Of a stretch of 38,749 nucleotides of DNA, positions 1-38,749 are shown piece by piece. Position numbers and translations under genes: made by a program. The stretch covers positions 1-38,749 of IMG/VR virus record IMGVR_UViG_3300037504_001322. One strand, 5' to 3'. Source of the stretch: a virus. The stretch's first letter is position 1; every line of letters begins with the position of its first letter. Under the pieces are notes generated by a model. It did not search any database. It had not been told where the DNA came from and saw only the letters and a program-made list of their open reading frames with translations.

Positions 1-1
1 A

Positions 2-316
2 ATTGTTTCCGAGCCGAGCCCGAATATGGGCAAGGATAAGGGGATTGCCGCTAAGGATATAGCCGATTTGCAACGCTCCGATATCTCTGACTGGCTAAAA
101 ATTACGGCCAAGCTCAAAAAGCAGATTCGGCAACAAGTCAAGGACGCCGAAACGCCCGAGGATTATAGGCGGCTTGCCTCGACGATGAAAGATATATCCA
201 TTGCGATTTCTAAGCTTTACGGTGATCAGAGAAAAATATGGGGATTGGACAAGGATGCTCCGACAACGGAAGCGGTTAACAGGATTAACCTAGAAATCTA
301 TCCATCGGATGAATAG
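2..316 (+). CDS. Partial hypothetical protein, possible small-terminase C-terminus
   Basis: The reading frame is open to the left window edge (no stop before base 2), so the gene probably starts outside the window. An internal ATG at 26 would give 96 residues but has no Shine-Dalgarno sequence before it. The visible part is charged and helical and ends in a segment 'KIWGLDKDAPT' resembling the 'GLDAPT' tails of some phage small-terminase or DNA-binding proteins. That resemblance is weak. The large terminase lies about 2.1 kb downstream, which is compatible with a small-terminase role but does not show it. Could equally be an unrelated phage protein. Confidence 0.5.
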   Translation: MVSEPSPNMGKDKGIAAKDIADLQRSDISDWLKITAKLKKQIRQQVKDAETPEDYRRLASTMKDISIAISKLYGDQRKIWGLDKDAPTTEAVNRINLEIYPSDE

Positions 317-348
317 TTTTCTGGTTTTTTGCACTTTTGGCTACATAC

Positions 349-387
349 AAAAAGGGGCAAGGCCTTGATATCATTAGACCTTGCCCC
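349..387 (-). terminator. Intrinsic terminator of the minus-strand operon
   Basis: A perfect 9-bp stem (354-362 with 379-387, GGGGCAAGG/CCTTGCCCC) is followed on the minus strand by a run of five T (complement of 349-353). It lies just downstream of the stop of the minus-strand gene ending at 409, so it closes that operon. On the plus strand the right arm is not followed by a T run, so it should mainly serve the minus strand. Confidence 0.8.
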
Positions 388-408
388 GAATTCCTTATTC
401 GGCCATTG

Positions 409-822
409 TTATCTATTGCATAGGTGTTGTGGCCGGTAGAAGTCTTCATAGACGTCTTCATCTAGGACGATTTCGTCATAGACGTCTATTTCTCCTTCCT
501 GGACGTCTTCTAGGGAGACAAACTCGGGTTTGACTCCCGCAAGTATTGCGCCCAAATATTTTTCCGTCGTGGACAGCCAAAAGTGGCCGTCCACGACGGC
601 AGGGGGACCAGCCCACCCGCCTGCCTCTTTGAACTCTTTGGCGTACGCCAAGGCGCACGATAGTGTTTTTTTATCCACTATGGCTATGGCCGGTATTGGC
701 CATAACCCCCCTGACCAGTCTGGGGCACTTAGTCCCCAGACGCGGTGTTTCACTTCATTAAGGTATACTACCCCCTTCTCCTTTACCATCCTTTCAATCG
801 TTTTTATTTTTTCTTCTTTCAT
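409..822 (-). CDS. Hypothetical phage protein with acidic tail
   Basis: Start chosen at 822 (137 residues), not at the upstream in-frame ATG at 867, because a strong Shine-Dalgarno GGAGG (complement of 831-835) sits 8 nt before it while the longer start has none. The N-terminal 20 residues are basic and helical. The middle contains a Trp/Gly/Pro-rich stretch (GLWPIPAIAIV), and the last 35 residues are strongly acidic (repeated Glu-Asp-Val-Tyr groups). No family recognised. It is the third and last gene of the minus-strand operon, followed by a terminator. The neighbouring gene at 909-1181 also has a WPIP motif, which may mean distant relationship or chance. Confidence 0.7.
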   Translation of the reverse strand: MKEEKIKTIERMVKEKGVVYLNEVKHRVWGLSAPDWSGGLWPIPAIAIVDKKTLSCALAYAKEFKEAGGWAGPPAVVDGHFWLSTTEKYLGAILAGVKPEFVSLEDVQEGEIDVYDEIVLDEDVYEDFYRPQHLCNR

Positions 823-875
823 TTTCCTTACCTCCAAGTTTACTTTTTCGCTTCCATACCTACTCATTTTTATTT

Positions 876-896
876 GGCCGGAGGATCGCTCCGGCC
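876..896 (-). promoter_or_regulatory. Intercistronic GC-rich hairpin
   Basis: A perfect 8-bp inverted repeat (876-883 GGCCGGAG with 889-896 CTCCGGCC, 5-nt loop) lies between the two downstream genes of the minus operon. On the minus strand it is followed by an A-rich stretch (CCAAATAAAA) rather than T, so it is not an intrinsic terminator. The same hairpin-plus-A-rich layout precedes the other genes of this operon. An mRNA processing or stabilising role is inference. Confidence 0.5.
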
Positions 897-908
897 GGTT
901 GAATGTTT

Positions 909-1181
909 CTACTTTTTGTAGTGGTTATAAAACCACCACGTCGCCTCGGCCGGTTGAATACCCGCCAGGCTTGCTCTGCCCCGGAAAAGACGTTTTGTCT
1001 CTTCCGCGAGGAAGCCTTGTAGGTCAGGGAAGTTGTAGTTCGGGATTGGCCACCATTCGGGAGAGACTCGAACGGCTGCCTCTCCGCAGTCAATCGTTAG
1101 GTTTTCATCGGCATATTTCCATGCTGCCCAATAGGCTCGCTTTAAGGCGAGCCTAAACATTCTGTCTCTATCTCTTTTCAT
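909..1181 (-). CDS. Hypothetical phage protein
   Basis: 90 residues. The start at 1181 is supported by AAGGAGA (about 6 nt before the ATG on the minus strand). The N-terminus is basic (KRDRDR, then LALKRAYWAAWKYA) and helical. The C-terminal half is rich in aromatic residues, with an EWWPIPNYNF segment and a terminal WWFYNHYKK. No family recognised and no catalytic motif seen. Middle gene of a three-gene minus-strand operon; operon position and small size suggest an early accessory protein, which is only an inference. Confidence 0.7.
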   Translation of the reverse strand: MKRDRDRMFRLALKRAYWAAWKYADENLTIDCGEAAVRVSPEWWPIPNYNFPDLQGFLAEETKRLFRGRASLAGIQPAEATWWFYNHYKK

Positions 1182-1199
1182 ATCTTTCTCCTTTTTTGT

Positions 1200-1409
1200 T
1201 TAGACACGGGGCAAACGCCGTGTCCTTATTATTTGGGTTGCCCCATCCTCCGTCACCCGGATATAGGGCTTCTCAAGCCCTATAAACTCTTCCACAGAAC
1301 GACGATCTACTTCATCAGGTCCTCCATCCGATGTGACTGCCACTGCCACTACCCTGCCTGAGTAGTGGACTAATAATCCAGTCGTTGTTGTTTCCCACGT
1401 GACAATCAT
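1200..1409 (-). CDS. Hypothetical phage protein, first gene of minus operon
   Basis: 69 residues. ATG at 1409 is preceded by AAGGAG at good spacing. It looks beta-rich (alternating hydrophobics, GRVVAVAVTSDGG, YIRVTEDGATQIIRTRR), with no recognisable domain. It is the promoter-proximal gene of the minus operon; the tandem promoters at 1479-1507 and 1566-1594 read into it. The last codons overlap a 7-bp hairpin (1203-1209 with 1218-1224), which lies immediately before the ribosome site of the next gene. Confidence 0.7.
   Translation of the reverse strand: MIVTWETTTTGLLVHYSGRVVAVAVTSDGGPDEVDRRSVEEFIGLEKPYIRVTEDGATQIIRTRRLPRV
1203..1224 (-). promoter_or_regulatory. Hairpin between first and second minus-operon genes
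   Basis: A 7-bp inverted repeat GACACGG/CCGTGTC overlaps the end of the first minus-operon gene. On the minus strand it is followed by the stop codon, an A-rich run (AACAAAAAA) and then GGAG, so it does not look like a terminator. It matches the hairpin-then-A-rich layout seen before the other two genes of the operon. Confidence 0.45.
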
Positions 1410-1478
1410 GCCTTCTCCTTTTGTTTGGCCGGGTATTCCGGCCCTTTATTTGCATGGCCTCTCTGCCATGTTGAAACT

Positions 1479-1507
1479 AGTATCCCACAATTTTCCAGAA
1501 ATGTCAA
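1479..1507 (-). promoter_or_regulatory. Sigma70-type promoter P2 (leftward, gene-proximal)
   Basis: On the minus strand, TTGACA (complement of 1502-1507), exactly 17 nt spacer, then GATACT (complement of 1479-1484). The -35 box is a full consensus match and the -10 box matches 4 of 6. Expected initiation near 1472 places a perfect 6-bp hairpin at the extreme 5' end of the transcript. It reads into the gene starting at 1409. Confidence 0.7.
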
Positions 1508-1565
1508 GAGAAAAATTTGTATATATAAGGATGCTTTTTTCTGTCCGTCTGGCGGGCAACCTTTC

Positions 1566-1594
1566 ATTATACCAATTTTTTTCGGTCTTGTCAA
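1566..1594 (-). promoter_or_regulatory. Perfect-consensus sigma70 promoter P1 (leftward)
   Basis: On the minus strand, TTGACA (complement of 1589-1594), 17 nt spacer, TATAAT (complement of 1566-1571): a full 12 of 12 match with ideal spacing. It lies 87 nt upstream of P2 and its -35 flank resembles that of P2 (TGTCAAG followed by A-rich sequence on the plus strand), suggesting duplication or a shared regulator site. Such a strong promoter fits immediate-early expression by the host polymerase. Confidence 0.8.
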
Positions 1595-1615
1595 GAAAAA
1601 AAATCGAAACATAAT
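1588..1615 (+). promoter_or_regulatory. Candidate rightward promoter overlapping P1
   Basis: TTGTCA (1588-1593), 16 nt spacer, CATAAT (1610-1615); each box is one mismatch from consensus. It shares its -35 bases with the leftward P1, so the two could not be occupied at once. It is the only decent promoter match seen before the rightward gene at 1725. Spacing and box quality are moderate, so this is tentative. Confidence 0.35.
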
Positions 1616-1724
1616 TCCATATATGTGCCCCCCCCCACGGGGGAGGGTGAATGAGGTCGCCGCCGGGGGGACCCTATATATGTTACTACAACTCAGGCCC
1701 GTTTTGGGTTAACAACGAGGGGTT

Positions 1725-2105
1725 ATGAAGCCTATTGAATTATTTGAGTGGTTAGAGTTAAGGGATGATGTAATTGTTGTTGGTGTTGACGGCATTGGAT
1801 TTCACTTCAAGGTATTGGGTTTGCCTTGGTATGAGGGAAATGCTTTGCGGGTGAATTTTGACGTTTTGGATGGTATTGATGTCAACGAATTGGCAGCGAT
1901 ATTGCATAGGGGGAAGGAAGTGGAACAGATAACGAGGGTAACGGGTTATTTCAGCAAGGTGGCGTCTTGGAACCGTGGCAAGTTGGGTGAGTTGCATAGT
2001 CGGAAGGTGAATGGTTTCAATGTTGGCGGTAGTTGTGGGGTGACTTGTGATCCTTTGGTTGGTTTTTGTCGGAATGATGAGTTAAAGAAAAAGGTAATGG
2101 GGTAG
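1725..2105 (+). CDS. Orphan glycyl-radical protein, NrdD C-terminus-like
   Basis: 126 residues; start supported by GAGGGG just before the ATG. Residues 68-94 closely follow the C-terminal signature of class III ribonucleotide reductase (NrdD): an R-V-T-G-Y motif at 71-75, in which Gly74 would be the radical-carrying residue, then W-N-x-G-K (82-86) and E-L-x-x-R (89-93). The catalytic barrel (some 500 residues) is absent and the two CxxC zinc pairs that normally precede the motif are missing. Instead there is an unrelated N-terminal half of about 65 residues, and three cysteines (residues about 104, 108 and 118) follow the motif. It could be a spare radical-carrying part for the host enzyme, an inhibitor mimicking it, or a remnant. 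Codons here end in T (GGT, GTT) far more than in the neighbouring head genes, suggesting separate origin. Function is inference. Confidence 0.6.
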   Translation: MKPIELFEWLELRDDVIVVGVDGIGFHFKVLGLPWYEGNALRVNFDVLDGIDVNELAAILHRGKEVEQITRVTGYFSKVASWNRGKLGELHSRKVNGFNVGGSCGVTCDPLVGFCRNDELKKKVMG

Positions 2106-2113
2106 GTTAGTAA

Positions 2114-2347
2114 TTGGGTAAGGTAGTAAACATAAATCGTGTTAATGGTAGTGGTGTAGAAAAATTTTTGACGAAGATGAGTCGTGGTGAGGTCAAGAAC
2201 GCGATAGTTTTATATGAGTGTCATGATGAGAATTTCAAGATTGAGGTTGAGGGTAATCCTCGGATGACTGAGATCATAACGATGCTTTGGGTATCGTTGC
2301 ATAGGTTTACTAGGGCTATGACCAATGGTTGTCATTGGAACGACTGA
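2114..2347 (+). CDS. Small hypothetical protein
   Basis: 77 residues if it starts at the TTG at 2114, with a G-rich GGGGTAGG stretch just before it; the first in-frame ATG is residue 22, which would remove much of the protein, so the TTG start is preferred but uncertain. It opens with VVNINRVNG, then a segment AIVLYECHDENFKIEVEGN that looks like a beta hairpin, and ends in a helix with MTNGCHWND. It shares the T-ending codon style of the preceding glycyl-radical gene and not that of terL, so these two may have arrived together. No function assigned. Confidence 0.6.
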   Translation: MGKVVNINRVNGSGVEKFLTKMSRGEVKNAIVLYECHDENFKIEVEGNPRMTEIITMLWVSLHRFTRAMTNGCHWND

Positions 2348-2391
2348 TTATATAAACTATTAAACTATTTTATTTTAGTGGGGTTGTTATT

Positions 2392-2427
2392 ATGAATCCG
2401 TGCAAGGGCAAAAAGAAAAAGAAATAG
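2392..2427 (+). CDS. Possible 11-residue leader peptide before terL
   Basis: A tiny reading frame encoding MNPCKGKKKKK ends 9 nt before the terL ATG. The terL start has no Shine-Dalgarno sequence of its own, only A-rich sequence, whereas GTGGGGTTG lies upstream of this small ATG. A translated leader that hands ribosomes to terL would explain the arrangement. The poly-Lys run could also simply be A-rich untranslated sequence. Confidence 0.3.
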   Translation: MNPCKGKKKKK

Positions 2428-2436
2428 TTTTTCAAC

Positions 2437-3951
2437 ATGGCTAAAAGCCGACAGCCAAAAGATTTCAGTTTTGATCGTCAGATTGCCGGATTCAGTCCGA
2501 AGCAAATGGAATTTGTGCGTCGGATGAGTTCGGGTCGTTATAAGTATGGGTTGTACGGCGGCGCTCTTGGGGGCGGCAAGAGTTACACTTTGAGGTGGTA
2601 TGCTTTACGAAGGCTGATCTATCTTTTTAAGTATTACGGTCTCCGGGGCGCTATAGCCATGATTGCTTGTGAAGATTACCCGACTTTAAAGCATCGGCAA
2701 TTGGACCGGTGCATTATCGAGTTCACGAGCAAGGGCAAGCAATTCGGGTTTAATTTTGGGCGGCTTTACAAGAAGGAGCGGGAATATGTTTTGCATGATG
2801 ATTGGGGCGGCGGCAAAATTATTTTCGGCAATCTTGACGAGCCCGCCAAGTACGCGTCGGCTGAGTTTTGTTTAATTGCCGTCGACGAGTTGACTAAAAA
2901 CACTTACGACGTTTTCACTCATTTACGGACAAGGTTACGTTGGCCGGGATTGCCGGATCACGAGACGCAGTTCATAGCGGGGACAAACCCAGGTTCGATA
3001 GGGCACTCTTGGGTAAAGCAACTTTGGATTGACCGTGATTTCGGTGAAGAGTGGTCCGGTTTTGAGGACAGATTCATTTACGTTCAGTCCTTAATGAAGG
3101 ACAACCCTCACTTGGACGCGAGCTATTACAAGATTTTGGATACCTTGCCCCCTCAGATACGGAGTGCGTTTCGGGACGGCGATTGGAATATTTTCGTGGG
3201 GCAGGCTTTTGATTTCAATCCCAAGCATCATGTGATGAAGAGGTCTGAGGGGCCGCCTCAGATACCGCCGCGTATGGCTCCGTTATATACGACTTTTGAT
3301 TGGGGTTTTGGGGCTCCGTTTAGTTGGGCTTGGTGGTATGTCGACGAAAAGGACCGTTTGATAAGGTTTGCCGAGTGGTATGGTTGGAACGGGACGGCCA
3401 ATGAGGGTATGCGGATAACGGATGAAGAGATAGCCGAGGGTGTTGTCGAGCGTGAAAAAAAGATGGGCCTTGGGGGTGCGAGCATCACGAGGCTGGCCGG
3501 TCATGACTGTTTTCAGAAGAGGCCGAATTATTTAGGCGGCGGCCAGGGGCCTAGCACGGCGGAGGTTTTCGCCAAGCATGGTTTGATTTTGATCAAGGCC
3601 GACAGCAACAGGGTTTTAAAGATCCGGGCTTTCCGGGAGAGGCTGCGAGTTCGTGAGGACGGGAAGCCGGGGCTAATCGTGACTGAAAACTGCAAGCACT
3701 TTATTCGAACTATTCCGAACCTGGTTACCGATGAACGTCATTTTGAGGATATTGATACGAAATCCGAGGATCACGTTTACGATGAGGCTTGTCATATATG
3801 TATGTTTCGGGCCGAGGCTTTTCGTGAAGAGGTTCCCGAACCGGTCAAGACGATGGCTCAACAAGACTGGGAGATGGTCACCGGCCAGGTGGAGGATGCC
3901 GAGGGCGAAGCTTGGTATTTAGACGATTATGAAATGGAGATGATTGCATGA
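2437..3951 (+). CDS. terL: Terminase large subunit (packaging ATPase-nuclease)
   Basis: 504 residues, normal for the family. The N-terminal ATPase has a Walker A motif GGALGGGKS (41-49), a hydrophobic Walker B strand ending in Asp-Glu (LIAVDE, 146-151) and a coupling motif GTNPG (182-186). The C-terminal RNase H-like nuclease shows its first acidic strand at about 287-291 (FDWGF), a second acidic site around AGHDCF, and a late Asp in HVYDEACH. The protein pumps DNA into the prohead through the portal and cuts concatemers. It opens the head gene cluster and its stop overlaps the next ATG (ATGA at 3948). Confidence 0.95.
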   Translation: MAKSRQPKDFSFDRQIAGFSPKQMEFVRRMSSGRYKYGLYGGALGGGKSYTLRWYALRRLIYLFKYYGLRGAIAMIACEDYPTLKHRQLDRCIIEFTSKGKQFGFNFGRLYKKEREYVLHDDWGGGKIIFGNLDEPAKYASAEFCLIAVDELTKNTYDVFTHLRTRLRWPGLPDHETQFIAGTNPGSIGHSWVKQLWIDRDFGEEWSGFEDRFIYVQSLMKDNPHLDASYYKILDTLPPQIRSAFRDGDWNIFVGQAFDFNPKHHVMKRSEGPPQIPPRMAPLYTTFDWGFGAPFSWAWWYVDEKDRLIRFAEWYGWNGTANEGMRITDEEIAEGVVEREKKMGLGGASITRLAGHDCFQKRPNYLGGGQGPSTAEVFAKHGLILIKADSNRVLKIRAFRERLRVREDGKPGLIVTENCKHFIRTIPNLVTDERHFEDIDTKSEDHVYDEACHICMFRAEAFREEVPEPVKTMAQQDWEMVTGQVEDAEGEAWYLDDYEMEMIA

Positions 3952-4298
3952 ATAGGGATGTATCCGTACAAGCGGTCAAGTTGTTTGATTCTCAAGACTT
4001 CGCCTCGGGTGTGAGCGCTTTCAGTGAGGTTCAGGATTTGCGTTCATCCGACGGTAAGGTTTATTTGGAGTATCAATGCACGGGGGACGGGAAGATGAGG
4101 GTTGAAGCTTTCCACTCCATCGGCGGCGTCAACTACAACACGCGCTCGGCTTCTCAGTATCTTTGGGATGAATTGACTTCCGGGAACGGGGTCAGCACGG
4201 TTAAGGATCTTGAGGTGGGCGCGTATGTGAAGGTGAAGGCCAAGAACACTTCAACTTCCGGTATAAGTTCTTTTTCACTTTGGGGGGCTTTCAAGTAA
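3948..4298 (+). CDS. Small beta-rich probable virion protein
   Basis: 116 residues, ATGA-coupled to terL. The pattern of alternating polar and hydrophobic residues, the absence of cysteine clusters (one Cys) and the C-terminal strand-rich part (YVKVKAKNTSTSGISSFSLWGAFK region) resemble small phage head or tail surface proteins. No named family recognised. The next gene starts inside its stop (TAATG). Confidence 0.6.
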   Translation: MNRDVSVQAVKLFDSQDFASGVSAFSEVQDLRSSDGKVYLEYQCTGDGKMRVEAFHSIGGVNYNTRSASQYLWDELTSGNGVSTVKDLEVGAYVKVKAKNTSTSGISSFSLWGAFK

Positions 4299-4636
4299 TG
4301 GATTTAAATAAGGAATGGACTTTTTTAAGAGACGAGGACGATTCGAATGAGGATGTCGTTGAATTGTCTTGGGAGGATTATTTAAAGGATCGGGAAAAGG
4401 TTTTCGGAAAAAGCGATGGTCGAGACGGCGGCCTGGACGATCTTGTGAATGGCTTGTCGGATGATTATGTATATGAGGAGACCAGCATCTTCACCGATTT
4501 TTTACCTAGCCCGAGGGCTATCCCCAGGGCTGACGATTATGGGTTGTTAAGTCCCAAATGGTTTGGGATGGAAGTATTAAAATTGGAAATAAACGGCAAG
4601 GTTTATGAAGTCTTGGGGAGGGAAGCATCAAAATGA
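4298..4636 (+). CDS. Acidic hypothetical protein
   Basis: 112 residues from the ATG at 4298, chosen over a TTG at 4280 because of the TAATG overlap with the previous stop and a GGGGGG run about 10 nt upstream. Very acidic N-terminal half (DEDDSNEDVVEL, then repeated Asp), with a short basic patch in the middle. No family recognised. It lies in a chain of overlapping small genes between terL and portal; a head-assembly role is only implied by position. Confidence 0.6.
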   Translation: MDLNKEWTFLRDEDDSNEDVVELSWEDYLKDREKVFGKSDGRDGGLDDLVNGLSDDYVYEETSIFTDFLPSPRAIPRADDYGLLSPKWFGMEVLKLEINGKVYEVLGREASK

Positions 4637-5016
4637 GTGAAGACAAAATAGTAACTTTAGGGGCCGTAAACGCTTACAAGAAGGTTGATACGTTAAAATC
4701 CGAGGTCAAGACTTACATTTCGGCCATTTATCGTGAAGCCACGGTTGATTTTGAGATGGGCAGCGCGACTCAAACCTTAAGCGGGGATGATCAATACGCG
4801 TTGACTTTATATTTGGTCAGCGCCAGCGCGGCGGCTAGTATTGTCGCGCCCGCCTCCGTGGGCAGGACTTTTTTAGTGGTCAACAAGTCCGGGCAAACCA
4901 TTACGATTAAAAGTTCCGCCGGGGCCACCGGCATAGACGTTGCCAACAACAAGGTTAATTGGGTGGTTAACGACGGGACCGATTACGATAACGCCACTTC
5001 GGCGATTGCTTGTTAG
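4633..5016 (+). CDS. Beta-rich probable virion or decoration protein
   Basis: 127 residues, ATGA overlap with the gene before. After a helical first 35 residues it becomes a regular beta pattern (TQTLSGDDQYALTLYLVS, then GRTFLVVNKSGQTITIKSS and DVANNKVNWVVNDGTDY), which is the style of small phage surface or spike-like beta modules that begin 'R-T-F-x-V-x-N'. Likely exposed on the virion. No catalytic motif. Confidence 0.6.
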   Translation: MSEDKIVTLGAVNAYKKVDTLKSEVKTYISAIYREATVDFEMGSATQTLSGDDQYALTLYLVSASAAASIVAPASVGRTFLVVNKSGQTITIKSSAGATGIDVANNKVNWVVNDGTDYDNATSAIAC

Positions 5017-5018
5017 GT

Positions 5019-5336
5019 ATGGACTCCATTTTTTCAGTGGCCGGTTTATTATTGGGGGCTTTTTTCCTGGGGGCTTTGGTTGTGCTGTCGGGAGTGGCCC
5101 TTGGGGCGTATGTCGTTTTCCGGACCAAGCGTGAGCCTCACGAACCTTTTATGAGGCTTCAATCTCCCCAGGGGGAGGCCTGGACGGACGACGTGGTTGT
5201 TCCAGCCGAGGAAGAAGGGGACCTCAACGCCAAATATCAGGGGTTATGGAAGGAAGTCGGGCCAGGCGCGGAAATGTTTCAGGCTCAGTTTTACGAGGAC
5301 AAGATAAAAGGGGAAGTCGGATCTTATGAGCTTTGA
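5019..5336 (+). CDS. Small single-TM membrane protein
   Basis: 105 residues from the ATG at 5019; a TTG at 5010 would lie inside the previous gene. Residues about 4-32 are an unbroken hydrophobic segment (VAGLLLGAFFLGALVVL and onward) followed by a positively charged FRTKREP, so the rest is predicted cytoplasmic. The tail is acidic. An integral membrane protein inside a terminase-portal gene chain is unusual. Function unknown. The next gene starts inside its 3' end at 5326. Confidence 0.6.
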   Translation: MDSIFSVAGLLLGAFFLGALVVLSGVALGAYVVFRTKREPHEPFMRLQSPQGEAWTDDVVVPAEEEGDLNAKYQGLWKEVGPGAEMFQAQFYEDKIKGEVGSYEL

Positions 5337-5703
5337 TGTCAAATGTCCTCATTGCAAACGAATTTATTTTGAGACTAATGACTCCGGGAAAAGGATAGTT
5401 TTGCCCGGAAAGAAAAAATGGGTTGAGGACCCGCGTTGGAAAAAATATGATCCCAAGGCTCCTTTTGACCCTCGCATGGTGGTGTTAAAGGACCCGTGGA
5501 AAAGCTGGATGTGGATGGACACGTCTCGGCAGGGGGATAACATGCCTTTGGAGTGCCCCGGTTGCGGTCGAGTCATTGCGGTCCATGGCCAAACGGATTT
5601 GTTTAAGAGTTTATTGCGATACAAGAACAAAGATGCTTACAAGGATTGGGGGCCGAAGAAAAACTACTCCGACCCCAGGGGGCGGTTAAGTGAAAATACC
5701 TAA
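5326..5703 (+). CDS. Zinc-ribbon protein
   Basis: 125 residues. Two CxxC knuckles, CPHC near residue 7-10 and CPGC near residue 77-80, form a treble-clef or ribbon type zinc site separated by a basic, Trp- and Pro-rich insert. Overlaps the membrane-protein gene by 11 nt and the portal gene start by 14 nt, so it is translated with them. One of several zinc-ribbon-like proteins in this module. Role in head assembly or nucleic-acid binding is not shown. Confidence 0.65.
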   Translation: MSFDVKCPHCKRIYFETNDSGKRIVLPGKKKWVEDPRWKKYDPKAPFDPRMVVLKDPWKSWMWMDTSRQGDNMPLECPGCGRVIAVHGQTDLFKSLLRYKNKDAYKDWGPKKNYSDPRGRLSENT

Positions 5704-7537
5704 AGAGGGTTCAGCCCAGGTAGGCCCTTTTATTTGGGATTTGTTTTTGTATTCCAAACGCGAAAAAGAGCGTTTGGGGCTTCCCGAGTCGTGGCGCAGG
5801 AACTATCGTTTGTATCGCGGGAACCATTGGGGAGGCTTGGCTAAAAAAAAGAATCACGTCACCATTAATTTGTTTTTCGCCAATGTGCAGCGGACGGTGG
5901 CCAATATCACGGCCAGAAACCCCGTGTCCGAGGTGGTGAGTATAGACGGGACGGCCGACCGGGAAGCCTTGCAGGTTTGGACCGGCCGTATGGGCAAATG
6001 GTATCATGAGACCGAGCAGCAGCAAAACCTGGAGACCACTTGCCTGAACATGGAGAATTACGGCATTACCATCGAGAAGGCCGTATGGGATTTTTACAAG
6101 CGTCGACCGGACACGGTGGTGGTTGATCCGTTCGCTTTCTTTCCGGCTCCGGGCAACTATGACAGCATAGATGACATGCCGTATTGTTGCCATGCGTTTA
6201 CGATGTCCGTTGAGGACGTGGAAAAGGTTTATGGCGTGTCGGGCGTTGAGCCGGACGATGAATATAGCCATGATTTGTTGGGCAAAGACCGGGAAAACGA
6301 CAACCCTGTGCAGTCGTTGGGGTCTCATCAAAGCAGCCCGAACGTGTCCAACAATTATTCGCCGATTGCTCATCCGACTCATCATCACACCGGGGAGTCC
6401 GGGCGGCGGGCGTTGGTTGTCGAATGTTGGATCAGGGACTATTGCTTGGAGAAAACCAAGACGATCGACCCTGTGACCGGTGTTGAAATCGTCAGTGAGG
6501 AATATAAATATCCGGGCGGCATTAGAGTCATTACCGTGACCAACGGCGGCGAAAAGGTCTTGAACGACATGCCCAACCCCAACATCAATCCCAACATGCC
6601 CAGGGAGCTGACCGGCAAGACTTACGGGTTTGATCACTTCCCTTTTTACAGGGCCAATAGTTATAGGGACAATACAAGCATTTGGGGGTTTGGGGCGGCC
6701 GAGCAAGTCGGAGATTTAAATATTAAGCTGGATGAAATGTTCAGCCGTATTGTTTCTTATCTCAACAGGGTTTGCATGCCCCCTTTGATTATACCGAAAG
6801 ACGCCGGGATACACAAGAACCAAATTTCGAACAAGGCCGGGATGATACTGGCTCCGGTCAGTTCTTTGGCTTCGCAGTATATCAGGTATTTGCAAGTGCC
6901 CAACCTGCCTAGCGATTTTTTAAATATACTGCAGTTATACATGAATTTTTTCGACAAGGTGTATTCCATAGAGGACGCCGACCGGGGAGAGGCCCCTAGG
7001 GGGGTTATCGCGGCTTCGGCCATTATGACCTTGCAGGAGCGCAACGCGGTTTTGATTCGTCACAAGATTCGTTCCGTTGATTATCTGGTCAGGCAGCGCG
7101 GGCGTCACGCCATTAGTTTTTTTCAGAACTTCGGCGTGAAAACCGAGGCGGTTGATGTCGCGGGCGAAGAATATGAGTTCAGGGGCACGGATTGGGTGAA
7201 TTTCCCCATGGATCTGGCGGTTGAAGCCGGATCGACCATGCCTCGAACCAGCTTACAAACAGCTGAGTACGCCAAGGCTTTGTATCAGATGGGGGCCATT
7301 GATCGGGAAGCGTTGCTTCAGTCGGTCAATTTCCCCGGTTACAAAGAGGTGCTGTCAAGATTTGACGGCGGAATGGTTGACCAGGCTTTGGAAGCCCTTA
7401 TGGGAGCCGGGGCCATTGACCAGGATATGGCGGCTCAGATTAAACAACGGGCGATTAGCGGCCCAGGCAAGACCGATGGAACCGGCAAGCCCGGCGCGCC
7501 GCCGAGTCCGGGCGTGCCCAAGGGACAGCAGGGTTGA
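5690..7537 (+). CDS. Portal protein
   Basis: 615 residues from a GTG start, preceded by AGGGGG. Early part has the Trp/Tyr-rich region typical of podoviral portals (SWRRNYRLYRGNHW), an NLFFANVQRTVANITARNP helix, and a wing region VDPFAFFPAPGNYDSIDDMP followed by a 'sVEDVEKVYG' motif, matching the 'DP.. DP.a.s.dda' block found in many portal proteins. Long helices in the middle (GAAEQVGDLNIKLDEMFSRIV) fit the stem and crown. It forms the dodecameric DNA gate at one vertex and docks TerL and the head-tail adaptor. The C-terminal 25 residues are Gly/Pro-rich and disordered. Confidence 0.9.
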   Translation: MKIPKEGSAQVGPFIWDLFLYSKREKERLGLPESWRRNYRLYRGNHWGGLAKKKNHVTINLFFANVQRTVANITARNPVSEVVSIDGTADREALQVWTGRMGKWYHETEQQQNLETTCLNMENYGITIEKAVWDFYKRRPDTVVVDPFAFFPAPGNYDSIDDMPYCCHAFTMSVEDVEKVYGVSGVEPDDEYSHDLLGKDRENDNPVQSLGSHQSSPNVSNNYSPIAHPTHHHTGESGRRALVVECWIRDYCLEKTKTIDPVTGVEIVSEEYKYPGGIRVITVTNGGEKVLNDMPNPNINPNMPRELTGKTYGFDHFPFYRANSYRDNTSIWGFGAAEQVGDLNIKLDEMFSRIVSYLNRVCMPPLIIPKDAGIHKNQISNKAGMILAPVSSLASQYIRYLQVPNLPSDFLNILQLYMNFFDKVYSIEDADRGEAPRGVIAASAIMTLQERNAVLIRHKIRSVDYLVRQRGRHAISFFQNFGVKTEAVDVAGEEYEFRGTDWVNFPMDLAVEAGSTMPRTSLQTAEYAKALYQMGAIDREALLQSVNFPGYKEVLSRFDGGMVDQALEALMGAGAIDQDMAAQIKQRAISGPGKTDGTGKPGAPPSPGVPKGQQG

Positions 7538-7538
7538 A

Positions 7539-7835
7539 ATGCCTTTGTATGATTACGAATGTTCCAAGTGCGACAATGTTCAGGAAGAGTTTTTCAAGGT
7601 GAAAGACAAGCCTTTATGGGTCCGGTGTAAAAAATGCGGGAATATGGCCGCTCCGGTTATCATGGTCGGGCATGGCGGGATCTTCAGGGAAGAACCGGTA
7701 TGGCTGGACGACGGAGTGAGGACCGCCTTGCAAGATACCGACCGGGTAGCTCTGGGGCTTGAGAAGCCTATAGAAACCAGGTCTGAATATAAGCGGTACT
7801 TGAAAGAGAATGGAATTTCCCCAAAAGAAGGGTAG
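7539..7835 (+). CDS. FmdB-like zinc-ribbon protein
   Basis: 98 residues from the ATG at 7539, just after the portal stop. The start MPLYDYECSKCDNVQE and a second CKKCG about 21 residues later match the FmdB-type zinc ribbon family (CxxC...CxxC). Family members are small putative regulatory or nucleic-acid-associated proteins, common also in phages next to portal genes. The C-terminal 50 residues are charged and helical. The longer frame through this region beginning at 7221 is an artefact of reading out of frame within portal. Confidence 0.75.
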   Translation: MPLYDYECSKCDNVQEEFFKVKDKPLWVRCKKCGNMAAPVIMVGHGGIFREEPVWLDDGVRTALQDTDRVALGLEKPIETRSEYKRYLKENGISPKEG

Positions 7836-7904
7836 CCGTTTCACGAGGTCCGGAATATCCGGGCAGCCTTAAATTTATGAAGCGGTCCGAAAGGAGAACA
7901 GGGA

Positions 7905-8612
7905 ATGAACGATCAGGAAAACGTTGAACCTCAAGAGACCGAATCTCCGGGTGGAGATCTGGAAACCAAGTTGGCTGCGGCGGAGGCCAAGCTACAGGAA
8001 ACGGACAAGCAATACAAGAACCTCGAAAAAGCTTTTGGTAAACAAGGCAAGGAACTGGGCGACTTGAGGCGAATGGTTCAGGAGTCTCAACAGGCTGAAG
8101 AAGCCGGGCCGACCATGGATGACCTCAACGCGGAGTTTACGAAAAAGGTTACTGAAGGCGAACTTTCCTTGCCGGAAGCCTTTGCGGAACAACAAAATTT
8201 GTTGCGCCGGGAGTTTATGGAGCAATTCGAGAGCTTGTATCAACAAAAAGAACAGGAAAAGCAGGCTCAGGAATTTTTACAAGCGAACCCTGATTTTGTC
8301 GAGTTTGCCGACAGTGAGGAAATGCAGCAGGAGTTTGTTCAGGCGAACCCCACGCTTAGGCCCCTATTGGAGTCCGGCAACAAGTTGGCTCTGTATTACG
8401 CCTGGAAAGGGAATGTCGGGGCGCAGCAGGCTTACGAAAAAGGGAAAACCGAAGCGGCCTCCCTTGAAGAAGGGGCCAGGCGGACCACCCGCGTCGGTAA
8501 ATCCGGCGGGCAGGAGATGTCCAAAGAGCCGCCTCGTTTGCCCGGCAAGGGCACGATGGAAGGCGCGCTGGCGGCTTTAAGGCAAGCCAGGGAGAGACAG
8601 GAACAATATTAA
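7905..8612 (+). CDS. Capsid scaffolding protein
   Basis: 235 residues, start supported by AAAGGAG. Strongly charged, Gln/Glu-rich, almost entirely helical, with a coiled coil over residues about 20-65 and 90-130, and a basic Gly-rich C-terminal part (GKSGG, then RLPGKGTMEGALAALRQARERQ). This composition and the position directly before the major capsid gene are characteristic of scaffolds, which bind coat through a basic C-terminal helix and are lost before packaging. No protease motif, so it is probably not a scaffold-protease fusion. Confidence 0.85.
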   Translation: MNDQENVEPQETESPGGDLETKLAAAEAKLQETDKQYKNLEKAFGKQGKELGDLRRMVQESQQAEEAGPTMDDLNAEFTKKVTEGELSLPEAFAEQQNLLRREFMEQFESLYQQKEQEKQAQEFLQANPDFVEFADSEEMQQEFVQANPTLRPLLESGNKLALYYAWKGNVGAQQAYEKGKTEAASLEEGARRTTRVGKSGGQEMSKEPPRLPGKGTMEGALAALRQARERQEQY

Positions 8613-8683
8613 CGGCGTGTCGGGCAAGGTCAGCAAGCTTGACTCGCCTAATTGATAGCGAAATAATATAGGAGGATCGAGAG

Positions 8684-9688
8684 ATGGCTCTGACTTTGTC
8701 TGAACTTCAGGCGACGACTGATTATTGGGTGGACACCCAACCGGAAGATATCTTTTCTCAAAGCAACGTCTTGCTCCATTATCTGCTTGGCAACAAGGGA
8801 TTCGGCAAGGGCGGTGATTTTGTCACCGGCGGTGATCTGGTTGACGGAGGCTACCAGCTTCAATGTATTTTAGAATACGATGAAGCCAATGCCGGGGCTT
8901 ACGGAAACAATTCCGTAATGCCGACGGATAAAGTTGAAATTTACAACGCGGCGCGCTTCCCGTGGGCTGCCTATTACGCGCAGCTAACCATCAGCATGAC
9001 CGACAAGCGTGAAAATGCCGGTGATGAGGCGTGGGTCAATTTGATTAAAGGACGCCTAAGAAACGCCGCCGGGGCTATTCGCAATAGCATGGGCACGCAG
9101 ATTTACAATCAACGCAGCTCGAACACCGGGCCGCAAGGTGAAACCGATGTCGGCTTCGTGGGCCTGGGAGACTTGTTTAACACCACCACTTCCACCACTT
9201 ATGGCGGGATCGCCGAAGATGACATGTCGAATTGGAAGGCCAATGTAACCACTACCAGTGAAGCCATTTCAACGCCGGTTATTCAGGCCTTGAAGCGTTC
9301 GGCCACTCTTCGCCAAGACAAGGCCGGAAAGCCGAATCTGTATATTACCACGGATCTGTTAAAGGACGCCTACGAGAACACCCTGCATCTTCAAGCACGA
9401 TATCAAAATACCAAGTTGGCTGAAGCCGGTTTTGAAAATATCGAATTTCATGGAAACCCGATTGTTGTTGACGACAGGCAGACCACCGGTTATCTTGACG
9501 CGCTCAACACCAGGGTTTTGATGATTAAGACTCACCGGGACGCCAATTTTACTAGGCCCATATGGCACAGCGGCGGGGCGACCGGCCAGCCGGACACCGA
9601 GGTGGCTTACATCAGGTGGTGGGGCCAGTTGCTTTGTAAAAATAGAAAAGCTCACGCTCGTCATACCAATTTGACCGCGCCGAGCTAA
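8684..9688 (+). CDS. Major capsid protein
   Basis: 334 residues with a strong ribosome site AGGAGG. Follows scaffold and precedes a decoration-like gene. Sequence features common to HK97-fold coats without a delta domain: N-terminal helix TLSELQATTDYW, an E-loop-like segment (LVDGGYQLQCILEYDEA...NNSVMPTDKVEI), a spine-helix region rich in Ala and Asn (NLIKGRLRNAAGAIRNSMGTQIYN) and a C-terminal P-domain strand set. Assembles the icosahedral head. Subfamily not assigned. Confidence 0.88.
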   Translation: MALTLSELQATTDYWVDTQPEDIFSQSNVLLHYLLGNKGFGKGGDFVTGGDLVDGGYQLQCILEYDEANAGAYGNNSVMPTDKVEIYNAARFPWAAYYAQLTISMTDKRENAGDEAWVNLIKGRLRNAAGAIRNSMGTQIYNQRSSNTGPQGETDVGFVGLGDLFNTTTSTTYGGIAEDDMSNWKANVTTTSEAISTPVIQALKRSATLRQDKAGKPNLYITTDLLKDAYENTLHLQARYQNTKLAEAGFENIEFHGNPIVVDDRQTTGYLDALNTRVLMIKTHRDANFTRPIWHSGGATGQPDTEVAYIRWWGQLLCKNRKAHARHTNLTAPS

Positions 9689-9704
9689 GAAAGGAGTTTT
9701 GAAT

Positions 9705-10070
9705 ATGGCTTCCGAATTTGTATTTGGCCCTATTGCCCAGAACAAGACTTATTATGTTCCGGCCCCTTATAACTGCCGCATAGCTGCGGGGTCGGTTAAC
9801 ATGAACGCCAATGCCACGGCGTCTAAAAAGGCTTACGTCAAGTATATTGATTCGTCCAGCTCTCAGCAGACGATCATGACTTTCACGGTTCCGGCTTCTT
9901 ATGCTGCGGCCACCAATATTGCCGGGTCCTTGAACTCGTCTTCAAGTTCAACCCATGCTCAGAAACTACTCAGCCGGAATGATCCGATTGTCTTGAAGAC
10001 CGATTCGGCGATGGGAAACAGCGCCGAGACTTACTTCACGTTGATTCTGGATCGTTACGGGTTGAAATAA
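9705..10070 (+). CDS. Probable capsid decoration protein
   Basis: 121 residues from the ATG at 9705, selected over the TTG at 9699 because AAGGAG lies 8 nt before it. Ser/Thr/Ala-rich beta protein (YYVPAPYNCRIAAGSVNMN, ending in TYFTLILDRYGLK) located 16 nt after the major capsid gene, the usual place for a head-decoration or head-fibre protein. A long hairpin immediately follows. Assignment by position and composition only. Confidence 0.6.
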   Translation: MASEFVFGPIAQNKTYYVPAPYNCRIAAGSVNMNANATASKKAYVKYIDSSSSQQTIMTFTVPASYAAATNIAGSLNSSSSSTHAQKLLSRNDPIVLKTDSAMGNSAETYFTLILDRYGLK

Positions 10071-10077
10071 CTTAACC

Positions 10078-10125
10078 GTATGGGAAAGTAAAATAGTCTC
10101 ACTTTTTATTTTACTTTTCCCATAC
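10078..10125 (+). terminator. Long hairpin ending the capsid gene block
   Basis: An inverted repeat of 17 pairs with one bulged base (10078-10094 with 10108-10125; GTATGGGAAAGTAAAAT and its complement) has a 13-nt T-rich loop. It follows the stop of the decoration-like gene by 7 nt. There is no T run after the right arm, so it may be a partial terminator or an mRNA 3'-stabilising structure that lowers expression of the tail genes relative to the highly needed coat proteins. Confidence 0.55.
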
Positions 10126-10145
10126 AAAACATAACAAGGCGGAAA

Positions 10146-10922
10146 ATGCGGGAAAGAAGCTTCTATAACAACGCTCAGGTGCATTCAGTTTCTCGGAAGC
10201 TGTCTCACCTTATCGGGCCTAACAAATCGTTTTATATCCGGGGGGACGGCCAAATCGCCTTGCGCCGAGAGTTCAATTACGACGGGCCGTGGGTTTACAC
10301 TCCCCGGCGGGCTTATTGGCAAGATTGCACTCTATGGCATAAGGTCTTGTTCGACCATGTTTTTGACGGCAAAATCGTTCCTTCTCCATGTCAGGATTGT
10401 TATAAGGTTGTGGCCATGCCACGCACCGTCAAGGAATTGTTTGAGATCAAGGACTATCAATGGTCTTTGAACTGGCCCGGGAAATGCGGAACCGAGGGTG
10501 ACCGCAAAAATACCAATCGTCTTTATGGGGCCTATTGGTATTGCCGGGGGCTGGAGCATGGACGCGAAGTTTGGGAAGCGGTTCGAAAAGATGTTGACGT
10601 AAATATCCCTGTTATTTTGAAAAGGGCCTGCACCGAATATGAACAACAAGTCGGGCCTTCCGACAAGTGGGTTGTCACCAAGGATCAACTGGAAATAGAG
10701 GCGGTTGTTCAGAGGGCTTTTGTCAACGATACTTGGGATTTCCATCAGACCGATGATATCATAGCGGGAATTCAAGCGGGGTGGATAGAGAACGCTTATC
10801 GTTGGGGCGACGAGACTTACAAGGAGTTTACCAACGGCGAGCCCATGAACCCTCCGCCGGTTACTTACCATGATGCCGAAAAGAAAGAGGCACCGGAAGG
10901 ATGGCCACAAGAGACCAGCTGA
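10146..10922 (+). CDS. Conserved-looking phage protein of unknown function
   Basis: 258 residues, ribosome site AAGGCGG. Trp- and Tyr-rich N-terminal half (RREFNYDGPWVYTPRRAYW), one CxxC pair (CQDC, near residue 82-85), then GTEGDRKNTNRLYGAYWYC and GLEHGREVWEAVRKD, a helical region with ILKRACTEYE, and a polar disordered tail. Not a recognised family. Overlaps the adaptor gene by 22 nt, which with its place after the coat genes suggests a connector or minor virion protein. The pattern of invariant-looking Trp, Gly and Cys residues suggests a structured, possibly metal-binding protein. Confidence 0.6.
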   Translation: MRERSFYNNAQVHSVSRKLSHLIGPNKSFYIRGDGQIALRREFNYDGPWVYTPRRAYWQDCTLWHKVLFDHVFDGKIVPSPCQDCYKVVAMPRTVKELFEIKDYQWSLNWPGKCGTEGDRKNTNRLYGAYWYCRGLEHGREVWEAVRKDVDVNIPVILKRACTEYEQQVGPSDKWVVTKDQLEIEAVVQRAFVNDTWDFHQTDDIIAGIQAGWIENAYRWGDETYKEFTNGEPMNPPPVTYHDAEKKEAPEGWPQETS

Positions 10923-11629
10923 TAACCAGGGTTAGGCGGATAATTAGGGATAATAGCTCCAACCCGTCCTATTCATCCGCCGAAATTCAGGCCAAATTGA
11001 ACGAGGGAATGCGTGAGATAGCGGCCGGGGTGACTTACGATTTGAACTTGCCTTCCACTCCGCCGCTTCCGGAACTCAAGGACAGCAGCGCTATTTCTTT
11101 TACTTCCGGGGCAGTGGAAGCCGATTTGCCGGACAATTACATGGGGCCGGTATATTTGGCGGTCGACACCACTTATGATCGCCGAGTGAAAATAGACGCT
11201 TCGGAAATAAGGTTTTTAAGAAGGGACCCGGCGCAGAACGACGCGGGCGGAGATCCGGCTTATGTTTGCGTCCGGGGCAGAAAGTTGTTGCGGCACCCTC
11301 CGGCCAGGTCCGGGGGCGGCAGCATAAAAATATATTACCATCGTTATCCGACTGATATGTCTTCGGCCGGGGATGAGCCGGACGGATTGCCGAAGGAATT
11401 TCATTACAAAGCCTTGGTGCCCTATGTTTGCAAGGAATTGTTTGATGAAATAGAGGACGGGGTCGAGGGGAAAAAGGTCAACACCGGAAACCAGGAAGCG
11501 AAATTCAACAAGGCCATGGCCGAGCTATATCGTTTTTACGGGCCAGCGGACGGCATTCCTCAATACATTGAGGATCAAGAGGACTATATCTATAATTCTT
11601 GGGATGGATGGGGCGGTTTCGAGGAATAA
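10901..11629 (+). CDS. Head-tail adaptor (connector) protein
   Basis: 242 residues. N-terminal helices (RDQLITRVRRIIRDNSSNPSYSSAEIQAKLNEGMREI) and the later 'LPDNYMGPVYLAVDTTYDRRV', 'IKIYYHRYPTDM', 'LPKEFHYKALVPYVCKELFDEIEDG' blocks match the phage adaptor family that stacks under the portal (P22 gp4, T7 gp11 type). The ring links the portal to the nozzle. Directly followed by the nozzle-like gene, the usual order in short-tailed phages. Starts inside the preceding gene. Confidence 0.75.
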   Translation: MATRDQLITRVRRIIRDNSSNPSYSSAEIQAKLNEGMREIAAGVTYDLNLPSTPPLPELKDSSAISFTSGAVEADLPDNYMGPVYLAVDTTYDRRVKIDASEIRFLRRDPAQNDAGGDPAYVCVRGRKLLRHPPARSGGGSIKIYYHRYPTDMSSAGDEPDGLPKEFHYKALVPYVCKELFDEIEDGVEGKKVNTGNQEAKFNKAMAELYRFYGPADGIPQYIEDQEDYIYNSWDGWGGFEE

Positions 11630-12544
11630 ATGGAAGTTCTTCTTTTTAGGGGGAGCACCGGTTTAAATACCAAGGATGATCCGGCCAGGCATGGTTTTAC
11701 GCAGGAGGCCGGTGAAGCCAAGTTTTTGCCGCTTACGGAATGCAAAAACGTGGTGGTAAGAAACAGCGGGCGGCTGGACCGTGTCAAGGGTTATACCAAG
11801 GTCGCTTCCGGGGACTACCGGGATTTGTTCAGTGACGGCGGAGATGTTTTGGTGGTCAAGGATGATGTTTTATGCGTCGTGAATCCTGATTATTCCGTGG
11901 AAGAGGTGGCGGATTTAAATAGTGACGACCCCGTCGCTTACTGCCAAACGGATATCGAGGGGCGAATTTATTGGTGTAACGGCGTCGACTCCGGATACGT
12001 CAAGAACCGCATTAATCATGATTGGGTGACGGAAACCCCTTTTAACGACGACACCCGAAGGGATTACCTCGACCCGCCGCCGCAAGGGCATATTTTGGAA
12101 TATCAAAACGGCATGGTGTTTGTGGCTTCGGATAACGCCATATATCATAGCGATTTCGGGATGCCCGGCTTGTTTTTCGCCGACGAGCAGTTTTTTTTCT
12201 ATCGTTCAAGAATTCGCATGATGAGGGGCGTGGGGACCGGCTTGTGGGTTGGCGACGGTTCAGGAATTTATTTTATTAATAATGTGGGGGGCGAGACACC
12301 TCAACAAGTTCAAGTCGCGGATTATCCGGCTATTGAAGGAACAAGTTTGCGAATTTATTCGAATAGCGGCCCGGCGGTTTATTTCTGGAGCACTCAAGGC
12401 GCGTGCATGGGGCTGCCGACGGGAGAATTTAAGAATATAACCTATGACAAATTGGAATGGGAAAGATCGCCCTATCCGTTGGAGGCAATCAAGGGGGCGT
12501 CCGTGCGGTGGGGTCAATTTTTTATTACCACGTTTGAGGGGTAA
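11630..12544 (+). CDS. Tail nozzle or stabilisation protein, beta-propeller type
   Basis: 304 residues, begins 1 nt after the adaptor stop. Opens with the 'G-S-T-G-L-N-T-K-D-D-P' and 'E-C-K-N-V-V-V-R-N-S-G-R-L-D-R-V-K-G' blocks shared by packaged-DNA stabilisation and nozzle proteins, then repeated strand motifs (VASDNAIYHSDF, GLWVGDGSGIYFINN, PAVYFWSTQGACMG) about 40-50 residues apart as in a beta-propeller. Forms the distal hub that closes the DNA channel and holds fibres. Shorter than P22 gp10 (about 470) so possibly a minimal version. Confidence 0.7.
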   Translation: MEVLLFRGSTGLNTKDDPARHGFTQEAGEAKFLPLTECKNVVVRNSGRLDRVKGYTKVASGDYRDLFSDGGDVLVVKDDVLCVVNPDYSVEEVADLNSDDPVAYCQTDIEGRIYWCNGVDSGYVKNRINHDWVTETPFNDDTRRDYLDPPPQGHILEYQNGMVFVASDNAIYHSDFGMPGLFFADEQFFFYRSRIRMMRGVGTGLWVGDGSGIYFINNVGGETPQQVQVADYPAIEGTSLRIYSNSGPAVYFWSTQGACMGLPTGEFKNITYDKLEWERSPYPLEAIKGASVRWGQFFITTFEG

Positions 12545-12560
12545 GATAAGGGGATAAGGG

Positions 12561-13280
12561 ATGGCTTTACGTTTTAGCAGAAGGCTTTGTGAATACCAGG
12601 CCGGATATGTCAAAGCTTCCAGGACGGCGACCACTTTAGCGCTTGTGGACAATGGCGCGAGCAAGGACAAGATAACGGACACCGGGGCGTTATTGACTTC
12701 GGGGGGCAACGACAGCGAGTTTGAAGTGGGCGACTGGGTGGAGGTTTACGGGGCCACAAGCGCTTCCAATGACGTTATTCAGCCGATTACGTCAATTTGC
12801 GCGAGCACGATATGGATTCCCACGGGGTCGTTCGTGGCCAATCAGTCTGCGGGATCTTCTTTGACTTTAAGGGCCAGGGGGCGAGCTGATTTCGCCTCGT
12901 TGTTCAGGGATGCGCAACTGGATGTTTATTCCGGCTCAATTCCGGCCAATCCGGAGACGACCGAATCAGGAACGTTGCTGATATCTTACACGGGGCTAAA
13001 GTTCGCGGGAGAGGTGTGGGATTCCACCAACGCATGGGCTTACGTCACGTTGGCCGCATCAGTAACCGCCACGGCTTCGGCCACCGGCACGGCGGGCTGG
13101 TATCGTTTGCGTGGTGGAGGCGTCACCACGACTGGGGCTGACAGCGACAATGAATTGATCAGGATTGACGGCACGGTGGGTGTGAGCAGCGGTGATTTAC
13201 AAGTGCCTAGCGTCAGTATTACCAGCGGCAATACATATGGCGTCAGCCAATTCCGGGTTTATTTCAAGCAAGCGGCTTAA
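12561..13280 (+). CDS. Beta-rich tail protein
   Basis: 239 residues, ribosome site AAGGGGATAAGGG. The block FRDAQLDVYSGSIPANPETTESGTLL followed by ATGTAGWYRLRGGGV, IDGTVGVSSGDLQVPSVSIT and a terminal FRVYF resembles a recurring phage tail-associated module of the form 'F...LD.YSG..P..A.....GT.L...T' ending in 'tGtAgWfR'. Ser/Thr/Gly-rich, without signal peptide. Probably a structural protein attached to the tail hub. No enzymatic motif. Confidence 0.65.
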   Translation: MALRFSRRLCEYQAGYVKASRTATTLALVDNGASKDKITDTGALLTSGGNDSEFEVGDWVEVYGATSASNDVIQPITSICASTIWIPTGSFVANQSAGSSLTLRARGRADFASLFRDAQLDVYSGSIPANPETTESGTLLISYTGLKFAGEVWDSTNAWAYVTLAASVTATASATGTAGWYRLRGGGVTTTGADSDNELIRIDGTVGVSSGDLQVPSVSITSGNTYGVSQFRVYFKQAA

Positions 13281-13286
13281 CGACCG

Positions 13287-13850
13287 ATGACTGAGTATGC
13301 CCTAGGCGCGGCCGAGGCTCCTTCCCCTGAAGGGCTGGCTTATTCTTTTGGGGAAGGCGGGGCGGTTGCGCCGTTATTTGACGGGGCCGCGTTTTTTTCC
13401 GGGTATGGCGCGGGAAGCTCGCCTCACGCGGACGGCTATGCTGAAGGTTTTTCTTATTGGGAGCACGAGTCGGAGGCCCCGGACGAAGAAGGCAAGGGTC
13501 TGGGGTCCGCATATCAAGGGGCCGAGGCCCCCGGCGTATCCGGTGTGGGGACGATTTTCTGGTATGGCCGCCAAGGCTCCGAGTCTCCGTTTCCCAAGGC
13601 CGGGCAAGTCGGTTACCGGCTTGATTATTTCACTCAAGGGGCTCCGGCACCCGATGAGGCCGGTTACGCAATCGGCTATAACCTGGAATACGGGCTGGGG
13701 GCGGCTTACGCTCCTGATGAGGCCGGTTACGGGCATGCTTATTGTACGGAATATTGGACTCAAGGCTCGGAAGCGCCTTTCATGGAATTTTGGTCCGTCA
13801 TGTCGGCGACCAACCGTTATGAATCAATGGTGTTGAAGCATGTCAGATAG
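13287..13850 (+). CDS. Nine-fold repeat protein
   Basis: 187 residues, almost entirely made of about nine imperfect repeats of 17-22 residues with the core G-x-E/A-A-P-x-x-x-G-Y followed by aromatic residues (for example GAPAPDEAGYAIGYNLEYG and GAAYAPDEAGYGHAYCTEY). Very acidic, rich in Gly, Ala, Tyr, and with hardly any Lys or Arg until the C-terminus (RYESMVLKHVR). The ribosome site is weak. A repetitive beta-roll or extended surface protein is the likely form. The next gene starts 11 nt before its end. Two other frames through this region are also open, a by-product of the repeats. Confidence 0.65.
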   Translation: MTEYALGAAEAPSPEGLAYSFGEGGAVAPLFDGAAFFSGYGAGSSPHADGYAEGFSYWEHESEAPDEEGKGLGSAYQGAEAPGVSGVGTIFWYGRQGSESPFPKAGQVGYRLDYFTQGAPAPDEAGYAIGYNLEYGLGAAYAPDEAGYGHAYCTEYWTQGSEAPFMEFWSVMSATNRYESMVLKHVR

Positions 13851-14313
13851 ACTATGCATAGCCGCTAATTGGAGGACCACCGCCATTACTCAACTGGTGG
13901 ACTTCGATTTTCGTTCGTTCGCCCATATGGGCCGAAATGTTTTAGCCGTGGGGTCGGATGGGCTATACACATTGGGGGGCGATGATTTCGACGGCACCGA
14001 TATAGAATCTTATTTCGAGTTTTTAATTGACGGCGAAATGGTCTTTTGCCCACGGTCGATCTGGTTCGGCGGAGAATTTTCCGGTGATATGACCATCACT
14101 CTAACCTTTGACGGGCGGACCAGCGACGCCAAAACTTTCACCCTTTCCCCCTATCTTAACAACAATTATCAACACGGGTTCAAGTTGGAGCTTGGCCGTC
14201 CCGATTGGGGGCGTTACATGACGGTTAAAATAGCCAATTCCAGCGGGGCCGATTTCAGTGTCGACACTATTGAACTAGTGTTTGTTTTGCTTGGCAGGCG
14301 TAACCTGATGTGA
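13840..14313 (+). CDS. Probable tail protein
   Basis: 157 residues, overlapping the repeat protein by 11 nt. Carries 'NVLAVGSDGLYTLGG...GTDIESYFEFLI', then 'SIWFGGEFSGDMTITLTFDGRTSDAKTF' and 'GRYMTVKIANSSGADFSVDTIEL', a pattern I associate with phage tail or nozzle-accessory proteins where a 'v.s.gly.l.g..d.gt.i...fe' block precedes paired beta strands. Beta-sandwich is likely. No catalytic motif. Confidence 0.6.
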   Translation: MSDRLCIAANWRTTAITQLVDFDFRSFAHMGRNVLAVGSDGLYTLGGDDFDGTDIESYFEFLIDGEMVFCPRSIWFGGEFSGDMTITLTFDGRTSDAKTFTLSPYLNNNYQHGFKLELGRPDWGRYMTVKIANSSGADFSVDTIELVFVLLGRRNLM

Positions 14314-15014
14314 CCGGGTTTGGACCAAGGATAATCACCAAAGGGGATGAAGCGGCGGCCCGTTTACTACTGCGATTTGCCAAAGTTCAACTGAATATCC
14401 TTAAAGACCATTTAGAAGTCGGCAATCTTTTTCAAGGGGCGCGTCGTTATTATTTAAAGGGCGCGGAAGTAAAAGTCTCTTGGGTGGGGCCTCACCCGCG
14501 AATAGAGATTTACGCTCCTCCGGGGTGGCCCGAGCGTGTCGAGGGCCGCGACGAATGGCGAGCCGAGTGTTGGTGCACTTGCTGCTTCACCGAGGCCAAG
14601 GTTTTGGGCGTCCTGGGCAATTACGGCGATTGGCCGGAAGAATATTCCTTTAGCGGCGATGACAACCATTTGGCCAATTGGGACGGCGACGCAATCAGGT
14701 ACCGATGCGAGGTTTGCGTCAGTAAATACGTCAAGGCCATTGTCATATGCCCTTCGAACGATTTTGCTCAGTATTACGCCAATGACCCCGTCGCGGTTTA
14801 CAGGCGGGGGCGGTGGGTCAGAAACGGGCGGCTATTTGAAATGTCGGAGTGTTTTTCATGCCTTGATTGCATTGAGTCATGCAACCGGGCGTATGCTCGC
14901 CGGAACAAGTCCGGAAGCGGCGATACCGGGCCGGAGGGCACTCACGTTATTTTACCGGTGACCATAAGCGGGGTTACCGATGATTTTGATCACGGGATAT
15001 TTGCGGCGTTATAA
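14310..15014 (+). CDS. Cysteine-rich hypothetical protein
   Basis: 234 residues from a GTG overlapping the previous stop. Contains three cysteine clusters: CWCTCC near residue 88-93, CEVC near 132-135, and CFSCLDCIESC near 189-199. Such spacing can bind several zinc ions, or an Fe-S cluster in an anaerobe, but it does not match a family I can name. The N-terminal 70 residues look like a beta domain (AEVKVSWVGPHPRIEIYAPPGW). Chained by overlap to the Cys-rich Ig-like gene downstream, so the two probably act together. Confidence 0.6.
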   Translation: MTGFGPRIITKGDEAAARLLLRFAKVQLNILKDHLEVGNLFQGARRYYLKGAEVKVSWVGPHPRIEIYAPPGWPERVEGRDEWRAECWCTCCFTEAKVLGVLGNYGDWPEEYSFSGDDNHLANWDGDAIRYRCEVCVSKYVKAIVICPSNDFAQYYANDPVAVYRRGRWVRNGRLFEMSECFSCLDCIESCNRAYARRNKSGSGDTGPEGTHVILPVTISGVTDDFDHGIFAAL

Positions 15015-16615
15015 TGGTTAAAGAATGGGTCAACTGGCTGGACAGCCTTACCGAAGTGGATGTCGCGGATGTTTGCCTAATGACGGGCGAAATCTTGGAA
15101 ATAAAGTATGAGGAAGCGGCGTCGGAGGACTACGCCGATGTGCTGGCCAAGGTTTTATTGGATACCGGGCGGGTTGTTGATGACCTTCCCATTCATTACC
15201 ATTGCGAAGGTTATCATCAAAACCAAGGCCTCTTCGGCCAGGAAACTTTACGGACGGGGTTCGAGGCTTTTTCCGAAGGAGACCGAGTCATTATATTTAA
15301 AACCGGTCTGGATTCGGAGCCGCTTAACAGCAACTCCGTTTTGATCGGTTTTGAGGATGGGCTGCCTCATCCGTGCTTTAAATGCAAAGGAATGCATACG
15401 GCCAATGTCGTTTTGGAGGAAGTGCCTCCGTCCGGGCCTTATCCCGACGCACGTATCAGGGAGGCGACCGAAGATGATCCTGTTACGGTTGCCAGTCCCT
15501 ATACCGGGACCAGTCCGGGCGTGGGGCAGCTATATCCGGTCGGGGGCGTTCCTCCGTTCGAGTGGTCGGTGGATAACGCCTATATAGGATACATCGGAAC
15601 CGGTAGAAAGCTTGATTTTAGTTTGGGCGACGATGCCGTGGGGGATGTCGTTTTTACGGTGATCGATGCCAACGGCCATGAACGGGAATGCCATGTTCAT
15701 ATTCCGGGGTGTGACGACCCGGACGGCGTGCCGACGCTTACGTTGGATAATAGTCTGGGGTGCGGGGAAACGACGATTGTCAGGTTGGACGGCGAGCCTT
15801 ACGGCTGGAGCCCAACATCAAAATGGCAGCCTTATTTGGAAGAGGACACCGTATTCAACACTGACTTGGCTCATGCTTACATTATGATCGAGGGTCCGGC
15901 TTGTGACCACGTGGTTACGGCGAAAACAAACGCTCGTTTTTGCATGAAATGCAGGGCCGGGTTGGAAGGCGAAACTGAAATCTGTAAAACATTGTCCTTG
16001 ACGGGAAGCTGTGGGGAAGGGGCTTCGATTAGCGCCGCGACCACTTCAATGGCTTGTTCCGCGAGCCAGACGCTAAGTGTCAACGGGGGCAGTGCGGTGA
16101 CTTGGGAGTGGGAGATAACCGGCGGCGGGCGCTTCGATTCGGTTGACGGCAGCGACACGACGGATACCGGGGATGAGGTAACGCTTTATGCTCCGTCGAT
16201 GAACACGGATTGTGCGGACAATTCCGTGGTGACTTTGAAATGCACCGATGTCTTAGGGGCGACAAGCACAGTGGACACTTTATCGGTTACTTTTAATTGC
16301 AACGACACCGATGACAAGGCTTATCAGATTTGGAACGATTTTGTTTGCGCTTACACCAACCCTTATAGCGGGGCTTGTCGATGTAACTGGAGCCAAGATT
16401 CGGATGCTTACAACTGCGCTGGAGATTCAATCGGCGTCGGGACGCAGAGAAGCGGATTCTATGTTCATAATACGCCTTGCACTTGTTCCAAATGCGAAAG
16501 CGCCCTATACAACTATTGGTCCGGCGTTGATCCGGACACCTTGCCGGGCGTGACCGAGGACACGAGAACTTCGACCATGATAACCAACGGTTGCTGTCCG
16601 GAGGCGTTAATGTGA
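15014..16615 (+). CDS. Cysteine-rich virion protein with Ig-like segments
   Basis: 533 residues, TAATG overlap. Residues about 155-230 and 360-440 are Ig/PKD-like: 'TSPGVGQLYPVGGVPPFEWSV' leading to 'VGDVVFTVIDANG', and 'SAVTWEWEITGGGRFDSVDG' leading to 'NSVVTLKCTDVLGATSTVDT'. This surface-adhesion style module is common on phage tails. Unlike most such modules it carries many cysteines, including CFKCKG (near 120), CMKCRAG, and a C-terminal CRCNW...CTCSKC...CC cluster, suggesting metal knuckles or disulphides. Likely a tail-surface protein. Receptor binding is inference. Confidence 0.6.
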   Translation: MVKEWVNWLDSLTEVDVADVCLMTGEILEIKYEEAASEDYADVLAKVLLDTGRVVDDLPIHYHCEGYHQNQGLFGQETLRTGFEAFSEGDRVIIFKTGLDSEPLNSNSVLIGFEDGLPHPCFKCKGMHTANVVLEEVPPSGPYPDARIREATEDDPVTVASPYTGTSPGVGQLYPVGGVPPFEWSVDNAYIGYIGTGRKLDFSLGDDAVGDVVFTVIDANGHERECHVHIPGCDDPDGVPTLTLDNSLGCGETTIVRLDGEPYGWSPTSKWQPYLEEDTVFNTDLAHAYIMIEGPACDHVVTAKTNARFCMKCRAGLEGETEICKTLSLTGSCGEGASISAATTSMACSASQTLSVNGGSAVTWEWEITGGGRFDSVDGSDTTDTGDEVTLYAPSMNTDCADNSVVTLKCTDVLGATSTVDTLSVTFNCNDTDDKAYQIWNDFVCAYTNPYSGACRCNWSQDSDAYNCAGDSIGVGTQRSGFYVHNTPCTCSKCESALYNYWSGVDPDTLPGVTEDTRTSTMITNGCCPEALM

Positions 16616-17037
16616 TGCCAAACTGGTGCGAGTCTTCAACGACCAGGCAAGATCATAGAAGATTGATCAACGAGGCCCTTTCTTTGTTGCGGGTCAGATA
16701 CCCTGGGCACCCTTTAGATTATGACGTCGCCATTAAACTATGGGCAAGGGAAAACAATAAACCTGACGATTTTTTGAGGTTGAATTGTCCCGAGGGAATT
16801 GTTACTAAAAGTTCATTTGAAACAAAAAAATGGAAAATTCGATGCCCGGAGTGCGGCGGAAAAGTTGGTTTTCATATTCTACCGGGCTGTTTAAAGGCCA
16901 ACCCGCGAAAATACACCATGCAGTTTACTTGTAATAAATGCCTTTGGCATGGATGGAGCAAACAGGGGTTGACTGATATATTCAAGAAACTAAACGCGAA
17001 TCGTTTTCACGAGTTGGAGCTTTTTATTGCGGAATAG
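16615..17037 (+). CDS. Zinc-ribbon protein
   Basis: 140 residues from the ATG at 16615, which overlaps the previous stop (TGATG); GGAGGCG lies about 8 nt upstream, so a TTG at 16591 is rejected. N-terminal helical part (RRLINEALSLLRVRYPGHPLDYDVAIKLWAREN) followed by a zinc ribbon, CPECGGKVGF and, about 27 residues on, CNKCLWHGW. Resembles primase-like or transcription-factor ribbons in shape only. It lies between tail genes and the putative ejection proteins. Confidence 0.65.
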   Translation: MPNWCESSTTRQDHRRLINEALSLLRVRYPGHPLDYDVAIKLWARENNKPDDFLRLNCPEGIVTKSSFETKKWKIRCPECGGKVGFHILPGCLKANPRKYTMQFTCNKCLWHGWSKQGLTDIFKKLNANRFHELELFIAE

Positions 17038-17070
17038 TTTTTGCATGATGCTAATTTTTAGGGGGGCAAA

Positions 17071-18444
17071 ATGAGTTGGATTAGTTTAATAACGAATTCC
17101 GATGCGGGCGATGTTTACCAGGTCGATCCGGGCCAATGGCCTTATAGACGGCTGAATGTCAGCGCCGATAGCTTGGTCAACGACCGCTTTGAATCCGTTG
17201 AAAATTTAAGCGATGACAAACTAAGCCAGCTCAATCAGATTCTCGAAGAGTTGAAGAATACCATGAACTACTTCGAGATGCCTGAAACGGAAATAGAATT
17301 CGACCCCAATATCAATTTAGGCGAAATAGTATGGGCTTTAAACGCTATAAGGCCCACTCCCCCGGATGAATCCGAATACGATTTACCGGCGGTCGAGGCT
17401 CCCGAGAGTCTTGACTTACCGGCTTTTACCGGAACAAAGCCTTCCGCCGACCTGACGCCTCCGACCAACACGTTCAATTACACCGAAAGTCAATATGATT
17501 CGGCCTTGGTGGAATTACTGAAAACCAAACTGTATTCCAATGTCGACGAGGGCGGCTCGGGCCTGGGATCGGCCGTCGAGGAGGCTATTTATGAACGCGG
17601 CCGGGAAAGGCTGAGAACTCAATACGAGGACACTCACACCAAGATAACCAGGCAAATGGCCACTTCCGGCTTCAAGTTGCCCTACGGGGCGGCCATGGCC
17701 ATGGTAAAAAGCAATAATAATACTTACAACCGGGCGCTTGACGACCTCAATAGGGATATAGTCGTCAAGGAAGCCGAGCTGGCTCAAACAAACACTCATT
17801 TTATGATCGAGAAATCCATAGCGTTTGAGCAGGTCATGCAAAACACCTGGCACCAATACCGGACCAGGATGATGGAAGCCGCTAGACAACAGCTTCTGGC
17901 GGCCATATCATTGTACGAAGCCATAATAAAAAAGTATACGGCGGAGGCCGATGTTTACAGGTCGGAGGCTCAAGCGCATGACACATTGGTCAGGGCGGCG
18001 GTCAGCGAATTCACGGCCAGGGTGGACAGGTCCAGGTTGATCATTGAAGCGGCCGTGGAAAGGGTCAAGGCCATAGTCCAGGTGTATGTCAGCCAAATAG
18101 AGGCTTACAAGGCGGACGTTGACGCCGAGAAAGCCGATTTGTTGGGGCAAGTCGAGTTGGCCAAGCAAAAGGCCGAAATAGCCAAGATGGGGGCCGAGGT
18201 CGATATTAAGGAAGCGGAGATCAACCTCCAAGCTTACTTGCAAAGATATAATTTAGATATTGAATCATTAAAAAATGTTGCCGGGTATCTTACTCAAATA
18301 GCCGCGTCGGCTTTGAACGCCATAAACGCCTCGGCTCAGGTGGGCGCGTCGGCCAGTGACAGTTATTCAAGCACCGAAAGTTATCAGGAAAGCGTCAGTA
18401 ATAGTTACGGGATTGACGTTTTCCTGAGTCAGGATACCGAATAA
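17071..18444 (+). CDS. Long coiled-coil virion protein, probable ejection protein
   Basis: 457 residues, ribosome site AGGGGGG. Residues about 45-70 and 180-410 are nearly continuous helix with heptad-like Ala/Glu/Lys pattern. A motif block 'EEAIYERGRERLRTQYEDTHTKITRQMATSGFKLP' is one I have seen in helical phage virion proteins of unknown function. The Pro-rich linker at about 110-135 separates N- and C-parts and the last 40 residues are Ser-rich. Position right before the giant protein suggests a packaged, ejected structural helper, as with internal virion proteins of short-tailed phages. Confidence 0.6.
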   Translation: MSWISLITNSDAGDVYQVDPGQWPYRRLNVSADSLVNDRFESVENLSDDKLSQLNQILEELKNTMNYFEMPETEIEFDPNINLGEIVWALNAIRPTPPDESEYDLPAVEAPESLDLPAFTGTKPSADLTPPTNTFNYTESQYDSALVELLKTKLYSNVDEGGSGLGSAVEEAIYERGRERLRTQYEDTHTKITRQMATSGFKLPYGAAMAMVKSNNNTYNRALDDLNRDIVVKEAELAQTNTHFMIEKSIAFEQVMQNTWHQYRTRMMEAARQQLLAAISLYEAIIKKYTAEADVYRSEAQAHDTLVRAAVSEFTARVDRSRLIIEAAVERVKAIVQVYVSQIEAYKADVDAEKADLLGQVELAKQKAEIAKMGAEVDIKEAEINLQAYLQRYNLDIESLKNVAGYLTQIAASALNAINASAQVGASASDSYSSTESYQESVSNSYGIDVFLSQDTE

Positions 18445-18456
18445 GGGGGAAGTCAA

Positions 18457-19605
18457 ATGGCGGTAGGCGAAAAAGGATTATTGAATATATTTTTGGAAGA
18501 GGAAGACAAAAACAAAAAAGATAGGCGCAGGTATGAAGCGGGTGTAAAACGAAGAGAGCACCAACGAGCCTTGTACAGGGACGATGTGAAACATCGTCAT
18601 GAATTAAAACGAGAGAAGCTGGCGGACAGAAGGCGCGGCGGGCAAGGCGGGCCGGGCGGACCGGGTGGTTCTTACGAGCTTATTAAGGATATGTTCGGCA
18701 ATCCCACTCATACTTTTGATCCAAGCACCGGGCAACTGACTCCTTTAAATGAACAAGGGGCGGGACCGGCGGGACTCGACCCCCAGGGGGCCGGGCCTCA
18801 AAACTTGGACGTCCTGTCTCAAGCCATCGAGGACGCGGGGCTCAACCTCAAAAAGAAAGAAGACCAGGACAGGGTATGGAGCCTGGTGAACGAACACTTC
18901 GCCGCGTTGCCCAAGGACAAAAGAGACGCGGCCAGGACGATGTTCACCCAAAGTTTGGCGAACCGTGACGACAATTTGGCCAAGGCTTTGTTCGATGCCG
19001 AGGACCGTTTCCAAAAACAGTTAGGCGAGTCCACGTTGGGCGCGGGAAAAACCGCTAGTGAATCTTTTGCCGAGGGAAGCGGGTACACTCCCCCTAAAAA
19101 GGGAGTTTTTGACTGGATGACGCCTCGAAGTAAAAAGGCGCTGGGCCTGTTCGCCGCGACAAATCCGGTGGCCGCGCCCAACATAGCGCTGGCCGGGGGG
19201 CTGGACGCTTTGATTTCCGGGGGGGATCCGCTTAATAACATCAGAAGCATGATGGATAATTCCGAAAAAGATAAAAGCGGAAGCTATATGAACAATACAA
19301 GTCCGGGGATATACGGAGAGGGTTACGCGGGTTGGCCGTCCGTTCAAAACAGGGTGGAAAAAACGGTTAACATTCCAAGCGGGATGTTTTCGTCTGAAGA
19401 CGGCAACATAAGGAACAACCGGAATATTTTCAATAGAGGGAGTATGGATTTTTTACCCGGCCGCAACTGGAATCAAAACCGGAATCGTAGACGCACCCAA
19501 CGCAATGTTCGCCGGGCGGGGTCTTATTTCGGCGATTTTGCAAACCGCAGACTAAACCAGTCGAAAAACCCTCCGAGTACAATTGTAGCCGGAGTAAAGG
19601 GTTAA
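18457..19605 (+). CDS. Low-complexity hypothetical virion protein
   Basis: 382 residues, ribosome site GGGGGAAG. N-terminal 60 residues are highly charged (KNKKDRRRYEAGVKRREHQ), followed by a short collagen-like GGQGGPGGPGG tract, a helical acidic middle (VLSQAIEDAGLNLKKKEDQDRVW) and an Asn/Arg-rich C-terminus (NRNRRRTQRNVRRAGSYF). One modestly hydrophobic stretch (ALGLFAATNPVAAPNIALAGGLDALI, residues about 225-252) could contact membrane. Between two putative ejection proteins; probably packaged with them. No domain assigned. Confidence 0.55.
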   Translation: MAVGEKGLLNIFLEEEDKNKKDRRRYEAGVKRREHQRALYRDDVKHRHELKREKLADRRRGGQGGPGGPGGSYELIKDMFGNPTHTFDPSTGQLTPLNEQGAGPAGLDPQGAGPQNLDVLSQAIEDAGLNLKKKEDQDRVWSLVNEHFAALPKDKRDAARTMFTQSLANRDDNLAKALFDAEDRFQKQLGESTLGAGKTASESFAEGSGYTPPKKGVFDWMTPRSKKALGLFAATNPVAAPNIALAGGLDALISGGDPLNNIRSMMDNSEKDKSGSYMNNTSPGIYGEGYAGWPSVQNRVEKTVNIPSGMFSSEDGNIRNNRNIFNRGSMDFLPGRNWNQNRNRRRTQRNVRRAGSYFGDFANRRLNQSKNPPSTIVAGVKG

Positions 19606-19647
19606 ACGGGTTAAAAGCTGTAAGGGAAGGGCGGGAGACGGTTAACA

Positions 19648-22600
19648 ATGGCCATTGATTTAAACAAATTAGCTGAGGAGCTTAAGCAAAGAAAAGCTCA
19701 AGGCGGAAAAGAAGCAACATCTTCGGTCGAGACTGATGAATTCGGCTTAAACAAGTTGGCGGAAAAAATCAGGCAATCAAAACCTCAAGCCGCAAGAGAA
19801 GAACCATCTCCGGTTGAATCCGACCCCAACCCTTACGCCGAGGCGCGGGCTCAGCTCCTTTACCGCAAAGCCATGAACAGCTTCCAAAACAGCAGCGGGT
19901 TTGAAGAAGTTCTACGGTCTTTACCTAGGGGTTTTTTGGCGGGCGGCGGGGAGATGTTGGGGAGCCAGTTGCGGGCCACGTCGGATTTACTTCAACGGGG
20001 CGGGCTTATAAAGGGCGACCCCACCGACTATGATGATACTTGGGCGGAACGAACCGGGCAGTCCATACAAGACTATACTCAAAAACAAGTCGAAGAGCGC
20101 CCTTGGTTGCAGCCCGACCCCTTGCATACCAATTGGTTTTCACAGGCGGCTGAATCAACCGGTCAAATGGCGGCGGGGGCCGCAATCAATTTGCCCCTGG
20201 CTTTTACCGGTTCTCCCACGGCCTTTGCCGCAGGCATGGGCGTTACTTACGGAATGAGCGCTTATCAAAGCGTTCTTGACAGGGCTCAGCCTTTAATCGA
20301 GGCCGGTGAACTAAGCGAAGAGGATGCGTTTGAAGCGGCCGTGGTTTCAGGTTTGGCCGAGGGCGCGACTGAAATGGCGGCGGACCGGTTTTTCCTGGGG
20401 CTTTCAAAGTTCGGGGGGAAGTTCACCGGCCCCGCCAAAGAGGGCGTCAAAAGGGGCGTTTTAAAGTTTTTGCAGCCGACGTTGTCCAAGGCCGTGCGAA
20501 ACATGGTGTTGGGCGGAACAGGGGAGGCGGTTACCGAATCGATAACCGCCGTCATTCAAAACGAGCAGGAAAGGGAAATCGGGTTAACCACCGCGAAAAC
20601 AATGGATGCGGTTGCTGAAGTCTATGGTCCGTCGTTCATTATGGGCGCGTTCTTCGGCCTTGGCGGAAACGTATATCAAAGGTCGAAATTTAAAGGGCTT
20701 GTCAAAGATATTAACGGCGACGATCCACGGAAACAAATAGACGCCATTGACAACGTCTATAGGCAATTATACGCGCAAGACCCCAACATCGCCCGCAGCT
20801 GGTTGAAGGCCTCTTACACGGCGGTTTTAACCGATCAGAAAATAGACCTTGAAACACCTCTCGCCGAACAAGAGGATTTTGTTCCAGGCTTAGCCCCGGA
20901 AGCCGAGGATCTGGCGGCTCTGGACGAGCGGTTGGCCAATTTTGACGTCAACATTGCGGCCATGGGGAAAGCCCTGGAAAATGTCAAGGACAAGGATCGG
21001 CGCAAAGACATTACGTCTCGAATACAAGGGATGCAGCAAGCCAGGGCTCGTGCGGCTGCGGCCAGGGACCAAGCTCGAAAAACCTTGTTCCAAGCGGAGC
21101 CGTTTGACGTTTCAGGAGTAGGCCGCGAGGAGAAAGCCGCCGAGGGGCAACCGCCTCGAACAGAACCTGAGCCCGAGGCGGATCAGGCTGAAACCGTTTC
21201 CGAAACCATTGATTATTCAGGACCCGCCTCGGAGGATATAGTTAAGGCTCAAAGCGAAGCCATGCCCAAACTTCGTCCCGAGGATCGTCCCCGTTCCATG
21301 GAACCGGGATACCCGGAAACGCAAACAGAGGAAGATCGAGTCAGCCCGGAATGGACTTATGATCCGGGCAATGAAGAATACACCAGGGGCGACGGGGAAA
21401 AAATCAAGGTCAGGGTTAAAAAACTCGACAATGGGAACTATGGCTATGAATATCGAAGGGGCGACGATTACATAACCCCCAGTAAAGACAAGTCCGGATT
21501 TGCCACGCCTCAAGAAGCCATGGACAAGGGGGATGCCGCCGTTAGACCACACCTCGTGCCCGTCGATCGTGCTTCAGACAGAATTCAGGGACCATCACAG
21601 CCGCCTTCAAAACCGACTGGACCTGAGCCTGGGCGGGGAGCGCCTCAGGGGCCTGGCGAGGCCATAAGAACGGAATACCCGGAAGCGGAAGCCGAGGAGG
21701 ACCTTGCCAGCCCGGAATGGACTTATGATCCTAATTATACGGAATATACCATAGGCGACGGCGACAATGTCAATGTTGTGGTCAAAGAGCACAGTAACGG
21801 GAATTATTATTACGAGTACCGTCGGGGGAACGATTACGTTACGCCGTCGAAAGACGGGGCCGGGTTTGCCACGATTGAAGAGGCCATGGCGGCCGGGATC
21901 CGAGAATATACAAGCAAACATGGGGAAGATCCGACTAGACGTGAATCGCCCGAGGCCGGTGTTGAACCCGATCAAAAGGAAGCCCCTGAGCCTGTCGACG
22001 TTTCAGAAGCGGTCCGAGAGGAAAAAGCCGTCGAGGAACAATCGCCTCCTCAACAACCGACGACCCCCGAAGACAAACGGAAAACGCTTGAGGAACCGGT
22101 TGATGAAACGATTTATTTTAAGGACGAAAAAGATTTCAACCGACAAATGGCCGAGGCCGAAGCGGTTGGCGACACCCGAAAGATGGGCGCATTGGCTCGT
22201 GAAATGGCCAAGCGCCGTTATACCGATCCCTTAACCGGATTAAAAAGCCGTGCGGCCTTTGACGAGGCTCAGCGAATAGAGCAGGAGGAAGGCGGCGGCC
22301 AACGCACATGGGCCAGCATTGACGGCAAGGGAATAAAATATGTAAATGACACTTTCGGCCACTCGGTCGGAGATGAATTAATCAGCCTAATAGGCCGGGC
22401 TTTCGGAAGGGATGGACAGGGACAAGACAGCCCAGTGGAAGCTTTCCGTGTGGGCGGGGACGAATTCGCCATCAGGGTCAAAGGCGAGCGTAGTGAAGCG
22501 GAGATTAAAGAGGCCATTGACAAGGCGAACGCATGGTTGCAAGATAATAAATTAATCGTGGAACATGAAGGACGCATGTTCGAATACATACCGGAGTTTA

Positions 22601-25600
22601 GATATGCCGAAGGACAAACATTCCAAGAAGCGGACGAGCGCTTGGCTGAGACCACCAGATCTGAAAGCGGAACTGGTGATGAAAGAAGATCCAAAGACAG
22701 AAGAAGGCAAAAGCCTCCAGGATTTATTGAAAGAACTACCGGGAGCACGCCTCAAGATAGGAGAAAAGCGGAACGAAGACAAGAACAACAACCCGCCGAA
22801 GAAATAGCGGAAGAAATTCCTGAAACGCGGGATTTTCTTGAGCAAGAAACCACCCCTAAACGGGAACCCGAGACCGGAACTGAGCCCGATCAAAGAAAAG
22901 CCATAGGAACGGAATATCCGGAAGCGGAAACCGATGATGATCTTGTCACTCCGGAATGGACTTATGATCCGGATTTTAAGAACTACGCCATAGGCAATGG
23001 CGAGGATGTCAATGTTATAGTTAAAAAACTTGACAACGGGAACTATGGTTATGAATATCGAAGGGGCGACGATTTCATAACTTCACCAAGAGACGAGGCC
23101 GGGTTTGCCGAGATTGAAGATGCCATGGCGGCTGGGATCTCTGAATATAAATACGAACATGGTGGGGAAGATCCGACTAAACGGGCGACGGAAGGAGCAA
23201 CCGCAGTATCCGGCGACCCCCAAAAGATGAGCACATTTGGTCGTGAAATGGCCGAACGATTGTCCAGCGAGAAAAAAACCACCCCTAAACGGGAACCCGA
23301 GGCGAAAAAAGACACAGCTAAAACCGCCACGGAAGAAAAACTATTCGACGCATATAGTGAGTTAGTGGAAGAAACCGGCTTTTCGAGTGTCGGCATATAC
23401 CATTTGCAACAGGCGTCCGGCTTGCCCATGGACAAGGTTAAAGAAACTTTACGGGAAATGGGGCGGGACGGCCGGGCGGTTTTTGCTCGCGGCGATTGGT
23501 CTTTATCGACGCCGGAAGAACGAGAAGGACAAATCGAGATCAACGGTATTCCTCAGTTGGTTGTGCGGTTGGATACGGAAAAAAAGCCGCCAAAGAAAAC
23601 CGAGACGCGAATTACGGAAACAACACCCGAACAGAAGACCCAAGAGATTTCAGGCGACGCCGAGAAAGACGCGGCCGCGTTGAAGTCTTTTAACGGCACG
23701 ACCCAAGAGGCCCGCGATTTTATGAGAACACAATATAAAACCGTAGCGGCCTTGAAGCGGCTGGCCAAAGAGATGGGGATCAAGAATTATAGCCGAATGA
23801 AAAAGGCCGACTTGGAGGCGGCTATTGTTGGAGAGTCCGGAGCAAAACTGCAAGAACCCATCATGGACACTTTAGCCGGTCCGGTTATCGAACCGAAACC
23901 AGCCGTTGAACCTGAGGCCGAGGCGGAGGTTGACCTTGACGAGTCCGGGGCGGAAGATATGGACGCCGAACCCGAATTCACCGCCGAAGCCGCTGTGGCG
24001 AAGCAACTTGATTCGCTTGAGGAAGAGCCGACTAAATATGTGGAGATGGAAGGTAAAACGCCAGAGGCACTGGCCGAGGAACTGGAGTGGGATGAAGACT
24101 TTTTGCCGCGAGTCCGGGAAGAGGTTGAAAGCGGCTGGTACACCGAACAAGAGATAATTGACTCCAATACCAGGGTTTTTGAATATATAAGCGAGCTTGA
24201 CGTTAAAACGGCTATTCAGGCTTTGGGCGGAATAAAAGAAAAGGCGACCGACGCCGATGTCATGAAGCCTGTTCCGGAGAGAGATGTCAACCCCATTGAC
24301 GAATTGACCGAATCACAACAACATCTTTCCGCTCTATTGGACTTGGACGGAAACGAAGTCAAACCGTATCTATCGAGGCTGAACAAAAAAGTTCTTTCTT
24401 CGATTGCGCAAGACATAGGCCTTCCGGTCAAGGGGAAAAAGGCGGATATAGTTGATAGTATAGCTCAAAAAATCAACGCGGCACCGGGGAAACCGGATAC
24501 GGGTAAAAAGGCCGACGTTGAGCCGAGGTTGTCGCCGGAGCCGCCTCTAAAAAAACAAGCGGCGTCTGTCGAGGATGCCGTTCGCGGGGCGGCTCGAAAA
24601 CTGGGCGTCAAGAGAGCGGAAAGGGTGTTGGATGAAGGCGGCAACGAATCGCTTTTACTGGCCTTAAGTCACATCGAGGCGGAAACTCAAACAGGGTTGG
24701 CGGCTAAAATAAGAAATTTTCTTGTCGATTTGCAGGACGAGCTAAGGGCCTTGGCCGCCGAACAGGGATTCAGCAAAATGCAACCCACGTCCCTGGGGAA
24801 ATACAAACATCAACTGCTTGGAAAATCGGGATTGTTAACCGGGGCTTACGGCGAGATCCAAGCCGAGGCTGTGATCGATAGGGATTTGGCTCCCATCGTT
24901 GAAGCCGTGGACGCTTATATAGACAAGTTGTTCGGGGTTGATAAAAAAAGTGTCGTACAATATGTGGAAGAGATTGGGGATGTCCGGCAACGAACCTCAC
25001 CCCAACCTCGTCGAAATTGGACGCCGCCGGAACGAAGCAAGGCCGAGGAAAGAGTCAAGAAATTAATTTCCAAAACCGTTAAAAAACCCAACGTTACGGT
25101 TATTGAAAGCATAGACGATTTACCGGCCGAAAAGCGCCGCCTGGTGCCCCAACGCGGGCTGCTTGTCCAGGGCTTGTTTTTTGAATTCGACAACTCCATT
25201 TATATTATTTCCGGCAACCATCAGAGCCTGGCTCAAATAGAAGAAACCCTTGCTCACGAGATGTTCCATGAGGGGTTGAGGCCGGTCTTGGGCGAACGAT
25301 TTGACGCGGTGTTGGACGGGATTGCCGTTCAGCAAAACCTACCTGGGAACACAGTGCCCCAAAAAAGGAAGGCGGCTGAGGAATGGTTGACCGACAAGGC
25401 GGTTCGCGGGGACTATTCCAACGGGATGTTTCAAAAGGCCATCGGCCTGCTAAGGGATTTTCTTAGAAAAATAGGCTTTAATCTGTCGCTTAACGATGCC
25501 GACCTGGCCCGAATGATCATCCAAACCAAACAGCACGCTTACAAAAAGGGCGGAGTAAAAATACGAGGGGGCAAGGTTCCCGCTAACGGGGTTTATTTCG

Positions 25601-28600
25601 CGGCGGCTGGAGCCGAAAAACTGGACCAGCTGACTAAAGCATATACAAATAGCGATACATTCGGCGATTTACTAAACGCGGAAGTGCCGCCGAGCTTTTG
25701 GGTGGATGAGCCGGAACAGAAATACCTGGCCGACCAATACGACAGTTACCAAGAAATGATGGGAAATCCGATTCGGGCTTACCGCGACGGCGAGAGCTTA
25801 TATGATGCCGAAGAAGCGGACGCGCCTTTGGGTCGGGAGGCCGAAGTAGTTTTCTTGTCGGATCTTTTTCCGGAAGGGAAACCGGATTCGAGTCTACGCG
25901 TCCCCGATTATGACGCGATAATGGACGAAGCCTATGAAATGGAAACAATTTATGATACGAGCACTGATCGTTATCTAGGCGAAACGCCTTTACGAAGGCC
26001 TTTGCGCAAAGAGCAACAGAGGCGGCTTTTGCAAGCCTGGGGGGAAATGGCGAAAAAGACCAAGGCCTTCCGGCTTCCTAAATCAAAAAGCAAGGATATA
26101 CACAAAGTCGCCCAAGAAATCGGCGGCGAAAAAGTGACCGTTGAAAGGAAAAGAAAAGGGAATAAAACGGTTTGGCACTTAAAAACATCGCAGGGTTACA
26201 TTAGGATTATTCCGGCTTCCAACAATAACCCGAATCATTTCTATATCGATTCATCGTTCGCCAACCAGTATATGGGTTCGACCTTGCATCAAATAGCGTT
26301 GACCTGGGCGCACAATAACGATTTCGTGATGTTGCCGGACACGGCCGGGTATACGCCGATTAACTTGCTGCGCTATATAGAAAACATGATATCTTCCGCT
26401 TTGCGCCATAGAACGACCAAGCATTTATGGCCAAGTTCGGCGCACCGTCTGCCTTCCTGGGAAGCCGGTCAGCACGGGCAAAACATAGTATCGCTACTGA
26501 CCAAGGCCAGGGAGCTTGTTTATAGATATTTACCTCAGCTGCAAGGCATGACTTACGACTTTGACGGCCAAACGGTCAGGGATGCAAACGGAAAGCCTAT
26601 AAGCGATGAAGAACTGTCGGATATGCTAAACCTTGACCAGGTTGCCCCGGTTACCGGTACGGGTTTGACCACCGTTAAACGGGCTATAATTTCCGATACT
26701 ATTTTACGAGACAAACGAAATGTTTTGCAAAACAAGGAAGACCTTCGCCTTTTTGACAACGCGCTTTACAGCAAGGAAAGCCAAACCGGCGAAGCCGTGT
26801 CTTTGGATGATATCAAGAAAGTTTTTAAAGGTCAACGTGTCTCGGTAAACAAAGACGGCAGTGTATCGGTGGATACTCATGGCGGTCGGTCTTTGAAGAT
26901 AAATTACGCCAAGCATATCGGTCCGGATGTCGTCGAGGTTCAGTTCGCCAACGACGGCAAGCAAATACAGGGCCGGTATATCAATAACACCATTACGCTC
27001 AAGAAAGACACCGCCGACCGGTGGACTTTGTATCACGAGACGACTCATTGGCTGGAAGACAGCGGTATCCTGTCCAAGGCGGAGGTGGCGGTTTTACGCG
27101 ACCATATCAGGGATTTGATTAAAAAAGGCAAGATCCAAAGGTCCATAGATAACGGCGGCGTGGAAGACCGGGCCAGGTTTATAGAGGCTTCCTTGTATCG
27201 CGATGATTTGGCGGGGGCCGTTCAAAAGACGATCAACAAGATTAGGCGCTGGGTTGCCAAGCTGGCCGAGTTGGCCGGGGTTCATAACCGTTCCGTTTAC
27301 GGTATTTTGCATGATATTGAATCGGGGTCGATTTACGGCAGGCGAGTGGGCGACCGAATGATGATTACTCGCAAGCCTAGTTACTCCGAAGCGGCTGACA
27401 CTTATTATAGCCAGATGTATAGGACCATGGAAAAGAAATTGCCGGGGTCCGGCCCCGCCCAACAAATCAAACAGACCATAAAATCTTGGCGAGACAAGGG
27501 CGAGATAAAGTCCGAGGAATTAGAATGGTCCGGGTTGCTGGAATGGTTGGATAAGCGGGAAGGCAAGGTGACCAAGGAAGATGTTTTAGGCTATCTGAGA
27601 GCAAACGAAATAAAATTAGAGACGGTTGTATTCCCATCCCCAAGGGCAAACGACCCCGCTTATTGGGAAGTGAGACGAGAGAATTTAAAGCGCAAGCTTT
27701 CAATCACCCCGAATCTTACCGAATGGAAGACTCGTCTTAAAAAATTCAATATTGATGCGCATGATTATTTTGTAAGGAATAAAGAAAAACCATGGGTGAT
27801 CACGTGGGATCGTGAAGTAACGGACAAGGACCTTGAGGCCGGGCGTATCGGCGATCCGGAAAACCCAATAACTAAAGAGTTTCTTGAAAACAACAATCGG
27901 TTTAAAACTAAAAAAGAGGCCCAGCTTTTTATGGATAAGTTGGGGCTTCCTGAGGATGATGGCTTGCATGGTTTTGTGGTGGAAAAGGATGAATGGGAAT
28001 TCCTCTTTTCCAAAAAGGATGAACTCTATCAAAGAGTTGATGACATTCCGCTTTTTGAATTATTTCCTGACGAAGAGCGCCATGAAACATTCCGGGAACT
28101 GACCCCAACAAAATATGATAGATATCAGACCCCTGGGCCTAAATCGAATTACCGGGAAATAATAATGACGCTTCCGCTTGACGCCGATAGGGGGGTGAAA
28201 TATACAAGTTCCCATTGGAGTGGAAGAATGGCACCCAACCCGGTTGTGCATTTTCGTGTCAGTGAGCGGCTTGATGTCGACAATAACCGTATTCTTTACG
28301 TGGATGAAATTCAAAGCGACTGGGCTCAAGAAGGACGCGAAAAGGGTTATTGGGATGAACAGCGTCCCGTGTGGAGGTTTGACGATCGCAAGGTTAATTT
28401 AGAAAACCTTGGCGCTGAGTATACCGACAAAGTTGAAGCGGAAGACGCGGCGGAAATCCTTGGAACCGTCCTTCCGAAGAAGAGAAAAGGGTATGGCGCA
28501 CCGCATCAGCCATTCAAGAAGACTGAAACCTGGGCTTTGCTGGCCTTCAAAAAAATTCTCCGCATGGCCGCAGAGGGAGGGTTCGATGGTGTGGCTTGGA

Positions 28601-31600
28601 CGCCGGGGCAAGTGCAATCTGACAGATATAGCTTTGAGAACATTAATGAGCGTGTTGAAAGGATATACTATAGAAAAAAAAGCAATGATAATTTTTTTGT
28701 AGCATTTGATCTTGGTCTCGGCAACTACGGAAAGGTATTTAAAGGTTCCGAGTTGGATAAAATCTTCGGGAAAGACGTCGCCGATAAAATGCGTAGAGGG
28801 AAAGGAGCTCTTTCCGCTTGGGGAGGGGGGAGGCGTTTGCCTATTCCCCAAGGTGTTTCATATGATTTCGGCAAAGGGATGAAAGGGTTCTATGATAATA
28901 TTTTACCCAAGGCCGTGGGCAAATACACGAAAAAGTGGGGCGGAAAAGTAGGGACGACCACAATAAACGAGGGTCAAGAAGTTTGGCATATTCCCATCAA
29001 TGAGCGCATGAAGCGTGAGGCCGTGTATGAGGGGCAACCTTTGTTCGCCAAGCACCGGGCTCCGGAAGCCTTACGGGACATGTTCGGCGAAGAAAAAAAG
29101 GAAAGCGTCGCCGATAAGGTCGGCAAGGCTTTAAGCCGAACGTCTCTTGTGGACAGGCTTCATCCCATCTTAAAGCTTGGGGAGAAGGGGCAAACTTCGA
29201 ACAGTAAGGAAATTGCGCACCAATTGTATACCAGGGCGCGTAACACGGCAGGCGGAGCCGGTCAGGTCGAGGGGTTGATTAAGTACGGCCCCTTGACCGT
29301 GGAAGACGGTCAAATGGTGGTTGATGTCAAGTCCGTTCAAAAAAACGGCGCACAGGGCCTCGAACAAATTATGAAGGACCTTCGACGCGACCTCAAAGAC
29401 GGGGATTATAAAAGCGTTGATCCTATTAACCTGTTTTATTGGATGGCGGCCAAGCGAGCCGAGGAAGATCTGCCCAAGAAAAAAGATTACACTGAAAAAT
29501 TGATGGACCAAGAGCGGCGTGACCGGGTGTTTAAAACCATCGCGGAACGTAACGACAAACATTTTATCGAGGCGGCGCGAAAGGTCAGGGTGCTAAACAA
29601 CTCTATTATCGAAGCGGTTCATCGGTTAGGGTTTATTGACGCGGCGCTTGCCGACAGAATGAAGGCCGATTCATTTTACGTGCCTTACTATAGGGTTTTT
29701 GAAGAAATCTCTCAACAAGAGGAAACCAAAAGGCCCGGCTTTAATGTTCAAAGTATAAACACCGGCATTAAAAAGATCCTGGGGAGTGACCGCAGGATCG
29801 GCGACCCCTTGCAAAACTTGTTGCATAGTTGGGTTCATTTAACCAGAGAAGCTCAACGGAACAAAGTGATCGACGACACGATAAATTTTATCGAAGAGCA
29901 GCAAATAGAAGGCATGGTTGACAAAGTCCGCTCGCCTTCGATAACTTCCAAGCACATTATTACTTTTCAGCAAAACGGCCAACAGGTTCATTATCGTATT
30001 AACGACCCCGAATTATTCAATGCCTTGACTCAAATTAATATAAAGTCTTTAAAAAGCGCCGGTGACAAATTTTTCGCTTGGCATAAAAGAATACTAACCG
30101 CCGGGGCGACGATGGTCCCGACTTTCTGGCTGCGAAACTTAATCAGGGACCCGTTGCACACATCGGTGATTCATAAGGGTTTCAATCCTTGGGACGCGGT
30201 AAAGGGCGCGGCTAAAATAATTCGGAATCATCCTGATTATATCGCGTTCAAAACCGGGGGTGGGGCCTTTTCCGGGAGTTACCTACAATCTCAAAACGCT
30301 CGGGCCTCGGAGGTTGTTGCGGATCGCCTGATAAAGAAATTCGGGGGGAAGGCCAAAGTTAGCATAATTGATTCACCTAATAAAGTGATTCATTTTATGA
30401 GCTACCTGGCCGAGATATCCGAAAACGCTTCCAGGGTGGGGTTATATTCCAGGTTACGAAAAAAAGGAGTGGGGCATAGCCGGGCGGTTTATGAGGGCCG
30501 GGACATTATGGACTTTTCCTTGTCCGGATCGGGAGAAGGATGGGTCGGCGGAGCCTTGCAGTTTCTAGTGAACACTGTCCCGTTTATGGGGGCCAGAATC
30601 CAAGGCCTGTATAAAATCGCCAGGTCCGGCGGAGATCTTGTTAGAAATCCCAAAGAAAATAAAGCCATGGCTTTAAAAGGGCTGGCCTTGTTCATGGCCG
30701 GATACTTGCTTTACGAAGCGTTCAAGGACGATGAGGATTATAAAAAGCTGAACGACTATGAAAAAAGAATGTTTTATTTCGCTAAAATCGGCGACCATAA
30801 AATATTTATTCCCAAGCCCTTTGAAATGGGAGCCTTGTTAGGGACATTGCCGGTGGCTTTCGCCGAATCCATGGAGGGCAGGGAAGACTGGGAATATTTT
30901 AAAAAGATGTTAACCAAGACCGCCATGGATACGTTTTCGTTCAATCCGTTGCCTCAGGCTTACAGGCCGATGATAGAATTGTGGGCGAACAAATCTTTCT
31001 ATAGAGACGCTCCAATTGAAGGATTTGCGCAACAGCGTAGGTTACCGGCGGATCGAACCAAATATTACACATCTCCTCTTGCCCAGAGCTTGGCTAGAAC
31101 CGATGTGGGTGAGGCTCTTGGACTATCGCCATTAAAAACGGAGCACGCGATTAGAGCTTACTTCGCCACAGTCGGCTCTATGACCTTGCATTTTATGGAT
31201 ATGGCCACGAGGGGCGCTATGGGATTTCCTGATATACCGGACTACAACCCGTTAACGGAAGCTTTTGTTAAAACTCGTGAACCGGGAACGACCAAGCATA
31301 CGCAAGAGTTTTATGAGAAAATGGTTGAGGCGGAGCAAGCTTACGCTTCCATGCAGTATTGCATTCAGACCGGGGATTTGACCAGGTTTGAAGAAATCAA
31401 AAAAGAGTTTGAAAATTTGGTGGCTTGGCGCAAGGCGGCGAATAAGGTGCGTGGGTCTATGTCAAAAATCAATAATCGTATTGAGCTAATCGCCCTTGAC
31501 CCCAATAAAACCGATGAGGAAAAACAATCTTTAATCGATGAGTTAAACAAGACTAAAAATGAAATCGCCGTTCAGGCGATGGAATATTTAAAGGAAATAA

Positions 31601-31620
31601 ACAAAGGCAAGGTGGGGTGA
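19648..31620 (+). CDS. 3990-residue polyvalent ejection protein (GGDEF, zincins, LPD38)
   Basis: One uninterrupted frame, 31 percent of the window. Order seen: N-terminal double motif LNKLAE (5-10, 34-39); hydrophobic segments at about 174-204 and 330-340; a beta-plus-helix repeat at 566-630, 688-766 and 1101-1178; a GGDEF domain (about 856-985); a winged-helix-like segment (1232-1308); SAP-like helical segments (about 1342-1394 and 1570-1609); zincin motif HEMFH (1870-1874); a region with ENMISSALRHRTTKH (about 2158-2280); a second zincin motif HETTH (2463-2467); a region carrying DEIQSDWAQEGREKGY (2600-3137); and a C-terminal LPD38-like region (about 3490-3870, IPKPFEMGALLG at 3721). This mosaic is the hallmark of phage polyvalent proteins, which travel in the virion and act on the new host. 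Delivery and effector roles are inference. Confidence 0.85.
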   Translation: MAIDLNKLAEELKQRKAQGGKEATSSVETDEFGLNKLAEKIRQSKPQAAREEPSPVESDPNPYAEARAQLLYRKAMNSFQNSSGFEEVLRSLPRGFLAGGGEMLGSQLRATSDLLQRGGLIKGDPTDYDDTWAERTGQSIQDYTQKQVEERPWLQPDPLHTNWFSQAAESTGQMAAGAAINLPLAFTGSPTAFAAGMGVTYGMSAYQSVLDRAQPLIEAGELSEEDAFEAAVVSGLAEGATEMAADRFFLGLSKFGGKFTGPAKEGVKRGVLKFLQPTLSKAVRNMVLGGTGEAVTESITAVIQNEQEREIGLTTAKTMDAVAEVYGPSFIMGAFFGLGGNVYQRSKFKGLVKDINGDDPRKQIDAIDNVYRQLYAQDPNIARSWLKASYTAVLTDQKIDLETPLAEQEDFVPGLAPEAEDLAALDERLANFDVNIAAMGKALENVKDKDRRKDITSRIQGMQQARARAAAARDQARKTLFQAEPFDVSGVGREEKAAEGQPPRTEPEPEADQAETVSETIDYSGPASEDIVKAQSEAMPKLRPEDRPRSMEPGYPETQTEEDRVSPEWTYDPGNEEYTRGDGEKIKVRVKKLDNGNYGYEYRRGDDYITPSKDKSGFATPQEAMDKGDAAVRPHLVPVDRASDRIQGPSQPPSKPTGPEPGRGAPQGPGEAIRTEYPEAEAEEDLASPEWTYDPNYTEYTIGDGDNVNVVVKEHSNGNYYYEYRRGNDYVTPSKDGAGFATIEEAMAAGIREYTSKHGEDPTRRESPEAGVEPDQKEAPEPVDVSEAVREEKAVEEQSPPQQPTTPEDKRKTLEEPVDETIYFKDEKDFNRQMAEAEAVGDTRKMGALAREMAKRRYTDPLTGLKSRAAFDEAQRIEQEEGGGQRTWASIDGKGIKYVNDTFGHSVGDELISLIGRAFGRDGQGQDSPVEAFRVGGDEFAIRVKGERSEAEIKEAIDKANAWLQDNKLIVEHEGRMFEYIPEFRYAEGQTFQEADERLAETTRSESGTGDERRSKDRRRQKPPGFIERTTGSTPQDRRKAERRQEQQPAEEIAEEIPETRDFLEQETTPKREPETGTEPDQRKAIGTEYPEAETDDDLVTPEWTYDPDFKNYAIGNGEDVNVIVKKLDNGNYGYEYRRGDDFITSPRDEAGFAEIEDAMAAGISEYKYEHGGEDPTKRATEGATAVSGDPQKMSTFGREMAERLSSEKKTTPKREPEAKKDTAKTATEEKLFDAYSELVEETGFSSVGIYHLQQASGLPMDKVKETLREMGRDGRAVFARGDWSLSTPEEREGQIEINGIPQLVVRLDTEKKPPKKTETRITETTPEQKTQEISGDAEKDAAALKSFNGTTQEARDFMRTQYKTVAALKRLAKEMGIKNYSRMKKADLEAAIVGESGAKLQEPIMDTLAGPVIEPKPAVEPEAEAEVDLDESGAEDMDAEPEFTAEAAVAKQLDSLEEEPTKYVEMEGKTPEALAEELEWDEDFLPRVREEVESGWYTEQEIIDSNTRVFEYISELDVKTAIQALGGIKEKATDADVMKPVPERDVNPIDELTESQQHLSALLDLDGNEVKPYLSRLNKKVLSSIAQDIGLPVKGKKADIVDSIAQKINAAPGKPDTGKKADVEPRLSPEPPLKKQAASVEDAVRGAARKLGVKRAERVLDEGGNESLLLALSHIEAETQTGLAAKIRNFLVDLQDELRALAAEQGFSKMQPTSLGKYKHQLLGKSGLLTGAYGEIQAEAVIDRDLAPIVEAVDAYIDKLFGVDKKSVVQYVEEIGDVRQRTSPQPRRNWTPPERSKAEERVKKLISKTVKKPNVTVIESIDDLPAEKRRLVPQRGLLVQGLFFEFDNSIYIISGNHQSLAQIEETLAHEMFHEGLRPVLGERFDAVLDGIAVQQNLPGNTVPQKRKAAEEWLTDKAVRGDYSNGMFQKAIGLLRDFLRKIGFNLSLNDADLARMIIQTKQHAYKKGGVKIRGGKVPANGVYFAAAGAEKLDQLTKAYTNSDTFGDLLNAEVPPSFWVDEPEQKYLADQYDSYQEMMGNPIRAYRDGESLYDAEEADAPLGREAEVVFLSDLFPEGKPDSSLRVPDYDAIMDEAYEMETIYDTSTDRYLGETPLRRPLRKEQQRRLLQAWGEMAKKTKAFRLPKSKSKDIHKVAQEIGGEKVTVERKRKGNKTVWHLKTSQGYIRIIPASNNNPNHFYIDSSFANQYMGSTLHQIALTWAHNNDFVMLPDTAGYTPINLLRYIENMISSALRHRTTKHLWPSSAHRLPSWEAGQHGQNIVSLLTKARELVYRYLPQLQGMTYDFDGQTVRDANGKPISDEELSDMLNLDQVAPVTGTGLTTVKRAIISDTILRDKRNVLQNKEDLRLFDNALYSKESQTGEAVSLDDIKKVFKGQRVSVNKDGSVSVDTHGGRSLKINYAKHIGPDVVEVQFANDGKQIQGRYINNTITLKKDTADRWTLYHETTHWLEDSGILSKAEVAVLRDHIRDLIKKGKIQRSIDNGGVEDRARFIEASLYRDDLAGAVQKTINKIRRWVAKLAELAGVHNRSVYGILHDIESGSIYGRRVGDRMMITRKPSYSEAADTYYSQMYRTMEKKLPGSGPAQQIKQTIKSWRDKGEIKSEELEWSGLLEWLDKREGKVTKEDVLGYLRANEIKLETVVFPSPRANDPAYWEVRRENLKRKLSITPNLTEWKTRLKKFNIDAHDYFVRNKEKPWVITWDREVTDKDLEAGRIGDPENPITKEFLENNNRFKTKKEAQLFMDKLGLPEDDGLHGFVVEKDEWEFLFSKKDELYQRVDDIPLFELFPDEERHETFRELTPTKYDRYQTPGPKSNYREIIMTLPLDADRGVKYTSSHWSGRMAPNPVVHFRVSERLDVDNNRILYVDEIQSDWAQEGREKGYWDEQRPVWRFDDRKVNLENLGAEYTDKVEAEDAAEILGTVLPKKRKGYGAPHQPFKKTETWALLAFKKILRMAAEGGFDGVAWTPGQVQSDRYSFENINERVERIYYRKKSNDNFFVAFDLGLGNYGKVFKGSELDKIFGKDVADKMRRGKGALSAWGGGRRLPIPQGVSYDFGKGMKGFYDNILPKAVGKYTKKWGGKVGTTTINEGQEVWHIPINERMKREAVYEGQPLFAKHRAPEALRDMFGEEKKESVADKVGKALSRTSLVDRLHPILKLGEKGQTSNSKEIAHQLYTRARNTAGGAGQVEGLIKYGPLTVEDGQMVVDVKSVQKNGAQGLEQIMKDLRRDLKDGDYKSVDPINLFYWMAAKRAEEDLPKKKDYTEKLMDQERRDRVFKTIAERNDKHFIEAARKVRVLNNSIIEAVHRLGFIDAALADRMKADSFYVPYYRVFEEISQQEETKRPGFNVQSINTGIKKILGSDRRIGDPLQNLLHSWVHLTREAQRNKVIDDTINFIEEQQIEGMVDKVRSPSITSKHIITFQQNGQQVHYRINDPELFNALTQINIKSLKSAGDKFFAWHKRILTAGATMVPTFWLRNLIRDPLHTSVIHKGFNPWDAVKGAAKIIRNHPDYIAFKTGGGAFSGSYLQSQNARASEVVADRLIKKFGGKAKVSIIDSPNKVIHFMSYLAEISENASRVGLYSRLRKKGVGHSRAVYEGRDIMDFSLSGSGEGWVGGALQFLVNTVPFMGARIQGLYKIARSGGDLVRNPKENKAMALKGLALFMAGYLLYEAFKDDEDYKKLNDYEKRMFYFAKIGDHKIFIPKPFEMGALLGTLPVAFAESMEGREDWEYFKKMLTKTAMDTFSFNPLPQAYRPMIELWANKSFYRDAPIEGFAQQRRLPADRTKYYTSPLAQSLARTDVGEALGLSPLKTEHAIRAYFATVGSMTLHFMDMATRGAMGFPDIPDYNPLTEAFVKTREPGTTKHTQEFYEKMVEAEQAYASMQYCIQTGDLTRFEEIKKEFENLVAWRKAANKVRGSMSKINNRIELIALDPNKTDEEKQSLIDELNKTKNEIAVQAMEYLKEINKGKVG
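21343..23184 (+). repeat. Three-copy domain repeat inside the giant gene
   Basis: Three units of about 65-78 codons begin at 21343, 21709 and 22948. Each starts with S/T-PEWTYDP, continues with a Gly-Asp turn, a V-x-V-K strand, NGNYGYEYRRG or a close variant, and ends in a GFA-x-x-EDAMAAG helix. Preceding linkers (an EYPEAE-type stretch) and following linkers (DVSxxxREEKA at residues 487 and 784) are also repeated, so the copies arose by segmental duplication. Copies 2 and 3 are the most complete at the C-terminal side (HGEDPT). Function unknown. Confidence 0.8.
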
Positions 31621-31820
31621 TGAGTGAGCAAATGAGTTTGACCGAGGCCATGAACAAAATGGCGGTCAACCAGGAAAAAGAGCGGCGTTATTTACGAGAA
31701 CAAAACAGGGAGTTATTGTTGTTGGTCCATGCTTTGATCGACAGGCAACAAGGTGTGACTGAAACCGAACCGGAAACTACACCCAAAAAGACCTTGCGGC
31801 AAAAGATTTTTGGAGGTTGA
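31620..31820 (+). CDS. Small coiled-coil protein
   Basis: 66 residues from the ATG at 31620, overlapping the giant gene stop; AAGGTGGGG is upstream. Helical throughout (EKERRYLREQNRELLLLVHALIDRQQ), with a Thr/Pro/Lys tail. Its length, position and helicity fit a small virion or chaperone-like protein. The following tail-fibre gene begins two bases after its stop. No family recognised. Confidence 0.6.
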   Translation: MSEQMSLTEAMNKMAVNQEKERRYLREQNRELLLLVHALIDRQQGVTETEPETTPKKTLRQKIFGG

Positions 31821-31821
31821 A

Positions 31822-32643
31822 ATGGCTGAACAATATAGCCTAACTGAAATACTTAATAAAGTGTTGTCCGGCGGCTCCCTGAATTGCAAGCAGTCCGCCT
31901 CGGAGGCGTTGAACCTTGTTTTTAGCGCCGGTGACAGCGCATTAAAAATAACCGGCATTTCTTCATCCGGGGCCACTGTCGGCACGGCGGCCGCACGAGC
32001 CGGATCGTCGCCGAGCGAGGGCGATATCTGGATCGAAAGCGACACCGGCAAGGCTTACTATTACCGGGGCGACTGGAAACAGTTCAACTCGCCGTCACTG
32101 GCTCCCTTCAGCACGGAGCATAACGCCGACGGGACTCATGACGTTAAACTGACCTACGCTCAAATGCCCACCGGGACAATACTGCCGATCATGCACACCG
32201 AGACTCCGCCCACCGGGACGCTGGAATGTGACGGCTCGGCGATTTCACGAAGCACTTATTCCGACTTGTATGCCCTCTTCGGAGATATGTATGGCGACGG
32301 AGACGGCTCAACGACGTTCAATCTGCCGGATTTGCGCGGGCGGTTCATGCGTGGTTGGGATCACGGAGCGGGGACGGACCCGGACGCGGCTTCACGCACC
32401 GACCGGGGCGATACGACCACCGGCGACCATGTGGGGACTTTGCAGGCGGATGAATACGAAAGCCATAATCATGGACCTGATGGAGCCGTTTCCTTTTGGT
32501 ATTTTGACGATGTATCGCCTAATTATGTTACCGAGTACACGTCCACTGATACTAACTCGGATTTCAGTTCCGTTACGGCCAGTTCCGGCGGCAACGAGAC
32601 CAGGCCGAAAAACATCAACGTCATGTTTGTAGTAGTTTACTAA
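31822..32643 (+). CDS. Tail fibre protein with tail-collar domain
   Basis: 273 residues from the ATG at 31822, GGAGG 5 nt upstream (a TTG at 31810 is rejected). The tail-collar domain is clear: PPTGTLECDGSAISRSTYSDL, then FNLPDLRGRFMRGWDHG (residues about 130-185), and the closing 'E-T-R-P-K-N-I-N-V-M-F' at the C-terminus. N-terminal part includes PSEGDIWIESDTGKAYYY, a common adaptor module in fibre proteins. Likely binds the host surface; may need the chaperone encoded next. Confidence 0.85.
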   Translation: MAEQYSLTEILNKVLSGGSLNCKQSASEALNLVFSAGDSALKITGISSSGATVGTAAARAGSSPSEGDIWIESDTGKAYYYRGDWKQFNSPSLAPFSTEHNADGTHDVKLTYAQMPTGTILPIMHTETPPTGTLECDGSAISRSTYSDLYALFGDMYGDGDGSTTFNLPDLRGRFMRGWDHGAGTDPDAASRTDRGDTTTGDHVGTLQADEYESHNHGPDGAVSFWYFDDVSPNYVTEYTSTDTNSDFSSVTASSGGNETRPKNINVMFVVVY

Positions 32644-32652
32644 GGAGCACAC

Positions 32653-33189
32653 ATGCAGATATACCAATACCATCCAGTTACAAGAGAATACCTCGGCACC
32701 AAGCCGGCTAGGCTTGATCCCAAAGAGGCCGAGCTTGGCAACACTCGTTACTTGATTCCTTCGAACGCCGTTACCGAGGCACCGCCGGAGACCAGGCAAA
32801 ATGAAGTTGCAGTACGTGAAAACAACCGTTGGACGGTCAAGTCCAACTACCGAGGGACCACGGCTTATACAACCGACGGTAGCCTGTATGAAATTACAGA
32901 GATTGGCGAAGTTCCCGAAATAACCACACCGCCTCCAGCCAATTTCAAAAAGCCCGTGTGGAACGGTAGCTCCTGGTCCGAAGGACAAGCCGCAAAAAAA
33001 CGACAAGAACAAAGGTTGACTGAAACTAAACACGAGCTGGTCGAGGTGGTCGAAGACCTATTTTCGGTGTTGATCGATAAGAACGTGATCAGGCTATCCG
33101 ACCTGCCGCAAGATGTCCAGGACCTACTGGCTGAACGGAAGACGCTCAAACAGGCGGTGGGAGACAAGATTAAGGCGGGAGGACACTAG
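32653..33189 (+). CDS. Probable tail-fibre assembly protein
   Basis: 178 residues, AAGGAG ribosome site. Starts with IYQYHPVTREYLG and has 'APPETRQNEVAVRENNRWTVKSNYRGTTAY', the pattern of fibre-associated assembly chaperones (Tfa/gp38-type and relatives) that carry a two-strand 'a...dg.W.l..dyRG' block. C-terminal third is helical. Directly follows the collar-domain fibre gene, the usual partner arrangement. Could instead be a minor fibre part. Confidence 0.7.
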   Translation: MQIYQYHPVTREYLGTKPARLDPKEAELGNTRYLIPSNAVTEAPPETRQNEVAVRENNRWTVKSNYRGTTAYTTDGSLYEITEIGEVPEITTPPPANFKKPVWNGSSWSEGQAAKKRQEQRLTETKHELVEVVEDLFSVLIDKNVIRLSDLPQDVQDLLAERKTLKQAVGDKIKAGGH

Positions 33190-33536
33190 TGCCTGGGGTT
33201 GATGCTCAAATATTGGACTTGCTTATAGAAATCAAGGAGCAGCAAGCCCGGCAAAGCGCCGTTTGTATGGAACAGTGCTCGAAATTGACCGAGTTATGGG
33301 CCTTGCTATTTGGAGAGCAAGGAGATAACGGCATAGCGGGTCGTTTAGGGAGGTTGGAATATACGGTTGGCATACATCATTGCCAAGCAGAACAAGACGA
33401 TTTGCCGACTCGCGTCACGGTGCTTGAATCAAAAATGAGCCGTACGCAGGCCGCTTACACGGCTGCGGGAAGCTTGGTGTCGGCAATATTGTTGGCGATT
33501 ATGGCTTGGTTGTCCGGGGTGTTTAAGGGACCGTAA
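33189..33536 (+). CDS. XhlA-like membrane protein
   Basis: 115 residues from a GTG, with GGGAGG 6 nt before it. A helical N-terminal half with coiled-coil character (LLIEIKEQQARQSAV...RLGRLEYTV) is followed by a single C-terminal membrane segment (residues about 89-108, YTAAGSLVSAILLAIMAWL). That shape matches the XhlA / hemolysin-like phage membrane proteins near lysis genes. It may help the holin or anchor a virion protein. The exact role is not shown. Confidence 0.6.
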   Translation: MPGVDAQILDLLIEIKEQQARQSAVCMEQCSKLTELWALLFGEQGDNGIAGRLGRLEYTVGIHHCQAEQDDLPTRVTVLESKMSRTQAAYTAAGSLVSAILLAIMAWLSGVFKGP

Positions 33537-33600
33537 CTTACTTGTTGGCATGGGTGATGCAAGAATCAAGGCCGGTTGGAGAAGAAAGGGTATTTAAAAT

Positions 33601-33822
33601 ATGGGTCGTCAACCATGGAACGATTTGGAATTGGACATACTACGTCGGGCCTTGGACAAGGGGTATGATATCCCGACTATTCAAAATATGTTGCCTCATA
33701 GATCCTATGATGCGGTGGAAAAGGCCGCTAAACGCAGAGGATGGAAAAGAGCCTATCCGGATCCTCAAATTGATCATGACATGGTGGCATGTTTACTTGG
33801 TGACGAGTGTATAGACGTTTAG
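33601..33822 (+). CDS. SANT/Myb-like DNA-binding protein
   Basis: 73 residues. Pattern 'W...E...L...L..G.....I...LP.RS..AV...A.R.GW' (residues 6-47) fits a SANT/Myb-type or GcrA-like helix-turn-helix, including the conserved leading Trp and closing Arg-Gly-Trp. Ribosome site AAGGG is modest. Its 3' end overlaps the metallophosphoesterase start by 16 nt, so the two are co-translated. A local regulator of late genes is possible, but no binding site is identified. Confidence 0.6.
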   Translation: MGRQPWNDLELDILRRALDKGYDIPTIQNMLPHRSYDAVEKAAKRRGWKRAYPDPQIDHDMVACLLGDECIDV

Positions 33823-34601
33823 CCATCCTGGGCGACGCTCACGTTGGCAGCCAAGTGGGGTTATGGCCGGACTATTATGAAACCAGATCGGGCAATCCCA
33901 TCCCGTTTTCCAAACACCAGAAGGTTCTAAAACAATACCTTGACGATTTTTTCACTCGTGAAGCTCGCGACGCGGAGATGATTTTGTTCGGCGGCGACCT
34001 TGCGCAAGGGTCCAACGTCAAGGGTTGGGGGTCCGGAACAACAACCCCGGTTCCGCAACATCAAGCCCAAGCCGCCATTCAGCTGTTTATGCCTTACATG
34101 AAGGGCCGTCCGGTCTTCGGGGTTTCCGGAAGCGACTATCACCAGGCTTTAACCGTATCGCTTGACCAAATGATAATTGAAGGGTTGGGTGGTGTTTTTT
34201 TGGGGGCGGTGGCCAACTTAAAAATAAGCGGAACAAACAAGGTGCTTAATTGGGCTCACGGGCATGGTCCACCTTATCAGTATCCGGGGACTTTTTTAGA
34301 CAAGGAGTCCATGTTTTTAGATATGGCTATCGGCAAGGGAGATTTAAAACACCCGGTGGATCTTTTTTGTCGGCACCATTATCATCAATGGGATCATTTG
34401 GAAAAAACCCATCGGCACCTGATTGTCTGTCCTGGCTGGCAATTGTGGTTCGAGTGGGCTCCTCTTGTTAAATTTTATGGGCATAAAAAATTAAGCTCCA
34501 AAGTCGGGGCCGTGATAGTCGATATTTCTTCAGACAACATTATAATAAAAAAATGTTTGTATGACGCTCCCGTGGCCTTTGACAATATTCAAGAAATTTA
34601 A
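33807..34601 (+). CDS. Calcineurin-like metallophosphoesterase
   Basis: 264 residues from a GTG within the preceding gene. Family signature in order: D-x-H at 10-12 (GDAH), GGD at 62-64, GSDYH at 108-112 in place of GNHD/E, a WAHGHG motif at 149-154, and a terminal H-rich CRHHYH near 190. These ligands bind the two-metal centre that hydrolyses phosphodiesters or monoesters. Substrate unknown; phage members near DNA genes are often presumed to act on nucleic acid or signalling nucleotides. The variations in the third and last motifs may alter activity. Confidence 0.75.
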   Translation: MYRRLAILGDAHVGSQVGLWPDYYETRSGNPIPFSKHQKVLKQYLDDFFTREARDAEMILFGGDLAQGSNVKGWGSGTTTPVPQHQAQAAIQLFMPYMKGRPVFGVSGSDYHQALTVSLDQMIIEGLGGVFLGAVANLKISGTNKVLNWAHGHGPPYQYPGTFLDKESMFLDMAIGKGDLKHPVDLFCRHHYHQWDHLEKTHRHLIVCPGWQLWFEWAPLVKFYGHKKLSSKVGAVIVDISSDNIIIKKCLYDAPVAFDNIQEI

Positions 34602-34703
34602 ATAGTTTACAAGAAAAACCCTCGTCGGGTTCCGCTCGTAAGGCCGTACGAGGGGCATATGAATTGCATAAGAGCTATATGACATTAATGTGTGAGGTAT
34701 ATA

Positions 34704-35390
34704 ATGAACCGACCGGAAAACCTTGTAATACATTGCAGCGCCAGCCCGGATCACGGGTATTTGGACTGGCCGTCGCTTCGTAAATACCATATTGAAGAAA
34801 GAAATTTTATTGATATCGGTTACCACTACGGAATAGAAAATGTTCACGGCTCTTACGAGATTTTAATCGGGCGGCCGGAAAGGCAGCCCGGCGCTCATTG
34901 CCGTGAACAGGGCATGAACTATCGAAGCCTTGGAGTATGCCTGGTGGGCGGCGACCCTTGGAAGGGGTTCGATAACAAACTTTGTCCGTTGCCTGAAGAG
35001 CAATATAACAAACTAGTGGAGCTCTGCACCCGCCTTTGTATTAAACATAAAATATCGAATAGAAACATTTATTTTCATCGGAATTTTGCTCCCAAGCCGT
35101 GTCCGGGGTACGGCATAAACAGGGAAATGCTTCGCGACGATGTCAACAGTCGATTGTTTAAGGAACCCCCATGGGAAAATGACGACCCGTTCGCCACCGA
35201 GCGCAGAGTTTTAGGCTTCGGTGATAGAGGGCGGGATGTCATGTGGGTTCAAGATAAGTTAGGCGTCGAGACTGACGGAATATTCGGGCCGAACACCAAA
35301 AGCGCGGTCATGGAATTTCAAAAAGAGCACGGACTTATTGTTGATGGCATTGTCGGGCCTCAAACATGGGGCGATCTTTTTTTATTCTAA
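34704..35390 (+). CDS. Endolysin: N-acetylmuramoyl-L-alanine amidase
   Basis: 228 residues from the ATG at 34704 (GAGG 6 nt before; a GTG at 34692 is less likely). Amidase_2 / PGRP fold: His10 in LVIHCSASP, then GYHYGIENVHGSYEILIGR, and the second His at 125 with Cys at 133 in KPCPG, the same spacing as the T7 lysozyme zinc ligands. Residues about 168-228 form a peptidoglycan-binding domain (LGFGDRGRDVMWVQDKLG...DGIFGPNTKSAVMEFQ). Cuts the stem peptide from the glycan. No signal peptide, so release depends on a holin. Confidence 0.88.
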   Translation: MNRPENLVIHCSASPDHGYLDWPSLRKYHIEERNFIDIGYHYGIENVHGSYEILIGRPERQPGAHCREQGMNYRSLGVCLVGGDPWKGFDNKLCPLPEEQYNKLVELCTRLCIKHKISNRNIYFHRNFAPKPCPGYGINREMLRDDVNSRLFKEPPWENDDPFATERRVLGFGDRGRDVMWVQDKLGVETDGIFGPNTKSAVMEFQKEHGLIVDGIVGPQTWGDLFLF

Positions 35391-35409
35391 AAAACGACAA
35401 GGAGATAAG

Positions 35410-35604
35410 ATGACCACCAAGCCTTGGTATCTGTCCAAAACCATAATTGGCGCTATGGTGCTCTTCTTTATCGCGTTTGCTCAATCCTTTGGGGTTGAGT
35501 TGGGCGAAGAGGAAACCACGGTCGCGGTTGAGGCTTTGGCCTCCATAGCCGGTTTTGTTTTGACTGTTTACGGTCGGGTCACCGCCACCAAAAAACTAAA
35601 ATAG
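35410..35604 (+). CDS. Holin-like two-TM protein
   Basis: 64 residues from the ATG at 35410 with AAGGAG 8 nt upstream; a longer frame from 35338 sits within the endolysin gene. Two hydrophobic segments (about 11-26 and 44-57) joined by an acidic turn (ELGEEET), positive ends on both sides, and an opening 'KPWYLSK', a usual start of small phage holins. It follows the endolysin by 19 nt. Forms lesions in the inner membrane at a set time. Confidence 0.7.
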   Translation: MTTKPWYLSKTIIGAMVLFFIAFAQSFGVELGEEETTVAVEALASIAGFVLTVYGRVTATKKLK

Positions 35605-35613
35605 GGGGTATTA

Positions 35614-36000
35614 ATGAGGGCCAAGCTTTTAATGACGGGCCTGTTGATCTGCAGCCTAATCATGGCTATCGGATTATCGGGATGTGCGAGCAACGACTTT
35701 TTAACCAATTCTTATAATACTTTAAACACGGTGGGAACGTCTTATGATGTGGCCATGACCTCGGCCGGTGAAATGTATCGCCAGGGTCACTTGACCGAAC
35801 AACAAAAAGAAAACGTAATTGCCGCCGCAGAGGTTGTTTATACGAGCTTTCAGGCCGCAGTGGCGGCCGTGCAGGTTTATGAAGCCACGGAGGGAAAGTC
35901 CGGCAAAGAGGCCGTGACTGCGGCTATCAATCAAATGCTGGATTCTTACAATCAATTTATTGAATTGGTAAACGGCTTTATCGCCGAGGAGAAAAAATAA
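35614..36000 (+). CDS. Phage lipoprotein, lysis-cassette associated
   Basis: 128 residues. Signal sequence with basic start (MRAK), hydrophobic core and lipobox LSGC with Cys24 as the expected lipidated residue. The mature part is helical (VAAVQVYEATEGKSGKEAVTAAINQML). A second lipoprotein (Rz1-like) is encoded 312 nt downstream, so this is not simply the outer spanin. Could help spanin action, or act at the surface as an exclusion protein. Overlaps the next ATG by 1 nt. Confidence 0.65.
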   Translation: MRAKLLMTGLLICSLIMAIGLSGCASNDFLTNSYNTLNTVGTSYDVAMTSAGEMYRQGHLTEQQKENVIAAAEVVYTSFQAAVAAVQVYEATEGKSGKEAVTAAINQMLDSYNQFIELVNGFIAEEKK

Positions 36001-36191
36001 TGTTGGACGAAAACCGAATCAAACTTGAATTCATTGCGGCCGTTTCCACTATTTTGATTAACAACGCGCTTCCCGAACTTCTCGACTTAATCGACGAGTG
36101 GCGTGACGAAACGAATGAACCTCCCACCGCCGAGGAAATTCAAAATCTCGTGAATATAATCAAGAAGCCCATGGAATATTTCGAAGACTAA
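36000..36191 (+). CDS. Small hypothetical protein
   Basis: 63 residues, TAATG overlap with the lipoprotein gene and with the next gene. Helical and acidic (LPELLDLIDEWRDETNEPPTAEEIQNLVNIIKKP). No membrane segment. Its coupling inside the lysis gene block suggests a linked role, but nothing identifies its function. Confidence 0.6.
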   Translation: MLDENRIKLEFIAAVSTILINNALPELLDLIDEWRDETNEPPTAEEIQNLVNIIKKPMEYFED

Positions 36192-36412
36192 TGTTGCGGA
36201 TTTTGGCGGCCTTCCTGGGCGCGTTAAAAGCGGCTTTATGGGCCATTGCCTCAGGGAGGCTCGTTCAAAGCGGACGTAGGGAAGAGCGGATAAAGCAAAC
36301 GGAAGCGGAAAATGAAGCGTTACGAGAGCAGGCTCAGGCGGCGGCTGACGCTCATGCTGATACTCAGCATGACGATTTGTTTGTTGACAAGCTGCGCCGC
36401 GAGGGATTCTAA
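36191..36412 (+). CDS. Inner-membrane spanin, Rz-like
   Basis: 73 residues. A hydrophobic N-terminal segment (residues about 2-20) is followed by a charged helix (EERIKQTEAENEALREQAQAAADAHAD) that would lie in the periplasm, and an acidic end 'LFVDKLRREGF'. This is the architecture of short Rz proteins, and an Rz1-type lipoprotein is embedded in the +1 frame of its second half. Together they fuse inner and outer membranes at the last step of lysis. Assignment rests on architecture and gene arrangement. Confidence 0.7.
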   Translation: MLRILAAFLGALKAALWAIASGRLVQSGRREERIKQTEAENEALREQAQAAADAHADTQHDDLFVDKLRREGF

Positions 36413-36578
36413 TTTTTGCCCGGCCCCGGCCATCGCGTCCTGGGATAAGGAATGGTCAAATAAATTGGCCGATGAATACGAGGTTTATTGCCCGAATGCT
36501 CTTCCGGCCATGTGCAGAGCCGTGAAAGAATATTATGTCATACGTGAACAAATCAGATCATGCCTTGAATCGAACTGA
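36312..36578 (+). CDS. Outer-membrane spanin lipoprotein, Rz1-like
   Basis: 88 residues, starting inside the Rz-like gene in a different frame and running 166 nt past it. GGAAG precedes the ATG. The start is basic (MKRYESRLRRR), then a hydrophobic core and lipobox LLTSC with Cys28 expected to be lipidated. Longer than classical Rz1 and not Pro-rich, with five more Cys after the lipobox (C36, C59, C67 among them) in the mature part. Overlapping Rz/Rz1 frames are typical of Gram-negative phages. Confidence 0.7.
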   Translation: MKRYESRLRRRLTLMLILSMTICLLTSCAARDSNFCPAPAIASWDKEWSNKLADEYEVYCPNALPAMCRAVKEYYVIREQIRSCLESN

Positions 36579-36592
36579 CAAGAAATACTTGT

Positions 36593-36814
36593 ATGTTGCC
36601 CGAAGCTTTTGAGCATATCATAAATGATATATTGGATTTTTTATCCAAGCATCCGGTCAGGGATTTTGTATTTATTGTTATGAGCGACGAAGGCGAACCT
36701 TATATATGGCAAACGTCAAAAGATGAGATCTTCACTCAAACCCTATTGGAAATAGGAATAGAAGAGTTGCATTCTTACAAGGTTGACGTTATTCCCGATC
36801 AACACATCCCTTGA
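36593..36814 (+). CDS. Small hypothetical protein
   Basis: 73 residues, the last rightward gene before the terminator cluster. Helical start (FEHIINDILDFLSKH), then an alpha/beta pattern with FVFIVMSDEGEPYIW. The ribosome site is weak. No family recognised. The stop at 36812-36814 lies 10 nt before the first terminator hairpin, so transcription ends just after it. Confidence 0.55.
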   Translation: MLPEAFEHIINDILDFLSKHPVRDFVFIVMSDEGEPYIWQTSKDEIFTQTLLEIGIEELHSYKVDVIPDQHIP

Positions 36815-36823
36815 GGCTTCGAC

Positions 36824-36846
36824 CAAGGGCGCGGCCCTTGCTTTTT
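36824..36846 (+). terminator. Intrinsic terminator at end of late operon
   Basis: A 7-bp GC-rich stem CAAGGGC/GCCCTTG with a 3-nt loop (36824-36840) followed by C and TTTTT. It lies 10 nt after the last rightward stop, the expected position for terminating the late transcript. Confidence 0.75.
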
Positions 36847-36901
36847 GAACACAAGACCTTACCTTAATAAGGTAATCCGTCACACCGGTAGGCCGGTATA
36901 T

Positions 36902-36953
36902 AATAATCAGGCTGGCTTTCTCGCTTAGGGGAATATAGCCTGATTATTTTTTT
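36902..36953 (+). terminator. Second intrinsic terminator
   Basis: A perfect 12-bp stem AATAATCAGGCT/AGCCTGATTATT (36902-36913 with 36937-36948), 23-nt loop, then seven T (36947-36953). A second, stronger terminator about 55 nt after the first. A smaller hairpin TTACCTT/AAGGTAA (36859-36865 with 36869-36875) lies between them. Confidence 0.75.
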
Positions 36954-36955
36954 AC

Positions 36956-36993
36956 AAAACGTTGGTACTTATCAATAATTACCAACGTTTTTT
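36956..36993. terminator. Bidirectional terminator between convergent operons
   Basis: A perfect 12-bp inverted repeat AAAACGTTGGTA/TACCAACGTTTT (36956-36967 with 36980-36991) flanked by A on its left and by six T on its right (36988-36993). It can stop rightward transcripts that passed the first two terminators and leftward transcripts of the minus-strand operon, whose last gene ends within its right arm at 36979. Confidence 0.7.
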
Positions 36994-37154
36994 ACAATAC
37001 TCGCATTCCAACCTGATTGTTTTTTCATTACTTTCAAACTTCACGCAATTGTGCTCCCCGGTGTGAGAAACAGTGCTAAAAAAACCACTCCGAACTCTTC
37101 ATTATCCCTTAATAGTTCCGGTGTTAGCTTCATTCGTTTAAGATTTATGTTCAT
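36979..37154 (-). CDS. Small zinc-finger-like protein requiring a -1 frame change
   Basis: Starts at an ATG (37154) that overlaps the stop of the DUF6378-like gene (ATGA). The zero frame ends after 37 residues at 37041. A -1 shift at the heptamer T TTT TTA (complement of 37077-37083) after residue 26 instead gives 58 residues that end TIRLECEYCKKRW, with HTGEHNC before it, a plausible His/Cys metal site. The length 176 nt (59 codons minus 1) fits exactly one -1 shift. Either the heptamer is a programmed frameshift or the T run lost or gained a base in this phage or in the assembly. The stop lies in the bidirectional terminator. Confidence 0.55.
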
Positions 37155-37417
37155 TCCACTATCTCCAAGTCTCCAGCAATCCCGATATACCCGGCGGCGT
37201 CAACGAGGTTGTCCCGCTTGTGTTGGTTGTATTCGCGGGCAATTTTGAATAAGGCCATTAGCATGGCCACGTCTTTAGGCGTAATGGGGTTGCCCATGTA
37301 AGCGCTCCAAAGCTTGGCTATCAAGTCAAAGCTATTCTCCGGAGCGCCGTAATGATCTTGACGCTCACCGTTTATAACGGCAAGGGCCTCTGTTAATACG
37401 GAGCCGACCACGGTCAT
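37151..37417 (-). CDS. DUF6378-like phage protein
   Basis: 88 residues. The pattern 'L.EAL.ivNG.RQ.hYG.PE.nF..IA.LWSAYmG..IT..DVAmLM.L.KIAR......DN.vDaAGY' is that of a common phage protein family annotated as DUF6378, seen in many siphoviruses and podoviruses. All the usual blocks are present. Biochemical role unknown. ATG at 37417 has no clear ribosome site and lies 5 nt after the stop of the preceding micropeptide gene, suggesting coupling. Its own stop overlaps the next ATG. Confidence 0.8.
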   Translation of the reverse strand: MTVVGSVLTEALAVINGERQDHYGAPENSFDLIAKLWSAYMGNPITPKDVAMLMALFKIAREYNQHKRDNLVDAAGYIGIAGDLEIVE

Positions 37418-37422
37418 ATTTG

Positions 37423-37512
37423 TTAATCCATTCTATTTTCATTAATCAGGATGGCTATTAAAAACGCACCTAACATAAACCCGATAATCAACCCGAAGAA
37501 AAAACTCGTCAT
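37423..37512 (-). CDS. Single-TM micropeptide, copy 1
   Basis: 29 residues starting MTSFFFGLIIG; almost the whole peptide is one membrane segment, ending with charged NENRMD. The ATG at 37512 is preceded by GGGGGTG. It is a tandem duplicate of the micropeptide at 37545-37631: the first seven residues and ribosome site are identical at the DNA level. A longer 71-residue frame from 37638 contains it but reads out of frame through the other copy, so the short start is preferred. Confidence 0.55.
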   Translation of the reverse strand: MTSFFFGLIIGFMLGAFLIAILINENRMD

Positions 37513-37544
37513 ATCGCACCCCCGCGTATTCGATTCGATATTGG

Positions 37545-37631
37545 TTAGGGCCTGTTTAGGATGACTATTAAAAGCGCCGCCAGCCCAACCCCGATAAACG
37601 TGACAATAAACCCGAAGAAAAAACTCGTCAT
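37545..37631 (-). CDS. Single-TM micropeptide, copy 2
   Basis: 28 residues starting MTSFFFGFIVT, one membrane segment and a short NRP end. The ATG at 37631 overlaps the stop of the secreted-protein gene (ATGA) and is preceded by GGGGGTG, so translation coupling supports it as a true gene. A diverged second copy lies at 37423-37512. Could be a small holin- or antiholin-like peptide or an inner-membrane effector; nothing decides between these. Confidence 0.6.
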   Translation of the reverse strand: MTSFFFGFIVTFIGVGLAALLIVILNRP

Positions 37632-38020
37632 ATCGCACCCCCGCTCGCGTGTTCGACTCGATATTGGCTGGGGCCTGTTTCGGTGATTACCGTGTCCTTA
37701 TGAATATAAAACCCGGTGGGAGTGAAGATGATAAAGGGAACGTTTCCCTCGATTTCAAATAAACAGGCTTGAAGCACCTCGTCGCCAAGCAGCCAAGCGA
37801 CCACGTAAACGCCGCTTGATATATTGTCGGACAAATCAATGATTTGCCCCGGAGCAACAAGCGATTCCATAACCGTTTCCAATTCATCAGGGCCGTGAGC
37901 CTCGAAAAATTGCACGGTTAAAGGGAATGGAGCTTCATTTACAAAACCCACATTGGCGCATAGGGCTAACGATGGCGTCAACAAAAAAACAATAAATAAA
38001 AATACTTTCATAACTCTCAT
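37628..38020 (-). CDS. Secreted hypothetical protein
   Basis: 130 residues. A clear signal peptide (RVMKVFLFIVFLLTPSLALCANVG, cleavage likely after LCA or ALC) leads a beta-rich mature part (FPLTVQFFEAHG, VYVVAWLLGDEVLQACLFEIEG). The Cys at the end of the signal is in 'LALC', a weak lipobox. The start at 38020 overlaps the nuclease gene stop (ATGA) and GGAGG lies about 10 nt upstream. A periplasmic protein in an early-type operon may modify or shield the host envelope. No family recognised. Confidence 0.65.
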   Translation of the reverse strand: MRVMKVFLFIVFLLTPSLALCANVGFVNEAPFPLTVQFFEAHGPDELETVMESLVAPGQIIDLSDNISSGVYVVAWLLGDEVLQACLFEIEGNVPFIIFTPTGFYIHKDTVITETGPSQYRVEHASGGAI

Positions 38021-38373
38021 GAAAAATAATCCTCCAATACTTTAATTGCCTGGTCGGCTCCATAACAGACTTCCACCCGGTACCCGTCCGCTTGAAGCAA
38101 TTCAATTTCCGCCTTTTGGTTTTCGGATATTCGGCCCCCTCGACGCTTCATTTCGATCCAAAGGCCGTGACACGATCCCTTGGGGACCGGTAAAAAAAGG
38201 TCGGGAATGCCTGGTCTCGCACCTTCCGCCTTAAGTTTCCCGGCGGTCGCTTTATGTCGCCAGCCGCCGTTTGGAATGGCGAATATCCGTTCGGCGGCCG
38301 GATATTTATTTCTCACCCATCGGCACCATTCGACAACCCGCTTTTGCTCCTCATGCTCGTATGGATTAGGCAT
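38017..38373 (-). CDS. VRR-NUC family endonuclease
   Basis: 118 residues. VRR-NUC signature: helix with E-x-x-Q (HEEQKRVVEW), IPNGGWRHKATAGKLKAEGARPG, the catalytic PD in GIPDLF, and E-x-K in LWIEMK, then SENQKAEIELLQADGYRVEVC. Stand-alone VRR-NUC proteins of phages cut branched or single-strand DNA, usually with replication or recombination genes. Overlaps both its neighbours, so it belongs to the leftward operon. Confidence 0.85.
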   Translation of the reverse strand: MPNPYEHEEQKRVVEWCRWVRNKYPAAERIFAIPNGGWRHKATAGKLKAEGARPGIPDLFLPVPKGSCHGLWIEMKRRGGRISENQKAEIELLQADGYRVEVCYGADQAIKVLEDYFS

Positions 38374-38548
38374 TCGGGAAATACCTCAGCATATAATCTT
38401 CCACTTCTTCGGGAGGATGCGACTTTTTTTCGGTTTGCAAATAACGTTTTTTTCTTTCACATGGCCCGCATGGTATTTTGAGCGGGCAGACGCAAATTAG
38501 CTTTGTTCCCGGCGGATCGATCAATCCGTATAAGACTTCCATTCTCAT
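38366..38548 (-). CDS. Small cysteine-containing hypothetical protein
   Basis: 60 residues, ATGA overlap with the upstream gene and 8-nt overlap with the nuclease gene. Contains C-V-C-P-x4-C-G-P-C (residues about 19-30), a possible small zinc site. C-terminal part is charged and ends with Tyr/Phe-rich LRYFPNA. Translation-coupled to the VRR-NUC gene. No family recognised. Confidence 0.6.
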   Translation of the reverse strand: MRMEVLYGLIDPPGTKLICVCPLKIPCGPCERKKRYLQTEKKSHPPEEVEDYMLRYFPNA

Positions 38549-38749
38549 TTAACCCTCTTGATTCTTTCTAAGGGTTTTAATTTTTCCCATGCGCCCTTGT
38601 CTTCAACTTTGATCCGAACATGTTTATTCCCCTTAGTCCAACCAAAACTGTACGAAGCATTGTTGCCTGGATTAGCATCGCAATACTTGCTCCCGGCACA
38701 CTTCAGCCCCGTGCAAGATATTAACAACGTTCCGGGGTCGGTCGTATTC
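38545..38749 (-). CDS. Partial Cys-containing hypothetical protein
   Basis: The frame is open to the right edge (no stop upstream), so the gene probably begins outside. A TTG at 38727 would give 60 residues but has only weak support. The visible part has CTGLKCAGSKYC (three Cys) near its start, then a basic helical tail (WEKLKPLERIKRVK). First gene seen of the leftward operon. Function unknown. Confidence 0.5.
   Translation of the reverse strand, partial: NTTDPGTLLISCTGLKCAGSKYCDANPGNNASYSFGWTKGNKHVRIKVEDKGAWEKLKPLERIKRVK

Follow-up and report, generated by a model that had tools for sequence, protein, structure and literature searches.

A stand-alone NrdD-type glycyl-radical protein in a phage, a probable exchangeable cofactor for anaerobic ribonucleotide reductase

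Why would a small phage encode the radical-bearing end of anaerobic (class III) ribonucleotide reductase (RNR) as a protein of its own, and which enzyme would such a protein serve? Once activated, glycyl-radical enzymes can be cleaved by oxygen at their radical glycine. This cleavage has also been described for the class III enzyme NrdD (PMC12288474). YfiD (GrcA) of E. coli and its phage-carried counterpart Y06I of T4 repair oxygen-cleaved pyruvate formate-lyase (PFL) by supplying a fresh segment, and these PFL spare parts are the only two that have been validated, others being speculation (PMC8683613). RNR surveys place the glycyl-radical domain solely at the C terminus of the alpha chain (PMC9531940, PMC9669993). 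In a literature search limited to non-subscription papers, and hence no proof of priority, no class III glycyl-radical protein of a stand-alone or split kind came up; the family described here is apparently undescribed so far. The gene in question lies in the window, the whole 38,749-base stretch that was analysed, which is a single virus record whose genes include those for terminase, portal, major head and tail fibre. A preliminary description had read it as an orphan NrdD motif, and had offered either a phage spare part for NrdD or a mimic that blocks the NrdG activase.

A short phage gene matching the end of NrdD

The gene is the first in a rightward series, ahead of a 77-residue gene and the terminase (Table 1). 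Its product contains ITRVTGYFSKVASWNRGKLGELHSRK and matches Pfam NRDD (PF13597) with E = 1.6e-5 at profile positions 531–560 of 562 only, at a score of 24.2 bits that lies slightly below the curated cut-off of 26.2, and TIGR02487 with E = 3e-5 at positions 548–579 of 581. The similarity to NrdD is confined to its final ~30 residues, radical glycine included, and confirms the RVTGY ... WNxGK ... ELxxR signature that had been proposed. Chance does not explain the match, since the NrdD family is also hit by 58 of 58 relatives, and beyond the NrdD families residues 64–94 match nothing notable in Pfam or NCBIfam. The best solved relative is the glycyl-radical domain of P. copri NrdD (8p23), to which the family profile aligns with E = 4.4e-6.

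Table 1 Features of the gene and its immediate surroundings in the window
Feature	Position	Strand	Basis
Ribosome-binding site, GAGGGG, upstream of ATG start	1717–1722	+	Sequence
Stand-alone NrdD-type glycyl-radical protein, 126 aa	1725–2105	+	ORF, NrdD family matches, 8p23 match
N-terminal domain, residues 1–65, alpha-beta-beta-beta-alpha-alpha, presumed docking domain	1725–1919	+	AF2, N-domain profile
Glycyl-radical segment, residues 64–94, homologous to NrdD C terminus	1914–2006	+	NrdD profile matches
Gly74 codon, predicted radical glycine	1944–1946	+	NrdD R-[IV]-T-G-Y alignment; invariant in 58 relatives
C-terminal tail with C104, C108, C115, predicted disordered	2007–2102	+	Sequence, AF2
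Next gene, 77 aa	2114–2347	+	Same direction; no PHROGs match
Terminase large subunit, context gene	2437–3951	+	PHROGs 979, E 3e-14

The likeness to the C-terminal glycyl-radical domain of NrdD (T4, T. maritima and P. copri 8p23) consists of the R-[IV]-T-G-Y loop and the WNxGKxxELxxR helix, and the window protein carries this NrdD feature as a radical loop followed by WNxGKxxExxxR. Unlike NrdD, it is a separate protein with neither barrel nor zinc ribbon, and has a new N-terminal domain instead. In P. copri NrdD, the glycyl-radical domain presents a zinc site and then the buried radical loop (PMC11226230). No zinc-binding cysteine pairs precede the radical segment of the window protein, in which no cysteine occurs before residue 70, and the single NRDD match in the whole 38,749-base record is the one to this gene; the NrdD barrel and zinc site are therefore absent. 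The 126 residues likewise hold no ten-stranded NrdD barrel with its radical cysteine, and the orphan motif of the preliminary description is borne out by the end-of-profile match and by its being the only one in the record.

The C-terminal tail reads SCGVTCDPLVGFC at 2034–2069 (residues 104–115), and another phage member of the family (L068) ends in ...DCNSACPVAQAVG. This may be a redox tail of the kind found in class I/II RNRs.

A claim that the gene uses different codons from its neighbours did not hold, its codon usage being not significantly different from the rest of the phage (z = -1.55), with a GC content of 44% against about 50% in the phage and a high TTG share of leucine codons. The most unusual codon usage among the genes tested belongs to the 77-residue gene downstream (z = -2.89). 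Elsewhere in the record, a sigma-70-type promoter that scores a perfect 12/12 and has a TG extension lies at 1566–1594 on the minus strand and would serve the leftward genes upstream, and one ORF of 3,990 residues (19648–31620) occupies nearly a third of the sequence. The terminase gave only distant matches to known phages as a means of identifying the host, and no NrdG was found in the window phage; that its host has a suitable NrdD is what we infer.

The protein family and its N-terminal domain

Relatives were collected from viral contigs and cellular genomes with the degenerate pattern TGY[FY]-x6-WNxGK and then with a profile; a direct single-sequence scan of viral contigs recovered no relatives of the window protein. 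Members adopt one of two layouts. Layout A, that of the window protein, spans about 95–125 residues and joins an N-terminal domain of ~65 residues to the NrdD-type radical segment, and layout B comprises proteins of 45–75 residues that are hardly more than the segment itself. They are found in phages, Thermoplasmata, Omnitrophota, Margulis/Saganbacteria, Eisenbacteria and Desulfobacterota. The preliminary description had cast the protein as a phage device, and the spare-part idea is well supported at the level of the family; its restriction to phages is not, as bacteria and archaea have the protein too.

Across 58 aligned A-type members, mean column identity is 35% and R71, G74, N83, G85, K86, E89, L90 and R93 are invariant. 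When relatives were checked for mutation of the glycine, none of the 58 had lost it, an invariance that is partly by construction since the seed pattern included this residue. The window protein retains all eight of these residues, Gly74 included, and with its N-terminal domain followed by such a segment it belongs to the family as defined.

The N-terminal domain is predicted to be a confident compact fold (AF2 pLDDT of about 85–97 in 10-residue blocks over residues 1–60). AF2 leaves the radical loop unstructured except for a helix at residues 84–93, and the segment alone is not confidently folded; such disorder would be expected of a part that folds once bound. A profile of the N-terminal domain without the segment returned 41 matches in 36 genomes, all of them stand-alone proteins and each with the segment. 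A fold search with the AF2 model gave no confident match, the best PDB entry being a HicA-type fold (E = 0.64, VIA Z 4.1), a result that does not demonstrate a new fold.

Among 30 orphan-bearing virus records, which may be fragments, 27 have no NrdD barrel and three have a barrel that lacks the segment, in line with the expectation that the orphans sit in virus genomes without a full nrdD; two other records from the virus search are ordinary NrdD genes and were left out of the 30. Virus sequences are spread over several cellular clades of the tree (at least 4 forced changes), which implies repeated transfer. With its long end branch (1.61) the window protein is among the most diverged members, and it groups without strong support with phage and Desulfobacterota/Myxococcota proteins. 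Two other virus orphans (L075 and L076) fall in the Eisenbacteria clade, where most NrdDs lack the glycine.

Two further arrangements were observed. One protein of 137 residues (L255, record G185), encoded just upstream of a barrel-only nrdD, has several zinc-ribbon-like cysteine pairs before its radical segment, and several virus full-length NrdDs (L014, L015, L017 and others) continue beyond the glycyl-radical segment into a fused TCPNC domain that is glutaredoxin-like.

By its size and its C-terminal segment from a large radical enzyme, the protein resembles YfiD/GrcA and Y06I. Unlike these, its segment is of NrdD type rather than PFL type, its N-terminal domain is a different one, and its proposed target is RNR. 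Membership of GrcA itself was rejected: no PFL or GrcA match was obtained with Pfam or NCBIfam, and NrdD models alone match all 58 members. The best reading of this comparison is that the stand-alone protein would work like an autonomous glycyl-radical cofactor, yet by sequence falls outside GrcA. Division of an RNR between two genes is known from the class II enzyme NrdJa/NrdJb of Pseudomonas aeruginosa (PMC4520616; PMC9669993). That case differs in that class II RNR has no glycyl radical, and its split part is no radical carrier.

Loss of the NrdD glycine and genomic neighbours

A-type proteins occur in 36 of the cellular genomes, of which 34 have an NrdD barrel, 34 have NrdG2 scoring above its cut-off, and 13 have a class I/II RNR. 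The two genomes with no detected barrel (G012 and G016) are MAGs, and an NrdD copy may have been missed, since most of the cellular genomes are MAGs. The C terminus of NrdD was readable in 31 of the 36 (five being unreadable), and 12 of these 31 have lost the cis glycine or the whole segment from NrdD. Three retain the rest of the segment with the glycine replaced (RVTSHG in G002, RVSDY in G006 and G010), and in nine NrdD is truncated between the zinc ribbon and the radical loop (G004, G008, G009, G014, G026, G027, G028, G030 and G031), the zinc ribbon being kept on the truncated enzymes. Intact RxTGY is found in 14 genomes and RVTGF in five, so that many host NrdDs keep their own glycine, which leaves the need for a spare hypothetical there. 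The loss in G002 consists of in-frame base changes, and a related genome whose stand-alone protein is near-identical (G152) has an intact NrdD. Three Eisenbacteria nrdD genes (L195, L202 and L203) stop short of the radical loop, and a decayed and still recognisable copy of the segment lies beyond the stop. In a separate case (L169, genome G029), the radical segment is intact and the nrdD frame upstream of it is broken by an in-frame TAA, which could be a sequencing error, a split or recoding.

We then compared genomes with and without the glycine in two groups. In a sample of 20 genomes of the Eisenbacteria class with 17 readable NrdDs, the glycine is absent from 13 of the 17, and 12 of those 13 genomes have the stand-alone protein, the exception being a 1.7-Mb MAG (G048). 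Three of the four intact genomes also carry the protein, so this class alone offers no contrast (p = 0.43). Among 118 Desulfobacterota genomes, a separate segment accompanies seven of seven barrel-only NrdDs, each time downstream at the same locus, versus three of ~61 intact ones (p = 1.2e-7). With both groups pooled, a separate part is present for 19 of 20 glycine-less and 6 of 65 intact NrdDs (p = 7.6e-13), tests to which MAG quality and shared ancestry apply as caveats and to which split operons contribute by nature. The spare part of the preliminary description is thus supported insofar as the glycine is lost where the stand-alone protein is present, and needs amending insofar as the protein, being the sole glycine source in several lineages, is a true subunit there.

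Gene order points the same way. In one Thermoplasmata genome (G014), the stand-alone gene stands directly between a barrel-only nrdD and nrdG2; it directly follows a barrel-only nrdD in three further orphan-bearing genomes (G008, G026 and G027) and adjoins nrdG2 in yet another (G018). Two virus records (G186 and G194; L003 and L042) have a barrel-only nrdD, an nrdG-like gene and a 75-residue B-type ORF in a row, an operon that apparently represents a split class III RNR in a virus.

Recurrent neighbours of the cellular A-type genes, identified by Pfam, are Fur-family regulators (Fur/PerR-like), Rrf2, rubrerythrins, desulfoferrodoxin and flavodiiron-type proteins. Oxygen-defence genes (Fur, rubrerythrin, desulfoferrodoxin, flavodiiron) accompany 12 of 39 orphan loci versus 0 of 41 full-NrdD loci (p = 6.5e-5), a comparison whose baits were chosen from the orphan loci and whose linked loci, about a third of the total, come from a limited set of lineages. 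None of these genes was found in contigs picked arbitrarily from the same genomes (247 kb), nor in 187 kb around the NrdD genes of orphan-bearing genomes and their relatives.

A probable exchangeable radical part and its alternatives

Three lines of evidence, namely cis glycine loss, operons and oxygen-defence linkage, say that the family proteins would supply the radical glycine to class III RNR in trans. For the window gene, the genomic evidence favours, with a probability of about 0.78, an exchangeable glycyl-radical cofactor protein for the class III RNR of the host. The host activase NrdG or NrdG2 would place the radical on Gly74, and the N-terminal domain would dock on host NrdD. The RVTGY loop could then enter the barrel as a substitute for the loop of the enzyme itself, which would be missing either through an oxygen cut at the glycine or because the host NrdD lacks it. 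Ribonucleotide reduction would resume and feed phage DNA synthesis.

The strongest competitor, which we hold to be unlikely yet worth weighing, is that the protein is an obligate radical subunit, one of two parts of a host enzyme whose NrdD never has its own glycine; the phage would merely add more of this subunit, with no repair of oxygen damage. Barrel-only NrdDs with separate segments are common, and L075 and L076 sit within a clade of mostly glycine-less Eisenbacteria, both as this account would have it. The readable hosts of the window protein's own, weakly supported group are however mostly intact (G001, G005, G017, G029 and G152, with G002 as the exception), and the linkage to oxygen defence points to repair.

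It is improbable that the segment has been co-opted to serve another glycyl-radical enzyme or a non-enzymatic role such as oxygen sensing. The N-terminal domain belongs to no known family and G012 and G016 have no NrdD barrel, though both are MAGs; against this, NrdD is present in 34 of the 36 genomes, the gene adjoins nrdD and nrdG2, and genomes with the protein are those in which the cis glycine is lost. A decoy role, in which the protein would tie up NrdG and so block ribonucleotide reduction in the host, is less credible again, even though the retained RVTGY motif is the target of the activase and may allow NrdG to be bound. A decoy would have no use for the conserved WNxGKxxELxxR helix, phages profit from more dNTPs, and the relatives lie in nrdD–nrdG operons and are the sole glycine source in many genomes; the NrdG-blocking mimic of the preliminary description was rejected on this operon and dependency evidence. 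That the gene is a functionless piece of nrdD, left over or arisen by chance, as the shortness of the segment and the divergence of the window member might suggest, is scarcely tenable given a conserved N-terminal domain unique to the family, residues invariant across a large sequence distance, a ribosome-binding site and an intact frame.

The exchangeable cofactor also offers a route by which the arrangement may have arisen. The encoded truncated NrdDs end near the expected oxygen cut. Most simply, class III RNR would have a replaceable radical part, which may have begun as a means of repair and become the sole radical carrier in some lineages. Class III RNR in bacteria, archaea and phages is probably modular, with a small exchangeable glycine protein serving both as an oxygen spare and, where the cis glycine has decayed, as the sole radical subunit, and with phages that bring only this small part and fit it to the enzyme of the host.

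Glycyl-radical spare parts other than those for PFL have been proposed and none validated (PMC8683613), and the present case adds natural genetics, in the form of lineages that retain the small protein and have the NrdD glycine mutated or cut away. For strict anaerobes, this would be a possible mechanism for continuing DNA synthesis after exposure to oxygen. For a small phage, it may be a cheap form of nucleotide security, at 126 codons as against the ~700 codons of nrdD.
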